Assembly (NCBI GenBank): GCA_024403035.1
Contig: JAKSSP010000006.1
Span: 34,014 to 98,013, forward strand
Direction of reading: 5' to 3'
Length of the DNA: 64,000 bases
Origin: Mogibacterium sp.
GTDB taxonomy: Bacteria > Bacillota > Clostridia > Peptostreptococcales > Anaerovoracaceae
A program made the position numbers and the translations under genes. This document shows, one piece after another, positions 1-64,000 of the stretch (position 1 is its first letter; each line of letters begins with the position of its first letter). The notes under the pieces are model-generated. The model was not told the origin of the DNA. It worked only from the letters and a program-made list of their open reading frames with translations, and made no database searches.

Positions 1-14
1 CCTATTTTGGCGCC

Positions 15-203
15 TCATCCGCCGGCACTCGTCATCTGCGTAAGCAGCACCTTTCCGGTAGGATCGATGAAATCCGCCTGCCCTCCGGAGGCATGCGAAG
101 AACCACCTGAAGAACTGCCGTCACCGTACGTGGCCGGCTCTATCTTGCAGGCGAGCTTTTCTTTTGCCTCTTTCAGTGTTTTTTCATCTATCTCTTTTCC
201 CAT
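15..203 (-). CDS. Small Gly/Ser-rich peptide, function unknown
   Basis: A 62-residue ORF that starts with ATG and ends within the window. The first 25 residues are charged and probably helical (many Lys and Glu). A low-complexity stretch rich in Gly, Ser, His and Ala follows, then a hydrophobic/polar tail ending SAGG. There is one Cys (in KLACKIE). There is no signal peptide and no membrane segment. A weak purine-rich AAAAGGTG lies about 17 bases before the ATG, which is far for a ribosome binding site. It is divergent from uraA. A charged leader followed by a Gly/Ser core resembles some precursor peptides, but no processing enzyme is visible in the window and the downstream neighbour lies outside it. 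I do not recognise the family. Confidence 0.45.
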   Translation of the reverse strand: MGKEIDEKTLKEAKEKLACKIEPATYGDGSSSGGSSHASGGQADFIDPTGKVLLTQMTSAGG

Positions 204-264
204 AGATGTATATATGATAACACCTTTTCACTTTTTTTAATACAAGATATTGTGTTTTTCTCTA

Positions 265-294
265 TTGTCTTCTCAATATATGTTTATATATAAT
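265..294 (+). promoter_or_regulatory. Promoter for uraA
   Basis: A -35 of TTGTCT (265-270) and a perfect -10 of TATAAT (289-294) are 18 bases apart. They lie about 40 bases before the uraA start. No clear PyrR-type antiterminator/terminator pair was seen in the short leader. Confidence 0.55.
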
Positions 295-333
295 TACCGC
301 AATATTAATCCCGCTAACGAAAGAGAGACAATC

Positions 334-1668
334 ATGGCTAAGCAAAGACAGATCATCCAGATCCAGGAGAAAGTGCCTTTGAGTAAAGGTATACCTCTCT
401 CCATCCAGCACACATTCGCGATGTTCAGCGCATCAGTGCTGGTACCTTACATCTTCGGGATAAGCCCTTCCATAGCCCTTCTAATGAACGGTATAGGAAC
501 GCTTATCTTTATTTTTGTCACCAAGGGCAAAGCTCCGGCCTACCTCGGTTCTTCATTCGCTTTCATCTCGCCTGCGCTCATTGTAATGTCAAATCCTGAC
601 CTGGGCTTCAGATACGCGCTCGGCGGCTTCGTCGTCACGGGACTTCTGATGTGCCTTGTGGCGCTGATCATCAAGTTTGTCGGCACCGCCTGGATAGACG
701 CGATCCTGCCTCCTGCGGCCATGGGCCCGGTGGTAGCGCTCATTGGACTTGAACTCGCAGGCAGCGCAGCGCAGACAGCAGGCATCCTGGGTGATGACGG
801 AAGCATGGTCGCGGACCTCGATCCTAAGGTCCTGATCGTATTCCTCGTAACACTGCTGCTGGCAATATTCGGCGGAGTCCTTTACAGAGGATTCGCAAGC
901 GCCATAGCGATCCTGATCGCAATCATCGCCGGCTATGTCCTGGCTCTCATATTCGGGCTCGTGGACTTCTCAGCAGTCGGGACCGCGGGATTGTTCGAAC
1001 TTCCTGCGTTCCAGACACCGCAGTGGAGCGGACAGGCAATAGCCATCATAATCCCTGCGACGCTGGTAGTCGTATCAGAGCACATCGGACACCAGGTAGT
1101 CACTTCCGAGGTCGTAGGCAAAGACCTCCTGAAGGACCCTGGTCTCCACAGATCGATGTTCGCTGACGGATTCTCGACAGCGCTCTCCGGATTCTGTGGC
1201 TCCTGCCCTACAACTACTTATGGCGAGAACATCGGTGTCATGGCTATCACAAAGGTCTACAGCGTATACGTCATCGGCGGAGCGGCATGCTTCTCCATCC
1301 TGCTCTCATTCATCGGCAAGGCATCGGCTCTCATCCAGACCATCCCGGGACCTGTAATGGGCGGCGTTAGCTTCCTGCTCTACGGAATGATCGGAGCATC
1401 CGGAATCAGGCTGATGGTGGATTCAAAGATCGATTACTCCAAGGCCCGCAACCTGGCTCTAACATCGGTGGTATTCGTAGTCGGACTCTCCGGCATCGCC
1501 ATCAACCTCGGACAGGTCCAGCTCAAGGGAATGAGCCTGGCAGCGGTAGTCGGAATGCTTCTCGGACTCGTTATGTACCTGCTCGACAAGTTCAAGCTCA
1601 CGAACGAGTACGAAGAAAGAGTCGATGAAGATCAGGAAAAACTCAAGACCTTCGCTTCGACAAGATAA
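334..1668 (+). CDS. uraA: Uracil permease (NCS2 family)
   Basis: Takes up uracil (possibly xanthine) by cation symport across the cytoplasmic membrane for pyrimidine salvage. The 444-residue protein has the usual NCS2 length and about 14 hydrophobic segments. Family motifs are clear: QHTFAMFSASVLVP near the N terminus, KAPAYLGSSFAFISP in the first repeat, the substrate-site region EHIGHQVV, and GFCGSCPTTTYGENIG. The C-terminal tail is charged and cytoplasmic. I chose the ATG at 334 because AAAGAGAG lies just upstream and the protein then begins MAKQRQ; an in-frame extension back to 250 has no ribosome site. It is followed by a strong terminator, so it appears monocistronic. Uracil rather than xanthine specificity is inferred from the motif match. 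Confidence 0.88.
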   Translation: MAKQRQIIQIQEKVPLSKGIPLSIQHTFAMFSASVLVPYIFGISPSIALLMNGIGTLIFIFVTKGKAPAYLGSSFAFISPALIVMSNPDLGFRYALGGFVVTGLLMCLVALIIKFVGTAWIDAILPPAAMGPVVALIGLELAGSAAQTAGILGDDGSMVADLDPKVLIVFLVTLLLAIFGGVLYRGFASAIAILIAIIAGYVLALIFGLVDFSAVGTAGLFELPAFQTPQWSGQAIAIIIPATLVVVSEHIGHQVVTSEVVGKDLLKDPGLHRSMFADGFSTALSGFCGSCPTTTYGENIGVMAITKVYSVYVIGGAACFSILLSFIGKASALIQTIPGPVMGGVSFLLYGMIGASGIRLMVDSKIDYSKARNLALTSVVFVVGLSGIAINLGQVQLKGMSLAAVVGMLLGLVMYLLDKFKLTNEYEERVDEDQEKLKTFASTR

Positions 1669-1685
1669 AAACAGAAAATAATAAG

Positions 1686-1717
1686 TGAGCCGTTTTCACA
1701 AACGGCTCATTTTTTTT
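1686..1717 (+). terminator. Rho-independent terminator of uraA
   Basis: A perfect 10-bp stem TGAGCCGTTT/AAACGGCTCA with a TCAC loop is followed by eight T residues. Confidence 0.9.
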
Positions 1718-1780
1718 GCCGGTTTCTGTGATACAATCCTCTTGTACTTAGATATAGCAAACTATTGCGGAGGAATAAAA

Positions 1781-2926
1781 ATGAAAAAAGAAAGGATCCT
1801 CGTCATGAACCTCGGCTCCACTTCGAGCAAGATCGCGGTTTACGACGATGACAAGGAAGTGTTCAACGACACCATACGCCACTCGACAGAAGAGCTCGCT
1901 CCTTTCGGAGACGTTGTAGAGCAGTTCGAATTCAGAAGGGACAAGATATTCGAATCCATGGAAAAAAACGGCGTTCCGGTCGACTCGCTCACAGCCGCGG
2001 TATCCAGAGGCGGCAACATCATAGCCTGCCCTCACGGCGCCATCGGCATCGATCAGGCTATGATAGACTACCTGACCAGACCTGAGGATATGGCCAAGCA
2101 CCCTTCGCTCATCGGAAGCATGATAGCCTTTGACCTCAACAAGGAGAAAGGCATCCCTGTATGCATCTATGACGCGATAGGCACGGATGAGAAGATCCCT
2201 GTCTGCAGAGTCAGCGGAGTGCCTGAACTTCCTCACTTCACCGTAGGCCACACTCTCAACACGCGCGCAATGGCCATCAAGTGCGCAGAGGAAAAGCTCG
2301 GCAAAAGATTCGACGAGTGCACGTTCATCGTGGCTCATCTGGGCGGAGGTAGTTCTATCAGACTGTACAAGAACGGAGTCAACATCGACAGCGCCAACGA
2401 TGACGAAGGCAACTTCACACCGGAGCGCGGAGGCGGAGTCGGAGCCAAAGGGCTCGTAGATCTTTGCTACAGCGGCAAGTATACATATAAAGAAGCCATG
2501 AAGCTCTTCCACGGCAAGGGCGGACTCATCGCCCACCTCGGTACTGCAGACGCGCGTGACGTAGAAAAGATGATCGATGACGGCGACGGCTACGCGGCAA
2601 TAGTTTATGAAGCCATGTGCCTCAATGTCGCAAAGGATATCGCCAAACTGGCGGCTACTGTCTCCGGCAAGGTCGACAGGATAATCCTTACCGGCGGCAT
2701 CTCCTATTCGAAGTATGTTGCCGATTACATCACTGAGCATGTCAGTTTCATCTGCCCTGTCGAGGTCATGGCCGGCGAGTACGAGATGGAAGCTCTCGCA
2801 GCCGGCTGCCTCAGAGTTCTGCGCGGCGAAGAAAAGCTGCAGGACTTCGGTGAGATCGCAGCGACCGCAAAGGACCGCATCCGCATCTACCCGGGCGTTG
2901 AGCCGTACACAGCTCCAAAGCGTTAA
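1781..2926 (+). CDS. buk: Butyrate kinase
   Basis: Converts butyryl phosphate and ADP to butyrate and ATP (reversible), the last step of the kinase route to butyrate in the cytoplasm. The 381-residue protein belongs to the acetokinase/ASKHA family: VMNLGSTSSKIAVYDD is the N-terminal phosphate-binding motif, VAHLGGGSSIR the second signature, and ILTGGISYSKY the C-terminal nucleotide motif. Usual butyrate kinases are about 355 residues. The ATG at 1781 follows GCGGAGGAATAAAA, an excellent ribosome site; an upstream in-frame start would lie inside the uraA terminator. No phosphotransbutyrylase (ptb) is adjacent, so its partner must be elsewhere, or the enzyme acts on another branched or short acyl phosphate. 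Two GTAAAG palindromes and a terminator follow. Confidence 0.9.
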   Translation: MKKERILVMNLGSTSSKIAVYDDDKEVFNDTIRHSTEELAPFGDVVEQFEFRRDKIFESMEKNGVPVDSLTAAVSRGGNIIACPHGAIGIDQAMIDYLTRPEDMAKHPSLIGSMIAFDLNKEKGIPVCIYDAIGTDEKIPVCRVSGVPELPHFTVGHTLNTRAMAIKCAEEKLGKRFDECTFIVAHLGGGSSIRLYKNGVNIDSANDDEGNFTPERGGGVGAKGLVDLCYSGKYTYKEAMKLFHGKGGLIAHLGTADARDVEKMIDDGDGYAAIVYEAMCLNVAKDIAKLAATVSGKVDRIILTGGISYSKYVADYITEHVSFICPVEVMAGEYEMEALAAGCLRVLRGEEKLQDFGEIAATAKDRIRIYPGVEPYTAPKR

Positions 2927-2930
2927 GTTT

Positions 2931-2950
2931 ATGTAAAGTCTTCTTTACAT
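2931..2950. repeat. GTAAAG palindrome, locus A copy 1
   Basis: Perfect 8-bp arms ATGTAAAG/CTTTACAT around TCTT, five bases after the buk stop codon. It is one of eight copies of the same palindrome in the window (see 3005, 18787, 18822, 18854, 34946, 34963 and 34980). There is no T-run, so it is not a terminator by itself. Confidence 0.8.
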
Positions 2951-2965
2951 AACCGGGCAATATAA

Positions 2966-2993
2966 AACACGCTTCTTCAGGAAGCGTGTTTTT
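2966..2993 (+). terminator. Rho-independent terminator of buk
   Basis: The stem AACACGCTTC/GAAGCGTGTT has a TTCAG loop and runs into a short T tract (TTTTTG). Confidence 0.8.
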
Positions 2994-3004
2994 GTTGATA
3001 TTAT

Positions 3005-3024
3005 ATGTAAAGTTGTCTTTACAT
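3005..3024. repeat. GTAAAG palindrome, locus A copy 2
   Basis: Perfect 8-bp arms ATGTAAAG/CTTTACAT around TTGT. Its last base is also the last base of the stop codon of the convergent aminotransferase gene. Confidence 0.8.
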
Positions 3025-4220
3025 TATATCAGATTGAATCTTTTTCCGAGATTCATCCAGGATTCCTTTGAGTTCTGTATGGTCTCGTTCTTTCCACAGA
3101 AAGAAGCCCTTACCCAGCCCGGTCCGTTGAACGCGCTTCCCGGTGTGATCAGTATCCTCTCCTTCTTGGCTGCCGATACGAAGTCATATTCGTTCTCTAC
3201 CGGCGACTTGATCCACATGTAGAACGCGCCCTGAGGATAAAGCGCTTCAAGCCCCGCGCCGGTCACTATCTCATAAAGATCCTTTGCGTTTTTCTTGTAG
3301 TAATCAAGATCTGATCTCGCTTTAAGACATCTTTCGACTATCAGTTCCTGTATGGTCGGAGCATTCGTGCCTCCGAGCACCCTGCCCGCGACTATGAGAG
3401 CTTCACTAAGTTCAGCATGGCCTTCAGCGCATTTCGGAACAGCCACGTAGCCTATACGGTCACCCGGCATCGAAAGTGACTTCGACCAGGAATATGCGAT
3501 CAGCGAGTCAGGGTAGTAATCTCCCGGGAACGGAACATCACTGCCGTCATATACCAGTTCTCTGTACGGTTCATCACAGATCAGATAAATGGTATGTCCG
3601 AACCTTTCCTCTGCCTCTCTCAGCACGTCCGCTACAGCGTCCAGGGCCTTTCTGGAATATATCTTGCCCGTCGGGTTGTTAGGATTGTTGAGCATGACGC
3701 CCTTGACCTCCGGAACGAGGAGCTTTCTTAGAGCTTCCGCGTCAGGGTCGAAGTCCAGTTCTTCATTTGCCGGGACCACGATGGTTTCAGCGCCCCAGTT
3801 ACGAGCCCAGTTGGCATATTCGACAAAGTACGGCGCAAACACTACCAGCTTGTCGCCCGGATCAAAGATGCACTTGTTGATCATGTTTATGGAATATGCC
3901 GCTCCACAGGACATGATTATGTGATCCGCATCGAAATAGTCGCCGCCTGCCCTCTCGTTTAGGTCATCAGCTATCGTCTTTCTTGTGGATTCGTAGCCGG
4001 CGTTAGACGGATACCCGTGAACATAGAGCGGATCGAGTTCGTGATTGATCTCATCTATTGCGTCAAAAACTTCCTGTGGCGGCTTAAGTCCCGGGTTTCC
4101 TATGCTGAAATCATAAACGTTTTCAGCACCATAGACCTTAGCCATTCTCTTGCCTTCCTCGAACATTGCTCTTATCTGTGAGCTGCCCGCGAGGAAAGGC
4201 TCCATTGATTTTGAAATCAT
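3024..4220 (-). CDS. PLP-dependent aminotransferase, class I/II
   Basis: A 398-residue fold-type I aminotransferase that probably moves the amino group of an amino acid (aspartate, alanine or aromatic) to 2-oxoglutarate in the cytoplasm. Visible motifs are the NPNNPTGKIY loop, DEPYRELVYDG (Asp binding the PLP pyridine nitrogen), SWSKSLSMPGDRIGY (Schiff-base Lys) and the C-terminal RASFC Arg for the substrate carboxylate. I chose the start at 4220 because AGGAGG lies 7 bases upstream; a longer form from 4265 lacks this. It is closely related to the protein at 24322-25515 (shared SWSKSLS(M/L)PG and YxMAPGFESTR-like N-terminal segment), so the genome carries at least two paralogues. The exact substrate cannot be read from sequence. 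Confidence 0.85.
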   Translation of the reverse strand: MISKSMEPFLAGSSQIRAMFEEGKRMAKVYGAENVYDFSIGNPGLKPPQEVFDAIDEINHELDPLYVHGYPSNAGYESTRKTIADDLNERAGGDYFDADHIIMSCGAAYSINMINKCIFDPGDKLVVFAPYFVEYANWARNWGAETIVVPANEELDFDPDAEALRKLLVPEVKGVMLNNPNNPTGKIYSRKALDAVADVLREAEERFGHTIYLICDEPYRELVYDGSDVPFPGDYYPDSLIAYSWSKSLSMPGDRIGYVAVPKCAEGHAELSEALIVAGRVLGGTNAPTIQELIVERCLKARSDLDYYKKNAKDLYEIVTGAGLEALYPQGAFYMWIKSPVENEYDFVSAAKKERILITPGSAFNGPGWVRASFCGKNETIQNSKESWMNLGKRFNLI

Positions 4221-4312
4221 TGAAATCCCTCCTAAGCGAATGCATATATAACACTTATTTATCAAGGCCGCGCGGGTCCTTTTTTCTTATCATAATTGTA
4301 CCACATATGACC

Positions 4313-4341
4313 TTGCAAATAATCCCTTTTTGGTCGATAAT
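4313..4341 (+). promoter_or_regulatory. Promoter for the DUF1015 gene
   Basis: TTGCAA (4313-4318), a 17-base spacer and GATAAT (4336-4341). The leader that follows contains a GCCGCA/TGCGGC hairpin at 4362-4378. Confidence 0.55.
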
Positions 4342-4422
4342 AAGTACAGTAAACAAGCGCTGCCGCAGCATGTGCGGCGGACGTTTCCTGATGCTGTTTA
4401 TTCAAAATTTGGAGGAATACAA

Positions 4423-5733
4423 ATGGCAAAATATGATTGGAGCAAGTTCGGTCTGCATGTACCTCAGATCATGCTGCCGAAAGAAGGAACGGACTATTTC
4501 AAATGGGCTGTCGTAGCATGCGACCAGTTCACATCCGAGCCTGAGTACTGGGACAAAGTCGAGGAGATCGTAGGTGACGCGCCGTCGACACTCAGACTGA
4601 TGCTTCCTGAGCTTTACCTCGACAAGCCGGGTGAAGCTGAGAGGATCAAAGATATCCGCGCAGCCATGGACAAGTATCTTGCAGACGGCACTCTCAGAAA
4701 GATGGATCCCGGCTGCATGCTCGTAAAGAGGACTGCTGAAGGCCGTACACGTCTCGGCCTGGTCATCGCTACAGACCTCGAGGCATATGACTTCAACAAG
4801 GGCTCGACTTCTCTCACAAGAGCGACTGAGGGCACAGTAGTAGAACGTATACCGCCTCGCCTGAGGATCAGAGGAGACGCTCCTATCGAGATGCCTCACA
4901 TCCTCATCCTTATCGACGACCCTGACAAGACAGTCATCGAGCCGCTCGTTGACCAGCCTAGGGAAGTCATCTATGACACAGACCTCATGATGGATGGCGG
5001 ACACATCACAGGTTCTTTCATCGAAGAGAAGAACCTTGAGGGCGCTAAGGAAGCTCTTTCCGCTCTCTATGACAAGGCTGAAGAGAAATACGGCGCAGGC
5101 CACGTCATCTTCCAGGCCATGGGAGACGGCAATCACTCGCTGGCTACAGCCAAGACTGCATGGGAAAACATCAAGAAGACTCTCTCTCCTGAAGAGATCG
5201 AGGGACACCCTGCAAGATACGCTCTTTGCGAGATCGAGAACATCCATGATGACGGCATCGTATTCGAGCCTATTCACAGAGTTATCTTCGCTAAGGAAGG
5301 CCAGTCCGGAATGGATCTCGTAGACAAGCTTCTTGGCCACCTCAATAAGCTGAACGGCAAGGCATATCTGGCTGACGCCGATGCCGCCGTACCTGAAGGC
5401 GCATTCGAGATCCCTTACATCACCGGTGAAAAGAGAGGCAAGATCATTATCGAGAAGCCTGAGAGCAAGCTGGAAGTCGGCGCGCTTCAGGCAGCCCTTG
5501 ACATCATGGTCAAGGAAGAGAAAGTCTGCGATATCGACTACATCCACGGCGCTGCTGTCGTTGAGAGACTGTCCGCAAAGGACGGCAACGCAGGATTCCT
5601 GCTGCCGCCAATGGACAAGTTCATGCTCTTCCCTGCTGTTGCCGCTGACGGAGCTCTTCCTCGCAAGACATTCTCGATGGGTGAAGCTAACGAGAAGAGA
5701 TACTATATCGAATCCCGTTACATCGCCAAGTAA
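4423..5733 (+). CDS. DUF1015 family protein
   Basis: A 436-residue cytoplasmic protein of the DUF1015 family, which is widespread in anaerobes and has no settled biochemical role. The N terminus carries the family hallmark VPQIMLPKEGTDYFKWAVVACDQF. The central GHVIFQAMGDGNHSLATAK has a conserved DGNHS that looks like a metal or phosphate site; DGAALPRKTFSMG-like residues close the protein. The ATG at 4423 follows GGAGGAATACAA; an in-frame extension to 4330 would start inside the leader. DUF1015 genes often sit near serine or amino-acid metabolism genes, and here an aminotransferase is divergent, but a functional link is inference only. Confidence 0.8.
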   Translation: MAKYDWSKFGLHVPQIMLPKEGTDYFKWAVVACDQFTSEPEYWDKVEEIVGDAPSTLRLMLPELYLDKPGEAERIKDIRAAMDKYLADGTLRKMDPGCMLVKRTAEGRTRLGLVIATDLEAYDFNKGSTSLTRATEGTVVERIPPRLRIRGDAPIEMPHILILIDDPDKTVIEPLVDQPREVIYDTDLMMDGGHITGSFIEEKNLEGAKEALSALYDKAEEKYGAGHVIFQAMGDGNHSLATAKTAWENIKKTLSPEEIEGHPARYALCEIENIHDDGIVFEPIHRVIFAKEGQSGMDLVDKLLGHLNKLNGKAYLADADAAVPEGAFEIPYITGEKRGKIIIEKPESKLEVGALQAALDIMVKEEKVCDIDYIHGAAVVERLSAKDGNAGFLLPPMDKFMLFPAVAADGALPRKTFSMGEANEKRYYIESRYIAK

Positions 5734-5760
5734 ATCGGCTTAAAATCGTTTGTAACAGAA

Positions 5761-5796
5761 AAACTGACGCAGACTGATATCTGCGTCAGTTTTGTT
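5761..5796 (+). terminator. Terminator between convergent genes
   Basis: A 13-bp stem AAACTGACGCAGA/TCTGCGTCAGTTT with a CTGATA loop, followed by TTGTT. With A residues on the other side it could also serve the convergent C39-like gene. Confidence 0.85.
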
Positions 5797-5814
5797 ATTT
5801 GCTCGCTTTATAAG

Positions 5815-6759
5815 TCAATATACGTTGAACGGCTTGTTGACCAGTGTGAGGGTCTGTACAGAATCCGTGGCTATCACCTGATAAGTATATGAACCTCTTT
5901 TGAGCTTCTTGAACTTTATCTTACTATCCAGCTTTTTTACACTGTAAGATTTTGCGTTAGGCTTTTTAGATGCCTTCAGCACCGCTGCACCCGCGCTGTC
6001 GAGCACCTGTACGGTCACCTTTTTGATCTTTTTGTTGGACTTGACCGTTCCCTTTATAGTGAATGCTTTGCCCTTCTTCACCCTGGAAGGAGCTTTGACC
6101 GATTTGATCTTGAGCGTACTTGTAGGGACTGCCGCCGCAGAAGACGTGCTGCTTGGTTTTGTCCTGGTAGAAGCATTGATCTCGCTTATGTACCAGTATT
6201 TTGTCACTCTGCTCACATTGAGCATGGTAGTGTCTTCCCATTTCTGGATGCCTTTGTTGTTGAGACCGGTGTTGCGTGACGAGTCCGCGGCGTAAAGCAC
6301 TCCGTTCTTTACGCTTACTACCAGCACTCCGTGCGTTCCTGAAACCGCAGCGTTATCTCCATGCACGACAATGCCTTCCGGATGCACCCTGAGAAGATCC
6401 TCTATCTCCTTTACCCTTGCCGCGTCTCCATTCCCATTGAAGTATCCACAGTTTACCTTGTAGACAAGGCCTTCTACATCTACCTTGAATGAATTGAGCA
6501 GCAATCCGAAAATTGTGGCGATGCTGCGCAGCGACTCATTGCTTATCTTTGTCCAGTCGCCCCTGCCTTTAATGATGCACGCTCTTCTGATCATGATTTT
6601 TGATGCCGTGAGTATGCAGTCCCCGCTCTTGTAATCCGAGGCAGGCGTATAGTATACCGCCTTGTCATCAAGCGATGATTGCGCGGCAAAAGCAGGCGCC
6701 GGCATGACCGTTACCAGAAGCGCCAGGGCTATCAATAATGTCGTAAACCTTTTTTTCAT
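5815..6759 (-). CDS. Secreted C39-like cysteine peptidase with Ig-like tail
   Basis: A 314-residue exported protein. A signal peptide (MKKR, a hydrophobic core, then AFA-AQ at about residues 1-26) is followed by a papain-like C39-type domain (about 30-195): Cys in SGDCILTASKIM, His in SGTHGVLVV and an Asp in YAADSS form a plausible catalytic triad. A Ser/Thr/Pro linker and a Lys-rich beta domain (about 215-314; KVKKGKAFTIKGTV, FKKLKRGSYTYQV) resembling bacterial Ig-like modules follow. The ribosome site GGAGG is 6 bases before the ATG. It is a tandem paralogue of the next gene. The substrate is unknown; the protein could be a peptidase, amidase or transpeptidase at the cell surface. Confidence 0.72.
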   Translation of the reverse strand: MKKRFTTLLIALALLVTVMPAPAFAAQSSLDDKAVYYTPASDYKSGDCILTASKIMIRRACIIKGRGDWTKISNESLRSIATIFGLLLNSFKVDVEGLVYKVNCGYFNGNGDAARVKEIEDLLRVHPEGIVVHGDNAAVSGTHGVLVVSVKNGVLYAADSSRNTGLNNKGIQKWEDTTMLNVSRVTKYWYISEINASTRTKPSSTSSAAAVPTSTLKIKSVKAPSRVKKGKAFTIKGTVKSNKKIKKVTVQVLDSAGAAVLKASKKPNAKSYSVKKLDSKIKFKKLKRGSYTYQVIATDSVQTLTLVNKPFNVY

Positions 6760-6804
6760 ACAGATTCCTCCGCATTATAAAGGATAAACTCTTGCCCTTT
6801 TCCG

Positions 6805-6831
6805 GTAAACCAATCTAAACACTTGTTATGC
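6805..6831 (-). promoter_or_regulatory. Conserved upstream block, copy 1
   Basis: A 27-base block before the first C39-like gene matches 24 of 27 bases at 7551-7577 before the second. On the minus strand it contains GCATAACAAG, TTTAGATT and GTTTAC. It overlaps the stop codon of the second gene. A -10-like TATAAT lies downstream, near 6774-6779. Confidence 0.5.
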
Positions 6832-7482
6832 CCGCCTTAATATATTGAAATACAATTCCTTTATCGGCTTTATCTTTGTTTCAGGTTCAGTGCGTACTAT
6901 TTCGTCTATGTACCAGTACTGTGTGACCATCAATGGATCCAGCATCGTGGTATCCTGCCACTTCTGTATGCCTTTGTTGAAGTCTCCCTTATTGTACGTA
7001 GCGTCGACCGCGTAAACCTGATAACCGTCGACCCCTACGACCAGAACTCCATGAGTCCCTGTTTCTGCGGCGCCTTCTCCGTGCACGACAATTCCTTCAG
7101 GATGCTCCTTAAGAAGCTGCCTGAACTCCTCTATCCTTTCGCCATCGGAACTGCCGCTGAACTCCGCGTATCTGACTCTGTATGAGAGTCCTTCATCTAC
7201 GAAGCGGAAATCACTTATAAGGCATCCGTCTTCATATGTGGCCGTTGGCCGGAGCAGCTCATTCGTGATATCGCCCCACTCCGACTGACCGTTCATGATG
7301 GCAGCTCTCTTTATCATCATCTTGGTCGCTGTCAGCACGCAGTCACCCGGTATGTAATCGGATTCCTCAGTGTGATATGTCGCGTTGCTCAGGAGCGGAT
7401 CATCATCGGCTAACGCCTGCCCCGGTGCGCCCAGCACCAGCAATGCAAACATCAGAAATGCAGTGATCATTCTCTTTTTCAT
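6826..7482 (-). CDS. Secreted C39-like cysteine peptidase, short paralogue
   Basis: A 218-residue exported protein with a signal peptide (MKKRMITAFLMFALLVLG, cleavage near QALA-DD) and a single C39-like domain. The triad seen in its neighbour is conserved: Cys in PGDCVLTATKMM, His in TGTHGVLVV and Asp in YAVDAT, together with HPEGIVVHG and KGIQKWQDTTML. It lacks the Ig-like tail. The ATG at 7482 follows GGAGGTTATCACC; a longer form from 7518 has no ribosome site. The two genes are 65 bases apart in the same direction and come from a tandem duplication. The short form may be freely secreted while the long form is held at the surface, which is inference. Confidence 0.7.
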   Translation of the reverse strand: MKKRMITAFLMFALLVLGAPGQALADDDPLLSNATYHTEESDYIPGDCVLTATKMMIKRAAIMNGQSEWGDITNELLRPTATYEDGCLISDFRFVDEGLSYRVRYAEFSGSSDGERIEEFRQLLKEHPEGIVVHGEGAAETGTHGVLVVGVDGYQVYAVDATYNKGDFNKGIQKWQDTTMLDPLMVTQYWYIDEIVRTEPETKIKPIKELYFNILRRA

Positions 7483-7550
7483 GGTGATAACCTCCTTTTT
7501 TGAGTAATAGTCCCCCACGATTACACAGAATAATTATGCTGTCCCTATAC

Positions 7551-7577
7551 GTAAACGAATCTAAATGCTTGTTATGC
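7551..7577 (-). promoter_or_regulatory. Conserved upstream block, copy 2
   Basis: Partner of the block at 6805-6831, with three mismatches in 27 bases. Similarity continues weakly beyond it (CTTAA and GAAATA on the plus strand), where copy 1 is the 3' end of a C39 gene. Copy 2 may therefore be the tail of a lost third gene copy. Confidence 0.45.
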
Positions 7578-7604
7578 TCTTTCTTAACAGAATGAAATAT
7601 AAGC

Positions 7605-7628
7605 AAAAACAGGCCCTCAGGCCCGTTT
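7605..7628 (-). terminator. Minus-strand terminator
   Basis: Imperfect 9-bp stem (AAACAGGCC/GGCCCGTTT, one mismatch) with a CTCA loop. On the minus strand it runs into TTTTT. It lies downstream of the symporter terminator. Confidence 0.55.
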
Positions 7629-7678
7629 CTATGTTTACCGCCCTCTCCGGGACGGCCCATATGTGATTTGTACAACAA

Positions 7679-7710
7679 AAAAGATGCAGGCTTGTAAGCC
7701 TGCATCTTTT
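7679..7710 (-). terminator. Terminator of the sodium symporter gene
   Basis: A perfect inverted repeat (15-base arms, AAAAGATGCAGGCTT and its complement) with flanking T residues on the minus strand. Confidence 0.85.
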
Positions 7711-7745
7711 AATTCTGTTTATTTGTCTGTAACTGTCTTGAGTAA

Positions 7746-9260
7746 TTATTCAGCTACAGCATCTCTTTCTCTTGCCTTGTCGAATACCGCTCTCTCCTTG
7801 TCGAGTGTAGGTGTAACCTTGGCAACGATGAACGCTACGAGTCCGCCACAGATGAATCCAGGCAGGAGCTCATATATACCTGTCGAAGCGGAAAGTCCGC
7901 CAAAGAGCCAGCCGAGGTCTACGATGAAGCCAGCGAGAATACCCGCGATAGCTCCCTTGTAGTTGAACTCTCTCCAGAAGAGCGACAGGATGATGACCGG
8001 TCCGAACGAAGCGCCGAATGCGCCCCATGCGTTCTCTACCAGGTTCATGATAGCCTGTGCGCCGGCTCCCTTTGAGGAAGCGATCAGGTAAGCGATAAGA
8101 GCGATAACTACTACTACGATACGTCCAACCAGTACAGCTTCCTTCTCACTTACGTTTTTCTTGAACTGTGTGTAAAGGTCAGCTGTGAATGAGCTGGAAG
8201 CTACCAGCAGCTGAGAGTCCGCGGTCGATACCGACGCAGCGATGATAGCAGCGAGCAGCAATCCGGAGAGCGCAGCCGGGAAGAACTTCCTTGCCATTGT
8301 AATGAATACGATCTTCTGCATTCCGTAAGGAAGCAGTTCGTCCGCTACGAGCATTCTTCCCATGTAGGCGATGAGGCAGGCACTTCCGAGCGAGATGACT
8401 ACCCAGATGATTGCGATCGTCGAGGACTTCTTGATTTCCGAAGGCTTCTCGATCGACATGAATCTTACGATGATGTGCGGCATACCGAAGTATCCGAGAC
8501 CCCACGCAAGACCTGTCAGAATGTCAGGCATGCTCGCGCTGAAGATTCCGCTTCCGAAGTCGCATGTTACGACCTGGCCGCTTGCATCTGTGTACTCATA
8601 TACCTGCGAAAGAAGCGAGGTGTCGAGATTTGTGTGTGTAGCCCAAACGGCAATAGGAACCGCCATCAGAGCGATCATCATCAGCAGGCCCTGGAAGAAG
8701 TCTGTCCAGCATACAGCAGTGAATCCGCCGAAGATCGTGTAGAATACGATCAGAAGAGCGAATATGACCATCGCAGTCGTTGTCGAGATATTAGGGAACA
8801 GTGTTCCGAATACCGTTGTGCCCGCTACGAATGCGGAAGCAACATAGATGGTATATGCGAAGAGGAAGATCAGAGCGCAGATGACCTGCAGTGTCTTGCT
8901 GTCAGCATCGAATCTGTTTGCGAGGAACTGCGGGATGGTGATCGAGTCATTAGCTTCCTCCGAGAATACTCTCAGCCTTCTCGCGCAGAGGATCCAGTTT
9001 GCGGCAGTACCGAGAGCAAGTCCGATACCGATCCAGATCTGGCCGAATCCGAATGCGAGGATCGATCCAGGAAGTCCCATCAGCAGCCAGGCCGACATAT
9101 CGGAAGCCTGTGCTGAGAGAGCAGCTACCCAAGGGCCCATCGCACGTCCGCCGAGGAAGTAGTCCTCCTGGCTTCTCTGCTTATCCTTGATATAGAAGTA
9201 GATTACTACTCCCATAAGGGCCACAAAGTACAGAATAAAAGTTAACATTTCAGAATTCAT
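7746..9260 (-). CDS. putP: Sodium/solute symporter, proline permease type
   Basis: A 504-residue integral membrane protein of the sodium:solute symporter (SSS) family that imports a solute, most likely proline, with sodium. About 13 membrane segments are visible. Motifs include DYFLGGRAMGPWVAALSAQASDMSAWLLMGLPG at the N terminus (a typical PutP signature), FGGFTAVCWTDFFQGLLM in the middle and STADSQLLVASSSFTADLY in the sodium-site segment. I chose the ATG at 9260 (MNSEML) because AAGGAG is 7 bases upstream; the in-frame start at 9284 has none. It has a long intergenic region upstream, shared with the divergent dehydrogenase. It could use the sodium gradient generated by the decarboxylase cluster at 53-58 kb. 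Related pantothenate or sialate carriers cannot be ruled out. Confidence 0.85.
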   Translation of the reverse strand: MNSEMLTFILYFVALMGVVIYFYIKDKQRSQEDYFLGGRAMGPWVAALSAQASDMSAWLLMGLPGSILAFGFGQIWIGIGLALGTAANWILCARRLRVFSEEANDSITIPQFLANRFDADSKTLQVICALIFLFAYTIYVASAFVAGTTVFGTLFPNISTTTAMVIFALLIVFYTIFGGFTAVCWTDFFQGLLMMIALMAVPIAVWATHTNLDTSLLSQVYEYTDASGQVVTCDFGSGIFSASMPDILTGLAWGLGYFGMPHIIVRFMSIEKPSEIKKSSTIAIIWVVISLGSACLIAYMGRMLVADELLPYGMQKIVFITMARKFFPAALSGLLLAAIIAASVSTADSQLLVASSSFTADLYTQFKKNVSEKEAVLVGRIVVVVIALIAYLIASSKGAGAQAIMNLVENAWGAFGASFGPVIILSLFWREFNYKGAIAGILAGFIVDLGWLFGGLSASTGIYELLPGFICGGLVAFIVAKVTPTLDKERAVFDKARERDAVAE

Positions 9261-9553
9261 ATAATACTCCTTTTCTATTGTCACCTCTTAGCTTTTTTCG
9301 ACTTTTATTTTTTACGGTATGGTCAGATCCGGTTTATCTTTATTGATTCGAATCGTCGCAAGAATGGGTTTGGTGACAATATACAATTATGTAACTATTA
9401 TCGGTCCTTTTGCGCATTAAGTCAATCTTAAATTGACATTTAGTTATCATTTTCACAAGGCTGTATTGAGAATTTTCACTTTAGCGTGATGAATTGACCG
9501 TTGAAATTTCAATGGTTCAACTCCCCTGTTGCCATATGTTAACCCATATTTTT

Positions 9554-9569
9554 CGTTAATTAATTAACG
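9554..9569. promoter_or_regulatory. 16-bp palindromic operator candidate
   Basis: CGTTAATTAATTAACG is a perfect palindrome lying directly before the -35 box of the dehydrogenase promoter, where an activator or repressor would bind. The regulator is unknown. Confidence 0.45.
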
Positions 9570-9571
9570 AG

Positions 9572-9600
9572 TTTACATAGCTATCGCCTGGTGCAATAAT
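9572..9600 (+). promoter_or_regulatory. Promoter for the SDR gene
   Basis: TTTACA (9572-9577), 17 bases, AATAAT (9595-9600). Both hexamers match the vegetative consensus at five of six positions. Confidence 0.65.
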
Positions 9601-9650
9601 AGTCTTGTAAAAACTCTTCTATTTATATATAAAGCAAGGAGTTAATACCC

Positions 9651-10424
9651 ATGAGTGATCTTTTCGATCTTAAAGGTAATGTCGCCATTGTAACAGGCTG
9701 CTCCACAGGACTCGGAGTACAGATGGCAAAGGCTCTTGCGCGTCAGGGCTGCAACATCGTTGCTGTTGCCCGCCGTCAGAACCTCATTGAAGAAGTAGCG
9801 GCTGATCTCGCTAAGGAATATGGTGTGGAAACTCTTGCCGTCAGATGCGACATCACTGATACAGAGATGGTAGAAAACGCTGTAGAAACTGTCATGGACA
9901 GATTCGGCCGCATCGACATCCTCATCAACAACGCAGGCACGGGAGCTGTCGCCCCTGCGAAAGACATCACAGATGATCAGTTCATGAATGAGCTCAATAT
10001 AGATCTCTTTGGAACATTCAAGATGGCACGCGCAGTTGCGAAACAGGCTATGATCCCTGCCAAGTATGGCCGCATCATCAACATCGCTTCAATGTACGGA
10101 CTCGTGGGAAACAAGGTGGCCCCTGCATCGCCTTATCATGCCGCAAAGGGCGGTGTAGTCAATCTGACACGGGCTCTTGCTGCTGAATGGGGCAAGTACG
10201 GCATCGCTGTCAACGCCATCTGCCCGGGATACTTCTATTCACCTCTCACAAGGGAGACTCTCGACAGCGAATTCTTCCAGGCAAACGCCAGGACCATGAT
10301 CCCTATGGAAAGATACGGCGACGAGGGCGAACTCGACACGGCAGCCATCTTCCTGGCATCCCCTGCCACAACTTATGTGACAGGCGTCATGCTTCCGGTC
10401 GACGGCGGTTACACATCCATGTAA
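9651..10424 (+). CDS. SDR-family oxidoreductase (FabG/gluconate 5-dehydrogenase type)
   Basis: A 257-residue NAD(P)-dependent short-chain dehydrogenase in the cytoplasm. The nucleotide motif is TGCSTGLG (about residues 15-22), the structural motif NNAGTG is at about 90, the catalytic Ser lies in NIASMYG and the Tyr-Lys pair in YHAAKGG. The C terminus TGVMLPVDGGYTSM is typical. The ribosome site AAGGAG is well placed. It stands alone between a strong promoter and a strong terminator, divergent from a sodium symporter. The length and the VTGCSTGLGVQMA pattern fit gluconate 5-dehydrogenase or 3-oxoacyl-ACP reductase relatives; substrate cannot be decided, and the single-gene context argues against fatty acid synthesis. 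Confidence 0.82.
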   Translation: MSDLFDLKGNVAIVTGCSTGLGVQMAKALARQGCNIVAVARRQNLIEEVAADLAKEYGVETLAVRCDITDTEMVENAVETVMDRFGRIDILINNAGTGAVAPAKDITDDQFMNELNIDLFGTFKMARAVAKQAMIPAKYGRIINIASMYGLVGNKVAPASPYHAAKGGVVNLTRALAAEWGKYGIAVNAICPGYFYSPLTRETLDSEFFQANARTMIPMERYGDEGELDTAAIFLASPATTYVTGVMLPVDGGYTSM

Positions 10425-10440
10425 TAAAAACGCAAAGAAA

Positions 10441-10474
10441 GACGCGAGGGATATGAGGTCCCTCGCATCTTTTT
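10441..10474 (+). terminator. Terminator of the SDR gene
   Basis: An 11-bp stem GACGCGAGGGA/TCCCTCGCATC with one mismatch, a 7-base loop and TTTTT. Confidence 0.85.
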
Positions 10475-10516
10475 GTGCCCTTTTCAGAGCTTTATCATTA
10501 TGACATGTCCCTGCTT

Positions 10517-11293
10517 CTAGTTGAGATTGAGGTGCTTTTCCATCAGATACTTGCAGATGAAGAAGTATACCGCGGAGAGCGCTATTGAAACTATGACTCC
10601 CGGAATGAATATCATCGTGAAGTTCAGGCATCCATCATCACAGTATCCGGTATGTGCGAACAGCGGGAGAAGCATTCTTCCAACCATTGATTCAAAGATC
10701 AGGATCACTATATATGCTCCTATCGATGCCAGAGTCGTGTGGTTCTGAGCCTGATGTCCTATCGTGACAGCAGCATATATCTGCATGATCGTTTTTACTA
10801 CAGAAGCGATCACCATGATCAGGACTTCAATGATATATAATCCCAGATGCTCAGGCCATTCGACGCTGAGCAGGTCATGTATCATCTCGCGTAAGCTGAA
10901 TCCCTGTCCTGCTACTATGACCGCGCCTATTCCGATCAGTATCGCTGTCAGTATCGCGACAAGCACCGTCACGAAGACCCACAGCGTTGCGGATATCGCC
11001 TTGTTTCCGATGTGCGCGGATACACTTACCGGTAGCACGTGGTTGAAATAAGCCTCATCACCCAGAAGGCTGTTGCTGTATCTCTGTACTATCAGGATTA
11101 TGGTCATCACGAAGATGGCTGTCGCCACTGCCGTGTACAGAAGCGCGGAAATGACTACCATGAATTCGGTTTTTGAGTCTGCCGACTGTGTCGTCAGTCC
11201 CAGAAACAGCGCTGTTGCAGCCCATGCCGCGTACAGCGGCAGCAGCTTGCGTCCCATCGCGGGGATTTCATATTTGAGCAGTTTACCTAACAT
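10517..11293 (-). CDS. ABC-2 type transporter permease
   Basis: A 258-residue membrane protein with about six hydrophobic segments and a short charged N terminus (MLGKLLKYEIPAMGRK). The N-terminal LLKYE-like start and the PVSVSAHIGNK loop resemble ABC-2 permeases of YtrC/YtrD-like exporters. Its start overlaps the end of the ATPase gene by 7 bases, so the two are translated together and almost certainly form one complex. The exported substrate is unknown; YtrA-controlled exporters in relatives respond to cell-wall antibiotics. Confidence 0.72.
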   Translation of the reverse strand: MLGKLLKYEIPAMGRKLLPLYAAWAATALFLGLTTQSADSKTEFMVVISALLYTAVATAIFVMTIILIVQRYSNSLLGDEAYFNHVLPVSVSAHIGNKAISATLWVFVTVLVAILTAILIGIGAVIVAGQGFSLREMIHDLLSVEWPEHLGLYIIEVLIMVIASVVKTIMQIYAAVTIGHQAQNHTTLASIGAYIVILIFESMVGRMLLPLFAHTGYCDDGCLNFTMIFIPGVIVSIALSAVYFFICKYLMEKHLNLN

Positions 11294-11982
11294 TTGAATA
11301 CCTCCCTGAAGAGTTTGTCTACGCTTTCGCCCTTCTCCTCGCGGATCTCGTCCGCGGCCTGATGAAGGACTACCTTGCCTTCCTTGAGGAACACCACGTC
11401 ATCAAGTACCGACTCGACATCTGAGATCAGATGCGTTGAGATGATGACTACAGCGTCCTCATTGTAGTTAGAGATGATAGTCTTTAGGATATAGTCTCTG
11501 GTTGCCGGGTCGACTCCGCCGATCGGTTCATCCAGAAGGTATACCTCAGCCTGTCTTGCCATCACCAGGCAAAGCTGCAGTTTTTCCTTTGTTCCCTTCG
11601 ACATCTTCTTCATCGCCTGCCTGCGGTCGATCCCAAGATCGTCTACCATCGCTTCTGCCTTCTGTCTGTCGAAGTCCTCAAAGAAATCCTGGTATATATC
11701 CATCAGCTGCGAAGCTGTCATGTAATCAGGAAGCGCGTTCCTGTCCGGCAGGTAGGCTACGACTCTCTTTGTCCCTACGCCCGGCTCCATGCCGTTTATG
11801 GTCACATTGCCTGCTGTCGGCTGGAGCAGTCCGTTCAATATCTTTATAAGCGTTGTCTTACCGCTTCCGTTAGGTCCCAGCAGACCGACTATCTGCCCCT
11901 TCTCGAGCTTGAGCGCTACGCTGTCCAGCGCAGTCAGGCTTCCGAATTGTTTTGTTACGTGATTGATCTCTATTCTTGCCAT
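11287..11982 (-). CDS. ABC transporter ATP-binding protein (YtrB type)
   Basis: A 231-residue ATPase that powers the neighbouring permease. The Walker A is GLLGPNGSGKTTLIK, the signature region MSKGTKEKLQL is in the ABC-2 exporter form, Walker B is VYLLDEPIGGVD and the switch His lies in VVIISTHL. The start at 11982 (MARIEIN) follows AGAGGAGGCGAGA; a longer form from 12018 would overlap the regulator gene without a ribosome site. That ribosome site overlaps the stop codon of the GntR gene, so the operon order regulator-ATPase-permease is translationally linked. Confidence 0.85.
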   Translation of the reverse strand: MARIEINHVTKQFGSLTALDSVALKLEKGQIVGLLGPNGSGKTTLIKILNGLLQPTAGNVTINGMEPGVGTKRVVAYLPDRNALPDYMTASQLMDIYQDFFEDFDRQKAEAMVDDLGIDRRQAMKKMSKGTKEKLQLCLVMARQAEVYLLDEPIGGVDPATRDYILKTIISNYNEDAVVIISTHLISDVESVLDDVVFLKEGKVVLHQAADEIREEKGESVDKLFREVFKC

Positions 11983-11996
11983 TATTCTCGCCTCCT

Positions 11997-12365
11997 CTAC
12001 CTGATGTCCTCGAGCCATTTCTTCACGGCTCCGGCGATATCTTCGCCTGACATCCCTATCTTGCGGAGCTTGTCAGCAAACTCCTCGAAATACTTTCTGG
12101 CAAGTTCCTCATGCAAAGCCTTCAAAACTTTTTCCTCCTTAGTGACGAATCTTCCGCTGGTGCGCTCCGAGAAAACCAGTCCTTTGCGTTCGAGCTCTGC
12201 CAGCGCTTTCTGCATCGTGTTGGGATTGACTCCCGCGTCCATTGCCAGATCCCTGACCGATGGCAGTTTCTCGCCGGGCTCGTATGCCACGCTGGCGATC
12301 CGCATCGTCATCTCATCAATGATCTGGGAGTATATCGGCACTCCGCCTTTGAAATCCCATTCCAT
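11997..12365 (-). CDS. GntR family regulator, YtrA subfamily
   Basis: A 122-residue repressor. The winged helix-turn-helix covers about residues 10-75 (GVPIYSQIIDEMTMRIASV, PSVRDLAMDAGVNPNTMQKAL, GLVFSERTSGRFVT), with a short C-terminal dimerisation helix pair, as in the YtrA subfamily, which lacks a large ligand domain. It is the first gene of an operon with an ABC ATPase and permease. A perfect 12-bp inverted repeat upstream (12436-12471) is its probable operator, giving autoregulation. YtrA-type repressors are released under cell-envelope stress in relatives; the inducer here is unknown. Confidence 0.85.
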   Translation of the reverse strand: MEWDFKGGVPIYSQIIDEMTMRIASVAYEPGEKLPSVRDLAMDAGVNPNTMQKALAELERKGLVFSERTSGRFVTKEEKVLKALHEELARKYFEEFADKLRKIGMSGEDIAGAVKKWLEDIR

Positions 12366-12435
12366 TCTTTACTTCCTTTCTGCTGTCCGGCAGCTTTTAT
12401 CGGCCGTGGATTGTGTTACGTATATACGTTTATAT

Positions 12436-12471
12436 TGTATTATTGTATTAACTACTTAGTACAATAATACA
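12436..12471. promoter_or_regulatory. Operator of the YtrA-type operon
   Basis: Perfect 12-bp arms (TGTATTATTGTA and its complement) separated by 12 bases. It lies about 70 bases before the regulator start and overlaps TTGTAC and TACAAT hexamers on the minus strand. Size and position fit a dimeric GntR site. Confidence 0.65.
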
Positions 12472-12510
12472 CACTTGCTTCCCTGTCAAGCCCCTTCTGA
12501 TAATTTTTTG

Positions 12511-12539
12511 TATAAAAAGAATAGCCTTTTAGGCTATTC
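12511..12539 (-). terminator. Terminator of the YitT operon
   Basis: A perfect 9-bp stem GAATAGCCT/AGGCTATTC with a three-base loop. On the minus strand it is followed by TTTTTATA. Confidence 0.85.
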
Positions 12540-12572
12540 CCTGAGACTCTTTCTCTTTGCAGCGCGCCGGCG

Positions 12573-12746
12573 CTATTTATCCAGGTCGTTGCCGTTTCTG
12601 TTGTACCTGATAAAGGAATAGATGCCAAGCATCAGCCAGATGACCGATGCTGCGAGCCAGCCCCACTGATTCTTTCCGAAGAACACCACAAGGCATGCGA
12701 TGAACGCTATAAGGTATAATGGCGCTAAGTATTTGTTGTCTACCAT
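12573..12746 (-). CDS. 57-residue membrane protein
   Basis: A short gene starting ATG GTA GAC and ending TAG. The protein begins MVDNKYLAPLYLIAFIACLVVFFG, then KNQWGW, a second hydrophobic helix (LAASVIWLMLGIYSFI) and a basic tail RYNRNGNDLDK. Two short membrane helices with a tight turn are predicted. It starts 17 bases after the YitT gene and shares its terminator, so it is co-transcribed. The ribosome site is weak (GTGAGAAG). I do not recognise a family; its position suggests a partner or small regulator of the YitT protein, which is inference. Confidence 0.6.
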   Translation of the reverse strand: MVDNKYLAPLYLIAFIACLVVFFGKNQWGWLAASVIWLMLGIYSFIRYNRNGNDLDK

Positions 12747-12763
12747 GTTCTTCTCACTTTCTT

Positions 12764-13663
12764 TTATGTATTATCCGCTTCATTGATGTCCTGGAAGCGC
12801 TTTCCCCATACATTTGTCAGGGACATTACCGTCGCGAACGAATCAGGATCGACATCCGCGACATATTTTTTGATCTTGATGCTCTCCGCCGGTGTGCAGA
12901 TCACGGAAAGCGTCCTGCGCTCCTCATGAGTATACTCGCCTCGTGAGACATGTGACGTGACTGCCCTGTTCACGTCATTCAGCACATATTCCGTTATCTG
13001 ATCGGACTTTTCTTTTGAGCTTGCAATTATGTCAAACTGCACGAACCTTCCGCTGTATCCAACCGTGATCAGCGAGATCACTCTGGCTGCCACTACAGCT
13101 GTGATGATGGCGTACATCGCGATATTTGTATCGAATACGAATGCCGATATGGCGATGATTGCCACATCCATGGCCATCTGTATGTCCCCTGTACGCAGAT
13201 GATTGAACAGTTTGAATTTGACCACTCTGGCAAGCGTATCGGTGCCGCCTGAAGAATAGCCCCCTATATATCCGACACCGGTAGCGATCCCGTAAAACAG
13301 ACCTATAAGTATGGCTGCGAGAAACGGATCCGGCGAATCCAGAAATTCATAATCTATATGCTCGAAAATGAAGAGCATTATCGGATACGCAAAACCAAGC
13401 GCCACTATACGCTTTACCTCGCCTTTTCCCATCGTGATCCAGGCAATGATGAGTACCACCATGGACAGTGTGTAGTACACAAGCGAATAGCTGACCGGCA
13501 GAAAGTGAGTGATCAGTCTGGCGATTCCCGGCATGCCGCCCGATGTCATGCCGTTTGGGATCATGACGAATATCTGCACTGATGATCCGAAAAACGCTGA
13601 TGTAAGAACTATCAGCGTCTCTCTTATGAATCTGCCTGCTTTTGTCTTAGGAGTCTTCAACAT
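12764..13663 (-). CDS. YitT family membrane protein
   Basis: A 299-residue protein with an N-terminal set of five or six membrane helices (DUF161, about 10-190, including the duplicated Gly-rich GGMPGIA and GYSSGGTDTLARVV loops) and a cytoplasmic C-terminal DUF2179 domain (about 220-295, HVSRGEYTHEERRTLSVICT). The role of this family is not settled; transport is suspected from the fold. The ATG lies 3 bases after the stop of the upstream nuclease gene, with GGAAATAACAG serving as a weak ribosome site across the junction. A small membrane protein follows. Confidence 0.82.
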   Translation of the reverse strand: MLKTPKTKAGRFIRETLIVLTSAFFGSSVQIFVMIPNGMTSGGMPGIARLITHFLPVSYSLVYYTLSMVVLIIAWITMGKGEVKRIVALGFAYPIMLFIFEHIDYEFLDSPDPFLAAILIGLFYGIATGVGYIGGYSSGGTDTLARVVKFKLFNHLRTGDIQMAMDVAIIAISAFVFDTNIAMYAIITAVVAARVISLITVGYSGRFVQFDIIASSKEKSDQITEYVLNDVNRAVTSHVSRGEYTHEERRTLSVICTPAESIKIKKYVADVDPDSFATVMSLTNVWGKRFQDINEADNT

Positions 13664-13666
13664 CTG

Positions 13667-14671
13667 TTATTTCCAATCCACCTGATCGCGGTAGCTTCCG
13701 AACGGTGTTACAGGAATGTATACCTGAACATCGAATCCGAACTCTCCATAAGTATCATATACCGGCTTCATTGTGAGGCATAATGCCCAGCCGCCGTCAA
13801 AGTTAAGCTGGATCGTGTCTCTGGATACCTCGCCGTATTTGCCTGTGGCGAATCTGACTTCAAGAAGTTCCGAAGGGAATCCTGTTTTAGGTGTCATCAG
13901 ATTTGTGTTGTTTGGCATGCGTCCGAGACCGCCGTGGGCATTCACGCAGCCTATGCGCGTCACCTCGAATTCTTCTATAGGCTTGATGAAATAATAGTCT
14001 GTCGTGCCGTAGAAGTAATCGTACAGTTTCTGAGCAGCTTCAGGATGGAACTTGAATATGCGCGGGAATTCGCGGCTGAATGCCTGAAGCATAGGTGTGA
14101 TGAGCGATCCGTATATGAACTTTTCGTCCTTGATCAGCTCTGCCCAGTTTTCACTGTCGTGCGGAGCAATGTTCAAGAGGATATCATTCACATCATCGAA
14201 ATACTCGTTTGAACACGGTACGCCAAAGATGCGGTCGCCGAAATCATCGATACCGTTGAACGAATTCTTGATCACATCCTTATCCATGTCAAGCTCGCGG
14301 TCCGCGACCGGCAAAGCGGAAAGGATCCTGGCATCGTTCTTTACGGATATGGAGAAACGCCAGTCTAGGTCAGGGCGCTCAAGCAGGATCTCCCCGAATG
14401 AGTCCCTTTCGAGTTTTCTGTCCAGATAATTTAAACGTATGCAAAGCGGTTCGCCGCCGGTCTCGAAAACATACGGTTCGTGCGATACTATGCGTTCGAT
14501 CGCAGGAGCGGCCTGTCTGTATGCCAGCTCTTTTTCTTCATCAGTCTCTTCCCATAGATTGTAGAAGTACTGAGCCTCTTCATCATCTCTTATGAAATAC
14601 GGTACATTCTCTCTTTCAAGGATGGTTTTGAATGCTTTCACACATGCTTCAACAAGGATCTTGTTTATCAT
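13667..14671 (-). CDS. HaeIII-type restriction endonuclease homologue
   Basis: A 334-residue protein that I place, from memory of the family pattern, with HaeIII-type type II endonucleases (about 300-320 residues), which cut GGCC. Shared features are the segment WRFSISVKNDARILSALP (like SLSIKHNHEAVKHSRLS), FGVPCSNEYFDDV, the VNAHGGLGRMP turn and the C-terminal LNFDGGWALCLTM...FDVQVYIP. The ribosome site AAAGGAGGAG is strong. No DNA methylase is adjacent: the neighbours are tRNA-Glu upstream and a YitT protein downstream. GGCC occurs often in this window. Either a methylase is elsewhere, or the nuclease is inactive or has another specificity. The family call needs a profile search. Confidence 0.6.
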   Translation of the reverse strand: MINKILVEACVKAFKTILERENVPYFIRDDEEAQYFYNLWEETDEEKELAYRQAAPAIERIVSHEPYVFETGGEPLCIRLNYLDRKLERDSFGEILLERPDLDWRFSISVKNDARILSALPVADRELDMDKDVIKNSFNGIDDFGDRIFGVPCSNEYFDDVNDILLNIAPHDSENWAELIKDEKFIYGSLITPMLQAFSREFPRIFKFHPEAAQKLYDYFYGTTDYYFIKPIEEFEVTRIGCVNAHGGLGRMPNNTNLMTPKTGFPSELLEVRFATGKYGEVSRDTIQLNFDGGWALCLTMKPVYDTYGEFGFDVQVYIPVTPFGSYRDQVDWK

Positions 14672-14760
14672 ATTGAACTCCTCCTTTGGGAATTAGAACT
14701 CTTTATGTGATACCATAAGGGCCAAAATAATCCGTATATATTATATCCTATTCAAAACAT

Positions 14761-14785
14761 AAAAAAAACGGCCTGAGCCGTTTTT
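14761..14785 (-). terminator. Terminator of tRNA-Glu
   Basis: The stem AAAAACGGC/GCCGTTTTT with a CTGA loop sits three bases beyond the tRNA 3' end, with more T residues on the minus strand. Confidence 0.85.
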
Positions 14786-14787
14786 CG

Positions 14788-14863
14788 TGGTAGCGCATCA
14801 GGGAATCGAACCCTGGATTCCGCCGTGAGAGGGCGACGTCTTGACCTCTTGACCAATGCGCCA
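14788..14863 (-). tRNA. tRNA-Glu (anticodon CUC)
   Basis: A 76-base cloverleaf on the minus strand. The acceptor stem is TGGCGCA/TGCGCTA with encoded CCA. The anticodon stem TCGCC/GGCGG closes the 7-base loop CTCTCAC, giving anticodon CUC (GAG codons). The T-loop is TTCGATT on an AGGG/CCCT stem. CUC-reading tRNA-Glu is often missing in low-GC Firmicutes and fits the balanced codon use here. Confidence 0.93.
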
Positions 14864-14932
14864 CATTTTTTACATGCGCAAGTAGTATTATAAACAAAAG
14901 GCCCCTTCTTGTCTACAAAATTATGAAAAAAG

Positions 14933-14961
14933 TTGTCAAGTTTCATTAAGTCATATATGGT
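14933..14961 (+). promoter_or_regulatory. Promoter for ansA, possibly leaderless
   Basis: TTGTCA (14933-14938), 17 bases, TATGGT (14956-14961). Transcription would begin about 14967-14969, only a few bases before the ATG at 14973, and no ribosome site is seen. Confidence 0.4.
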
Positions 14962-14972
14962 ATCATTCTAAT

Positions 14973-16001
14973 ATGGAAAAGAAAAAAATACTCATTATTC
15001 ATACCGGCGGCACCATAGGCATGGTTCCCACGGAAAACGGTTTTGCTCCTAAGCAGGGAGTGCTTCTGGAGGAACTTAAGAACATCCGTGACCTCAGCTC
15101 TCCTGATATGCCCGTATGGGATCTCATAGAATTCGAGCCCCTTCTTGATTCGACCAATATCAGATATGAGCAATGGAATTCCATAGCTGACGCGATAGCC
15201 CTGTATTATGATAAATACGACGGATTTGTAGTGCTTCACGGGACCGACACTCTGGCCTACAGCGCTTCTGCCCTTTCATTCATGCTTGAGGGGCTGGACA
15301 AGCCTGTCGTTTTTACGGGAGCACAGATCCCGCTCTGCCAACTCAGGAGTGACGGGCGCGACAATCTGATCACTTCGATGATGATCGCGGCAGGCGGAGT
15401 CATTCGTGAAGTAAGCCTGTGCTTTGGAGACTCGATACTGCGCGGCAACCGCGCCATCAAGTACTCGGCTGACGGCATGATGGCCTTCACATCACCTAAC
15501 TTCAACAGGCTCGGTGATGCCGGGATCACGATCGAATATAACCATGCTTCGATAAACGAATATGAAAAGACCGGTCTGCATTCAGGCCCCCTTAATATCG
15601 TCAAGCTGAAAGAAAGCCGTATCGCCGTCATCAAGATCGTTCCTGGCATACAGTTTGACATATTTGAGCCTATAATGCTTGAATCGCTTGATGGACTCGT
15701 GCTTGAGACTTTCGGCAAAGGCAATATACCTGATTATGACACTGCTCTTTCGCATCTCATTTCGGAGGCCAGTAGATGCGGTACTATCGTCATGGTCTGC
15801 ACACAGTGTCCAGCGGGTACGGTGAGTCTCGGCACTTACAAGGCAGGTTCGGCTCTTGTGGAAGCAGGCGCAGTCAGTGGAGGCAACATGACCACCGAAG
15901 CTGTGATCACAAAGCTCACATACCTGCTAAGCAAAGGCCTGCCAAAGGAAGATATCCGGAGGCTCATGCAGACCGACCTGAGAGGCGAGCTTACAAAATA
16001 A
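14973..16001 (+). CDS. ansA: L-asparaginase, type I
   Basis: Hydrolyses L-asparagine to aspartate and ammonia in the cytoplasm. The 342-residue protein has both catalytic threonine motifs: IIHTGGTIGM at the N terminus and VLHGTDTLAYSASALSFML at about residue 88. GAQIPL and SDGRDNL follow, and the C-terminal domain contains TQCPAGTVSLGTY. There is no signal peptide, so it is the cytoplasmic type. The protein begins MEKKKILIIH; no ribosome site precedes the ATG, and the promoter is close enough for a leaderless message. Aspartate produced here could feed the aminotransferases and the decarboxylase cluster. Confidence 0.92.
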   Translation: MEKKKILIIHTGGTIGMVPTENGFAPKQGVLLEELKNIRDLSSPDMPVWDLIEFEPLLDSTNIRYEQWNSIADAIALYYDKYDGFVVLHGTDTLAYSASALSFMLEGLDKPVVFTGAQIPLCQLRSDGRDNLITSMMIAAGGVIREVSLCFGDSILRGNRAIKYSADGMMAFTSPNFNRLGDAGITIEYNHASINEYEKTGLHSGPLNIVKLKESRIAVIKIVPGIQFDIFEPIMLESLDGLVLETFGKGNIPDYDTALSHLISEASRCGTIVMVCTQCPAGTVSLGTYKAGSALVEAGAVSGGNMTTEAVITKLTYLLSKGLPKEDIRRLMQTDLRGELTK

Positions 16002-16013
16002 GGATATTTGCGC

Positions 16014-16050
16014 AACAAAAAGATTCCCGTCAAACGGGAATCTTTTTGTT
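16014..16050. terminator. Bidirectional terminator ansA/glpK
   Basis: A perfect 17-bp inverted repeat (core GATTCCCGT/ACGGGAATC with A/T flanks) and a CAA loop between the convergent genes. Confidence 0.92.
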
Positions 16051-16052
16051 TT

Positions 16053-17540
16053 CTATTCTTCACGGAACGCGATCGTTGCTTTGACCGCCCTGTGCCATCC
16101 GTTCAGTTTTTCGTTTCTCTCCTTTTCACCGAGAGAAGGCTTGAACGTCATTGCGATCTCCTTGCTTGCAACGATATCCGCAAGGCTGTCGTAATACCCT
16201 ACCGCAAGGCCTGCCAGATATGCCGCTCCGAGCGACGTGGATTCGATGGAAGCGTATCTCACGATATCCACATCCGAGATATCAGCCTGGAACTGCATCA
16301 GCAGGTTGTTCATTGCGGCGCCGCCGTCGACCTTGAGCGAGGTGATCTCCTTGCCGGTATCTGCTTTCATGGCTGCAAGGAGGTCTTCATTCTGGTAAAC
16401 CAGAGACTGGAGGGTCGCCCTTACGATATGCTCACGCGTGGTCCCCCTTGTGATACCGAACATGGATCCTCTTGCTTCAGGATCCCAGTAAGGAGCGCCC
16501 AGTCCCACAAAGGCCGGAACTACGAATACTCCGCCTGCATCAGGGACCTGATTGGCGAGTTCCTCAGACTCCGACGCATCACGGAAGAACCGCAGCTGGT
16601 CTCTCAGCCACTGAACAGCTGCTCCGCATACGAATACCGAACCCTCGAGAGCGTATGTGACCTTTCCGTCGAGGCCCCACGCGATGGTGGTGAGCAGTCC
16701 GTTCTTGGACATTACAGGCTTGTCTCCCGTATTAAGCAGCAGGAAGTTGCCCGTTCCGTATGTGCTCTTTACGTCTCCCTCATTGAAGCACGCTTCGCCA
16801 AAGAGAGCGGCCTGCTGGTCTCCGGCAGCTCCCGTGATAGGTATCGGTCCTCCGAATATCTCGTCGATGGTGTCGCCGTAGTATGATGAGCACTCCACCG
16901 GTTCAGGCAGCATGCACATCGGGATATTCAGGAGTCCGCAGAGCTCCTCGTCCCACTTCAGCGTATTGATGTCAAAAAGCATGGTCCTGCAGGCATTCGA
17001 GTAATCGGATACGTGTACCTTGCCGCCCGTCAGCTTCCAGATGAGCCAGCTTTCTATCGTTCCGAACAGCAGCTCGCCCTTCTCTGCCCTGGTTCTTATG
17101 CCCGGAACGTTCTCCAGTATCCAGGCCAGCTTTGTGCCGCTGAAGTAAGGGTCTGCGAGAAGTCCCGTCTTCTGCCTGATCATTTCTTCATGCGGTTTCA
17201 GCTTCGCGGCATAATCGGCCGTCCTGCGGCACTGCCATACTATGGCGTTGTATACAGGGATGCCCGTCTTCCTGTCCCATACTACGGTCGTCTCTCTCTG
17301 ATTTGTTATGCCAATGGCGGCGATATTCTTGTATGTCAGTCCCGCCTTGAGCAGCGCCTCCTGAGCGGTACCCATCTGGGAAGCCCATATCTCCATCGCG
17401 TCGTGTTCTACCCATCCTTCATGCGGAAATATCTGGGTGAACTCTCTCTGGACCACGGATATCATGTTGCCCGCTCTGTCGTAGATGATAGTTCTTGAGC
17501 TTGTAGTACCCTGATCGAGCGCCATTATGTATTTTTCCAT
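16053..17540 (-). CDS. glpK: Glycerol kinase
   Basis: Phosphorylates glycerol to sn-glycerol 3-phosphate with ATP. The 495-residue length is standard. FGGY-family motifs are plain: [16 protein letters not shown] at the N terminus, [14 protein letters not shown], the signature [16 protein letters not shown] and [19 protein letters not shown], and [13 protein letters not shown]. The ribosome site GGAAAGGACAG precedes the ATG. No glpF or glpD is adjacent, so uptake and oxidation genes must lie elsewhere. It follows hemW by 14 bases in the same direction, so the two may be co-transcribed. Confidence 0.95.
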
Positions 17541-17554
17541 GCTTCTGTCCTTTC

Positions 17555-18775
17555 CTATACAAACAGTGACATTATTTGGTTGCTTATATCTATGCCCTGC
17601 TCAGTGAGCTTAAGGCCTTTGTCATCTATTATGAGAAGACCCCGCCTTACATAGTCTTCCGCCTCCTCCTTCGCTTCCGCGAATATGCGCCAGAACGCGG
17701 CCTTAGGATCCTCATGCATCGATCCTTCGGCGCATCTCATATAGGCGTCTAACGCTTCCTCGTAGCTGATGCCTTCTGAGCGCCTTAGTCCCGTGAACAC
17801 CGCTTCGCTTATGTTGTCGAAGCTGCTGTTCAGATGGTCTTCTTCAAGAGGTATTTCGATGCGGCCGCCTTCTTCAGGCAGCTTCGCGAATGCCTCTATG
17901 TATGCCTCTATATCCGATGTGTTCTTATACCTGCGTCCATCTGTGAAACCGCTCGCCCCAAGGCCGGCGCCTATGTAGTCGGACATGTCCCAGTAAAGGC
18001 TGTTATGGCGCGATCTGAATCCCGGCTTAGCGAAATTGCTTATCTCATAATGCTCATAGCCGGCTTCCCTCAGTACCCTGCAGATCTCATGGTATGTCCG
18101 TCTGTCTTCTTCATCCGGCACCTCAGTCAGCTCACCTGCCCCCGCCATGTCACCGAAAGGCGTTCCCTCTTCTATCTGCAGGCTGTAGCAGGATATATGT
18201 TCAGGATCCAGCCCGAGTATCCTTTCAAGATCGCTCAGGGCATCCTCAGTAGTCTCTCCCGGTATAGAAAACATGATATCGAGATTGACATTGTCAAAGC
18301 CTTTTCGCCTTATGAGCTCCATGTCTCTGACAACATTCTCTGCGGTGTGTATGCGGCCCATGTAATGCAGCCTGTCGTTGTCCATCGCCTGGACGCCCAT
18401 GGACAGCCTGTTGAAACCCATGAACCTGTATGCCTGCAGCTTGGCAAGCATGACGCCGTCCTTGCGCCCCAGAGTCGCCGGATTGGCCTCGATGGTTATC
18501 TCGGCGCCCTCCTTTACCCTGAACGACTTGCAGACGGCGTGCATTATGTCGCGCATCTGCGAAATGTCCAGCACTGACGGCGTTCCGCCTCCGACATATA
18601 CGGTGCCGATCTCAGGGTGTCCAAGCTGCTCTCCTCTGTATGTGATCTCGTTCACAAGAGCATCAGTGTATTCCTTCCGCGGCGAAGTCTCGGCGTCGAA
18701 AGACAGGAAAGCGCAGTAATTGCACTTCCTGACACAGAAAGGTATGTGAATATAAAGTCCTGTCTTTTTTGTCAC
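17555..18775 (-). CDS. hemW: Radical SAM heme chaperone HemW
   Basis: A 406-residue radical SAM protein related to HemN. The CxxxCxxC cluster motif is at Cys14, Cys18 and Cys21 ([10 protein letters not shown]). The [18 protein letters not shown] and [13 protein letters not shown] motifs identify the HemN/HemW group. The short N terminus before the cluster, lacking the extra Cys of HemN, points to HemW, a heme-transfer protein, rather than coproporphyrinogen dehydrogenase. The start codon is GTG at 18773-18775 and has no ribosome site; three GTAAAG palindromes occupy the region just upstream, after lepA. lepA-hemW order is common in Firmicutes. Confidence 0.88.
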
Positions 18776-18786
18776 TATCAGTCGAT

Positions 18787-18806
18787 ATGTAAAATATCCT
18801 TTACAT
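18787..18806. repeat. GTAAAG palindrome, locus B copy 1
   Basis: ATGTAAAA-TATC-CTTTACAT with one arm mismatch. It lies 11 bases upstream of the hemW GTG start, where a ribosome site would be expected. Confidence 0.75.
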
Positions 18807-18821
18807 TATTGTGTTGTTAGT

Positions 18822-18841
18822 ATGTAAAGTAATCTTTACAT
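18822..18841. repeat. GTAAAG palindrome, locus B copy 2
   Basis: Perfect arms ATGTAAAG/CTTTACAT around TAAT. Confidence 0.8.
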
Positions 18842-18853
18842 ATCTGCATCAAA

Positions 18854-18873
18854 ACGTAAAGTGTTCTTTATAT
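18854..18873. repeat. GTAAAG palindrome, locus B copy 3
   Basis: Degenerate copy ACGTAAAG-TGTT-CTTTATAT, 10 bases before the lepA stop codon. Centre-to-centre spacing in this locus is about 35 and 32 bases. Confidence 0.65.
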
Positions 18874-18882
18874 ATTTAGTCT

Positions 18883-20691
18883 CTACTTTCCGTCATCAAG
18901 CTTGAGGACTTCTGTAAACGCCTCCTGCGGCACCGTTACCTGGCCGAACTGGCGCATCCTCTTCTTGCCTGCTTTCTGCTTTTCCAGAAGTTTCTTCTTT
19001 CTCGAGACGTCGCCTCCATAGCACTTGGCCAGAACGTCCTTGCGGTACGCCCTTACCGTCTCGCGGGCGATTATCTTCTGCCCTATTGCAGCCTGGATCG
19101 GCACCTCGAACTGATGCCTTGGGATTATATCCTTAAGCTTCTCGCAGATGCCTCTGCCCTTGGCCATGGCTTCCTCTTCAGGCACGATGGTAGACAGCGC
19201 GTCTATCTGCTCACGGTTAAGCAGTATGTCGAGCTTGACCAGCTTGGCCGGCTGATATCTCAAAAACTCGTAGTCGAGCGAGGCGTAGCCTCTGGTACGT
19301 GACTTGAGAGCGTCAAAGAAGTCGTAGATGACCTCGTTGAGCGGCATCTCGTAGTGCAGCTGTACCCTGGTCTTGGTCAGATATTCCATGTGGATCATCT
19401 TTCCGCGGCGGTTCTGGCACAGCGTCATGATGCTTCCGACGTAATCGTTCGGAGTCATGATATCCGCCTTTACTATAGGCTCCTCTATGCGGGATATGAG
19501 TATAGGGTCAGGCAGGTTCGACGGGTTCTGTATGTCGAGAACACTTCCGTCCTTCATCACTACCTTGTAGACTACCGAAGGCAGCGTCGTGATTATATCC
19601 AGGTCAAACTCTCTTGCGAGCCTTTCCGTGATGACATCCATGTGCAGGAGTCCAAGGAAACCGCATCTGAAGCCGTATCCCAGGGCTGCTGAGTTCTCAG
19701 GCTCGAAATTGAATGCCGCGTCGTTCACCTGCAGCTTCTCAAGAGCGTCTTTGACATTCTCATACTTCTCGCCCTCAGCCGGGAATATCCCGCAGTACAC
19801 CATGGACTGGGCTTTTTTATAGCCCTTGAGCGGCTCTTCTGCCGGATCCGATGCCAGAGTTATGGTATCACCTACGCGGGCATCAGCCACCTGCTTGATG
19901 CTTCCGCAGATATAGCCTACCTCACCTGCCTTCAGCTCATCCGAAGGCACGGTGCCCGGTATGCAGTAGCCTACCTCTGTGACTTCGTAGTTCTTGCCGG
20001 TGTTCATCATGCGTATAACGTCGCCCTTCCTGACCCTTCCGTCAAAGATGCGGGTATAGATGATGACGCCCTTGTAGCTGTCATAGTACGAATCGAATAT
20101 GAGAGCTTTCAGCTTGCCGTCCGGGTCGCCCTTAGGAGGAGGTATCACCTCGACAAGCTTCTCCAGCATCTCATCGATGCCCATGCCGGTCTTGGCGGAG
20201 ATCTCCGGCGCCTCAGAAGCGTCAAGGCCTATGATGTCCTCTATCTCTGCCCTCGCGTCTGCCGGACGGGCGGAATCAAGGTCCATCTTGTTAAGCACAG
20301 GCATTATCTCGAGGTCTTCATCGAGAGCCAGATATACGTTGCCAAGCGTCTGCGCCTCTACGCCCTGCGTTGCGTCAACGACAAGCACAGCCCCGTCGCA
20401 CGCGGCAAGCGATCGCGAGACCTCATAGTTGAAGTCCACATGTCCCGGTGTATCTATGAGGTTCAGGATGTACTCCTGCCCGTCCTTCGCCTGATACTTA
20501 AGACGTGTTGTCTGCAGCTTGATGGTGATGCCGCGCTCACGCTCTATGTCCATGTTGTCGAGGTACTGCTCCTTCATGTCGCGGGCCTCGACAAGGCCGG
20601 TCTTCTCTATCAGACGATCGGCAAGCGTCGACTTGCCGTGGTCTATGTGGGCTATTATGCTGAAATTTCTTATGTTATCCAGATAACTCAT
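18883..20691 (-). CDS. lepA: Elongation factor 4 (LepA)
   Basis: A ribosome-bound GTPase thought to act on stalled or misassembled ribosomes. The 602-residue length is exact for the family. G motifs are [14 protein letters not shown] (G1), RGITIK (G2), DTPGHVDF (G3), NKMDLDSA (G4) and SAKTG (G5). The LepA-specific C-terminal domain is intact ([25 protein letters not shown]). It lies downstream of rpsT, separated by the rpsT terminator, and upstream of hemW. Confidence 0.97.
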
Positions 20692-20790
20692 TTGCGTCTC
20701 TTTTCTTTAAGCTTTAACCAATTAATTATAAAGTAAAAGCGCCTTGCTTGTCAGTAATCGTTTTTGTTTATGACCTTTTTCTTCGCAAAG

Positions 20791-20817
20791 AAAAACAGCC
20801 GGGAGACACTCCGGCTG
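20791..20817 (-). terminator. Terminator of rpsT
   Basis: The stem CAGCCGG/CCGGCTG with an 8-base loop is followed by TTTTT on the minus strand. Confidence 0.85.
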
Positions 20818-20858
20818 AATGCGCATTTAACTTATACGCTGTGTGGGGACGGGTGAGA

Positions 20859-21128
20859 CTACTTTGCGCTAAGCGCGTTCAGTTTGCTCGCGAATCTGGA
20901 AATCTTTCTTGCGACAGTGTTCTTGTGGAATGTGCCCTTTGCAGCTGCCTGCATGAGCTTCTTCTCAACATGCTCGAAAGCCTTCTTGGCTTCATCCGCA
21001 TTACCGGATTCGATCGCAGCGAGGAATGCCTTTTCAGCTTCCTTGATGTGATTCTTTACTCTGATATTGCGTGCTGTCTTCTTGTCGATAACCTTGATTC
21101 TTTTCTTTGCGGATTTAATGTTTGCCAT
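20859..21128 (-). CDS. rpsT: 30S ribosomal protein S20
   Basis: An 89-residue basic protein that binds 16S rRNA early in 30S assembly. It begins MANIKSAKKRIKVIDKKTARN, typical of S20, and ends ASKLNALSAK. The ribosome site GTGGGGT is 6 bases before the ATG. It is followed by its own terminator, which separates it from lepA. Confidence 0.96.
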   Translation of the reverse strand: MANIKSAKKRIKVIDKKTARNIRVKNHIKEAEKAFLAAIESGNADEAKKAFEHVEKKLMQAAAKGTFHKNTVARKISRFASKLNALSAK

Positions 21129-21211
21129 TATTTTACCCCACTTTCAATTATTAATGCATTAATTCGCAACGGGTATTATATGAAATGCCGGCAATAAAAG
21201 CAAGAGAAAAA

Positions 21212-21967
21212 TCAGAATATTTCAATGGATACCGGGCAGTGGTCACTTCCGTAAATATCCGTGAGTATTTCCGCCTCTTTGAGGCAATCTCTGAGACGGT
21301 CGGAGATGATGAAATAGTCTATGCGCCACCCTGCATTTCTCTCTCTGGCCTTCATTCGGTATGACCACCAGGAGTATGTGACAGTTTCAGGATACATGTA
21401 GCGGAAGCTGTCCGTGAAGCCCGCGCCAAGAAGGTCCGTCATCTTGCCGCGCTCTTCATCGGAGAAACCCGCGTTTCCTCTGTTTGGACCCGGGTTCTTC
21501 AGGTCGATCTCGTTGTGAGCCACATTCAGATCACCGCAGTAGATCACCGGTTTTGTTTTGTCTAGCTCACGCATGTACTCTCTCATCGCGTCCTCGAATT
21601 CGCATCTGTAGCCTATGCGGGCAAGGCCGTCCTGAGCGTTAGGTGCATAGCAGCAGACCAGATAGAACTCAGGGTACTCAAGAGTGATCACCCTGCCCTC
21701 ATCGTCATGCTCGCCGTTGATGCCGTACGCGACAGAGAGCGGCTCGCCTGCAGACTTCTTCGCGAATATTGCGGTGCCTGAGTAGCCTTTTTTCTCCGCG
21801 TAGTTGTAGAACTCATAGTAGCCTTCCGGGTGGAAGTCCGCCTGACCCTCCTGCATCTTGGTCTCCTGCAGGCAGAAAAAGTCCGCGTCAAGACCGGCGA
21901 ATATATCTTCGAATCCTTTTTTGAGCACGGCCCTGAAGCCGTTGACGTTCCAGCTTACAAATCTCAT
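21212..21967 (-). CDS. xth: Exodeoxyribonuclease III
   Basis: A 251-residue apurinic/apyrimidinic endonuclease and 3'-5' exonuclease of the ExoIII family. Visible residues are Asn in RFVSWNVNGFRA, the metal-binding Glu in CLQETKM, the YCGDLNVAHNEIDLKNP active-site block, TYSWWSYR and the terminal GSDHCPVSIEI catalytic His. Gram-positive ExoA has the same length. The ribosome site AGAGGT precedes the ATG. It ends 83 bases before rpsT and starts 9 bases after the GH25 gene stop, so it is probably in an operon with that gene. Confidence 0.93.
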   Translation of the reverse strand: MRFVSWNVNGFRAVLKKGFEDIFAGLDADFFCLQETKMQEGQADFHPEGYYEFYNYAEKKGYSGTAIFAKKSAGEPLSVAYGINGEHDDEGRVITLEYPEFYLVCCYAPNAQDGLARIGYRCEFEDAMREYMRELDKTKPVIYCGDLNVAHNEIDLKNPGPNRGNAGFSDEERGKMTDLLGAGFTDSFRYMYPETVTYSWWSYRMKARERNAGWRIDYFIISDRLRDCLKEAEILTDIYGSDHCPVSIEIF

Positions 21968-21976
21968 GTTTACCTC

Positions 21977-23098
21977 TTATTCTATGGTGAATGCCTTGGT
22001 CGTCCAGTCTTTATACTTTCCGATGCCGTGCACTATCACGTATCCGGTGCCGCTCACGGTATTGCGGACATAAGATAATATGTAATCCTTTCCCGGATGC
22101 AGCTTTTTATCTCCGTTCATCACAACGGCTTTAGGCTTTGCCCTGTTGTTTCTCAGCTTGCAGCTTCCGGAGTCCATCAGTATCTCGCATTCGCCTATCG
22201 ATGTCTGATTCCTTTTGCCCGTGGCTCTGGTCTCATAGACCTTGCCCGGCTCTATGTACCAGACATCATGGTCTACAGGATCCTTGATGCCGTCTATGGC
22301 CGTTTCCTCAGAGCACTGCCAGAACAGATAGTCGCCCTTTACAGTGCATTCTCCGCCGTACTGCGCAGCCCAGATGGTAACATCGTCATCCAGTATGGAT
22401 GCATCCATGTAATTCGTGAGCATGTCATAGTTGGCATAGACCGCGGATTCGTAGCCGGCCTCCTCGACTCTCCTGCAGAATGCGATCACTATGTCATGAT
22501 AGAGCGATGCAGCAGGGAGGTCCCCGGCCTCGATGGCTTTCTCAAGCCTGCCTCCGTGATAGATCTCGTAGTCTATGACCAGCGGCATGTCTATATCGTA
22601 TTTCTTCACAAGATCGAGCAGGTAGTCGGCTTCCTCGATAGCTTCGTTCTCGTTCACAGCCTGCGAGAAGAAGTACGCGCCGGTCATGATGCCAGCGCGG
22701 TTCGCCTTCCTGATGTTTTCTCTGAACTCTTCATCCTCTTTGAGTTCGCCTGTCTCAGCCTTGCGGTATCCCGCGCGTATGAACACGAAATCCGCCTCGC
22801 TCGACTTGACTCTTTTCCAATTGATATCGTCCTGGAACTGCGACACGTCTATGCCATGTACCGCGACGCTGTTCTGGAATCGTATGGCATGCGTCAGTCC
22901 CTCATCAGAAAGATGGGTATGCGAAAAGCTGCCAAGATAGACAGCCAGTCTGATCACGCCTGCGATCACGATGCAGGCCGCGATGATGATGACTGCCAGT
23001 TTCAGCTTGCTGATACGCTTTGCCGGTTTCTTCTTTTCCTCAGTTGCCCGTGTCTGTTTGTCTTCAGTTAGGACCTTTTTTTCTTCTGTGTCAGCCAA
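21977..23098 (-). CDS. Membrane-anchored GH25 lysozyme
   Basis: A 373-residue cell-wall hydrolase. A charged cytoplasmic N terminus rich in Lys and Glu (1-30) and one membrane helix (about 31-52, LKLAVIIIAACIVIAGVIRL) anchor it. The GH25 muramidase domain (about 78-285) starts VHGIDVSQFQDDINWKRVK; the Asp of GIDVS and the Glu of VIDYEIYHGG are the expected catalytic pair. A C-terminal beta domain (about 300-373, ILSYVRNTVSGTGYVIVHGIGKY) may bind the wall. It sits between D-cysteine desulfhydrase and ExoIII in a co-directional run. It may act in wall turnover; no phage genes are nearby. Confidence 0.85.
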   Translation of the reverse strand: MADTEEKKVLTEDKQTRATEEKKKPAKRISKLKLAVIIIAACIVIAGVIRLAVYLGSFSHTHLSDEGLTHAIRFQNSVAVHGIDVSQFQDDINWKRVKSSEADFVFIRAGYRKAETGELKEDEEFRENIRKANRAGIMTGAYFFSQAVNENEAIEEADYLLDLVKKYDIDMPLVIDYEIYHGGRLEKAIEAGDLPAASLYHDIVIAFCRRVEEAGYESAVYANYDMLTNYMDASILDDDVTIWAAQYGGECTVKGDYLFWQCSEETAIDGIKDPVDHDVWYIEPGKVYETRATGKRNQTSIGECEILMDSGSCKLRNNRAKPKAVVMNGDKKLHPGKDYILSYVRNTVSGTGYVIVHGIGKYKDWTTKAFTIE

Positions 23099-23110
23099 AG
23101 CCGTGTTCTC

Positions 23111-24145
23111 CTACTCTTCTATATGCATGTAAGGCATGAGTTCGCGTTCGAACTCCACTCTGTGGTGCAGTGTGTAGATGCCCGGAAGTCCGCCCGTGTG
23201 CATGAATATCACGTTTGTGCCCTGCTTTATATCTCCCCTCTTGGCTCCGTCAACTACCGCCTCGAAAGTCTTTCCCGTGTAGCACGGATCGATTATGATG
23301 GCTTCCTTACGGGCCAGATAGTACATGACCTCTCTGACCTCTTCGACGGCGTTGTTGTACGCCCCATGGATGTACGATGTGCTTATGTCAAAGTCATCAG
23401 GGGAGACATTGAAGTCTCTGCCGTAGAACTCGCATATCCTTTTATAGTAATCACTCAGCGCCTCACGCAGAGCTGCTTCGTTGCCCTTCACATCAGCAGC
23501 ATTCTCAGAGTAAGGAAGCACGTTCACTCCCTTTACGCGCAGAGACGATCCGCATTCCTTCAGGCCTATCAGAAGGCCCATGTACGTTGACATGCTTCCG
23601 ACCGTTACGTAGATCTCAGCGTCGTCTATGCTCATCTCTCTTGCCTGGGCATCAAGCTCAGAAGCGCATTCAGCGTAGCCGAGGATACCCAGCTCGTTTG
23701 AACCGCCCATTGGCACATAGTACACTTTCTCTCCCTTGGCGGTGTATTCGTCTATGACCGCCTGTCTGCCGGTCTCCATGTCTTTTACAAAGTGCACGTT
23801 GCAGCCGAGCATGCCGTCCAGCAGCAGATTGGCGCTTATCTCGCCCGGATATGGATCTGCAGTCACTATGGCGCTCTTCATTCCGTATTTGGCTGCCACA
23901 GCGGCTGTCAGCCTGCCGTGGTTGGTCTGAGCACCGCCCTCGGTGATGAGCATCGTAGCACCCTTGTCCTGAGCGTCTTTCAGGAAGTATTCAAGCTTGC
24001 GCAGCTTGTTGCCTCCTGTCGCCAGATTCGTCAGGTCATCTCTTTTGCAGTAAATGTTTACGCCCAGATCTTCCGACACGTTTTTAAGATGCTCAAGCGG
24101 TGTCGGCAGATGCAGTATCTCTGTCTTTTCATGTCCGAACAGCAT
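23111..24145 (-). CDS. dcyD: D-cysteine desulfhydrase / ACC deaminase family
   Basis: A 344-residue fold-type II PLP enzyme that most likely splits D-cysteine to pyruvate, ammonia and sulfide. Motifs are LPTPLEHLKNVSEDLGVNIYCKRDDLT, the PLP Lys in GGNKLRKLEYFL (about residue 50), the phosphate-binding TVGSMSTYMGL and the C-terminal FMHTGGLPGIY. The family also holds 1-aminocyclopropane-1-carboxylate deaminases and L-cysteate lyases; I favour D-cysteine because of the TEGGAQTNHGR sequence. The ribosome site AAGGGGG is strong. It leads the GH25-ExoIII run. Confidence 0.82.
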   Translation of the reverse strand: MLFGHEKTEILHLPTPLEHLKNVSEDLGVNIYCKRDDLTNLATGGNKLRKLEYFLKDAQDKGATMLITEGGAQTNHGRLTAAVAAKYGMKSAIVTADPYPGEISANLLLDGMLGCNVHFVKDMETGRQAVIDEYTAKGEKVYYVPMGGSNELGILGYAECASELDAQAREMSIDDAEIYVTVGSMSTYMGLLIGLKECGSSLRVKGVNVLPYSENAADVKGNEAALREALSDYYKRICEFYGRDFNVSPDDFDISTSYIHGAYNNAVEEVREVMYYLARKEAIIIDPCYTGKTFEAVVDGAKRGDIKQGTNVIFMHTGGLPGIYTLHHRVEFERELMPYMHIEE

Positions 24146-24228
24146 GGTTCCCCCTTTTTTTGGTCAGTCAGGAATATTAGATACCTCATTGTAGCATAAC
24201 GGACTGCGGCGGTCGAAATAAAAACACT

Positions 24229-24253
24229 CACATACAAAGGTATGTGCTAAAAT
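24229..24253 (+). promoter_or_regulatory. Extended -10 promoter with palindrome
   Basis: CACATAC-AAAG-GTATGTG (24229-24246) directly abuts an extended -10, TGCTAAAAT (24245-24253). The -35 is poor, so an activator or repressor binding the palindrome is plausible. Confidence 0.5.
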
Positions 24254-24321
24254 AGAGACAAAAGAAGGAATACCTTCGGCACTGAAAGTGTAAAAGATAA
24301 ATCAGATAAAGGAGAATCGCT

Positions 24322-25515
24322 ATGGTAAATGAGAAGTATTACGGCTACGGCACAGCGCCTAGCATCATCCGAGAGCTCTTCGCCTACGGACTGGAGCAGG
24401 CCAAAAAACTCGGTAGGGACAAAGTCTATGATTATTCACTGGGCAATCCGAGCATACCTGCTCCTAAAAAAGTAAACGAGTCTATCAAGAAGCTCGTTGA
24501 TGAAGAAAGTTCCATCCTGCTGCACGGCTACTCGATGGCTCCGGGATTTGAGAGCACAAGAGAGGCTATCGCGGCAAATCTCAGAAAAAGATTCAATACC
24601 AGCGCGCAGGCAAACGAACTCTTTATGACCTGCGGATGCGCTCCGGCTCTTGTATCCGTTGCGTGCGCTCTCACCACCAAACCTGATGACAATTTTGTCG
24701 TCATCGCTCCATACTTCCCTGAATATAACGTTTTCTTCAAAGCCGGCGGCGGCAAAGTCAGAAGAGTCGATCCTGACATCCCTGATTTCCAGATCAACCT
24801 GGAAGCTCTCGAGGAGACCATCAATCATGACACCGTAGCTCTGGTCATCAACTCCCCTAACAATCCATCCGGAGTAGTCTACACCAGAGAGACACTCGAG
24901 AAGATAGCTGCTGTACTCAGGAAGAAAGCTCTGAAATACGATCATCCTATTTATATCATCGCTGACGAGCCGTACAGAGAACTTGTTTACGGCGACGCCG
25001 TTGTGACATTCATCCCTGAAGTTTATGAAGACACCATCGTCTGCTATTCATGGTCAAAGAGCCTGTCTCTTCCGGGCGAGCGAATCGGATATGTATACGT
25101 TCCGGCAACATGCCACGATCAGCACGGAGTACTCAGCGCTGTCGCAGGCGCTGCCAGGGAGATCGGTTCCGTCTGCCCTCCTACCCTCATCCAGAGAGTC
25201 GTAGAAGAGTGCGTTGACTGCGAGCCTGATCTTGTGGCATATGACGAGAACAGAAACGACCTTTACAACGGCCTGACTGAAATGGGATATGAATGCGCAA
25301 AGCCAGACGGAGCCTTCTATCTCTTCATGAAAGCTCCTAACGGAGATGACATGGCATTCTGCGAAGCAGCAAAGCTTGAGGAGAACATACTCATAGTACC
25401 TGGAACAGGATTCGGATGTCCGGGATACTTAAGACTTGCGTATTGCGTATCCAACGAGACCATCAAGAACTCGATGCCTGGATTCAAGAGGCTCATCGAG
25501 AAATACGGCAAGTAG
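24322..25515 (+). CDS. PLP-dependent aminotransferase, class I/II
   Basis: A 397-residue fold-type I aminotransferase. It starts MVNEKYYGYGTAPSIIRELFAYG and has YDYSLGNPSIPAP, NSPNNPSGVVY, DEPYRELVYGD, the Schiff-base Lys in SWSKSLSLPGERIGYVY and RLAYC near the end. The ribosome site AAGGAGAATC is well placed. It is a paralogue of the enzyme at 3024-4220; the shared PYRELVYxD and KSLS segments suggest the same broad activity. It is monocistronic, under a promoter that overlaps a palindrome, and ends at a bidirectional terminator. Substrate is unknown. Confidence 0.85.
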   Translation: MVNEKYYGYGTAPSIIRELFAYGLEQAKKLGRDKVYDYSLGNPSIPAPKKVNESIKKLVDEESSILLHGYSMAPGFESTREAIAANLRKRFNTSAQANELFMTCGCAPALVSVACALTTKPDDNFVVIAPYFPEYNVFFKAGGGKVRRVDPDIPDFQINLEALEETINHDTVALVINSPNNPSGVVYTRETLEKIAAVLRKKALKYDHPIYIIADEPYRELVYGDAVVTFIPEVYEDTIVCYSWSKSLSLPGERIGYVYVPATCHDQHGVLSAVAGAAREIGSVCPPTLIQRVVEECVDCEPDLVAYDENRNDLYNGLTEMGYECAKPDGAFYLFMKAPNGDDMAFCEAAKLEENILIVPGTGFGCPGYLRLAYCVSNETIKNSMPGFKRLIEKYGK

Positions 25516-25539
25516 ACGATACTCCATTATCAGCAATAA

Positions 25540-25569
25540 AAAAGCCGGCGCGTCAGACGCGCCGGTTTT
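25540..25569. terminator. Bidirectional terminator aminotransferase/dnaJ
   Basis: A 9-bp GC stem CCGGCGCGT/ACGCGCCGG with a CAG loop, flanked by A and T runs, lies between convergent genes. Confidence 0.9.
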
Positions 25570-25576
25570 ATGATGT

Positions 25577-26731
25577 TTAGAATTTGAGTTTTTCGAATCT
25601 CTGCTTTTTCGGATAAGCATCGCTTCCCAGCTGCTTTGCCATTTCCTCGATAGCTTTCTTTTCCTTGCGGCTGAGCTTGCTTGGAACTTCCACTACGACC
25701 TTCACGTACAGGTCGCCCTTGCGGCCCGTCCTGACGTTAGGAGCGCCCTTGCCTCTCAGTCTGAACGATGATCCGGTCTGAGTTCCCGGAGTGATCGTGT
25801 AGCTGTAGGTCTCGCCGAGCCCCGGCACCTGCACCTTTCCGCCAAGCGCCGCCACATCGAATGTGATAGGCAGGTCTAGGTAGAGGTCGTCTCCTCTCCT
25901 CTTGTAGTTGCTGTGCGGTCTCACATTGATGACGATATAGAGATCGCCGTCAGGTCCGCCGTTGATACCCGGTTCGCCCTGTCCCCTTACCGTTACGATG
26001 CTGTCGGTATCGACTCCCGCAGGGATGTCTACCTTTATCTTTACGGTCTTGCGGTTCACTCCCGATCCTCCGCAGTCACTGCAAGGTGTCTCGATCATCT
26101 GTCCCGTGCCTCCGCACTTAGGACATGTCGTGACATTCTGGAACCTTCCGAAAGGCGTGTTGCTTACCTGGGATATCTGACCGCTGCCTCCGCACTGGTC
26201 GCAGGTCTTCTTGCCCGTGCCGGGCTTGCATCCGCTTCCGCCGCAGGTCTTGCACTTGACGTTCTTTGAGATCTCGATCTGTTTGCTGCATCCGAAGAGA
26301 GCGTCAGTAAAATCGATGGTGACCGTCTTCTGCAGGTCTCTGCCCTTCTGCGGACCGCCTCTGCGCCTGCTGCTTCTGGCGCCGCCCATGCCTCCGAACA
26401 TATCGAATATGTCGTCGAAACCCATGCCGCCAAAGCCGCCGCCTCCGAAGTTTCCGAAGCCGCCAAAACCGCCGAAGCCGCCCTGGCCCGCTCCGAAGCT
26501 CGGGTCTACGCCCGCGAATCCGAATCTGTCATATTTATCCTTTTTGTCGGGATCTGAGAGGACCTCGTAAGCCTCGTTGACTTCCTTGAACTTCTCTTCG
26601 GCCTCCTTGTCACCGGGATTCCTGTCCGGGTGATACTTCATGGCCAGCTTGTGATAGGCCTTCTTTATCTCCGACTCCGATGATCCCTTATTGACCCCAA
26701 GGACCTCATAATAATCTCGCTTGTCTGCCAT
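25577..26731 (-). CDS. dnaJ: Chaperone DnaJ
   Basis: Hsp40 co-chaperone that delivers substrates to DnaK and stimulates its ATPase. The 384-residue protein has a J domain (about 1-70) with the HPD motif in [11 protein letters not shown], a Gly/Phe-rich region (about 78-125), a zinc domain with four CxxCxGxG-type repeats ([32 protein letters not shown]) and the C-terminal peptide-binding domain. It is the last gene of the hrcA operon and is separated from dnaK by a hairpin without a T-run. Confidence 0.97.
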
Positions 26732-26760
26732 AGCAGTTAATTATCCTTCCGGTTATCGGT

Positions 26761-26784
26761 GATGAGCCGCAAAGGCGGCTCATC
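26761..26784 (-). other. Hairpin between dnaK and dnaJ
   Basis: A perfect 10-bp stem GATGAGCCGC/GCGGCTCATC with a four-base loop. On the transcribed strand no T-run follows (ACCGATAAC), so it looks like an RNA processing or stability element rather than a terminator. It could lower dnaJ expression relative to dnaK. Confidence 0.55.
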
Positions 26785-26795
26785 CCTGTTTTTTA

Positions 26796-28694
26796 TTATT
26801 CGTCTACGACCTCGTAATCTGCATCGACTGTTCCGTCATCATGAGGAGCGCTGCCGCCGGCGTTGAAGCCGCCCATGTTGTTAGGGTCGAATCCCGCGCC
26901 GCCAAAACCGTCCATGTTAGGATCGAATCCCTGTCCGCCGGCTGCTCCCTGAGCTGCCTGAGCCTCCTGGTAGATCCTTGTCGAGATCGGATAGAACGCG
27001 TTTGTGAGAGCTTCCATCTTTGTCTTCATGCCGTCGACGTCGTTTGCGTCGATCGCAGCCTGCAGATCGTTCTTAGCTGTCTCAACAGCCTGCTTCTCGG
27101 ACTCCGTGACCTTGTCTCCAAGATCCTTGAGCTGCTTGTCGATCTCAAAGATCATGCCCTCGGACTGGTTCTTTGTCTCAACAGCTTCCTTCTGCTTCTT
27201 GTCCTGCTCTGCGAACTGCTCAGCCTCTTTGATCTTGGCGTTGATCTCTTCGTCAGAGAGCTTTGTCGAAGAAGTGATGGTGATCTTCTGCTCTTTGCCT
27301 GTAGCCATGTCCTTTGCGCTTACGTTTACGATACCGTTTGCGTCAATATCGAATGTTACCTCGATCTGAGGGATACCGCGAGGAGCCGGTGCGATGCCGC
27401 TGAGCTGGAATCTTCCGAGCGTGATGTTGCCGGCTGCCATTTCTCTCTCACCCTGCATTACATGGATGTCTACAGCAGTCTGGTTGTCGGCCGCTGTGGA
27501 GAAGATCTGGCTCTTCTTTGTAGGGATAGTCGTATTTCTTTCGATCAGCTTTGTAGCTACTCCGCCGAGTGTCTCGATGGACAGCGACAGCGGTGTAACA
27601 TCGAGGAGCAGGATGTCGTTGACTTCGCCTGTCAGAACGCCTGCCTGGATGGCAGCGCCGATGGCTACGCATTCATCAGGGTTGATGCCCTTGAACGGCT
27701 CCTTACCTGTTACGTTCTTTACTGCTTCCTGAACAGCCGGGATCCTTGTGGAACCGCCTACCAGGATGACCTTCTCAAGATCAGCCGATGTAACGCCGGC
27801 ATCCTTCATGGCCTTATGCATAGGCTCGATAGTCCTGTCTACGAGATTCTTTGTCAGCTGCTCGAATCTTGCTCTTGTAACGTCCATGTCCATGTGGAGA
27901 GGACCTGAAGCGTTTGCAGCGATGAACGGCAGGTTGACCTTTGTGGTCTGAGCTGTGGAAAGCTCCTTCTTTGCCTTCTCAGCAGCCTCTTTCAGTCTCT
28001 GGAGAGCCATCTTGTCCTGTCTGAGGTCGATGCCGTTCTCCTTCTGGAAGCTGTCAGCAAGGAAGTTCATCAGAGCGTTGTCGAAATCATCGCCGCCCAG
28101 ATGTGTATCGCCGTTTGTAGCAAGTACTTCGAATACTCCGTCGCCGAGTTCGAGTACGGATACGTCGAATGTGCCGCCGCCCAGATCATAGACCAGGATC
28201 TTGTGGCTTCCTGTATCCTTATCGAGTCCGTATGCCAGCGAAGCTGCTGTAGGCTCGTTGATGATCCTCTTTACTTCGAGACCGGCGATCTTGCCTGCGT
28301 CCTTTGTAGCCTGCTTCTGAGCGTCGCTGAAGTAAGCCGGTACTGTGATGACAGCCTCTGTGACCTTCTCGCCCAGATAAGCCTCAGCGTCTGCTTTCAG
28401 CTTCTGAAGGATCATGGCAGAGATCTCCTGCGGTGTGTAATCCTTGCCGCGGAGGTTTACCTTGTAGTTCTCGCCCATGTGTCTCTTGATCGAAGCAACA
28501 GTGCCCTCAGGCTCTGTGATCGCGATTCTCTTGGCGGTTTCGCCGACAAGTCTCTCGCCGCTCTTTGTGAATGATACTACCGAAGGTGTGGTTCTCATGC
28601 CCTCGGAGTTTGTGATAACTGTAGGCTCTCCGCCTTCGAGTACTGCTACGCAGCTGTTGGTGGTGCCCAGATCGATTCCTATTACTTTGCTCAT
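26796..28694 (-). CDS. dnaK: Chaperone DnaK (Hsp70)
   Basis: The ATP-driven folding chaperone. The 632-residue protein has the Hsp70 signatures [28 protein letters not shown] and [14 protein letters not shown] in the nucleotide domain (1-380), the linker [12 protein letters not shown] and a substrate-binding domain with [13 protein letters not shown]-like features. The C-terminal tail is Gly/Ala-rich and ends DADYEVVDE. The Gram-positive form lacks the insertion found in proteobacterial N-terminal domains. The ribosome site AGGAGG is strong. Expression is from the CIRCE promoter upstream of hrcA. Confidence 0.98.
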
Positions 28695-28730
28695 AATTGT
28701 ATCCTCCTGTATGTGAATGAGATTTATTAA

Positions 28731-29330
28731 CTATTTTTTGTTGACGGCTACCATCGAAGGTCTTACGACTTTGTCTCTGAGTTTGTAGCCCTTCTGAAGG
28801 ACCTTCGTTATCTTTCCGTCGTCCTTGTCCTCTATATTGTCTGTCATGACCGCGTTGTGAACGTTAGGGTCGAATTCTTCGTCCATCGCCTTGATTTCCT
28901 CGACGCCCGCGTTCTCAAGCGCTTTCATGAACTGTTCGAATATGAGCTGCATTCCCTTCGCGTATCCCTCGAGATCGTCAGTCTCTGTCGCGAGCGCTCT
29001 TTCGAAATTGTCTATCACCGGCAGAAGGTCTCCGACTATCTTTTCGTTTGCGTATTGCAGCGTGTCGGTCTTCTCCTTCGCGGCTCTTCTCTTATAGTTC
29101 TGGAATTCGGCCATCAGCCTCATGTATCTTTCGGATTCGGCCTCCGCTGCAGCCTTTTCGTCTGCGGCAGCCTTTTCCGCGGCTTCGGCTTCGCCGGCTT
29201 TCTCTTCACCGGCAGTTTCTTCAGGGGCCTCTTCTTCAGGAGCCTTTGACTCTTCAGCCTTTACTTCCTCGGCCTCATTTTTTTCGTCTTCTATCTTGAT
29301 GTGCTTTTTCTTTTCTTCTGACATCAGCAT
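28731..29330 (-). CDS. grpE: Nucleotide exchange factor GrpE
   Basis: A 199-residue DnaK exchange factor. The N-terminal third (about 1-70) is a very acidic, Ala/Glu-rich disordered and coiled-coil region. The conserved domain begins RYMRLMAEFQNYKRRAAKE and ends with VLQKGYKLRDKVVRPSMVAV. Either ATG at 29330 or the one two codons later could start translation; AAAGGAA lies before both. It is the second gene of the heat-shock operon. Confidence 0.95.
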   Translation of the reverse strand: MLMSEEKKKHIKIEDEKNEAEEVKAEESKAPEEEAPEETAGEEKAGEAEAAEKAAADEKAAAEAESERYMRLMAEFQNYKRRAAKEKTDTLQYANEKIVGDLLPVIDNFERALATETDDLEGYAKGMQLIFEQFMKALENAGVEEIKAMDEEFDPNVHNAVMTDNIEDKDDGKITKVLQKGYKLRDKVVRPSMVAVNKK

Positions 29331-29366
29331 GTTTCCTTTCGCGTAGTTAGTCTGTTTTATTCCGGG

Positions 29367-30422
29367 CTATTCATCCTTACCGGCATTCCCGTCGCCGGTG
29401 TCTCCCGGCAGCCTGAAACTCTCGCTCAGGTTATTGGTCAGGTATTCCATGATCGACGTTATCTCATCATATTTCATCCTTGTCGGTCCTATGACTCCGA
29501 TCTTTCCGACCAGCTTGCCGTCTACATGGTATGTCGCCGTGATCAGCGTGCAGTCCTTCATCTTGTCGTTCTCTTCGCCTATGGTGACCACGACTCCGTC
29601 GTCTCTGGCCAGCATCTTCTGGGTGAACCAGTCTTTTCTCGCGAAGAGCTCCATGAAGTCTCTCGCCCTGTCGATGCTTGTATACTCAGGCAGATTGAAG
29701 ATGTTGGTCATGCCCTCCATGTACAGATTGACGTTCAGCATGTCCTCAAGAGTCCTTATGAAGCTAGGCATTACGTTGCCTTTCAGCTGAGCAAGGGCTT
29801 CGATGTCCGAACCGACATCCTCGGCGATCTCATTCTTGAGTACATCGTCGAGAGTACGGCCTTTATAACTCACAGTCATGTTCTTGCTCAGAAGCTCAAG
29901 CGATTCTTGTGTGTACGGCACATTCAGCCTCAGCGTCGTGTTTGTCACGTTGCCGCTGTCTCCGACTATCATGAGGATGAGCGTACGCTCGTCTACCGGC
30001 AGCAGCCTTATGAAGCTTATCGTCTCCTGGTTGGCCGCAGGTGTCATCGCGAAGGATGCCAGATGCGTTATTTCTGAGAGCAGCTCAGCCGCGTGCCTTA
30101 TGGTACGGTCGAACTCGTCTCTGCTCGCGACCAGACGCTCGTTGATCATGCGCTTGTCTTTGGCGGAGAGGTTCTTCTTTTTCATCAGGTCGTTTACATA
30201 CAGTCTGTACGCCTTGTCCGATGGAACTCTGCCCGCCGAAGTATGAGGATGCGTCAGATAACCCATCTCTTCGAGATCGGACATCTCGTTTCTGATGGTT
30301 GCAGGGCTGACGCCAAGGTCATATTTCTTTGCGATCGATCTCGAACCGACCGGCTCGGCGTTCTCTACATAATCTGTTATGATCGCCTGCAGTATCTGTA
30401 ATTGTCTTTCGCTCAGATCCAT
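29367..30422 (-). CDS. hrcA: Heat-inducible repressor HrcA
   Basis: The 351-residue repressor that binds CIRCE and shuts off class I heat-shock genes until GroEL is titrated away. The N-terminal winged helix (about 1-105) contains LSERQLQILQAIITDYVENAEPVGSR and GVSPATIRNEMSDLEEMGYL, followed by HTSAGRVPSDKAYRLYVN. The C terminus ends in the conserved IGVIGPTRMKYDEITSIMEYLT. It heads the hrcA-grpE-dnaK-dnaJ operon with CIRCE in its leader, and its second target in this window is the Hsp20 gene. Confidence 0.96.
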   Translation of the reverse strand: MDLSERQLQILQAIITDYVENAEPVGSRSIAKKYDLGVSPATIRNEMSDLEEMGYLTHPHTSAGRVPSDKAYRLYVNDLMKKKNLSAKDKRMINERLVASRDEFDRTIRHAAELLSEITHLASFAMTPAANQETISFIRLLPVDERTLILMIVGDSGNVTNTTLRLNVPYTQESLELLSKNMTVSYKGRTLDDVLKNEIAEDVGSDIEALAQLKGNVMPSFIRTLEDMLNVNLYMEGMTNIFNLPEYTSIDRARDFMELFARKDWFTQKMLARDDGVVVTIGEENDKMKDCTLITATYHVDGKLVGKIGVIGPTRMKYDEITSIMEYLTNNLSESFRLPGDTGDGNAGKDE

Positions 30423-30452
30423 GTCTTTCCTCCTGCTTTTTGTTTCGTTTTG

Positions 30453-30479
30453 TTAGCACTCGACTATCGAGAGTGCTAA
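30453..30479. promoter_or_regulatory. CIRCE element of the hrcA operon
   Basis: TTAGCACTC-N9-GAGTGCTAA, perfect match to the HrcA operator, located just downstream of the promoter at 30491-30519. Confidence 0.97.
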
Positions 30480-30490
30480 TCACTACGCAT

Positions 30491-30519
30491 AATATACTCT
30501 TACCTGAGCTGCTTGTCAA
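30491..30519 (-). promoter_or_regulatory. Promoter of the hrcA operon
   Basis: On the minus strand, TTGACA (30519-30514) is 17 bases from TATATT (30496-30491). CIRCE overlaps the start-site region, as expected for SigA-driven HrcA-repressed genes. Confidence 0.85.
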
Positions 30520-30547
30520 CACCTATTTTTCAGTATTTTCAGCAACA

Positions 30548-30580
30548 TAAAAAGCGGTCCCGCGCGCTTGCGCAGGACCT
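30548..30580 (-). terminator. Terminator of the focA-ligase-esterase operon
   Basis: A long stem with GGTCC/GGACC ends and GCGC inner pairs. On the minus strand it is followed by TTTTT. Confidence 0.75.
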
Positions 30581-30594
30581 GTTGTAAGTGTGTT

Positions 30595-31329
30595 TTATGG
30601 CGCTCCCAGTATACTGCTCATAAAGTACGGCAGCTGCTTTCTCCACCATGGCCAGTCGTGATTGACATCATAACCCCAGTAGTCCGCCCAATGAGGTACG
30701 CCTTTGCTTTCAAACGCCTCATGCAGTTTCTGAAGATCGACTCTCATCTCGTCTTCCCACGCGCCCTGTCCGGAGCAGAAAATGATGCTGCTCTCTCTGT
30801 AGAGCTCGAGCCATGGGTGATTATCCGACATGCCCGGAATGAATTCTATAGGTGAATTCGCGTATGTGAGGTCGTCCTTATATTCATGGAAAAAGTAATT
30901 AGTATCATAGAGTCCGCTCATGGCGATAACTCCGCCAAAGATGTCAGGACGGCGGCAGAAGAAATCCATCGCATGTGTCGCTCCCATGCTGCATCCTGTC
31001 GTGATAGCCCTTTCTCTGTCAGTGTACTGCGGGATCAGCTCATCAGTGATATAGCGGAACCATCTCTCCTGGAGCTCGAGCCTTTCGCGCTCGTTCCGTC
31101 CTTCTGCAGACCAAGTCTCCTCGTCGATGCTGTCAACGCAGAGCACTCTGAGCTTGCCTGCTTCGATCCATGGCGCGATCGTATCGATCATACCGAAGTT
31201 TCTGAAATCATATGTATGACCGTTCTGCGGCCCGAAAGCCACGCACAGCACTCCGCTGTCTCCGAAGACCGCGTGCTCCATCTCTCTGTCCATTATCCAA
31301 CTGTACTCTTTTTTGTAATAATCGTTCAT
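30595..31329 (-). CDS. Alpha/beta-hydrolase esterase family protein
   Basis: A 244-residue cytoplasmic hydrolase of the putative-esterase (esterase D-like) group. The nucleophile elbow is GCSMGATHA (Ser about residue 129). The Asp would lie in FCSGQGAWED and the His in DVNHDWPWWRKQLPYF near the C terminus. There is no signal peptide. It starts 10 bases after the ATP-grasp gene and ends at a terminator, so it is the last gene of a three-gene operon with a formate/nitrite channel. It might hydrolyse a product of the ligase; that is inference. Confidence 0.75.
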   Translation of the reverse strand: MNDYYKKEYSWIMDREMEHAVFGDSGVLCVAFGPQNGHTYDFRNFGMIDTIAPWIEAGKLRVLCVDSIDEETWSAEGRNERERLELQERWFRYITDELIPQYTDRERAITTGCSMGATHAMDFFCRRPDIFGGVIAMSGLYDTNYFFHEYKDDLTYANSPIEFIPGMSDNHPWLELYRESSIIFCSGQGAWEDEMRVDLQKLHEAFESKGVPHWADYWGYDVNHDWPWWRKQLPYFMSSILGAP

Positions 31330-31339
31330 TCTGTTTCCC

Positions 31340-32536
31340 CTATTCTGCGCGTTCCTGCACGAAGCTGAGGAATTCCTCTACCTCTTCAAATGTTTTAAAT
31401 ACTGCCGTGTACATCTGATTGCCCATTGCGCCGGACAGCACATCAGGCATGCGCTCTGCCATCTTCATGCAGTGTCCGTACTTTGCCATGATCTCTTCAT
31501 GACTGTTCTTATACTTATGGATGTCTTTCTGGGATGCGTACGCGCAGTACTGATCTCCTCCGATGTCAGGCAGTCTGCGCTCATTGTACGCTACCATCTC
31601 AGCCCATATCTCGTAGACATCCGTGTTATGCGAGTAGTTCATCATATCAGGAGTATATCCGCCGGCAGGTCTCATATTGACCTCAAGGCCTACGAATTCA
31701 CCTACCTCGCCAAGATTCTTTCTGGCCTGTGTCAGACGGAAGAACTCGAAGTGCACGAATCTGCTCCTGACCTTGAATGCCTTTATTGTAGCCCGTCCGA
31801 ATTCCTTCAGCTGCTTTGGCACCTCAGGCAGCGTATAGTACGTGAGCTCGAGGCCCTTGTTGACAAGATCCGCTATCGATGGCGGGAACCAGTTGGAACT
31901 CTCGAACAGCACCTCTCCCTCTGCGGTCACTATCGCGTCATAGGAATATATGTATCCGTATACGAACTCCTCCATCACATACGGATGCCGAGGCAGATTG
32001 TTGTAGAACCACTCAAGATCCGTGTCGTTCTCGAGCTTCCATGTATCTGCCGCTCCGACTCCGACGTCAGGCTTTACGATGACCGGGAACCCGCCTATCT
32101 CATCAAGGAACTCTCTTGCCGCTTCGATGGTCGTTACCTTGTGGTTGCGAGCTGTCGGTACGCCTGCTTCTTTATAGAACGGCTTCATTGCCGATTTGCT
32201 CTTCCACATGGCCAGCTCTTCAGGCTGTACGCCGGTTCCGATATTGAAATCCTTCCTGAGTCTGGCATCCTGTTCGAGCCAGTACTCCGTGTTGGATTCG
32301 AGCCAGTCGATCTTGCCGTGTTTGAACGCCAGATACGCGACAGCGCGGTACATCTGGTCGTAGTCTTCCATGTTATCGACCTTATAGTACTCTGTCAGAG
32401 CGGCTTTCAGCGGTTCTTCGAGACTGTCATAAGGCGCGTCGCCTATTCCCAGTACGTTGATGCCGTTTCTCTTGAGTCTGTCACAGAACTGCCAGTAAGT
32501 ATGCGGGAAATTCGGTGATACAAAGACAAAGTTCAT
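31340..32536 (-). CDS. ATP-grasp ligase of unknown specificity
   Basis: A 398-residue ATP-grasp protein related to carbamoyl-phosphate synthase-like and peptide ligases. The N-terminal pre-ATP domain begins MNFVFVSPNFPHTYWQFCDRLKRNG. The ATP-grasp part has GGFPVIVKPDVGVGA (phosphate-binding Lys), MEEFVYGYIYSYDAIV and the metal site VHFEFF...GLEVNMRPAGGYTPDMMNY. Such enzymes join a carboxylate to an amine or thiol through an acyl phosphate. It lies 18 bases after focA and 10 before an esterase, a compact operon whose substrate is unknown. Confidence 0.75.
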   Translation of the reverse strand: MNFVFVSPNFPHTYWQFCDRLKRNGINVLGIGDAPYDSLEEPLKAALTEYYKVDNMEDYDQMYRAVAYLAFKHGKIDWLESNTEYWLEQDARLRKDFNIGTGVQPEELAMWKSKSAMKPFYKEAGVPTARNHKVTTIEAAREFLDEIGGFPVIVKPDVGVGAADTWKLENDTDLEWFYNNLPRHPYVMEEFVYGYIYSYDAIVTAEGEVLFESSNWFPPSIADLVNKGLELTYYTLPEVPKQLKEFGRATIKAFKVRSRFVHFEFFRLTQARKNLGEVGEFVGLEVNMRPAGGYTPDMMNYSHNTDVYEIWAEMVAYNERRLPDIGGDQYCAYASQKDIHKYKNSHEEIMAKYGHCMKMAERMPDVLSGAMGNQMYTAVFKTFEEVEEFLSFVQERAE

Positions 32537-32554
32537 TGTCCCTTTCCTTTCTTA

Positions 32555-33316
32555 TTAGTCACGTCTGCCTGCAATGTAGTACGGAACAGCCACGAAGACC
32601 GCTCCGCCGACTATATTTCCCAGGGTCACGATGATCAGATTATAGAAAAAACCGCCAATGGTGACCGCCTCATGCACAGGCTGCAACAGAGCCACCGTGA
32701 ACAGCGTCATATTGGCTATGCTGTGCTCAAATCCCGTTGTGATGAACGCGAAGAGGCACCAGAACACCATGATCAGCTTGCCGGCGTCGGATGAAGCCCG
32801 GCCTGCGCACCATACTGCCAGGCATACCAGGAAGTTACAGAGTATGCCTCTGGTAAAGAGAGCTGCCGGTCCAAGCCCCATCTTGGTCGCGGCTGCGGAT
32901 ACCATGAACTCTCCTACCGGTCCGGTGCAAAGTCCTGTCAGGCTGTAGATACCTCCGAGGATGATGCCTCCTGCGAGATTGCCAAGCCAGCAGATGCACC
33001 AGAGCTTTAAAGCGTCCTTCCGGCTCACCTTCTTATCCAGAAGGCCCGCCGCCATCGTCAGGTTGTTTCCTGTAAAAAGCTCAGCTCCCGCCATGACCAC
33101 AAGGCTAAGGGCGACTCCGAATGTGAGTCCCATGACTATCCTTGCGTGAGGCTGTCCCGTGAGCAATCCTCCCGATGTGAACGCGAGCAGTACGCCAATA
33201 CCGATATATGCTCCGGCCAGCATGGATACCACAAAGTACGCCAGCGGGTCCTTATTCATGAAAGCGACCTTTGCGGCCGCTCCGACAGATGTCTTATCGT
33301 AATCGTTTCTAAACAT
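32555..33316 (-). CDS. focA: Formate/nitrite transporter family channel
   Basis: A 253-residue six-helix membrane protein of the FocA/NirC family of pentameric anion channels. Motifs are the FTGNNLTMAAG loop (as in AELFTGNN), the WCICWLGNLAGGI helix and GFEHSIANM, where the His is the conserved gating residue. The anion may be formate, nitrite, hydrosulfide or a short-chain acid. It heads an operon with an ATP-grasp ligase and an esterase, an unusual setting because FocA usually accompanies pyruvate formate-lyase. Confidence 0.85.
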   Translation of the reverse strand: MFRNDYDKTSVGAAAKVAFMNKDPLAYFVVSMLAGAYIGIGVLLAFTSGGLLTGQPHARIVMGLTFGVALSLVVMAGAELFTGNNLTMAAGLLDKKVSRKDALKLWCICWLGNLAGGIILGGIYSLTGLCTGPVGEFMVSAAATKMGLGPAALFTRGILCNFLVCLAVWCAGRASSDAGKLIMVFWCLFAFITTGFEHSIANMTLFTVALLQPVHEAVTIGGFFYNLIIVTLGNIVGGAVFVAVPYYIAGRRD

Positions 33317-33402
33317 TGTCTGCCTTCTGTTTTTGTAGTTATAATTTATTAATTATACCTGTATTTTGCCCATATCTCAATGAGGAGAATCATACTAGGC
33401 AA

Positions 33403-33430
33403 TAAAAAAGACAGGACTTTGTGTGTCCTG
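33403..33430 (-). terminator. Terminator of tRNA-Val
   Basis: CAGGAC/GTCCTG stem with a 7-base loop, followed on the minus strand by TCTTTTTT, immediately downstream of the tRNA. Confidence 0.8.
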
Positions 33431-33436
33431 CCCTCA

Positions 33437-33512
33437 TGGTGGCCTATATTGGACTTGAACCAATGACCTACAGGTTGTCACCCTGTCGCTCTCCCAACTG
33501 AGCTAATAGACC
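33437..33512 (-). tRNA. tRNA-Val (anticodon GAC)
   Basis: A 76-base cloverleaf on the minus strand. The acceptor stem is GGTCTAT/ATAGGCC with encoded CCA. The anticodon stem ACAGG/CCTGT closes loop GTGACAA, giving anticodon GAC (GUC codons). The D stem is GCTC/GAGC and the T arm ATTGG-TTCAAGT-CCAAT. Confidence 0.93.
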
Positions 33513-33592
33513 GCGTCGCTGTTGTATATTGTAAATGAAAACAGCGCAGATTTCCACCCCTATTTTTTTTAATCGACAATAGCGCGTTTTTA

Positions 33593-34936
33593 TCATTCCT
33601 CCAGAGCTTTCTTTGCCAGCTTATCCGCGAGCTCATTGTACTTGTTTCCCGCGTGGGCTTTGACCTTCACAAAAGTGATGTCCATGCTCTTTCTGGCCTC
33701 TTCCACAAAGTCTCTGTATCCCTGAGTCAGTGGATTGTTTGCCTTCCAGCGTCTGTCAGCCCAGGCTCCGATGCCTTCATAGTCGTGATAGATCTCCACC
33801 GCTTTGACACCGTTGGCCCTGCACCAGTCGATCGCGATCTTGGATCCCATGATCTCGCCTGCTACATTTCTCTGTTGAGCAGCCTCTTCATCGTCGAAAG
33901 CAGAATTGAGTTCTGTCGTCTCCCTCTTCCCACTAGCGTCTGTCTCAACGATCACGACTCCGCATGAGAACCTGCCGCTGCCGTTGTCATAGCTTCCATC
34001 CACGTACGCTCTTATGCCTGCAGGGAACTTATCTTCGCCTTCTTTACCATCAGACAGGCCGAGGTATGCCATCGCTTCAGAAGGATCCGCAAAGCTTTTG
34101 TATTCTGCTCCGGTAAAACCGTCCACCTGCGCCTTGCAGTCATCCCATCTCATGAATATGCCCGTCGTCCTGCCCTTTCTTACCGCGTATACCTTTTTTG
34201 CCACTGCTTTGCTCTCCTTGTCCGATTTGCCTGTCGTATGGCCTGTCTCCGGATTCTCATCAAATTTCTTAAGAAACGTCAGCCTGTGTATAGGCGTCTT
34301 TCCCAGAGTCCTTAGTCCCTCATAGTGCTTCGCTGTCCCATAGCCCTTGTTGCCCGCGAAGTCGTATCCCGGATAGACCTCGTCCATTTCGATCATGTAT
34401 GCGTCTCTGGCGACTTTGGCGACTATTGAGGCCGCGGCTATGCAAAGGCATTTTTCATCACCCTTGATGATCGATTCGCTCGGCATGCCTGCGTCAAGCT
34501 TTACGGCATCTATCAGCAGCATGTCTTTTTTGTGCTCTTCATCCTCTCCGCTTAAGAGTCCGCGTTCAGCCAGCATATGCCCGGCAGCCGCGATCGCTTT
34601 TTTCATCGCGTGTTTTGTCGCCTCGAGTATATTGACCTCATCGATCTCATTGTTGTCAGCGATGCCGGTTCCCCAGGCAACTGCCTTCTCCTTGATGATG
34701 TCCGACAGTTCTTCGCGCTTTTTGGCAGAAAGCTTCTTGGAATCGTTGATACCGGTGACATCGAAGTCATCCGGAAGGATGACACACGCTGCATAAACAG
34801 GTCCCGCGAGCGGGCCTCTGCCCACCTCATCGATACCTGCTATGTATCTGTAGCCTTGTGATCTCAGCTCATCTTCGTGAGCCTTCATCTCAGCCAGCTT
34901 AGCTATGTCTCTTTCCTGTCTTTCCGCTTTTGTCAT
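33593..34936 (-). CDS. rnhB: RNase HII-RNase HI fusion protein
   Basis: A 447-residue protein joining two unrelated RNase H types. Residues about 30-228 are RNase HII: GIDEVGRGPLAGPVYAA gives Asp36-Glu37, LLIDAVKLD gives Asp143 and IVAKVARD gives Asp178, a full DEDD site. Residues about 248-293 are the hybrid-binding (viroplasmin-like) domain found at the N terminus of many RNase HI proteins (KKVYAVRKGRTTGIF, YKSFADPSEAMAYL). Residues about 306-447 are RNase HI with Asp313 (YVDGSYD), Glu361, Asp385, His428 and Asp438. Both sites look intact. It follows rbgA, the standard place of rnhB. No ribosome site is seen; three GTAAAG palindromes lie just upstream of the ATG. Confidence 0.9.
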   Translation of the reverse strand: MTKAERQERDIAKLAEMKAHEDELRSQGYRYIAGIDEVGRGPLAGPVYAACVILPDDFDVTGINDSKKLSAKKREELSDIIKEKAVAWGTGIADNNEIDEVNILEATKHAMKKAIAAAGHMLAERGLLSGEDEEHKKDMLLIDAVKLDAGMPSESIIKGDEKCLCIAAASIVAKVARDAYMIEMDEVYPGYDFAGNKGYGTAKHYEGLRTLGKTPIHRLTFLKKFDENPETGHTTGKSDKESKAVAKKVYAVRKGRTTGIFMRWDDCKAQVDGFTGAEYKSFADPSEAMAYLGLSDGKEGEDKFPAGIRAYVDGSYDNGSGRFSCGVVIVETDASGKRETTELNSAFDDEEAAQQRNVAGEIMGSKIAIDWCRANGVKAVEIYHDYEGIGAWADRRWKANNPLTQGYRDFVEEARKSMDITFVKVKAHAGNKYNELADKLAKKALEE

Positions 34937-34945
34937 CTGTATGAT

Positions 34946-34965
34946 GTGTAAAGTGTTCTTTACGG
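34946..34965. repeat. GTAAAG palindrome, locus C copy 1
   Basis: GTAAAG-TGTT-CTTTAC core at 34948-34963, about 10 bases upstream of the RNase H fusion start. Confidence 0.8.
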
Positions 34966-34982
34966 TAAAGTCTCCTTTACGG
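34963..34982. repeat. GTAAAG palindrome, locus C copy 2
   Basis: GTAAAG-TCTC-CTTTAC core at 34965-34980, exactly 17 bases from copy 1. Confidence 0.8.
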
Positions 34983-34999
34983 TAAAGTTTACTTTACGT
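34980..34999. repeat. GTAAAG palindrome, locus C copy 3
   Basis: GTAAAG-TTTA-CTTTAC core at 34982-34997, again at 17-base spacing. It contains the last two codons and the TAA stop of rbgA, so the repeat is partly coding. Confidence 0.8.
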
Positions 35000-35834
35000 G
35001 CTCCAAGGTTATCCTGCCTATCTTACCGCCTCTGAACTCATCCAGAACAGCTCTTGCTGTCCTCTCATAGTCTATCCTGTTGCCGGAAAGAATGAATCCG
35101 CGCTTTCTCGCTATATTGTCCATGTTCTCCAGCGCGTCTTCGGAAATCTCATCCAGTCTGTATCTTTCTTTTAGCATGGCCGGATACTCGTTGCCAAGCA
35201 CCTTGATAAGCTCATATCCAAGATCCTGCACGCCGATTATGTCATCCTTTATACTGCCGCAGAACGCGAGATCCAGACCCACCTGCGGGTCTTCAAACTT
35301 AGGCCAGAGTATTCCCGGAGTATCCAGAAGCTGCATTCCGTTAGACAGAGTCAGCCACTGCTTCCCCTTCGTCACACCCGGTTTGTCGCCGGTCTGAGCC
35401 GATCTCTTTCCGGTCAGTCTGTTGATGAGCGAAGACTTTCCGACGTTAGGGACTCCTACTATCATGATGCGGAGCGGTCTCTTCACGGACTTTACCTCGT
35501 CCCTCTTCTTCTGCTCGGCCTCAAGAGCTTTCAGGATCTTCTTGATGTTCTCGCCTGACTGCAGATTGAGAGCCATGACACGCCTGACGCCTTCACTCTT
35601 CGAAAGGCAGTCCGCCCACTTAGCAGTCTCCTCTTCGTCAGCAAGGTCAGCCTTGCCCAGTACTATCAGGCGCGGCTTTCCGGAAACGATGTCGTCAATG
35701 ATAGGATTTCTGCTGGACACAGGAATACGGCTGTCGACGATCTCGATGACCAGATCCACAGCTTTGAGGTTTTCCTGTATCAATTCGCGGGTCTTCTTCA
35801 TATGACCCGGGTACCAGTTGATGTTGTCTATCAT
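34989..35834 (-). CDS. rbgA: Ribosome biogenesis GTPase RbgA
   Basis: A 281-residue circularly permuted GTPase needed for late 50S assembly. Motif order is G4 (VLGKADLAD, about 57-65), G5, then G1 (GVPNVGKSSLINRL, about 127-140), G2 and G3 (DTPGILWPKF). The N terminus INWYPGHMKKTRE is diagnostic of the YlqF/RbgA family. It normally follows rplS directly; here a 189-base inverted-repeat element and the rplS terminator lie between them. Its ribosome site is weak (AAGAAAAAGAA). The last codons lie inside a GTAAAG palindrome. Confidence 0.95.
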   Translation of the reverse strand: MIDNINWYPGHMKKTRELIQENLKAVDLVIEIVDSRIPVSSRNPIIDDIVSGKPRLIVLGKADLADEEETAKWADCLSKSEGVRRVMALNLQSGENIKKILKALEAEQKKRDEVKSVKRPLRIMIVGVPNVGKSSLINRLTGKRSAQTGDKPGVTKGKQWLTLSNGMQLLDTPGILWPKFEDPQVGLDLAFCGSIKDDIIGVQDLGYELIKVLGNEYPAMLKERYRLDEISEDALENMDNIARKRGFILSGNRIDYERTARAVLDEFRGGKIGRITLEHVK

Positions 35835-35847
35835 TTCTTTTTCTTAA

Positions 35848-36036
35848 CAGCGCACACAGCGCGTGCACGAGCGTTTCTCGAGGATCCTGCCAGCTGCACC
35901 GATGGAGCGAACGTGGCACGGCTGACGTTGTGCGGATGTCTGAGCGCAGCGAGTTCCGCAAACGTCCCGGGACATGGAACGACTGAGGATGCAATGGCAG
36001 ATCCGAGAGAGGCGAGTGCACGCGCTGTGTGCGCTG
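35848..36036. repeat. Long inverted-repeat element 1
   Basis: A 189-base element with perfect 21-bp terminal inverted repeats (35848-35868 and 36016-36036, core GCGCACACAGCGCGTGCAC). Inside is a second imperfect stem (about 35876-35892 with about 35995-36010, GGATC and TGCCA shared) and a central hairpin around GCGGA/TCCGC (35926-35966). It contains no convincing gene. It lies between the rplS terminator and the rbgA start, ending about 13 bases before the rbgA ATG. It may be a miniature mobile element or a structured RNA. Confidence 0.7.
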
Positions 36037-36049
36037 CACTCCTCACAAA

Positions 36050-36088
36050 GAAAAATGCATACCCAAGCCCGTGCTTAAGGTATGCATC
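36050..36088 (-). terminator. Terminator of rplS
   Basis: Stem ATGCATACC/GGTATGCAT extended by AAGC/GCTT inside, followed on the minus strand by TTTTTC. It separates rplS from rbgA. Confidence 0.85.
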
Positions 36089-36094
36089 ATGTCA

Positions 36095-36436
36095 CTATTC
36101 AGCGCTTCTGATCCTGGCTGCCTTACCGGTTCTCTGACGCATGTAGTTGAGCTTAGCTCTTCTGACTCTGCCTCTTCTGACTACCTCGATCTTCTCGATC
36201 TTTGGCGAGTGCAGCGGGAATGTCTTCTCTACGCCGATTCCGTTTGACAGCTTTCTTACTGTGAAAGTCTCATTTACGCCGCCGTGCTGTCTCTTAAGCA
36301 CATAGCCTTCGAAGACCTGGATTCTTTCTCTCTGGCCCTCGATGATCTTTACGTGTACTCTGAGTGTGTCGCCGACTTTGAATTCAGGGATATCGTCCCT
36401 TCTGTAATCCATTGTGACCTGATCTAAAATATTCAC
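36095..36436 (-). CDS. rplS: 50S ribosomal protein L19
   Basis: A 113-residue large-subunit protein at the subunit interface. Typical segments are [34 protein letters not shown] and [35 protein letters not shown]. The start codon is GTG, preceded by AGGAAGGAGAG. It has its own promoter, a structured leader and a terminator, so it is monocistronic here. In relatives it usually follows trmD and precedes rbgA; here a XerD-like gene lies upstream. Confidence 0.97.
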
Positions 36437-36540
36437 GTTATTCTCTCCTTCCTCTCAAGACGTTCTTGGAGCCTCCGGCCGAATGCCGCCCCCAGAGGAC
36501 CGCCCGTAATAACTGTGGGCTGCCGGAAACCGACAGCCCT
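36437..36540 (-). ncRNA. Probable L19 leader RNA
   Basis: The roughly 100-base untranslated leader of rplS is GC-rich and folds. A 10-bp hairpin with one mismatch (36517-36539, GGGCTG/CAGCCC ends) comes first on the transcript, followed by a second stem around GCCGGAGGC and GGCGGCAT. Position and size fit the L19 autoregulatory leader known in Firmicutes; I have not matched it to a covariance model. Confidence 0.45.
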
Positions 36541-36543
36541 AAT

Positions 36544-36572
36544 AGAATACAATACCAAGCCTTACAATGCAA
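36544..36572 (-). promoter_or_regulatory. Promoter of rplS
   Basis: On the minus strand, TTGCAT (36572-36567), 17 bases, TATTCT (36549-36544). Confidence 0.6.
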
Positions 36573-36589
36573 GAGATTTTTCAAAAATA

Positions 36590-36727
36590 AGAGGAGCAAC
36601 TACCATCGGCAGGTAAGTCGAGAACGCCGGCACTTAGCGACTGGCAAGCCTCCGGCACAGACAGAGCTTAGTACCACTGCGTTCGAATCTTAGCGAGAGC
36701 GTGCCTGACGGTGGTAGTTGCTCCTCT
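36590..36727. repeat. Long inverted-repeat element 2
   Basis: A 138-base element with 24-bp arms (36590-36613 and 36704-36727; the outer 16 bp, AGAGGAGCAACTACCA, are perfect, then one wobble and one mismatch). The interior holds a smaller GCCGG/CCGGC stem. It sits between the XerD-like gene stop and the rplS promoter. On the minus strand the outer arm is followed by TTATTTTT, so it could also act as a very large terminator. It resembles element 1 in architecture but not in arm sequence. Confidence 0.65.
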
Positions 36728-36735
36728 GTATATGC

Positions 36736-37614
36736 TTAAGCCCTAGGGTGACAGCTTCTGAACACCTCTCTGACACGGATGTCGATAACCGCCAGATAAG
36801 CGATGCCGACCGTCATGTCCTCAAATCCCATAAGCTCCTGCAGAGTCTTGAGATCGCCTCCGTTCTGGAGGATATGGACCGCAAAGCTGTCCCTCAGGAT
36901 CTGCGGTGTCATACGTGACTCGATTCCCAGCATCTGACCGTAATCCTTGAGGATCTTCCAGATGCCCTGTCTTGTAAGCGGGTCTCCTCTGAAGTTGATG
37001 AAGACAAAGTCATCATCGTTATGCGGTCTGCCTTTGATGTGATCGTAAGAATTGTTGATATAATCAGCCATCGCGGCCGACGCGTAGCTTCCGAGAGGAA
37101 CGATCCTGCTTTCGTCATTGACGTCTCTGAGAGTAACGAAATTCATCCTCAGGTTCACGTCGCTGAATCTCAGTCTTACGACTTCGGTGACCCTCGCTCC
37201 GGTGCCGTACATGAACTCCAGAAGCGCCTTGTCTCTCAGGCCCTTAACATCATCCAGAGGCAGGTCCATGAGCCTTGCAGCTTCATCCTGAGTAAGGTAG
37301 TTTATCTGTCTCTTGTCGCTCTTGACTGCCTTGATCTTGTTGAACGGATTGCTGCTCATCACGCCCTTGCCGATGAGGTATTCGTAGTAAGTTCTCAGCG
37401 CTGAGACCTTTCTGTTTATGGTCGGCTTCGATTTGTTTTCGTTGCTGAGCTGCAGCACATATGCAATAGCGTCGTTGTCCGTGCAGTCCTCAAGCCCCTT
37501 TGCTCCGCGGCCGGTCAGATACTTCTCGAACGCGGTCAGGTCTCTCTCATACGCAATAAGCGTGTTCTCAGCTTTGCGCTTTTCATTCTTCATGTAATCA
37601 ATGAAATCTCTCAT
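36736..37614 (-). CDS. XerD-like tyrosine recombinase lacking catalytic His
   Basis: A 292-residue protein with the XerC/XerD layout: an N-terminal core-binding domain (about 1-90) and a catalytic fold (about 105-290). It sits beside the Nudix gene, the usual place of xerD in Firmicutes. The active site is altered. Arg141 (GTGARVTEV) and Arg241 and Tyr273 (GIAYLAV) remain, but the HxxR histidine is Gln238 (TPQILRDSF), the second conserved His after it is Asp, and the LGH histidine is Phe264 (LMGFED). The beta-hairpin Lys region reads RDVNDESR. It may bind DNA without normal strand transfer, or work with different chemistry. Confidence 0.75.
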   Translation of the reverse strand: MRDFIDYMKNEKRKAENTLIAYERDLTAFEKYLTGRGAKGLEDCTDNDAIAYVLQLSNENKSKPTINRKVSALRTYYEYLIGKGVMSSNPFNKIKAVKSDKRQINYLTQDEAARLMDLPLDDVKGLRDKALLEFMYGTGARVTEVVRLRFSDVNLRMNFVTLRDVNDESRIVPLGSYASAAMADYINNSYDHIKGRPHNDDDFVFINFRGDPLTRQGIWKILKDYGQMLGIESRMTPQILRDSFAVHILQNGGDLKTLQELMGFEDMTVGIAYLAVIDIRVREVFRSCHPRA

Positions 37615-37624
37615 CTCGCACCTC

Positions 37625-38158
37625 TTACAGTTCTCCCGCCTGCCTTGCGTACAGCAGGCCGATTATGGTCTTTGCGTCCTTTATCTCATTACGCATGATC
37701 ATTCCGATCAGCTCTTCAACATCGAATTCGAGCACGTCCAGACTCTCTGTATCGTCCCAGTGGGTCTCTCCCTTAGTCAGATCTCTGCAGATGAAGATGT
37801 CCAGCTTCTCGTTTGAATACCCGCATGTCGGATAAAAAGTGAGAAGATGCTTCACGGAAGCCGGAATGAACCCTGTCTCCTCCCTGAACTCTCTGGCCGC
37901 GGTCACTTCGCGGGCTTCTCCCGGATCGGTCTTTCCCGCCGGAAGTTCAAGCAGCGATTCCTCGAATGCTTTCCTGTACTGCCTTACCATAAGCACCTTC
38001 CCTTCATCGGTGATGCCTATCATTATGCCGCCGCCGCTATGCTCAACGATGTCCCTGACGGACGCTCCGCCCCTGGTCTCAACAAGGTGTTTTCTTACCT
38101 TGAAAACAGACCCTTCATATACTAGTTCGCTCTTCAGAGTCTTTTCTTCGAATACCAT
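37625..38158 (-). CDS. nudF: Nudix hydrolase, ADP-ribose pyrophosphatase type
   Basis: A 177-residue hydrolase that probably splits ADP-ribose to AMP and ribose 5-phosphate. The Nudix box is complete: GKTDPGEAREVTAAREFREETGF (G-x5-E-x7-REUxEExGU). The preceding LLELPAGK and the C-terminal IKDAKTIIGLL are typical of the ADP-ribose group. Its ribosome site is AAAGGTG. The downstream XerD-like gene begins 10 bases after its stop, the conserved nudF-xerD arrangement of Firmicutes. Confidence 0.9.
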   Translation of the reverse strand: MVFEEKTLKSELVYEGSVFKVRKHLVETRGGASVRDIVEHSGGGIMIGITDEGKVLMVRQYRKAFEESLLELPAGKTDPGEAREVTAAREFREETGFIPASVKHLLTFYPTCGYSNEKLDIFICRDLTKGETHWDDTESLDVLEFDVEELIGMIMRNEIKDAKTIIGLLYARQAGEL

Positions 38159-38211
38159 TTCGCACCTTTACAATAACAATATTATCCTATTTCATTTTAG
38201 CACATAAAAGC

Positions 38212-38574
38212 TCATATCAGCAGAAGATTTTTGGCCAATTCCCTGATAAAAACCTGTCTCCATTTACGCCATGTATTCTCATGCGCTATGTCCCCATACG
38301 GAACGTTGAACACAATGTTATCGATGGTAGCCTGCCGGTATTCTTTTGGCAGTTTCGTGATCGCCTTTCTGATGCATTCAAGCTTCCATGCCGCCTGTTT
38401 GAGCACCGCCGCGTCCCTTATCACGTCCTCCTCATCCACAAAGAAGACCATCTCATTGCCTTCCTGCGAATAATTGCTTATGGCCTCAAGCCTCTTCAGC
38501 CTTTCTATGTCTTTTACCGTCCACAGGCACTGGAAGTATACCTGCTTTGGCACCCGGTCTTTTCTGTCTGTCAT
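38212..38574 (-). CDS. Small helical protein with sigma-region-4-like end
   Basis: A 120-residue soluble protein that I cannot assign firmly. The N terminus (MTDRKDRVPKQVYFQCLWTV) is basic. Residues about 70-120 (AITKLPKEYRQATIDNIVFNVPYGDIAHENTWRKWRQVFI) resemble the helix-turn-helix of sigma-70 region 4 or phage late-regulator proteins of the ArpU/RinA kind, with YGDIA as turn and HENTWRKWRQ as recognition helix. It lies 53 bases upstream of nudF in the same direction. No phage genes are nearby. Confidence 0.6.
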   Translation of the reverse strand: MTDRKDRVPKQVYFQCLWTVKDIERLKRLEAISNYSQEGNEMVFFVDEEDVIRDAAVLKQAAWKLECIRKAITKLPKEYRQATIDNIVFNVPYGDIAHENTWRKWRQVFIRELAKNLLLI

Positions 38575-38623
38575 CTAATGCCTCCTTTCGAGCAACTCTG
38601 CTGCACTCATTGTAGCGGCATGG

Positions 38624-38648
38624 ACAAAACCATTTTTGAAGGTTTTGT
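38624..38648. repeat. 8-bp inverted repeat in intergenic gap
   Basis: ACAAAACC/GGTTTTGT with a 9-base loop and no T-run on either strand. It lies before the small helical protein gene and could be an operator. Confidence 0.35.
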
Positions 38649-38730
38649 GATGAGGTTTTTCAATGTCGGAAAAAGGTCATTTATTGCGGGTTTCCGTGTA
38701 TATGACCGGGCGCGCTCCCGTTTTCAGACA

Positions 38731-38758
38731 GAAAAAAAGGATGCATCCTGCGCATCCT
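38731..38758 (-). terminator. Terminator of the lon-hpt-PHP operon
   Basis: AGGATGC/GCATCCT stem, 7-base loop, then TTTTTTT on the minus strand, just after the PHP gene stop. Confidence 0.85.
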
Positions 38759-38766
38759 CTTCATAC

Positions 38767-39600
38767 TCATGGTCTGTGATAAATATCGTATTCGCGAGGG
38801 TCCATGGTGTGGAAATCCGACCCGCGAGTGATCATCAGCCCGTGCTCCTTAGCGTACGCGACCAGCAGTTCAGACTGCTCCGGACTGGCCGACGGGTGGA
38901 AACATTCGATCCCGTCGATGCCGTACTCGATCATTCTGTCCATGATGGCGTACAGCCTAGGTTTGAACTCTTCGAAAGACTCATCGAGGCGTCGCTGTTC
39001 CATCGGATGAGCCATTACAGCGAGACCGTTAGCGGTATGGATGACCTCGATGATATCCCGGCTCTCCATGGTGACCTTTTTTATGGCTTTCAGGTCGGGG
39101 TCCCGGAAGATGGTGTTGAACGCTTCCCTTACATCCTTGACGTAGCCTTTCTGCATCAGTACCGTCGCGAAAGTAGGCTTTCCCACATAACGGCCGTTGT
39201 TTACCGACCATACCTCTTCGGGCCTGACGTCATATCCTTTACTGTTCAGGCATTCCCTGAATCTGTCGTTGCGTTCCCTTCTTTCTTCAAGCACGTAAAT
39301 GAGAGTATCCATGAGGATCTCGTTTTCAGGGTCGAACCCATAGCCCAGTATGTGAAGATCCTTGCCGAGTTTATCTACAGAGTCAAATTCGATCCCATAG
39401 ATGAACTGCAGTCCGAGACTTTCCGCATATGGTGCTCCGGCCACCGAACCTCCTATTCCATCATGGTCTGTGATAGCGAGCAGTTCATATCCTTCCGCAG
39501 CGCGCATGTCAATAAGCTTCTTAGGCGTCAGTTCGCCGTCAGAGAAGCGGGTGTGCATGTGGAGATCTTTCTTGAGGTCCGATTCTATGAGGGCCCGCAT
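38767..39600 (-). CDS. PHP domain phosphoesterase
   Basis: A 277-residue metal-dependent phosphoesterase of the PHP family. Metal ligands are visible in KDLHMHTRFSDGELTP (HxH plus Asp), AITDHDGIGG, YGIEFDS, the MAHPM His and the C-terminal RGSDFHTMD. Family members in this context hydrolyse 3',5'-bisphosphates or nucleoside monophosphates. I start it at 39600, where AAGGAAGAC precedes the ATG; a longer frame would overlap hpt. It is the last gene of the tig-clpP-clpX-lon-engB-hpt run. Confidence 0.82.
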   Translation of the reverse strand: MRALIESDLKKDLHMHTRFSDGELTPKKLIDMRAAEGYELLAITDHDGIGGSVAGAPYAESLGLQFIYGIEFDSVDKLGKDLHILGYGFDPENEILMDTLIYVLEERRERNDRFRECLNSKGYDVRPEEVWSVNNGRYVGKPTFATVLMQKGYVKDVREAFNTIFRDPDLKAIKKVTMESRDIIEVIHTANGLAVMAHPMEQRRLDESFEEFKPRLYAIMDRMIEYGIDGIECFHPSASPEQSELLVAYAKEHGLMITRGSDFHTMDPREYDIYHRP

Positions 39601-39628
39601 GTCTTCCTTATTGAATTCTTCAGAGATC

Positions 39629-40171
39629 TTACAGCGATTCAACGTCGTCCTCTTGCAGATATGAAATATAAGGCAGATTTCTGTATTTCTGGTCAAAGTC
39701 CAGTCCATAGCCAATCACAAAGAGATCGTCTATCTCGAAACCGACATAGTCAGCGTGGAGATCAGTTGTTCTGCGCGACTCCTTGTTGAGCATGGTGCAG
39801 ACCTTTATGGACTTTGGTCCTCTCTCCTGCAGCTTTGCCAGCACATACTTCAGCGTATTGCCTGTGTCAACGATGTCCTCTACCACGAGGATATTGGCGT
39901 TGTACATGTTGATCTCAGGATCGAATTTGATCTTTACGACACCGGAGCTGGTCTTGGACGCGCCGTAACTGCTTGCGGAAATGAAGTCGAGTTTAGTGTT
40001 CACCGTGAGGTTCTTCATGACATCTGCGATCCAGAGCAGAGATCCCTTGAGTGTGCACAGCAATATCACTTCTTCTCCGTCGTAGTCACGGTTTATCTCA
40101 TCCGCTATCTCTTTTGCTCTTTTCAGAATATCTTCCTGTGAATACAGGACCTTACCGATCTTTTCAGACAT
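39629..40171 (-). CDS. hpt: Hypoxanthine phosphoribosyltransferase
   Basis: A 180-residue purine salvage enzyme that makes IMP or GMP from hypoxanthine or guanine and PRPP. The PRPP-binding motif ILVVEDIVDTGNTLKYVL is complete. CTLKGSLLWIADVM, the flexible-loop SSYG and the base-contact segment ADYVGFEIDDLFVIGYGLDFDQKYRNLPYI are typical. The ribosome site AAGGAGGAG is strong. It lies 13 bases downstream of engB. Confidence 0.95.
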   Translation of the reverse strand: MSEKIGKVLYSQEDILKRAKEIADEINRDYDGEEVILLCTLKGSLLWIADVMKNLTVNTKLDFISASSYGASKTSSGVVKIKFDPEINMYNANILVVEDIVDTGNTLKYVLAKLQERGPKSIKVCTMLNKESRRTTDLHADYVGFEIDDLFVIGYGLDFDQKYRNLPYISYLQEDDVESL

Positions 40172-40184
40172 GTCTCCTCCTTGT

Positions 40185-40766
40185 CTAAATCAGGGTTTCA
40201 ATAACTTCAAGCAGTTTGTCGTGTCCGGTCCTCTTCAGCGCGGAAACCGGTACGACCGTGTCCTCTTTTCCCATCCCCAGCGTTTGTCTTATCTCCTTTA
40301 TGCAGGCAGCTCTCTGATTGCTGCTGACCTTATCAGCCTTGGTGGCCACCACTATGCCGTCGAGCCCGTAGTACTTCAGATACTCATACATCTGAACATC
40401 CTGAGCGCTCGGCTTATGCCTTATGTCCACAAGCTGCACCACCTTGCGCAGGTTGCTTCTGTTCTCGAGGTAGCCCTCTATCATGGCGCCCCACTTCTCG
40501 CTCTCGGCCCTGCTGACCTTCGCGAACCCGTATCCGGGCAGGTCAACTATCCTGAACTCATCATTGCACCTGTAGAAGTTTATGGTCCTGGTCTTTCCCG
40601 GGCTTCCCGAGACCCTTGCCAGGCTCTTTCTGCCGGTGATGAGGTTCAGCAGCGATGACTTGCCGACGTTGGATCTGCCTGCGAAAGCTATCTCAGGCAG
40701 GTCTTCCGGCGGATATTGCGACGCCTTTACGGCGACGGCTTCGAGTTCTGCTTTGTTGATGATCAT
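40185..40766 (-). CDS. engB: Ribosome biogenesis GTPase EngB (YsxC)
   Basis: A 193-residue GTPase for 50S assembly. It has the standard order G1 (AGRSNVGKSSLLNLI), G3 (DLPGYGFAKV) and G4 (ATKADKVS), with PGKTRTINFY as switch I. Its ATG overlaps the lon stop codon (ATGA), giving translational coupling. lon-engB pairing is common in Firmicutes. Confidence 0.95.
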   Translation of the reverse strand: MIINKAELEAVAVKASQYPPEDLPEIAFAGRSNVGKSSLLNLITGRKSLARVSGSPGKTRTINFYRCNDEFRIVDLPGYGFAKVSRAESEKWGAMIEGYLENRSNLRKVVQLVDIRHKPSAQDVQMYEYLKYYGLDGIVVATKADKVSSNQRAACIKEIRQTLGMGKEDTVVPVSALKRTGHDKLLEVIETLI

Positions 40767-43081
40767 TGTACGACTATTGGTATCACCTCTTCGAAGTCAG
40801 AGACCGGTATGAACTCGATCTCCTTTCTGACCGATGCCGGTATCTCTTCGAGATCAGGCTCGTTCTCCTTCGGGATGATGATCTTTCTTATGCCCTGTCT
40901 GTAAGCGGCGAGCGACTTCTCCTTGAGACCGCCTATCCTCAGCACCTTGCCTCTCAAGGTTATCTCACCCGTCATGGCGACCGTCTTGTCGGCCTTGCGG
41001 TCGGTCAGGAGCGAGAACAGCGCGCTGCACATAGTGATACCCGCCGACGGGCCGTCCTTTGGCGTGGCGCCTTCAGGGATGTGGATCTGTATGTCGTAAT
41101 CCTTGAAGATGTCCTTTCCGATCTTGTACTTGCCGGATATGGACTTGATGTATCCGAGAGCTGTCGTAGCTGACTCTCTCATGACATCGCCCATCTGGCC
41201 TGTGAGTATCAGCTTGCCTGTGCCCGGCATCTTGACCGTCTCGATGGTGAGCGTGACTCCGCCTACTGTGGTCCATGCCATGCCCGTAGTTACGCCGACC
41301 TCCGGTTCCAGGGAGCCGATGTCGTCAATGAACACCCTCTTGCCGATGTACGACTTAAGATTTCTAGGTGTAACGCTGTTTTTCTTCTGCTTTCCGCTGA
41401 CGATGTTTCGCGCGGCCTTGCGGCAGGCGTTACCTATCTCTCTTTCGAGGTTCCTGACTCCGGCCTCACGGGTGTAGTACTCGATGATGTCCCTGATCGC
41501 GGCGGAGGTGATTGAAAACTGCGTCTTCTTAAGACCGTTCTCCTTCATCTTCTTAGGTACCAGATAGCCTGTAGCGATATGCACCTTCTCCTCTTCAGTG
41601 TAGCTGGTCAGTTCTATGACCTCCATCCTGTCGAGCAGCGGAGCCGGTATCGTGGCTGTGGTGTTGGCCGTCGTGATGAACATTACGTCCGAGAGGTCGA
41701 ACGGTATCTCAAGATAGTGATCTGTGAAGGTGTTGTTCTGCTCAGGATCCAGCACTTCAAGGAGCGCAGAAGCCGGATCGCCTCTGAAGTCGCTTCCGAT
41801 TTTGTCGACCTCGTCAAAGAGGAAGAGCGGATTGTTTGTGCCGCACTCCGTTATGCCGTTGATGACTCTGCCCGGAATGGCGCCGATGTATGTACGCCTG
41901 TGTCCTCTGATCTCAGCCTCGTCTCTTACTCCGCCCAGGGACATCCTTACGAATTCCCTGTTTGTAGCGCGGGCGATGGATCTTGCGATCGAAGTCTTGC
42001 CGACTCCCGGAGGACCGACGAGACAGATGATAGGTCCCTTGTTGTTCTTTGTCAGATGCTGCACGGCGAGGCACTCGAGTATCCTCTCCTTCACCTTCTC
42101 AAGTCCGTAGTGGTCCTCGTTGAGTATCTTCTCGGCCTTGTTGATGTTGCGGTTCACCTTGCTGGCCTTGTGCCACGGCAGGTCGAGTATGGTCTCGATG
42201 TAGGTCCTGGACACGTTGGCGTCAGGGCTCATCGGGCTCATCTTGCTGAACTTGTCTATCTCTTTTCTGACCTTTGTATCGGTCTTTTCTTCGAGCTTGA
42301 GCTCGTCCAGCTTCTCTCTCCACTGGCGGACCTCGTCATCGGTATCCTCGTCTTCGCCAAGCTCCTCCTTGATGACCTGGAGCTGTTCTCTGAGGTAATA
42401 CTCTCTCTGGCCGCGGTTCATGTTCTTGACGACGCGGTTGTTGATCCTCTTGGCGATGGAGAGAATATTGTTCTCCTTGCCGATTATATCCACAAGGTGG
42501 CTGACTCTGAGCTTTACGGAGTCGATCTCGAGCAGAGTCTGCTTAATGTCGAATGACACATCGATCTCATTGGCGATCAGGCTGCATAGCAGTGCCGGAT
42601 CGTCGATGTCGTCAATGAGCGTCCTTCCGGCAGACTCGCCCTGTCCTGTCAGCTCAACGTATTTCATGTATAACTGTCTCAGCACGCGGATGTTGGCCTG
42701 CATGCTGATGTCGTCGGTGTCATTGTCGTAGTCTTCAGCAACGGTAAAATCGCAGGCAAGCATGTCGCCCGCTTCATAGATCTCTTCGATCCTTATCCTC
42801 TGCTCTACCACGACGAGTATGCGCACAAAGTCTTCGTTTCTTTTGACTACCTGGCGCACTCTGACGATCACGCCCGTCAGGTAGCAGTCGTCCTGATGAG
42901 GCTCGCCCACGGACGGATCCCTCTGCGCAGACACCGCAATATATTTGTCGCCGTTCATCGCTAGATCAACGGCGGCAAGTGACTTGTCTCTTCCGATATC
43001 GAATCCCACTATAGTGCCCGGAAAGAAGGCCTGCCCTCTCAGCGGGATATATGGGACACGCTTTGTTTCGTATCCGTTCAT
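40763..43081 (-). CDS. lon: ATP-dependent protease Lon
   Basis: A 772-residue cytoplasmic AAA+ serine protease. The N-terminal substrate domain spans about 1-200 (YIPLRGQAFFPGTIVGFDIGR). The AAA+ module has Walker A GPPGVGKTSIARSIA and Walker B FLFDEVDKIG. The C-terminal protease domain has the catalytic Ser in PKDGPSAGITM and Lys about 43 residues later in RIGGLKEKSLAA. Its start overlaps the clpX stop by one base. The gene is co-transcribed with clpP, clpX and engB. Confidence 0.97.
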   Translation of the reverse strand: MNGYETKRVPYIPLRGQAFFPGTIVGFDIGRDKSLAAVDLAMNGDKYIAVSAQRDPSVGEPHQDDCYLTGVIVRVRQVVKRNEDFVRILVVVEQRIRIEEIYEAGDMLACDFTVAEDYDNDTDDISMQANIRVLRQLYMKYVELTGQGESAGRTLIDDIDDPALLCSLIANEIDVSFDIKQTLLEIDSVKLRVSHLVDIIGKENNILSIAKRINNRVVKNMNRGQREYYLREQLQVIKEELGEDEDTDDEVRQWREKLDELKLEEKTDTKVRKEIDKFSKMSPMSPDANVSRTYIETILDLPWHKASKVNRNINKAEKILNEDHYGLEKVKERILECLAVQHLTKNNKGPIICLVGPPGVGKTSIARSIARATNREFVRMSLGGVRDEAEIRGHRRTYIGAIPGRVINGITECGTNNPLFLFDEVDKIGSDFRGDPASALLEVLDPEQNNTFTDHYLEIPFDLSDVMFITTANTTATIPAPLLDRMEVIELTSYTEEEKVHIATGYLVPKKMKENGLKKTQFSITSAAIRDIIEYYTREAGVRNLEREIGNACRKAARNIVSGKQKKNSVTPRNLKSYIGKRVFIDDIGSLEPEVGVTTGMAWTTVGGVTLTIETVKMPGTGKLILTGQMGDVMRESATTALGYIKSISGKYKIGKDIFKDYDIQIHIPEGATPKDGPSAGITMCSALFSLLTDRKADKTVAMTGEITLRGKVLRIGGLKEKSLAAYRQGIRKIIIPKENEPDLEEIPASVRKEIEFIPVSDFEEVIPIVVQ

Positions 43082-44352
43082 TATGCTTCTTTCTCCAATG
43101 TGAGTTGTTCGTTTTCTTTTGCTTCTTTTCTGAGCATCAGCACAGGCTCGGCTTCACCGTTCACGACGGCTGCTGTGATGATGCACTTGTCTACATCCGG
43201 TCTTGACGGAAGTTCGTACATTATATCCGTCATGAGGCTTTCGAATATGCCCCTCAGACCTCTGGCTCCCGTGTTGAGCGAAAGCGCCTTGTCGGCTATG
43301 GCCTCAACGGCCTCGTCCTCAACTATGAGGTCTACATCATCCATGGCAAACAGCGTCTGATACTGCTTCACCAGCGAATTCTTAGGCTCGGTGATGATCC
43401 TCACCAGCGCCTCCTTGCTGAGCTCGCTGAGAGCCACAGTCACCGGCAGTCTTCCGATGAGTTCCGGAATGAGTCCGAACTTCAGAAGGTCCTCAGGCTG
43501 TGTGTTCAGCAGGATGTCCGCTTCGTTCAGGTCTACCTTCTTCTCTTCCTTGTTGAAGCCGATGACCTTGTTTCCCATCCTGACCTTGATGATCTTGTCC
43601 AGACCCGTGAACGCGCCTCCGCAGATGAACAGCACGTCCTTGGTATCGAAATGGATGAACTCCTGATTAGGGTGCTTTCTGCCGCCCTGAGGAGGTACGT
43701 TTGCGACTGTGCCCTCTATGATCTTGAGAAGAGCCTGCTGCACGCCCTCACCGCTGACGTCTCTTGTAATAGACGTGTTCTCGGACTTGCGCGCTATCTT
43801 GTCTATCTCATCGACATATATGATACCCCTCTGCGCCCTGTCGAGGTCGCCGTCGGCAGCCTGATAGAGCCTCAGCAGAATGTTCTCGACGTCTTCGCCT
43901 ACATAGCCCGCTTCTGTCAGTGATGTGGCGTCGACGATGGCGAATGGAACGTCAAGTATGCGGGCCAGTGTCTGCGCAAGCAAAGTCTTGCCGCAGCCCG
44001 TCGGGCCCAGCATCAGTATGTTGCTTTTCTGGAGCTCCACTCTGTCTACATCGCTGTTTTTGTATCTGTCGAGATGTCTGATCCTCTTGTAATGGTTGTA
44101 TACCGCTACAGCCAGGCTCCTCTTTGCAGGATCCTGCTCAATGACGTACTGATCGAGCTGGGCTTTGATTTCCGCAGGTGTAGGCAGTTTGCCTTTCTTC
44201 CTCTTCGGGGCAGGGCTCTTCTCTTCATCCATCATGGACTTGATCAGATCGACGCATTCGTTGCAGATATAGACATCAGGTCCGACCATCATGCTTCGGA
44301 CCTGAGATGTTGACTTACCGCAAAATGAACATTTTGCTTCGTTATTAGGCAT
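43081..44352 (-). CDS. clpX: ClpX unfoldase
   Basis: The 423-residue AAA+ partner of ClpP. The zinc-binding domain has CSFCGKS and CNECVDL. Walker A is [18 protein letters not shown], Walker B is [11 protein letters not shown], and the ClpP-contact loop (an IGF-type sequence) is present in [10 protein letters not shown]; sensor and GARGLR motifs follow. It overlaps clpP by 8 bases and lon by 1, so all three are tightly coupled. Confidence 0.97.
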
Positions 44353-44935
44353 TTGTGCTCCTCTCGATGACCTTGTCGACCAGACCGTATGCGGCCGCGT
44401 CGGCTGAAGTCATGTAATTGTCTCTGTCCGTATCCCTTTCGATCACGGAAAGCTCCTGACCGGTGTTATCCGCCAGAATGCGGTTCAGTCTCTCCTTGAG
44501 ATCCAGGATGTGGTCGGCAGTGATCTTTATATCCGACGCCTGTCCCTGGAACCCGCCCAGAGGCTGATGGATCATTATCTCAGCGTTAGGAAGAGCGTAT
44601 CTCTTTCCCTTTGTGCCCGCCGAAAGCAGCACCGCGGCCATGCTGGCGGCCCTGCCTACGCATATCGTGCTGATATCCGGCTTGATGAAGCGCATCGTAT
44701 CGTAGATGGCGAGTCCCGCTGCCACCTCTCCGCCCGGAGAATTGATATAGATATTTATATCTTTGTCCGGATCCTGCGCCTCGAGGAACAAAAGCTGTGC
44801 CACAACGATGCTGGCAGTGTGCTGTGTTATCTCTTCGTCTATGAAAATGATCCTGTCGATCAGAAGCCTGGAGTAGATGTCATATGTCCTCTCCCCCTGA
44901 CCTGTCTGCTCGACTACATAAGGTACGTAATTCAT
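44345..44935 (-). CDS. clpP: ClpP protease subunit
   Basis: A 196-residue serine protease that forms the proteolytic chamber with ClpX. The catalytic Ser is in [11 protein letters not shown] and the His in [11 protein letters not shown]. The Asp is in [10 protein letters not shown]. The N terminus [24 protein letters not shown] is typical of processed ClpP. It follows tig by 21 bases. Confidence 0.97.
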
Positions 44936-44956
44936 GCCTTACCGCCTTTTCCGATC

Positions 44957-46297
44957 TTAGTCTTCCTTTTTCTCTTCTTTCTTTGCCTTGGCTTTCTTCT
45001 CGGCCTTCTTCTCTACCAGCTTGGCGTTGTCGAGGAGCCAGTCGATGGCCTTCTTTGTCTGAGCGTCTTCTCTGAAGTAATTCTCAGTCTCGGAACCGGC
45101 CATTTCCTTAACCTGATCTACGGTCATGCCGTACTGCTTTCCGAAGTCCTCCATCAGCTCGTTGATCTCTTCGTCTTCAACATCGAGTTTCTCCATTCTG
45201 ATGATGTTCTTCAGAAGGACTCTTGTCCTGATCCTCTTCTCAGCCTCAGGCTTTGTCTCTTCTCTGAGCTCGTCGATGGTCTTGCCTGTCCACTCAACGT
45301 ACTGCTGCAGTCCGAGGCCCTGTGCGGAAAGGCTCTGGTTCATGTCGTAGAGCATGTTCTCAACTTCGTTGTTGATCATTACCTCAGGAACCTTGATATC
45401 GTTCTCATTGTAGAGCTTCTCGAGGACTCTGTCCTTCATGACCGAGAGATCTGTCTCTTTAGCAGCTTCCTGGAGTTTCTTCTCGAGGTCCTTCTTGTAC
45501 TCCGCGAGTGTCTCGAATTCGCTTACGTCGCTTGCGAGCTCATCGTCGATCTCAGGCAGGATCTCCTTCTTGATCTCGTGGATCTTGCACTTGAAGAGTG
45601 CCGGCTTGCCCGCGAGTTCCTCTGCATGATAGTCGCCAGGGAATACGACCTCAACGTCTACTTCCTCACCGGCGTCCTTGCCTACCAGCTGATCTTCGAA
45701 TCCCGGAATGAACTGGCCCGAACCCAGCTGCAGTTCGTAGTTCTCAGCGCTTCCGCCGCTGAACGGCTTATCGTCCACAAATCCCTCAAAATCGAATACA
45801 AGAGTGTCGCCCATCTCGGTCTTGCGGTCCTCAACGGCTTCCATCCTGGCCTGGCTCTTCTGTACCTTCTCCAGCTCTGCCTTGACTTCCTTTTCACCGA
45901 TCTTGGTCTCTACCTTCTCTACCTCAAGTCCCTTATAGTTCTCAACTTCCATTTCCGGGAATACCTGTACCGTACCTGTGAGCACGACAGGCTCATCCTT
46001 CTTGATCTCAGGTGATTCAAAGGACGGCTGGGAAACGACTTCAAGATCCATTTCCTTCAAAGCGTCGTAATATCCCTTATCAAGCAGCTCGTTGAGAGCT
46101 TCATCCCAGAAAATGTCATGACCATAGTGGCTCTCGATGATCTTGCGAGGCGCTTTGCCCTTGCGGAAGCCATCGATCTGGAACTTGCTTCTGTTTGCCA
46201 GATACGCCTTGTTGATAGCGTCGTTGAATTCCTCTGCCGAGAATTCGATGTTGAATTTTACGACTCCGTTCTCTTTTGAAACCTGTGTAGCCTTCAT
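44957..46297 (-). CDS. tig: Trigger factor
   Basis: A 446-residue ribosome-bound chaperone and prolyl isomerase. The ribosome-docking signature GFRKGKAPRKIIE is at about residues 44-56. The FKBP-like domain (about 160-245) has GDTLVFDFEGFVDDKPF and GSGQFIPGFEDQLVGKDAGEE. The helical C-terminal arms end in a Lys/Glu-rich tail. It is the first gene of the tig-clpP-clpX-lon run, with AAAAAGGAGAAC as ribosome site. Confidence 0.97.
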   Translation of the reverse strand: MKATQVSKENGVVKFNIEFSAEEFNDAINKAYLANRSKFQIDGFRKGKAPRKIIESHYGHDIFWDEALNELLDKGYYDALKEMDLEVVSQPSFESPEIKKDEPVVLTGTVQVFPEMEVENYKGLEVEKVETKIGEKEVKAELEKVQKSQARMEAVEDRKTEMGDTLVFDFEGFVDDKPFSGGSAENYELQLGSGQFIPGFEDQLVGKDAGEEVDVEVVFPGDYHAEELAGKPALFKCKIHEIKKEILPEIDDELASDVSEFETLAEYKKDLEKKLQEAAKETDLSVMKDRVLEKLYNENDIKVPEVMINNEVENMLYDMNQSLSAQGLGLQQYVEWTGKTIDELREETKPEAEKRIRTRVLLKNIIRMEKLDVEDEEINELMEDFGKQYGMTVDQVKEMAGSETENYFREDAQTKKAIDWLLDNAKLVEKKAEKKAKAKKEEKKED

Positions 46298-46339
46298 TTG
46301 AATTGTTCTCCTTTTTATATATTGATCGTTTGTGTTATC

Positions 46340-46951
46340 TTACTCGAATGCTCTCTGAAGCTTTGATCTGTCTTCAGATACGAGCCCGTATTTGCTCTGG
46401 ATCCTGTATGCCAGATCCATGAAATCCTCTTCCGCGCCGTAATACCACTCTATCTCGAGCTCGGAAATAGGTATGGTATGGCCGTCGATGTGGTGTATCA
46501 CACCTTCATCGAGCGATATGCAGCTGATGGATCTGCCGGTATCGACCTTAAACTGCCTTCTCTGGTAATCCATCGTGATAGTCGGTTTCAGCGGCTTGTC
46601 CCCGGCGGCATCCAGCAGCACATCGTATGCGTCGCTGGATACGAAGATGTCGATATTAGGGTTCAGCGCGAAGCGCTCGTCATTGACAACGAGATTGAAC
46701 TCCTCGCGCCTGTGAAGACCTTCCCTGACGTTGACATCCCACTTGATGGTGGCCGTACATCTGTCGTCTTCCTGTCGTATCCTGTATGCTATGCCTCTCT
46801 TGCGGAAGTCGAAATCCTCCGTATCGAAGTAGGCAGCGTGCATGTCTATTACCTCTACGTCCTCGAGCCTCAGGTTTCTGGCTCCGGCCGTCTCGACTAT
46901 GCTGTCGAATATCGAGGTGTCTTCAAGATTGTATTTGAATTCTGTTTCCAT
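46340..46951 (-). CDS. CYTH domain protein
   Basis: A 203-residue triphosphate-tunnel protein of the CYTH superfamily. The ExExK signature is in METEFKYNL at the very N terminus, and alternating Arg/Lys and Glu strands follow (YRIRQEDD, TIKWDV, RREEFNLV, ELEIEWY). Such proteins hydrolyse inorganic triphosphate or thiamine triphosphate, or make cyclic AMP in some groups. The reaction here is not determined. The ribosome site CGGAGG is strong. It lies between murI and tig. Confidence 0.8.
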   Translation of the reverse strand: METEFKYNLEDTSIFDSIVETAGARNLRLEDVEVIDMHAAYFDTEDFDFRKRGIAYRIRQEDDRCTATIKWDVNVREGLHRREEFNLVVNDERFALNPNIDIFVSSDAYDVLLDAAGDKPLKPTITMDYQRRQFKVDTGRSISCISLDEGVIHHIDGHTIPISELEIEWYYGAEEDFMDLAYRIQSKYGLVSEDRSKLQRAFE

Positions 46952-46993
46952 ATAACAGTTCCTCCGAACTTGTAGATTCTACAGGAAAAGTCA

Positions 46994-47794
46994 TTATTCT
47001 TCAAGTTTTAGAAGATGTATCTTGAAATCCGTGTCAGCGAAGAGCCTGTCGGTCATCGCGATGAAGTTATCGGACATATCGCTGGCATAATATCTGTCGG
47101 TAAATTCCGATCCGGACGCCAGCATGTTTTTCTCTTTCAGTATCTCAGCCGCCTCTCTGACGACCTCCGCCGACGAGCTGTACAGGCGAAGATCCGGGTA
47201 GAGCTTTTTAAAGTGCTTGGTCAGGAGCGGATAGTGCGTGCATCCCAGGATGAGGTCCTCAAATCCGCCGTCCCTTACGAAATCGTCCATGTAGTGTCTT
47301 ACGGTGAGCTCCATGATATCTGTGTCCGTAAGACCGTCCTCTACAAGCGGTACGATGGCAGGACATGCCGCGTTGTGCACCTCGATGTCCGGATCAAGCT
47401 TTCGCAGCTCTTTGCCGTAAACATCGCTTCCTATGGTCGCCTTGGTCGCGATGACTCCCACGTTCTTGCATCCGTCGCTTACTACCTTGCGTACAGTCGG
47501 TCCTATAACACCTATGATAGGGATAGACGGATAGCGCTCTCTGAGGGAATCGAGCGCGAGCGCCGTTATCGTGTTGCACGCGATGATTATCATCTTTGTA
47601 TTGCGCGCCACAAGATAGTCCACTATCTGCGTAGCGAATTTAACTATGGTCTCCGGCGATTTCGATCCGTAAGGTGTCCTTGCGGTGTCGCCGTAATATA
47701 TAACTTTTTCCTCGGGCAGCTGCCTGTGCAGTTCCTGCACGGAAGTCAGGCCGCCAAGACCCGAATCCAGTACTCCAATCGGTCTATTGTCCAT
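46994..47794 (-). CDS. murI: Glutamate racemase
   Basis: Makes D-glutamate for peptidoglycan from L-glutamate without cofactor. The 266-residue protein has the two catalytic Cys sites, IIIACNTITALAL (about residue 73) and LILGCTHYPLLTKHF (about 185), and the start IGVLDSGLGGLTSVQEL. Its first 11 bases overlap the end of the beta-CASP nuclease gene, and AGGAGG lies within that gene. Confidence 0.95.
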   Translation of the reverse strand: MDNRPIGVLDSGLGGLTSVQELHRQLPEEKVIYYGDTARTPYGSKSPETIVKFATQIVDYLVARNTKMIIIACNTITALALDSLRERYPSIPIIGVIGPTVRKVVSDGCKNVGVIATKATIGSDVYGKELRKLDPDIEVHNAACPAIVPLVEDGLTDTDIMELTVRHYMDDFVRDGGFEDLILGCTHYPLLTKHFKKLYPDLRLYSSSAEVVREAAEILKEKNMLASGSEFTDRYYASDMSDNFIAMTDRLFADTDFKIHLLKLEE

Positions 47795-49439
47795 CGGTGC
47801 CCTCCTGCGGCCCGTATTTTTTGATTATCTCTTCTATTTCACGTCTCATCCTGTTCAGTTCTTTGTTGGAGTACTCTCTGCTGGCTTCGATGAGCTGTGT
47901 GAGTTCTGCTCCGGATCTTCTGAGTTCACGCAGCGCAGGCGAAGCGTATTGCTCGAATCTGTGATCCGTGACAAGGTCAGTCTTTCCTTCGTGCACCGTC
48001 TTCTTGACTACCGGTACTATTTCGGCCCTATGGATGAGTTCGTCCTTCGCCAGGTCCCACACCTCGCCGCTGTACGGAGCGACCGCAGGTTTTCCTGTAG
48101 CCGCGGCAACTTCCGCCGCAAACTTTTCCGTAACGGCGTCCTCGCCGTGGTTGATGAACACCCTGACTCCCGGATCGGCCTTCTTTACCCACTCGCAAAG
48201 ATGCGGCTCGTCAGCGTGGCTGCTGAATGAGTCTATCCTCAGTATCTCTGCCTTGACAGCGATCTCCTCTCCAAAGAGCTTGACCATGTCAGCTCCGTCA
48301 AGCAGCTTGCCCCCGACAGTGCCCGGGCTCTGGTATCCGATAAAGAGTATGGTGCATTCCGGTCTCCAGAGATTGTGCTTCAGGTGATGGCGTATCCTGC
48401 CGGCCTCGCACATGCCGGACGCGGAGATGATGATCTTCGGTTCAGGATCCGAGTTTATCGCCATGGATTCCTCACTGGATACGGTGACCTCAAGATCAGG
48501 GAATGTTACGGGATTGATGCCCTCACGCAGAAGCTGCAGCGCGTCCTCATCGTAATACTCGTACATCTCAGTACTGTATATATTTGTGGCTTCAACAGCG
48601 AGCGGGCTGTCCACATATACAGGGAATCCGTCGTGGCCTTTCACAAGGCCTTCTTCCTTGATTATCCTGATGTAGTACAGGAACTCCTGCGTCCTGCCGA
48701 CAGCGAATGCCGGTACTACCAGATTTCCGCCCCGGTCGAGAGTTGACTGTATGATGTTGGTCAGCTGCTTTACATAGTCAGGCTTCTCGGGATGGACCCT
48801 GTCGCCGTAAGTGGATTCACATACGACATAGTCTGCCTGTGGCGGATCCTGCGGAGAGCGTATGAGCGGCTTGTCCACATTTCCCAGGTCTCCGGAGAAC
48901 AGCAGCGTTCTTTTCACGCCGTCCTCTTTGATAGTGAACAGTACATTGGCCGATCCTAGCAGATGCCCGGCATCGATATATCTGATAGTCACACCGTCAA
49001 ACAGTGTCACTTCTGTGTCGTATCCCGCTGTCCTGAACAGAGGCATCGTCTTAAGGACGTCCTCGGTCGTATAGAGAGGAACATATACTTCATCATCAGC
49101 CCTCTTGCCCTTGCGGTTACGCCAGGTAGCTTCAAATTCCTGTATATGGGCTGAATCCCTGAGCATTATGTCACAGAGCTGGCGCGTAGCTTCCGTCGAA
49201 TAGACGGGACCTCTGTATCCGTTCGCGACCAGGAACGGCAGCTTGCCCGTATGGTCGATATGAGCATGGGTCAGCACTACCGCGTCGATATACGCAGGAG
49301 CTACCGGGATCTCGATATTTTCAAAGATATCCGCTCCCTGCTCCATTCCGCAGTCGACAAGAATGTTTTTACCGCCGACTTCCAGCAAAGTACATGAGCC
49401 TGTTACCTCATGGGTGGCTCCTATAAAAGTGATTTGCAT
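47784..49439 (-). CDS. Metallo-beta-lactamase/beta-CASP RNase
   Basis: A 551-residue protein of the RNA-processing MBL family. The metal motif VLTHAHIDHTGKLPFL is in the N-terminal domain (about residue 55). The beta-CASP domain (about 245-375) contains VPAFAVGRTQEFLYY, and the zinc-dependent RNA-specificity loop contains SHADEPHL and FINHGE. The C-terminal extension (about 480-551) is helical and charged. I start it at 49439 (MQITFIGATHEVTGS), where GGAGGTCTTTT precedes the ATG. It probably processes or degrades RNA; its substrate is unknown. Confidence 0.85.
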   Translation of the reverse strand: MQITFIGATHEVTGSCTLLEVGGKNILVDCGMEQGADIFENIEIPVAPAYIDAVVLTHAHIDHTGKLPFLVANGYRGPVYSTEATRQLCDIMLRDSAHIQEFEATWRNRKGKRADDEVYVPLYTTEDVLKTMPLFRTAGYDTEVTLFDGVTIRYIDAGHLLGSANVLFTIKEDGVKRTLLFSGDLGNVDKPLIRSPQDPPQADYVVCESTYGDRVHPEKPDYVKQLTNIIQSTLDRGGNLVVPAFAVGRTQEFLYYIRIIKEEGLVKGHDGFPVYVDSPLAVEATNIYSTEMYEYYDEDALQLLREGINPVTFPDLEVTVSSEESMAINSDPEPKIIISASGMCEAGRIRHHLKHNLWRPECTILFIGYQSPGTVGGKLLDGADMVKLFGEEIAVKAEILRIDSFSSHADEPHLCEWVKKADPGVRVFINHGEDAVTEKFAAEVAAATGKPAVAPYSGEVWDLAKDELIHRAEIVPVVKKTVHEGKTDLVTDHRFEQYASPALRELRRSGAELTQLIEASREYSNKELNRMRREIEEIIKKYGPQEGTDGQ

Positions 49440-49589
49440 AAAAGACCTCCGCTGTCTGCTCAATTTGTGAGCATATTTTTGAGACATTCGCGCAAATTAT
49501 ATAAATATCCGTGTAAATTATACTACAAATCTGCACGGAATACCTTTTATTCACAGCAAAATCACAATCCAAAAATTTTTTGAAAAATG

Positions 49590-49616
49590 TTAGCACTCAC
49601 TATTGACGAGTGCTAA
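49590..49616. promoter_or_regulatory. CIRCE element of hsp20
   Basis: TTAGCACTC-N9-GAGTGCTAA, a perfect HrcA operator. It overlaps the -35 region of the promoter at 49603-49631, so HrcA binding would block polymerase. Confidence 0.96.
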
Positions 49617-49631
49617 CAAAAGTGCTATATT
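49603..49631 (+). promoter_or_regulatory. Promoter of hsp20
   Basis: TTGACG (49603-49608), 17 bases, TATATT (49626-49631). The -35 box lies inside CIRCE. Confidence 0.8.
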
Positions 49632-49710
49632 ACGGTTGTCAGACAAAAGCGGCACATTTCAGGCCGCACCAAAACAGGTAAAAACGACTTACATATAAAG
49701 GAGGCACACT

Positions 49711-50166
49711 ATGTTTTATCCAAAACTTTTCCACGATGATTTCTTTGATGACTTCATGGGATTCGATTTCCCTCACTTCAGACCTGCCGAGGACGCAGAG
49801 AGAAAACTCTACGGCAAGCATGTAACAGGACTTATGAAGACAGATATCCGTGACAAGGACGGCAACTATGAGCTCGATATCGATCTGCCGGGCTTCAAGA
49901 AAGATGAGATCTCCCTCACTCTTGACAACGGTTACCTGGTAGTCGGCGCATGCAAGTCCTTAAACGAGGAAGAAAAAGACGACAACGGCAAAATGCTTCG
50001 CAAGGAGCGTTACTCAGGCGCTATGCAGAGAAGCTTCTATGTAGGCGAAGGCATCGATGAGAATGACGTCAAGGCTAAGTTCGAAGACGGAGTTCTGAGC
50101 CTCACCTTCCCTAAGGAAAAGGAGCCGGAACTCCCTGAGAAGAAGACCATCATGATCGAAGGCTAA
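49711..50166 (+). CDS. Hsp20/alpha-crystallin small heat-shock protein
   Basis: A 151-residue ATP-independent holdase. The N-terminal arm is rich in Phe and Asp (FYPKLFHDDFFDDFMGFDF). The alpha-crystallin domain (about 45-140) has YELDIDLPGFKKDEISLTLDNGYLVV and ends with the GVLSLTFPK (G-x-L) motif. The ribosome site AAGGAGGC is strong. It is the only plus-strand gene in the 26-62 kb region and is under direct HrcA control through its own CIRCE. Confidence 0.95.
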   Translation: MFYPKLFHDDFFDDFMGFDFPHFRPAEDAERKLYGKHVTGLMKTDIRDKDGNYELDIDLPGFKKDEISLTLDNGYLVVGACKSLNEEEKDDNGKMLRKERYSGAMQRSFYVGEGIDENDVKAKFEDGVLSLTFPKEKEPELPEKKTIMIEG

Positions 50167-50235
50167 TCGATTTTCATAAAAATCTCTCCATACTCTCTTA
50201 TATACCTTCAACAAAACGTTATATCAGCAAAACAG

Positions 50236-50266
50236 AAACGGGCCCGGATATGATCCGGACCCGTTT
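50236..50266. terminator. Terminator hsp20/TSUP remnant
   Basis: A 14-bp stem with one G-U pair (AAACGGGCCCGGAT and its partner) and an ATG... loop of three bases, between convergent genes. Confidence 0.75.
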
Positions 50267-50287
50267 CATTTGTATCGTTTTCAGTTT

Positions 50288-50879
50288 TCAGATTATCTCT
50301 GTCAGTATCTTTATAAAGAATATGACCAGTACGATTATCATCAGCGGTCTGACAGCCTTGGCTCCTTTGTTCTTGATGAAAGAAGAAGTATGAGGAACGT
50401 TCCCGTCCCCGGCCCGTAGAAGCCGTCGTATACACCTATCAGAAGAGCGACCAGTGAAGCTCTTTCACGGTCTGCCGGTCACCCAGCGGTTCTTTCGGCT
50501 CATCCATGTTTTTGTTTCGCATAACATAGATGGCCGTTGCCGGGATGATGACCAGCATCAGTTTCTTGAACAGATCGGCATCGACCATCAGCGCCAGCTT
50601 CGCTCCGGTAGATGACCCTATTACCGCCATCACTATGCAGAGAGCTGCCTTGCGCCATGGAATGTATCCGAGGCTCGCCAGTCTGTACGTGGCGACTGTC
50701 GTTCCCATGCCCGAGCTCAGCTTGTTTGTCGCTATGGCATTGTGGACCGGCAGGCCTGCGATCATGTAGGCAGGCAGCGAGATAAGGCCGCCTCCCCCGG
50801 CGACTGCGTCAACAAAGCCTCCGAGAAAAATCAGAGGACAGACTATCAAAAAAGTTATGATACTGAGATCAAAGTCCAT
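50288..50879 (-). pseudogene. TSUP (TauE/SafE) permease, frameshifted and internally deleted
   Basis: The first 146 codons read as an intact TSUP N-terminal half (LGGFVDAVAGGGGLISLPAYMIAGLP, ATNKLSSGMGTTVATYRLA) and stop at 50439. After a frameshift the next homologous stretch, [25 protein letters not shown], continues. A further shift leads into [24 protein letters not shown] and the natural stop. About 60-70 residues between FLIL and KNKGAK are missing. The start is at 50879 with GAGGG upstream. The gene cannot make a functional permease. It follows bioY in the same direction. Confidence 0.8.
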
Positions 50880-50901
50880 ATAATACCCTCTCAATGCCGT
50901 A

Positions 50902-51480
50902 TCACATGCCCGTGATCTGTCTTACCCTGCGTGTGATCACAGTGGCAAGCCCAATCTTCACAGCGTCCGGGATCACATACGGGAATACGCACCAGCCAAG
51001 AGCAGTCATAAGGCCTACGCTCCCGGAATCCTTTGCATATACCACCATGACCCAAGCTGTTCCGAAGGCATAGCATGTGATGAGTCCTGCTATCATTGAC
51101 AGCACAAGAGTCTTTAAGTTTCTGCCAAGCAGATGCTCGATGAGCCACATCACCAGCGCGGAAAACAGGAATCCTATTATATAGCCTCCGGTCGCTCCGA
51201 ATAAGTGCCCTATGCCACCCGTGAATCCTGAAAATACAGGCAGCCCTACAGCTCCGAGCAAAAGGTATACCGATATCGCCAGAGTGCCTCTTCTGCCTCC
51301 CAAAAGGCCTACGCAGAGGAATACTCCGAAAGTCTGCATGGTGAATGGCACGGTTGCCGGGATAGATATCCACGAGCATATCACCATCATTGCCGTACAT
51401 ACTGCTATCATGGTGACATCCCTTGTATCCATTCTTCTTCCGGCTCCGTGCTCACTCACACCTGTGTCTCTTACTGACAT
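50902..51480 (-). CDS. bioY: Biotin transporter BioY
   Basis: A 192-residue six-helix S component of an ECF-type biotin importer. Characteristic segments are VPFTMQTFGVFLCVGLLGGRRGTLAISVYLLLGAVGLPVFSGFTGGIGHLFGATGGYIIGF. The start could be at 51480 or at the internal ATG for MDTRDVTM, which has GGAAGAAGA before it. No ECF ATPase is adjacent, so it would share a housekeeping energy module. Its place just downstream of the biotin-dependent decarboxylase genes links cofactor supply to demand. Confidence 0.9.
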   Translation of the reverse strand: MSVRDTGVSEHGAGRRMDTRDVTMIAVCTAMMVICSWISIPATVPFTMQTFGVFLCVGLLGGRRGTLAISVYLLLGAVGLPVFSGFTGGIGHLFGATGGYIIGFLFSALVMWLIEHLLGRNLKTLVLSMIAGLITCYAFGTAWVMVVYAKDSGSVGLMTALGWCVFPYVIPDAVKIGLATVITRRVRQITGM

Positions 51481-51593
51481 TTTGAATTGACCTTCTTTCA
51501 GAAACTGATTTTCAAAACCAACGCCCCGCCGATCAATTACACAACGACCAACGAGGCGTAAATGGCTTATTGGGTTCTAAGGCTTAAAGCTCA

Positions 51594-52176
51594 CTATTTT
51601 GCAGCTTCCCTGCCTTCTCTTCTTGTCTCGTAGTCGCTGATGATCATCGCGGCAGACAGGTCACCTACTACGTTGATTCCTGTACGTCCCATATCGAAGA
51701 TACGGTCAACTCCCGCGACAAGAGCGATACCTTCAACAGGCAGGCCTACCGACTGGAGTACCATTGCGAGGGATCCGAGCACCTCAGGTCCGTTTACGGC
51801 GACTACCGGTGTGATCAGACAGAATACCGCGATCGGAGTGACCTTGATGATTCCTCTCATGATCACCATGAATACTTCATAAGCGCTGTCGATCCATTCT
51901 TTGAAAGGCAGTCCCTTGTCACCGGCAATGATGATACCGAATCCGACGAAGAGTGCGATCACGACGACCTGCAGCATTGTGCTGTCTACCATAGGCTGGA
52001 ACAGGTTCGACGGGAAGATGTTCACGATGGTGTCCATGAACTTCGTCGGCTCAGCCGCCTCATATGCGAGGTCAGAAGTCTGCCGCGCCTGCCGCAAGGA
52101 AGATAAGTCCCGCTACGATACCAAGACCGAGAGCGATGAAGATCTGGATCGGCAGTGAGTTCTTGATTTTCTCCAT
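51594..52176 (-). pseudogene. Dicarboxylate/amino acid:cation symporter, multiply deleted
   Basis: Remnant of a DAACS (GltP-type) glutamate/aspartate symporter of normally about 400 residues. The original start at 52176 gives MEKIKNSLPIQIFIALGLGIVAGL and stops soon after. The frame then changes into a middle piece (FPSNLFQPMVDSTMLQVVVIALFVGFGI) and, after LGSLAMV, jumps directly to the C-terminal QSVGLPVEGIALVAGVDRIFDMGRTGINVVGD. At least two internal segments are missing, including the substrate-binding HP2 region. It lies between the aminotransferase and bioY, so the operon once included its own aspartate/glutamate importer. Confidence 0.82.
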
Positions 52177-52247
52177 AAAACACCTATTTCTATAGATTTA
52201 AAACAGAAACTATTACCAATGATCAGCGGATCCTCTGAAAGGTCCTG

Positions 52248-53465
52248 TTATTTAAGGAGTGCCGCTATGGCTTCTGCGCACTTCACGCACTTCTCTTTCG
52301 AGACCGATGCGATGGATACGCGGATTCCCTTTGCGAGCGCCAGGCAGAAGATGTCCTGCTCCTCGAGTTTTTTGCCGATTTCATCAGGGTTATCGCACGC
52401 GATGGTCACGAAGAATCCGGCTGTGAACGGAACGCACTTGACTCCATTGTCGTTAAGAGTCTTTTCGAAGATGCGTCCGCGCTCCAGCAGCATGTCGCGG
52501 TAGATCTTTCTCTCCTCATCGACCTTTGCCCTGAGCTCAGGATCGCTGTAGATCTTGCCCATGGTCACCATGGCCGAACGGTTGCAGTTTGACCATGTGG
52601 AACGGGCAGCGTACTCTGCCGCCCTCCTGAATTCCTCAACGACCTCCTCATTCTTTGACATGCAGACGATAGCTCCGAGTCTCATGCCGTATGCGGTGAG
52701 AGTCTTGGACGCGCTGTAGCCGAAGATAGTGAGCACGTGGTCTTTGAGTCCATCGAGCTTTGGTATGAACGCGCGCACCTCATCCTCTTCGCCTGCATAA
52801 TCGATGTAAGCGATGTCGAGGAAAAGCACCACATTGCATGTTGCCCTGTTGAGGACTGCGATCATCTTGTCCCAGTCATCAAGGCTGAGTGAGTAACCCG
52901 TAGGATTGTGCGCAGGCGTGTTGATAAGAAGCACAACCTGATCCTGAACAGCTGCGAGTTCGCCCAGCTGTTTTTCAAGGTCTTCCGCATCAAAGACACC
53001 GTCTTCGTTGAAGAACCTGAAGGTCTTGAATTTACGTCCCTGTGAAATGGCAATATTCTTGTAGTTTGCCCAGCACCAGTCATGTGTGAGCACGCTGTCG
53101 CCGTAGTTGGAGTAGTTCTGGATAACGCTTGTAAGGCTTCCGGTACCTCCCGGAGTCACGCATAAACGGACATGACCGGATGGACCGTAGTTGCCGAACA
53201 GCGCCTTGACCACAGCCTCCTTGAAGGCCGGCGTACCTGTGATAGGCGCGTATTCAGCGTAATCCGCAGGCGTGAGCGATCGTATGGCCTCTGTGACTGA
53301 AGACATTACTACAAGATCACCGTTGTCATCCAGCAAAGCTCCTACAGTAGCATTGACAACTGCGTCCTTGCCCTTTTTCGCGATAGCCGCCTTGGCGCCT
53401 CCGCTGAGAGCGAACACCTTATCCGCGACCGGGATGGTTCTTCCGTTTTCTTTTACAAAAAACAT
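52248..53465 (-). CDS. Aminotransferase, class I (aspartate/aromatic type)
   Basis: A 405-residue fold-type I transaminase, more distant from the other two aminotransferases in the window. It has GYSASKTLTAYGMRLGA with the PLP Lys, NTPAHNPTGYSL, LDIAYIDYAG with the Asp and the C-terminal GIRVSIASV Arg. The layout matches bacterial aspartate or aromatic aminotransferases (YITGTPAFKEAVVKALFG-like start). The ribosome site AAGGAGAGGGG is strong. It lies 18 bases after oadA and probably makes the oxo-acid (oxaloacetate or similar) that the decarboxylase uses. Confidence 0.82.
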   Translation of the reverse strand: MFFVKENGRTIPVADKVFALSGGAKAAIAKKGKDAVVNATVGALLDDNGDLVVMSSVTEAIRSLTPADYAEYAPITGTPAFKEAVVKALFGNYGPSGHVRLCVTPGGTGSLTSVIQNYSNYGDSVLTHDWCWANYKNIAISQGRKFKTFRFFNEDGVFDAEDLEKQLGELAAVQDQVVLLINTPAHNPTGYSLSLDDWDKMIAVLNRATCNVVLFLDIAYIDYAGEEDEVRAFIPKLDGLKDHVLTIFGYSASKTLTAYGMRLGAIVCMSKNEEVVEEFRRAAEYAARSTWSNCNRSAMVTMGKIYSDPELRAKVDEERKIYRDMLLERGRIFEKTLNDNGVKCVPFTAGFFVTIACDNPDEIGKKLEEQDIFCLALAKGIRVSIASVSKEKCVKCAEAIAALLK

Positions 53466-53483
53466 TTCCCCTCTCCTTCGCTG

Positions 53484-54881
53484 TTATACAGGATATGCCT
53501 TGTTCTTCATGTCCATGGAGCCGGGATCCACCTTGCTGCGGAGGGCCGCTCTTCTCTTGAAATAGTCGAGAGCGACCTGTCCGAACAGAGCGTATGTCAG
53601 AACGTCTTCATCCTGCTCCTTGTAATCGCCTACCTCTGCCGTGAGCTTCTCGAGTTCAGGCTCAAGAAGGTCTGCAGGACGGCATGTGATCCTCTCGCTC
53701 TGATCGATCTTGGCAAGGACATCAGGATTCATAGGCATAGGTGTTTCACCGTATTTGCCCTTGAGAATCTCCTGAGTCTCCTTGGACAGCACCTTGTATC
53801 TCTCACCCATCAGGACGTTGAGTACAGCCTGTGTACCAACGATCTGCGATGACGGTGTTACCAGAGGCGGCATTCCGAGGTCATTCCTTACACGAGGAAC
53901 TTCCTGAAGCACTTCAAGATACTTGTCTTCCGCATTCTGATCTTTCAGCTGCGATACCAGGTTCGAGAGCATTCCGCCAGGAACCTGATAGATAAGTGTC
54001 TTGATGTCCGTGCCCAGCACCTTGGTATTCATGAGACCGCTCTTGAGATCCTTGTCTCTGATGGTCTGGAAGTGAGCAGCGATCTTCTCGAGCTTGCCGA
54101 TATCGAGGCCCGTATCAAACTCAGTGCCTCTGAACGTCTCTACCATTACCTCTGTTGACGGCTGGCTCGTACCGCCGGAGAACGGCGATATAGCTGTATC
54201 GATGATGTCCACACCGTTCAGGGCCGCCACGTAATAAGTGATAGGAGCTACGCCGCTGGTGCAGTGAGTGTGCAACTGGATAGGAATATCCACTGTCTCC
54301 TTGAGCATCTTGATCATCTCACCTGCGGCTGTCGGAACCATGAGGCCCGCCATATCCTTGATGCAGATCGAATCTGCGCCGAGTTCCTGGATACGAAGAG
54401 CGCGGCCCTTCCAGTATTCAGGTGTGTACGGCTCGCCGATCGTATAGGACATCGCTACCTGAGCGTGAGCGCCGTATTCCTTGGTCGCCTTGACTGCCGT
54501 CTCAACGTTACGAAGGTCGTTCAGCGCGTCGAATATCCTGATCCTGTCGATACCGTTGTCTATCGACTTCTTGACGAAATAGTCAACTACGTCATCCGAA
54601 TAGTGTCTGTAGCCGAGAAGGTTCTGGCCTCTGAGCAGCATCTGGAGCTGCGTGTTAGGCATAGCGGCACGAAGCTTTCTCAGTCTTTCCCATGGATCCT
54701 CATCGAGGAATCTTATGCATGAGTCGAAAGTAGCTCCGCCCCAGCACTCGATGGCTTCATAGCCTACCTGGTCCATCAGAGCCAGCGCCGGTTCCATGTC
54801 TTCGAATGGCATCCTAGTAGCTATCAGTGACTGCTGACCGTCTCTGATAGCAGTTTCCATTATTCTAATTTTCTTTCCCAT
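53484..54881 (-). CDS. oadA: Oxaloacetate decarboxylase alpha / transcarboxylase 5S-type subunit
   Basis: A 465-residue carboxyltransferase that moves CO2 between oxaloacetate/pyruvate and biotin. The TIM-barrel begins METAIRDGQQSLIATRMPFEDM (Asp and Gln contacts). The carbamylated Lys is in SICIKDMAGLM, the metal ligands in IQLHTHCTSG, and GTSQPSTE follows. It ends before any biotinyl domain, which is encoded separately at 56034-56399. The length fits the 5S subunit of transcarboxylase or an OadA without its biotin domain. Neighbours are oadB upstream and an aminotransferase downstream. Confidence 0.88.
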   Translation of the reverse strand: MGKKIRIMETAIRDGQQSLIATRMPFEDMEPALALMDQVGYEAIECWGGATFDSCIRFLDEDPWERLRKLRAAMPNTQLQMLLRGQNLLGYRHYSDDVVDYFVKKSIDNGIDRIRIFDALNDLRNVETAVKATKEYGAHAQVAMSYTIGEPYTPEYWKGRALRIQELGADSICIKDMAGLMVPTAAGEMIKMLKETVDIPIQLHTHCTSGVAPITYYVAALNGVDIIDTAISPFSGGTSQPSTEVMVETFRGTEFDTGLDIGKLEKIAAHFQTIRDKDLKSGLMNTKVLGTDIKTLIYQVPGGMLSNLVSQLKDQNAEDKYLEVLQEVPRVRNDLGMPPLVTPSSQIVGTQAVLNVLMGERYKVLSKETQEILKGKYGETPMPMNPDVLAKIDQSERITCRPADLLEPELEKLTAEVGDYKEQDEDVLTYALFGQVALDYFKRRAALRSKVDPGSMDMKNKAYPV

Positions 54882-54899
54882 TTTATTCCTCCATTGAAA

Positions 54900-56015
54900 T
54901 CAGACACCGAAGATCGCCATGAACGCTCCGGCAGCAACGGCTGTACCGATAACTCCGGCTACGTTAGGTCCCATTGCGTGCATGAGCAGGAAGTTCGTAG
55001 GATCGGCTTCAGCGCCGACCTTCTGCGAAACTCTCGCTGCCATAGGTACCGCGGATACTCCGGCGGAACCGATGAGCGGGTTGATCTTTCCGCCTGTAAG
55101 CTTGCACATCAGCTTGCCGAAGAGCACTCCGGCGGCTGTTCCGAAGGCGAAAGCTATCAGGCCGAGAACAACGATCTTGATGGTAGTCCACTTAAGGAAT
55201 GCTTCCGCGCTGGTTGTTGCTCCGACGGAGGTTCCCAGGAAAATGACTACTATGTACATCAGCGCATTTGAAGCTGTTTCCTGAAGCTGGCGTACGACTC
55301 CGCTCTCGCGGAAGAGATTGCCGAGCATCAGCATTCCGATAAGAGGTGCCGTTGAAGGCAGGATCAGACATACGACGATCGTTACAACTATCGGGAACAG
55401 TATGCGCTCTCTCTTTGATACTTCTCTGAGCTGCTCCATCTTGATCTTGCGCTCCTCTTCAGTTGTGAGCGCTTTCATGATAGGCGGCTGAATAATTGGA
55501 ACAAGCGACATGTATGAATATGCCGCTACAGCTATAGGACCCATGAGTTCTCTCTGTCCCAGCTTCATTGCCAGGAAGATGGATGTAGGTCCGTCAGCTC
55601 CTCCGATGATGCTGACTGCGGCTGCCTGGGCTTCAGTGAATCCCATGAGCATGGCCAGCAGAAAAGCTCCGAATACTCCAAACTGCGCCGCGGCTCCGAG
55701 CAGGAAGCTCTTAGGATTCGCGATCAGCGGTCCGAAGTCCGTCAATGCTCCGACTCCCAGGAATATGAGAGACGGAAGGATCGTCCACTCGTCAAGCATG
55801 AAGAAGTAATGCAGCAATCCGCCTTCTTCCATGATCGGCGGGTACAGGTTTACAAGCAGCATGCCGAAAGATATCGGAAGGAGCAGGAGTGGCTCATATT
55901 CCTTGACGATGGCCAGATACAGCAGTCCGAGAGCAACTGCGCACATTATCGCGTTGCCGACGGTCAGGTTCATGAAGCCGGTCTGGTGAGCCAGGTTGAA
56001 TAAGGTATCTCCCAT
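54900..56015 (-). CDS. oadB: Sodium-pumping decarboxylase beta subunit
   Basis: A 371-residue membrane protein that decarboxylates carboxybiotin and pumps sodium outward. About nine to ten membrane segments are present. The ion-site motif [16 protein letters not shown] and the [19 protein letters not shown] region are the family hallmarks, and [22 protein letters not shown] ends the protein. The length is nearer GcdB/MmdB (about 375) than some longer OadB. The ribosome site GGGAGGT is strong. It belongs to the operon from 58059 downward. Confidence 0.93.
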
Positions 56016-56033
56016 TTTCTTACCTCCCGGGTA

Positions 56034-56399
56034 CTATTCTACATAAGCTACAGTCTGGCCTGATGTGGTGGCATCTCCTTCTGAAACGACGATCTTGCTG
56101 ACCGTGCCGTCCTTAGGCGAAACGACAGGGATCTCCATCTTCATGGCCTCAAGTACGATAACCGTGTCACCGCTCTTGACCTCCTGGCCTTCCTGCGCAA
56201 CGATCTTGAAGACCTTGCCTGCTGTACCGCATACTACCGGTTCGCCCTTTCCTTTTCCGCCGCCGGACTTGGCTGCGGCTTTCTTAGGCGCCGGCGCTGC
56301 AGCCGCCTTTGCCGGTGCTGCAGGAGATGCGCTTCCGTCTGCTCTTTCTATTTCAACTTCGAATTCTTCGCCGTTTACTCTTACGATGTATGTCTCCAT
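56034..56399 (-). CDS. Biotin carrier protein (biotinyl domain subunit)
   Basis: A 121-residue carrier. The N terminus (METYIVRVNGEEFEVEIE) is a short beta region, followed by an Ala/Pro/Lys-rich flexible linker (about 25-50) and the biotinyl domain (about 53-121) with the acceptor Lys in LEAMKMEIPV. It shuttles the carboxyl group between the carboxyltransferase subunits and the membrane beta subunit. Its first 19 bases overlap the end of the oadG gene. BirA would attach the biotin. Confidence 0.92.
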   Translation of the reverse strand: METYIVRVNGEEFEVEIERADGSASPAAPAKAAAAPAPKKAAAKSGGGKGKGEPVVCGTAGKVFKIVAQEGQEVKSGDTVIVLEAMKMEIPVVSPKDGTVSKIVVSEGDATTSGQTVAYVE

Positions 56400-56704
56400 G
56401 TTGCCCTCCGTACATTCCTGACGATGTAGTCTCCTTCTTCTACACCCTCTTCATCCTTTAATTGCTGGTGGATCGCTGCCATGATGGCGGCAACGACCTC
56501 AGGCCTGATTCCCTCAGGCTCTTCAGGCTCCACGGCTGTAGCAGCTGCTGCAGCTGCCGCGGCCTGGGCTGCCGGTTTTTTTGGTCCAAACGCTTTGCCC
56601 AGCAGCCATATGCATATCGAAATGAATATCAGTACACAGAATACCGTCCCCATTCCGATCAGCGTATATAACAGCGCTGTTATGAAAATCTGTCCTAAAT
56701 CCAT
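56381..56704 (-). CDS. OadG/delta-type membrane anchor subunit
   Basis: A 107-residue subunit with one N-terminal membrane helix (MDLGQIFITALLYTLIGMGTVFCVLIFISICIWLL), an Ala/Pro linker and a cytoplasmic tail with IRPEVVAAIMAAIHQQLKDEEG, the pattern seen in OadG and MmdD proteins. It assembles the complex and contacts the carboxyltransferase. The ribosome site AGGTAGGTGA precedes the ATG, 9 bases after the upstream gene. Confidence 0.85.
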   Translation of the reverse strand: MDLGQIFITALLYTLIGMGTVFCVLIFISICIWLLGKAFGPKKPAAQAAAAAAAATAVEPEEPEGIRPEVVAAIMAAIHQQLKDEEGVEEGDYIVRNVRRATWRHTS

Positions 56705-56712
56705 AACATCAC

Positions 56713-58059
56713 CTACCTGCTGTTAATGAACGTCTGAAGCGCTCCGATCAGATACTTTCTGGAGTCCTCAGGCGCGATCACCTTGTCTGCAAAACCGTGT
56801 CTTGCAAGAGCCACAGCGCTCGACTGAGTGTCGCGGAACTGCTGCTCGAGCTCTGATGACCACTTTCCGAAAATGACCTCTGTGGCCTGACGCGGCTCAA
56901 CGATACTTACGTTGGCGTTCTCCCACATGAATACATAGTCTGCGCCGATTCCCTTGGAGTTCATCATGCTGTATGCGCTTCCTACGATTGAGCCCGTTAC
57001 AAGGTTGATCTTAGGAACATCCGAAGCTGTCAGCGCCCTTACCATTCTCTCCGCGGCTCCAGGCAGGAACTTCTCAGTTGCCGAGTCCGTGTTGTAGCCG
57101 TCGGTATCCGTAATGGTCAGCAGCGGAATGTGGAATCTTGTGCAAAGCTCTATCATCTTTGCGGCTTTGTTGCAGCCCGCAGCGGTCAGACGCTTCTTGC
57201 CTTCATATTCATTGCAGGCTACCACTCCTACAGGCATTCCGCCGAGTCTGATGAACGCTGTGATCATGCTCTGGTCTACGTCGCTTCTGCACTCAATGAA
57301 GCTTCCGTCATCGGACAGCTCCGCGAGCATGCCTCTGGCGTCTCCGAGACAGTCCTCGATGCTGTCACAGCTGCGGTTCAGATCCGCATCGCTTACATCA
57401 ACGATATCAGGTGTGAACTTGCTGCTTGATGGCAGGATGTCCACTACGCGGCGGATATTATCTATGATCTCCGCCCACTCGAAAGTGCCGTCGTCAGTCG
57501 CTTCGACGTAAGGATTGTCGCCTATCGCGTTGGATACTACAGCCTGCGGATTGACGAATATGCTGCCCTTATCCTTCTCAATGTAGACGAAGTCAGCCAG
57601 CTGCGCCGCTATCGACATTCCTCCTCCGCACTGGCCTATGACAGCCACGATCTGAGGAATAAGTTTTGAGGCCTCTGTCTGCTTTCTGTAAAGCTTCGCG
57701 AACTGATACAGTCCGTCAAGGCCCTCTTCAATACGGAATCCCGCACAGTCAAGAAGTCCTATTACAGGAGCGTTTGCCTTGAGAGCATGCTCGTAAATAT
57801 CGACTATCTTGCGGCCGTGCTGTTCACCGAATGTGCCGCCCATCACTTCATTGTCCTGGGCGTAGACAAAAACAAGGCTTCCGTTTATCGTACCGTAACC
57901 GGTCACTACACCGTCCGACTCCAGAACGGAGTCCGGATGGTAGAACTCGGTATACCTGGCCGACACACGTTCGCCCATCTCCATGAAGCTGCCCGGATCC
58001 AGAAGTTCAATGACTTTGGAGATCACGGCAGTTCTTTCATCACTTGCAATTACCTTCAT
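56713..58059 (-). CDS. Acyl-CoA-type carboxyltransferase subunit, divergent
   Basis: A 448-residue protein of the crotonase-fold biotin-dependent carboxyltransferase group (MmdA, PccB, transcarboxylase 12S), usually about 510 residues. The two halves are visible: GGTFGEQHGRKIVDIYEHALKANAPVIGLLDCAGFRIEEGLD with IGQCGGGMSIAAQLADF, and GGMPVGVVACNEYEGKKRLTAAGCNKAAKMIELC with DGYNTDSATEKFLPGAAERM. The usual DSGGARIQEG is replaced by DCAGFRIEEG, so the acyl-CoA may differ. It is the first gene of the decarboxylase operon, with AGGGGGT as ribosome site. Methylmalonyl-CoA, glutaconyl-CoA or malonyl-CoA are candidate substrates. Confidence 0.82.
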   Translation of the reverse strand: MKVIASDERTAVISKVIELLDPGSFMEMGERVSARYTEFYHPDSVLESDGVVTGYGTINGSLVFVYAQDNEVMGGTFGEQHGRKIVDIYEHALKANAPVIGLLDCAGFRIEEGLDGLYQFAKLYRKQTEASKLIPQIVAVIGQCGGGMSIAAQLADFVYIEKDKGSIFVNPQAVVSNAIGDNPYVEATDDGTFEWAEIIDNIRRVVDILPSSSKFTPDIVDVSDADLNRSCDSIEDCLGDARGMLAELSDDGSFIECRSDVDQSMITAFIRLGGMPVGVVACNEYEGKKRLTAAGCNKAAKMIELCTRFHIPLLTITDTDGYNTDSATEKFLPGAAERMVRALTASDVPKINLVTGSIVGSAYSMMNSKGIGADYVFMWENANVSIVEPRQATEVIFGKWSSELEQQFRDTQSSAVALARHGFADKVIAPEDSRKYLIGALQTFINSR

Positions 58060-58132
58060 AAGTACCCCCTATGAGCTAATGACAATACCGTTAGTTGATT
58101 AAGAAAACGAAATTTCTACAAATATATTGTAC

Positions 58133-58167
58133 AAAAAACGCCTGTGTTTCTCAACACAATTGGCGTT
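58133..58167 (-). terminator. Terminator downstream of the DUF5662 gene
   Basis: AACGCC/GGCGTT outer stem with GTGTT/AACAC inside; followed by TTTTTTG on the minus strand. Confidence 0.75.
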
Positions 58168-58198
58168 CTAAAACAAAGGAAAACAATATTGAAAATAA

Positions 58199-58747
58199 CT
58201 ATTCCTTCAGCCAGTTGCGGACGTACGCAAACGCAGCGTCCTCCCCTTCATCCTTCAGCACTTTAAGCATCTTCTCCAGCTCCGCGGCGGTCTCCGGATG
58301 TATGACTTCGCCTATCCTGGTGCCCGTTCCTTTTTTGTAGTAATCGTAGGCCGAAGCGTCTGTGTACTTGTCGCCCATGTATATCCTGCACGCGGCGATG
58401 CGGTCGCAGAACATTTCCGCCACATAGCGTTTAGGCATTCTGTTTCCGCCAAAACCGACCTTGCCGTTCTCATCAAGCGTGTAGTCTATCCAGTATTCGA
58501 AGTGGTGCTTGTTGCGGCCTTTGTGGTGGAGCCATGCCATCGAGACGCCGGACTCCTCCCTCTCCTTGTTGTTAGGACTGCGGTTTCCCTGATAGTATCT
58601 GGCTCCGCGCCAGAACTCCACCGGAGAGTACTTTGTGAGATCATGCAAAAGCCCCTGCCTGTACAGGCCGAGCCTGAAGCAGTATGACCTCACAAGTCTC
58701 CTGTGTTCAGTGATCGTTTTAAAGTGTTCTACAGGATGCAATTTCAT
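58199..58747 (-). CDS. DUF5662 family protein
   Basis: A 182-residue soluble protein. It starts MKLHPVEHFKTITEHRRLVRSYCFRLGLYRQGLLHDLTKYSPVEF; the HD-like LLHDLTKYS and WLHHKGRNKHHFEYW give a cluster of His and Asp that could bind metal. DUF5662 has no known activity. I start it at 58747 because GGAGGCCTGCA precedes that ATG; it overlaps the stop of the membrane protein gene by 4 bases (ATGA), so the two are coupled. Confidence 0.8.
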   Translation of the reverse strand: MKLHPVEHFKTITEHRRLVRSYCFRLGLYRQGLLHDLTKYSPVEFWRGARYYQGNRSPNNKEREESGVSMAWLHHKGRNKHHFEYWIDYTLDENGKVGFGGNRMPKRYVAEMFCDRIAACRIYMGDKYTDASAYDYYKKGTGTRIGEVIHPETAAELEKMLKVLKDEGEDAAFAYVRNWLKE

Positions 58748-59352
58748 TGCAGGCCTCCATTGGTTTTTCTGTAGCTCAGCCATGCCAGAAGTATCGCGAG
58801 CGCGCCGCTTGGGATTATCATCATGCTGGTGGACGAGATGAGTCCCGGAACGAGTGTGAACAGGACGCACATCACCAGCAGCGGCGGCAGAGCGATGTCC
58901 AGACGACCGCGGTAATATTTGTAAGCCAGAGCTCCGAACAGAGCAGGCACTACATTGTCAAAAGCAGGCTGAAGTACCGGTGCCTGAAGTATAGGCTGCA
59001 GCGGTATGAGTATCATCACGCCTATGGCCAGGATCGTTATCGTCACAAGAGCGCTCACGGCGATCGAAATGGTCGATACGATCTCGTTTTCCGGAGTGCC
59101 GGCCTTCACCTCTACAAGGTCCCTTGAGTTGACCGCGCATGGCAGTTTCAGGTATATGATGTTTCCCGTTATGAAGCTCATGTAGCTTCCGCCCGCTCCC
59201 AGCATCGGGAAATAGATCAGGAATTCGGCAGCGCTGGATATCATCCATACCAGACCGATGGCAAGATACGCCCTTGAAACAGCTCCGAAGTCCGGCATTG
59301 CGCCATAACGCCATCCGATCACGAACGGCGCGCCAAGCAAAAGCACTGTCAT
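58744..59352 (-). CDS. Membrane protein with truncated N terminus
   Basis: A 202-residue protein with about five hydrophobic segments. Sequence in the same frame upstream of the ATG (QFEKYNQTTHRIGRLACALMT) looks coding and continues to a stop codon, so the present start is probably internal to an older, longer gene. The ATG overlaps the TGA of the preceding remnant by one base, which might still allow coupled translation. I do not recognise the family; it is a multi-pass integral membrane protein. Confidence 0.55.
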   Translation of the reverse strand: MTVLLLGAPFVIGWRYGAMPDFGAVSRAYLAIGLVWMISSAAEFLIYFPMLGAGGSYMSFITGNIIYLKLPCAVNSRDLVEVKAGTPENEIVSTISIAVSALVTITILAIGVMILIPLQPILQAPVLQPAFDNVVPALFGALAYKYYRGRLDIALPPLLVMCVLFTLVPGLISSTSMMIIPSGALAILLAWLSYRKTNGGLQ

Positions 59353-59725
59353 CAGCGCGCAGGCCAGCCTTCCGATGCGGTGAGTCGTCTGATTGTATTT
59401 TTCAAACTGAAGGTATTTCTGTTAGGAGAATAACCTCTGCCAATCGATCCGTACTTCTGCAGCTTTTCATTTACCTCGTCCGCGACAGGCTGAAGCGCCG
59501 GAGTAGTCGCGGCATTATCAAAGTTGGTCACCGCCTTCTTACTTCCGTTATCGAGCTCCATCTTTTCATCGATACCGACAACGTAGTTTCTGATGTTGTC
59601 CAGTGTATATCCGTCCCCTTCATCCGGAGCCGGCGCAGGTGTCTGCCCGCATGCGCTTATGAGACAGAGACATAAGCTCAGTATCATGAGCGTCAACAGA
59701 CCTTTTTACCCTTTTGTTTCCCCAT
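59352..59725 (-). pseudogene. Class-V aminotransferase lipoprotein, frameshifted and truncated
   Basis: From an ATG at 59725 (GGAGGG upstream) the frame gives MGKQKGK, then a one-base loss in an A5 run (plus-strand T at 59703-59707) shifts into GLLTLMILSLCLCLISAC, a good lipoprotein signal with lipobox ISAC. After a short linker comes IRNYVVGIDEKMELDNG and NFDNAATTPALQPVADEVNEKLQKYGSIGRGYS, the N terminus of a class-V (cysteine desulfurase-like) aminotransferase. It ends there, with some 400 residues including the PLP lysine missing, and joins the next gene. A TTG at 59696 could start a shorter product. Confidence 0.65.
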
Positions 59726-59752
59726 TTATCACTGCCCTCCTTCAGAATATTT

Positions 59753-60676
59753 CTAGAGCCACTTTTTCCTTTTGAAAAACAGCAGGCACGCGACCGCGAT
59801 GGCGATGCTCACTGCTATTACGGCCGGATACCCGAACCTCCATTCAAGCTCCGGCATATAGCGGAAGTTCATGCCATACCATCCGACTATCAGCGTCAGC
59901 GGCATGAAAATGGTGGTAATGACAGTAAGAATCGTCATTATCCTGTTCTGCCTTACCTCTAGCTGCGCATGGTAGAGATCACGCACCTGCATCGTGTAGT
60001 CGCGAAGAGAAGCAGCGGAATCGTGCCGGCGTGCTATAAGGTTCATGAACAGATGTATGTAGCGAAGATTCTCTTCACTGAAGAATCCGTTCTCATTCTC
60101 TTCAAGTTCCTGAGTCATATCGATGATCTGCTCATAGTGCACCAGCAGTTTGCGGATGTCGTTGTGGATCTCGGTGACCCGCCCCAGATCCTTATACTCC
60201 TCAGAGTTCAGTATCGCGTCCTCTATCCTGTTGAGCTCAGCTTCATAGCGCTCCATGATAGTCAGATCGTCTTCGACTATCTGCTCAAGAAAGTCATACA
60301 GGAAGCGCTCCAGGCTCGGTTTTCTCCAGCGTCTTGTGCGCCTGATGACATCTATCATCTGCTGGGCCTTGCCGCTGTCATCGATAAACACGATGCCCTT
60401 CTCATCAAGAGCGAACGCAAAGCGGAAATCATTCGATTCAATGTTTTCCCTGTCCGGAAGCTGAAACGTCCCGGTAAGCGAGCCATAGTTTACCTCTGCC
60501 TTGGTGTTGTGGATGTTTCCGGCATCCGGTTCCAGCTCTATACCCATGTCGAAACGCTCCCGTTCCCGGTTCCATTCAGGCGTTGTTAGAACGGCTACAT
60601 ATTTGTAGTCATTCTGAGAATGCAGCTCCTCACCTGTACATGACCGCATGGTCTCAGCCAGCAAATAGTAACTCAT
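59753..60676 (-). CDS. corA: CorA-family magnesium transporter
   Basis: A 307-residue divalent cation channel. A long cytoplasmic alpha/beta and coiled-coil domain (about 1-245) is followed by two membrane helices at the C terminus, with the selectivity motif YGMNF between them (GWYGMNFRYMPEL). The last residues are basic (FFKRKKWL). I start it at 60676 (MSYYLLAE) where GAGG precedes the ATG. Substrate could be magnesium, cobalt or zinc; the GMN motif favours magnesium. Confidence 0.9.
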   Translation of the reverse strand: MSYYLLAETMRSCTGEELHSQNDYKYVAVLTTPEWNRERERFDMGIELEPDAGNIHNTKAEVNYGSLTGTFQLPDRENIESNDFRFAFALDEKGIVFIDDSGKAQQMIDVIRRTRRWRKPSLERFLYDFLEQIVEDDLTIMERYEAELNRIEDAILNSEEYKDLGRVTEIHNDIRKLLVHYEQIIDMTQELEENENGFFSEENLRYIHLFMNLIARRHDSAASLRDYTMQVRDLYHAQLEVRQNRIMTILTVITTIFMPLTLIVGWYGMNFRYMPELEWRFGYPAVIAVSIAIAVACLLFFKRKKWL

Positions 60677-60794
60677 ATTTCTGCCTCTTCTTTCTGAGTT
60701 TCGATCATATTTCTCATACATAGTAAGTATACCATACAGAGGCGCTTATCTTCCCCGGGACAATAAAAATATGCAGCGCGCGGGACCGGCTTTA

Positions 60795-60964
60795 TCAGAT
60801 GCTGTGATGGTCCTTCTGCTGCTTTTTGAAGTCATACCCTCCGTAGGTGAGCAGTCCCTCATCCAGAAGTCGAAATGATTCTCTTTCAGACCTCCCGGGA
60901 TCTTGCGGTCCAGGCTGTCGGTGATCATTTTGGACAGTTTCTCGATAAGCTTTTTCTCACTCAC
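60795..60964 (-). pseudogene. Frameshifted small gene, unknown
   Basis: A GTG at 60964, overlapping the end of the HAD gene, opens MSEKKLIEKLSKMITDSL then DRKIPGGLKENHF. Inserting one base near 60871-60875 would continue into RLLDEGLLTYGGYDFKKQQ and KDHHSI before a stop at 60795, a 56-residue soluble product. The downstream frame without the shift is unlike a protein. I read this as a recently broken small gene or a sequence error. Function unknown. Confidence 0.35.
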
Positions 60965-61559
60965 CTGCAACGATCTTGCGAATGCTCTTCCAATCGGCGC
61001 ATCTTTGATAGTTTCCATTCGGAAAAGCACATTCTCTGTTCCATGGTCTGTCAAATACCAGAACCTTAAGTTCCGGCAGATGTTCGAAAAATCCGAACGC
61101 CTTTGGAGAATCCTCAATTGCGTAATCAAACTTCATCCTGTAATAATCCTCAAGTTCAAGAGTACTGTTACTGTTTTTGATAAAGTGATCCCTTCCATAT
61201 TTATTGAGACAGTACAGTCTGACGTTCTTAAGTCCATGCTCATCCAGCCATATACTGGATAGCTCATAAGCGCTTGATGGGCGGCCGGTAATGACCGATA
61301 CCTCGTGCCCGCAGGAGATCCATTCGTTTATGGTCTCCGCAGCTCCCGGCGTCGCATCATACGACAGCAGTATCTCCGGCTCGTGCGCCCGAAGCATAAG
61401 CCGCTCGTATTGTTCCGCATCCAGGCCAAAAGACCTGTCCAGTTCAAAATAATGCATCTGATCATAAGAAACATGCTTATTGAACATTTCAAGCACAAGC
61501 TTTGTGAAGGCCCTTCCTGTCTCGCACAGGCAGTCGTCAAAATCAACATAGATACGCAT
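60957..61559 (-). CDS. HAD-like 5'-nucleotidase-type phosphatase
   Basis: A 200-residue hydrolase of the HAD superfamily. The nucleophile motif DFDDCLCETG is at the N terminus (DxD), VSVITGRPSSAYE holds motif II, and FDYAIEDSPKAFGFF holds the acidic motif IV. The small cap and the layout suggest a deoxyribonucleotidase-like or similar phosphatase in the cytoplasm. Substrate unknown. The gene lies between a VOC protein and CorA. Confidence 0.75.
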   Translation of the reverse strand: MRIYVDFDDCLCETGRAFTKLVLEMFNKHVSYDQMHYFELDRSFGLDAEQYERLMLRAHEPEILLSYDATPGAAETINEWISCGHEVSVITGRPSSAYELSSIWLDEHGLKNVRLYCLNKYGRDHFIKNSNSTLELEDYYRMKFDYAIEDSPKAFGFFEHLPELKVLVFDRPWNRECAFPNGNYQRCADWKSIRKIVAGE

Positions 61560-61592
61560 TATTTCATGATCTCTCTTTCTCCCGGAACAAAT

Positions 61593-61964
61593 TTACGCCG
61601 GGGTTCCCACTTCTATCAGATTGCCGTCCGGATCATAGAAGCGTATGACCTTCTGTCCCCAGCTGTGCGTCATGAGTCTGTTGACATATTTCACTTCCGG
61701 GTAATAGCTTTCAAGCTTTTCTATAAAACCTTCAATGTCGGTTTCTTCAAAATAGAGCTCACAGGAGTTGTTTTCCGGAATGATTTCTTTTTTCAGGAAC
61801 TCTTTCCAGTATTTCTCTTCCTGCAGAACCAGTCCATCTGTAAAAATCATGTTGCCGTCATTGTCAAGGATCATTTCGAGGCCAAACAGATCATGATAGA
61901 ACTGTCTGGATTTCACTCGATTTGTCGTAAAATCCCTGGAATTTAGTACCTCAATTTCCCGCAA
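61593..61964 (-). CDS. VOC (glyoxalase/bleomycin resistance) family protein
   Basis: A 123-residue protein with two beta-alpha-beta-beta-beta repeats: SRQFYHDLFGLEMILDNDGNMIFTDGLVLQ and YVNRLMTHSWGQKVIRFYDPDGNLIEVGTP. Family members bind metal and either isomerise small molecules or sequester antibiotics. The first 20 residues ([18 protein letters not shown]) do not match the usual VxDxxxS start, and the gene overlaps the previous one by 22 bases, so the N terminus may have been altered. Function not determined. Confidence 0.72.
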   Translation of the reverse strand: MREIEVLNSRDFTTNRVKSRQFYHDLFGLEMILDNDGNMIFTDGLVLQEEKYWKEFLKKEIIPENNSCELYFEETDIEGFIEKLESYYPEVKYVNRLMTHSWGQKVIRFYDPDGNLIEVGTPA

Positions 61965-62866
61965 ATCTCCTCTAGCAGTTCTGCGTACTTATGGTGCTTC
62001 ATCTGCGGGAAAGCGCGCAGCAGTCTCCCTGCTCCGAAATGCCTGCTGCTCAGAATGCGCTCTTCGAGTGCTTTACGCTTAGCCGTAAGTTCGGCACGTG
62101 ATGCCGCCATCTGAGCCAGAGTCTCAGCTTTGCTTGTCTCGATCGCCTCTCTTGCTTCAGTCTTGGCAGCTGAAATATGCTCTATTGCCTCAGCACCCGC
62201 AAGCGAAGCCTGGACCTTCGCGTCATCAACGCGCTGCTTGGTCTCAAGGGCCCTGGTTCCGATTTGGTTGCTAAGTTCATTGCTGACAACGCGCATGCGT
62301 CTCTGCATCTCATCGATCTCAGCCATACGCTTGTTGAGTCCTATCATTACACTGACTGAAACAGCAAAGTCCGCGATGTATGTTACTGAGAAGATTCCTA
62401 TCAGCGCCCACCCTATATTCTGCGGGATGCGTTCAAGAATGCTGCTCAACATCGGATATACAGCGCGCACAACGAGCAGTATGGACATGCCCCAGATGAT
62501 GCTGAACTGGAGGCAGATATATCCGTTCAGATTGAAAGGCCTGTCCGAATAGTCCCACCATCTCGCGTGGAATGCCTTATCCAGGATCCACCCGCCGAAC
62601 AGTTCAACAGCCGTCGCAAGGACGACTCCGAAGAGGAACACCTTGAGCGCGTTCTGCTCATAGAATTCTCCCTCACCCGTTATCTGAAGCAGGAAAAACA
62701 CCGCCAGCACTCCGAATCCGTATATCGGGCAGACGGGGCCGTTCAGAAATCCTCTGTTGACAACCAGACCCTTGCTCACCGCCTGATATGCCACCTCGAC
62801 ACACCATCCGAGGAATGAGAATACGAGAAAATATTCAAGAATCGTATAAATAATCTGTAGCGTCAT
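61943..62866 (-). CDS. Putative ABC-transporter type IV membrane protein
   Basis: A 307-residue protein. The N-terminal half (about 1-185) has five or six membrane helices with the family pattern [52 protein letters not shown], typical of the putative ABC-transporter type IV group. The C-terminal half (about 190-307) is a long charged coiled coil rich in Ala, Glu and Lys. The role is unknown; the group is common in Clostridia. Confidence 0.78.
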
Positions 62867-62935
62867 CTTTCAAATGAAAACATGCCGGACGCCTTTCAGG
62901 AGTGCCGTCATCATGTGTGTAATTTCTATCTCTGA

Positions 62936-63751
62936 TCAGCTGTTGAGAATGTTCATGAACTCCTCGCCTGTGATCGTCTCCTTCTCCTTGGCCTGCCTGA
63001 ACAGGTCACGCACTTTGGATGCTCCCATGCCGACGAACATCTCAACGAACTCAGAGCCTGACATCGAGAAGAACGGTACGTCAGCTTCGCCGGCTACAGC
63101 CTTGGCGAGCATGGTCTTACCTGTTCCCGGAGAGCCTACGAGCAGTACGCCCTTAGGCATCGAAGCTCCGATCTCACGGTACTTCTCCGGATTATGCAGG
63201 TAGTCTACGATCTCCTGAAGGTTTTCCTCTGCCTCATCGGCACCCTCGACATCGCTGAATTTGATTCCGTCAGATGATTTTACATACACCTTGGCATTGC
63301 TCTTGCCCAGGTTGAACATCATCGATCCCGGGCCACCGCCTGCCTTGTCCATCATCCTTCTGCTCAGATACTGACCTAGCACAACGAAAATGATTATCGG
63401 CAGTATCCAGTTCAGGAAGAAGCTTGCCGCCGGCGACATCTCCTCAACGATCTCGCTGGTGAACTCAGCTCCGGATGCATGGAGCCTGTTGACGAGATCC
63501 GGGTCATTCATGATGCCCGTCTTGTATGTCTTCGATCCGTCCTTGTTTGTAAAAAGGATCTTATTGCTCCCAATCTGCACCTTACCGATCTGATTCTTCT
63601 CAGTCATGTTCATGAAGGTGCCGTAGTCTACTTCCTTGATTTCCTGTTCTGCAACCATCGGAACGATCATGGAGTTCCACAGGAACAGGATCAGGAGAAC
63701 TGCTATATAGAAGATAAGCAGCGGTTTCCGTGGTCTGTTAACCTCGTTCAT
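62936..63751 (-). pseudogene. ftsH: FtsH with in-frame loss of the protease domain
   Basis: A 271-residue product where FtsH is usually 600 or more. Residues 1-255 are a normal FtsH start: an N-terminal membrane helix, an external domain, a second helix (about 108-130) and the AAA+ start with [24 protein letters not shown] and Walker [13 protein letters not shown]. After [19 protein letters not shown], where Walker B should follow, the sequence passes in frame to [14 protein letters not shown], the natural C terminus. About 350-400 residues, including Walker B, SRH and the HExxH zinc protease, are gone. If made, it would be an inactive ATP-binding membrane protein. I treat it as a deletion allele. 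Confidence 0.85.
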
Positions 63752-63844
63752 AGTTATTGATTAATACAGGTGAATGATAGCACCCGATCCAATACGCTTC
63801 AATCATCACAGGCCAATATACACACAATCTTCTAAATCCAAATG

Positions 63845-63877
63845 AAAAAACAGCCTGAAAGATATATTCTCAGGCTG
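63845..63877 (-). terminator. Minus-strand terminator upstream of ftsH
   Basis: CAGCCTGA/TCAGGCTG stem with an 11-base loop, then TTTTTT on the minus strand. It would end a transcript coming from the right, beyond the window. Confidence 0.75.
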
Positions 63878-63933
63878 CTTTAGCAGTTAATTCAAAAAAT
63901 ACCGACACAATACCGACACTCGATACCTTTCTT

Positions 63934-64000
63934 TTACCCTTTTTTTGGTTCTTCACGAATATCTGTGGGATAGCGAGTAAAGCTATCCCGCTTTGAGTTG
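63934..64000 (-). CDS. Possible C-terminal end of a gene cut by the window edge
   Basis: One minus-strand frame stays open from the window edge to TAA at 63934-63936, giving a basic tail (SKRDSFTRYPTDIREEPKKG). A terminator for the same direction lies just downstream. A direct repeat ACCGACACAATACCGACAC (63901-63919) follows the stop. The piece is too short to identify. Confidence 0.25.
   Translation of the reverse strand, partial: NSKRDSFTRYPTDIREEPKKG

Follow-up and report, generated by a model that had tools for sequence, protein, structure and literature searches.

A fused RNase HII–hybrid-binding domain–RNase HI gene in Mogibacterium and its relatives, with a putative retained internal start codon

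A precedent for two RNase H products from a single message is eukaryotic RNase H1, where two start codons yield two forms that differ by a targeting signal; the locus described here may likewise give two forms, but what differs between them would be a second RNase H. Bacterial RNase HII is encoded by rnhB (NF000594, PF01351), and the gene found in our window (the whole 64,000-nucleotide stretch of Mogibacterium sp. DNA that was analysed) shares with it the full domain, the DEDD residues, and the position after ylqF; the difference is that the fused rnhB has no stop codon of its own, and a hybrid-binding domain (HBD) and an RNase HI continue in frame. The HBD-bearing (dsRHbd) RNase HI of Firmicutes, as described for instance for Bacillus halodurans (PMC1950709), has the HBD directly before the RNase HI and the same five catalytic residues, and separate relatives of this type are present in other Clostridia; here, in contrast, it forms the C-terminal part of a larger protein, with a putative internal start replacing its own 5′ start. 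The same source reports HBDs joined to RNase HI and, in a single case, to a resolvase domain, and describes the RNase HI of Bacillus subtilis, without an HBD, as inactive (PMC1950709).

Mycobacterial RNase HI–CobC (MSMEG_4305, Rv2228c; PMC7466739) also combines an RNase HI with a second enzyme in one chain, through a linker that varies, a fusion that its authors judged to reflect drift; its CobC partner is, however, not an RNase H, and no HBD lies between the two. In-frame internal starts giving rise to N-terminal proteoforms (PMC11005335) share with our locus a second product made from an in-frame start, and that study reports that alternative starts have a stronger Shine–Dalgarno context than annotated ones; unlike those proteoforms, the short form here would equal a whole ancestral gene. 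For a fusion of RNase HII with RNase HI, no description was found in the titles and abstract openings listed by searches of the open literature; within this scope the architecture may be new.

Domain architecture and locus

The acidic DEDD residues form the active site of RNase HII, and the D-E-D-H-D residues are the catalytic residues of RNase HI. Both sets are intact in the fused ORF (table 1), for which a Pfam domain search gives the order RNase_HII (E = 2.3e-38), Cauli_VI, which is the RNase H1 N-terminal or hybrid-binding domain (1.3e-18), and RNase_H (9.3e-10), all three above the curated cut-offs. The RNase_HII profile scores 132.5 bits (cut-off 25.8), and the NCBIfam equivalog for ribonuclease HII, NF000594, scores 274.5 bits (cut-off 243). 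The RNase HI domain reaches 39.3 bits with RNase_H; the fused protein falls below the cut-offs of both the classical RNase HI equivalog PRK00203 (NCBIfam; 25.3 bits, cut-off 160) and the RNase HIII profile TIGR00716 (30.1 bits, cut-off 161.2). Solved chains align with each part: bacterial RNase HII chains with the first, HBD chains of RNase H1 with the second, and 2kq2 with the third.

Table 1. Features of the fused gene and its surroundings, in window positions.
Feature	Position	Strand	Details	Evidence
Fused ORF, RNase HII–HBD–RNase HI	33593..34936	minus	447 aa, ~49.1 kDa; 447 codons from 34936 to 33593 without internal stop	
RNase HII domain	34271..34840	minus	residues 33–222; D36, E37, D143, D160	Pfam PF01351, NCBIfam NF000594, solved-chain alignment
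Hybrid-binding domain (HBD)	34064..34195	minus	residues 248–291	Pfam PF01693; alignment with 3bsu and 1qhk
RNase HI domain	33602..34009	minus	residues 310–445; D313, E361, D385, H428, D438	Pfam PF00075; alignment with 2kq2
Shine–Dalgarno-like AAGGAG	34214..34219	minus	within the ORF; 9 nt upstream of the internal GTG	
Internal start codon GTG	34202..34204	minus	in frame; Val245 of the full protein	
Proposed nested gene, free HBD–RNase HI	33593..34204	minus	203 aa, ~22.5 kDa	
YlqF/RbgA-type GTPase	34989..35834	minus	upstream neighbour	MMR_HSR1 match
rplS, ribosomal protein L19	36095..36436	minus	farther upstream, same direction	
Three tandem palindromes GTAAAG-N4-CTTTAC	34948..34997	none	around the gap that separates ylqF from the fused gene	

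To describe conservation we used 49 fused genes, one per genome, 42 of them from the genus of the window's genome (g1) and 7 from elsewhere, with G331, where the gene is seen only at a contig end, and a second fused copy in G330, itself cut at a contig end, left out. The nine catalytic residues are invariant where the sequence reaches them: D36, E37, and D143 of RNase HII in 48/48 rows (a contig end truncates the remaining row), D160 in 49/49, and each of the five RNase HI residues in 49/49. The GRG motif (G39/R40/G41) is present in all 48 rows that reach this stretch, and in the HBD, W264 and F282 are found in all 49 proteins and K280 in 48.

The gene order rplS–ylqF–rnhB is usual in Firmicutes, and the window follows it, with a tRNA-Val downstream of the fused ORF. 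The first-pass annotation had described an unbroken chain in which an HBD lies between an RNase HII and an RNase HI with complete active sites, placed it at the normal rnhB site, and knew of no described enzyme with this domain order; all of these statements hold, the last within the literature scope given above.

Some further features of this locus were observed. The tandem 16-bp palindromes listed in table 1 recur in intergenic gaps at 2933–3022 and 18789–18871: eight sites occur in the window (six exact and two with one mismatch) against 0.07 expected, the window's own genome has 12 exact sites against none for the reversed control, and 16 of 47 fused genes carry one to five copies within 150 nt upstream of rnhB when the pattern is slightly relaxed. 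One pair lies between convergent genes, so not all of the palindromes are explained by a simple promoter operator. The RNA of the gap upstream of rnhB folds strongly (z = −5.76). A different fusion at the same locus, of a YlqF-type GTPase with RNase HII in one 509-aa ORF (L149; G293 contig 52), was seen in one genome of another genus of the family.

Distribution and origin of the fusion

In its own genus, RNase HII was found in 42 of 47 genomes and is fused to RNase HI in all 42, and the same architecture occurs in four further genus groups of the family (g26, g29, g168, and g178, in the last cut by a contig end); the fusion is thereby seen in a lineage of gut and oral bacteria related to Mogibacterium. 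Its carriers include M. timidum ATCC 33093 (L198), M. kristiansenii WCA-MUC-591-APC-4B (L193), and G145, a genome of three contigs and 99% completeness. A frameshift or a missed stop between the domains is excluded, since the ORF is open in all 42 congeners as well as in M. timidum and M. kristiansenii. Among the best 80 of 539 relatives, at least 32 loci have RNase HII and HBD–RNase HI in one ORF, namely L158–L187, L193, and L198; in this same set the fused loci L158–L187, which include Candidatus Crickella caballi (L179), come mostly from MAGs of ruminant or other gut origin whose titles name Mogibacterium sp. or an uncultured Clostridiales. A sample of 297 genomes of the order showed fusions only in the same family, among the matches listed. 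Seven genomes without a fused gene (G031, G002, G010, G029, and G331 of the own genus, G390 of g26, and G304 from outside the fused groups) also gave no ylqF match, in a search run without a positive control; this fits a locus missing from the assembly.

A phage or plasmid origin was considered and rejected: at least 80% of the protein was covered in none of the 105 plasmid and 380 phage records with a match, and in the 38 viral-contig loci, obtained in a scan that used RNase HII patterns, the match is confined to query residues 5–233, that is, to the RNase HII part.

Two sister genera carry the two genes adjacent but separate. In Mobilibacterium timonense (L227), rnhB ends in TGA and, 15 nt further on, an HBD-type rnhA preceded by AAGGAG begins in the same frame; Baileyella intestinalis (L215) has the two adjacent but in different frames, and in genus g54 they lie ~1.7–1.8 kb apart. 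Given the adjacent genes of Baileyella and Mobilibacterium, the fusion would most simply have arisen through loss of the rnhB stop: one such loss in a Mobilibacterium-like arrangement would give it, although this direction is what we infer and is not proven, because the RNase HII tree nests Baileyella and Mobilibacterium among the fused rows (with unstarred support). The trees are compatible with a single origin of the fusion but do not show it. In the RNase HI tree of all 64 rows the fused label needs two changes, and once five long-branch rows are removed, a branch with a support of 89.7, which is not starred, separates the 28 fused rows from all others; the RNase HII tree (26 fused and 20 separate rows) also needs two changes, and a single fused clade is not rejected (p-AU 0.484).

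Purifying selection acts on every domain: for the closest pair, dN/dS is 0.037 for RNase HII, 0.106 for the HBD, and 0.059 for RNase HI, with 0.048 for the first linker and 0.36 for the second, whereas several more distant pairs have saturated synonymous sites and give no ratio. The linkers vary widely in length and sequence, and the second has the highest or second-highest dN/dS wherever it could be computed (5 of 7 comparisons), which favors a fusion that is real but neutral, the enzymes having been joined by drift with each acting alone, as was concluded for the mycobacterial RNase HI–CobC protein (PMC7466739). We regard a neutral fusion as possible but doubtful: the join is kept in all 42 congeneric genomes with the gene and in four further genus groups, although this speaks for persistence and not for benefit.

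The start codon within the linker

In the first-pass annotation the domain order, the residues, and the site were correctly recognized, and the absence of a separate rnhA, for which it proposed a survey, is supported, but the account was incomplete, as it missed both the before-state described above and a conserved start codon in the linker. A start codon lies 4–8 codons before the first conserved Tyr of the HBD in 48 of the 49 fused genes (ATG in 28, GTG in 14, TTG in 6; the nearest start codon was sought within 9 codons), the exception being G366. Because this positional search took the nearest start codon, a count at a fixed column is fairer: at the alignment column of Val245, 45 of 49 rows have Met, Val, or Leu, in every case encoded by ATG (26), GTG (14), or TTG (5), and three of the four remaining rows have a start codon a few codons away. 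In the fused genes overall, GTG accounts for 22.5% of Val codons and TTG for 4.7% of Leu codons. Nine other columns mix Met, Val, and Leu: seven have start codons in 6–25% of rows, and two, which are mostly Met, have them in 86–92%, as ATG alone explains.

The Shine–Dalgarno duplex energy at the internal start has a mean of −8.8, compared with −3.1 at 796 other in-frame ATG, GTG, or TTG codons, −6.9 at the starts of separate rnhA genes (35 of 48 loci scored, the other 13 not being picked up by the pattern), and −6.3 in synonymous shuffles, none of 1,000 of which was as low; these shuffles preserve the protein and the codon usage, whereas shared ancestry remains. The mean energy was lower than in 1,000 of 1,000 shuffles for all 48 genes and also for the subsets of less than 80% (27 genes) and less than 72% identity (15 genes), and in any shuffle the start codons were retained in at most 39/48, 21/27, and 14/15 genes, respectively. 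Local mRNA structure round the internal start is weaker than in 200/200 shuffles (27 genes). The signal is a collective one: taken singly, only two of the 48 genes do better than 95% of their shuffled versions, and sites with energies of −5.0 to −6.1 are weak (G095, G001, G007, G013, G332, and G329). A conserved start with a Shine–Dalgarno-like site beyond the amino-acid constraint, as would mark a nested gene, is thus found for the genes taken together and is weak in single genes.

As a separate observation, the rnhB start of the fused genes (window position 34936) has a poor Shine–Dalgarno match, with a mean of −2.6 at 47 starts, weaker than at the internal start.

The separate relatives have the start codon of their rnhA at about the same place as the internal start. 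This position, together with the weak support in individual genes (2/48), would suit a reading in which the fused enzyme is the only product and the linker start and its Shine–Dalgarno-like site are leftovers of rnhA, or pause the ribosome and so give RNase HII time to fold first. Synonymous sites are, however, near saturation (pS of the RNase HII part between congeners is 0.70–0.98 in 6 of 7 comparisons), yet the signals persist in both identity-limited subsets, with 0/1,000 shuffles matching them in each, and a pause has no need for ATG, GTG, or TTG where Met becomes Val or Leu; we consider a fused enzyme alone unlikely.

Since the linker holds a conserved in-frame start with a Shine–Dalgarno-like site, two products are indicated, which would be a 49-kDa bifunctional enzyme and a 22.5-kDa free HBD–RNase HI. 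Our preferred explanation, comprising a stop-loss fusion, a bifunctional enzyme, a selected internal start, and a free HBD–RNase HI, has as a whole a probability of roughly 0.7. An HBD-type rnhA would once have lain directly downstream of rnhB, and loss of the rnhB stop codon would have joined both genes into one bifunctional enzyme. The RNase HII part is predicted to nick 5′ of ribonucleotides embedded in DNA and the RNase HI part to degrade longer RNA in hybrids and R-loops, with the intervening HBD possibly tethering both to RNA:DNA hybrids; judging from the families, one protein could then carry out both ribonucleotide removal and R-loop degradation. The old rnhA ribosome-binding site and start codon would have been retained inside the fused ORF under selection, and ribosomes would also initiate there, giving the free HBD–RNase HI. 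RNase HII would in this way exist only as the fusion and RNase HI both fused and free, and because RNase HI would also be made free, its abundance would presumably always equal or exceed that of RNase HII.

RNase H genes of the genus, family, and phylum

No separate RNase HI above the cut-off was found in the 47 genomes of the own genus, and the one further RNase_H match there (G032 contig 72, 21.6 bits) is below the cut-off. RNase HIII above the cut-off was found in none of the 197 family genomes, 12 of which carry the fused gene, with Bacillus-type controls positive. In the lineage around Mogibacterium, no RNase H gene other than the fused one was detected.

An HBD occurs in 18 of the 197 family genomes. 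The other 179 include 161 with an RNase_H match of the classical type; the best E-value is at most 1.0e-24 in 160 of these, G336 being the exception at 5.4e-18. By comparison, 16 of the 18 HBD-bearing genomes have a single weak match (E from 5.5e-9 to 2.2e-13) and two have none in that survey; a strong classical-type match was found in 0/18. It should be noted that this survey can miss weak matches, since it did not pick up the fused RNase HI that other searches found in G023 and G168, and that the family genomes include incomplete ones and are not independent of one another. The RNase HI part of the fusion is of the HBD type, and most other genomes of the family carry instead a higher-scoring classical type without HBD (97–118 bits in the rows listed, against 39.3 for the fused domain). 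As none of the HBD-bearing genomes shows the classical gene in this survey, the HBD type stands in for it here, in line with the replacement model of the Bacillus report (PMC1950709).

The low score of the fused RNase HI beside the classical type would agree with one domain being catalytically dead and serving as a binding module only, as would the inactivity reported for the B. subtilis RNase HI without HBD (PMC1950709); but the fused proteins show no variation at the catalytic residues, each domain is under purifying selection, and these genomes have no other RNase HI over the cut-off, and we regard a dead domain as very improbable. An assembly or sequencing artefact joining two genes can be dismissed, for although the window comes from a draft assembly of 57 contigs and 76.9% completeness, the same ORF occurs in 49 genomes, including G145, M. 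timidum ATCC 33093, and M. kristiansenii.

Returning to the two-protein reading, we think it fairly probable that this one gene is the cell's whole RNase H set and provides two proteins, an obligate fusion and, translated from an internal start under selection, a free HBD–RNase HI. Such a gene would be a "fused but not closed" operon, its inner gene having kept a translation start of its own through nearly the whole clade. If true, the enzyme would represent a naturally occurring bifunctional RNase H that unites ribonucleotide excision with the removal of R-loops and primers, and the gene a clear fusion found beside its likely before-state of adjacent genes with the inner start still under selection. 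With it one could test why cells balance RNase HII against RNase HI; other fused operon genes would be worth checking for retained internal starts.

Sampling was confined to the own phylum, where 46 of 398 genomes match the HBD–RNase HI query, some of them through one domain only. Independent fusions elsewhere in this sample were rejected, as the only ORFs longer than 400 aa with such a match besides the window's own (in G767, G537, and G841) have no RNase HII match. Two of these, L143 (G767) and L144 (G537), carry HBD–RNase HI together with RnlA/RNase LS toxin-type domains in one ORF, possibly linking RNase HI and an RnlA toxin in one chain; the third, L145 (G841), is a 418-aa ORF with an N-terminal half that by eye resembles a short-chain dehydrogenase, joined to an RNase HI domain.
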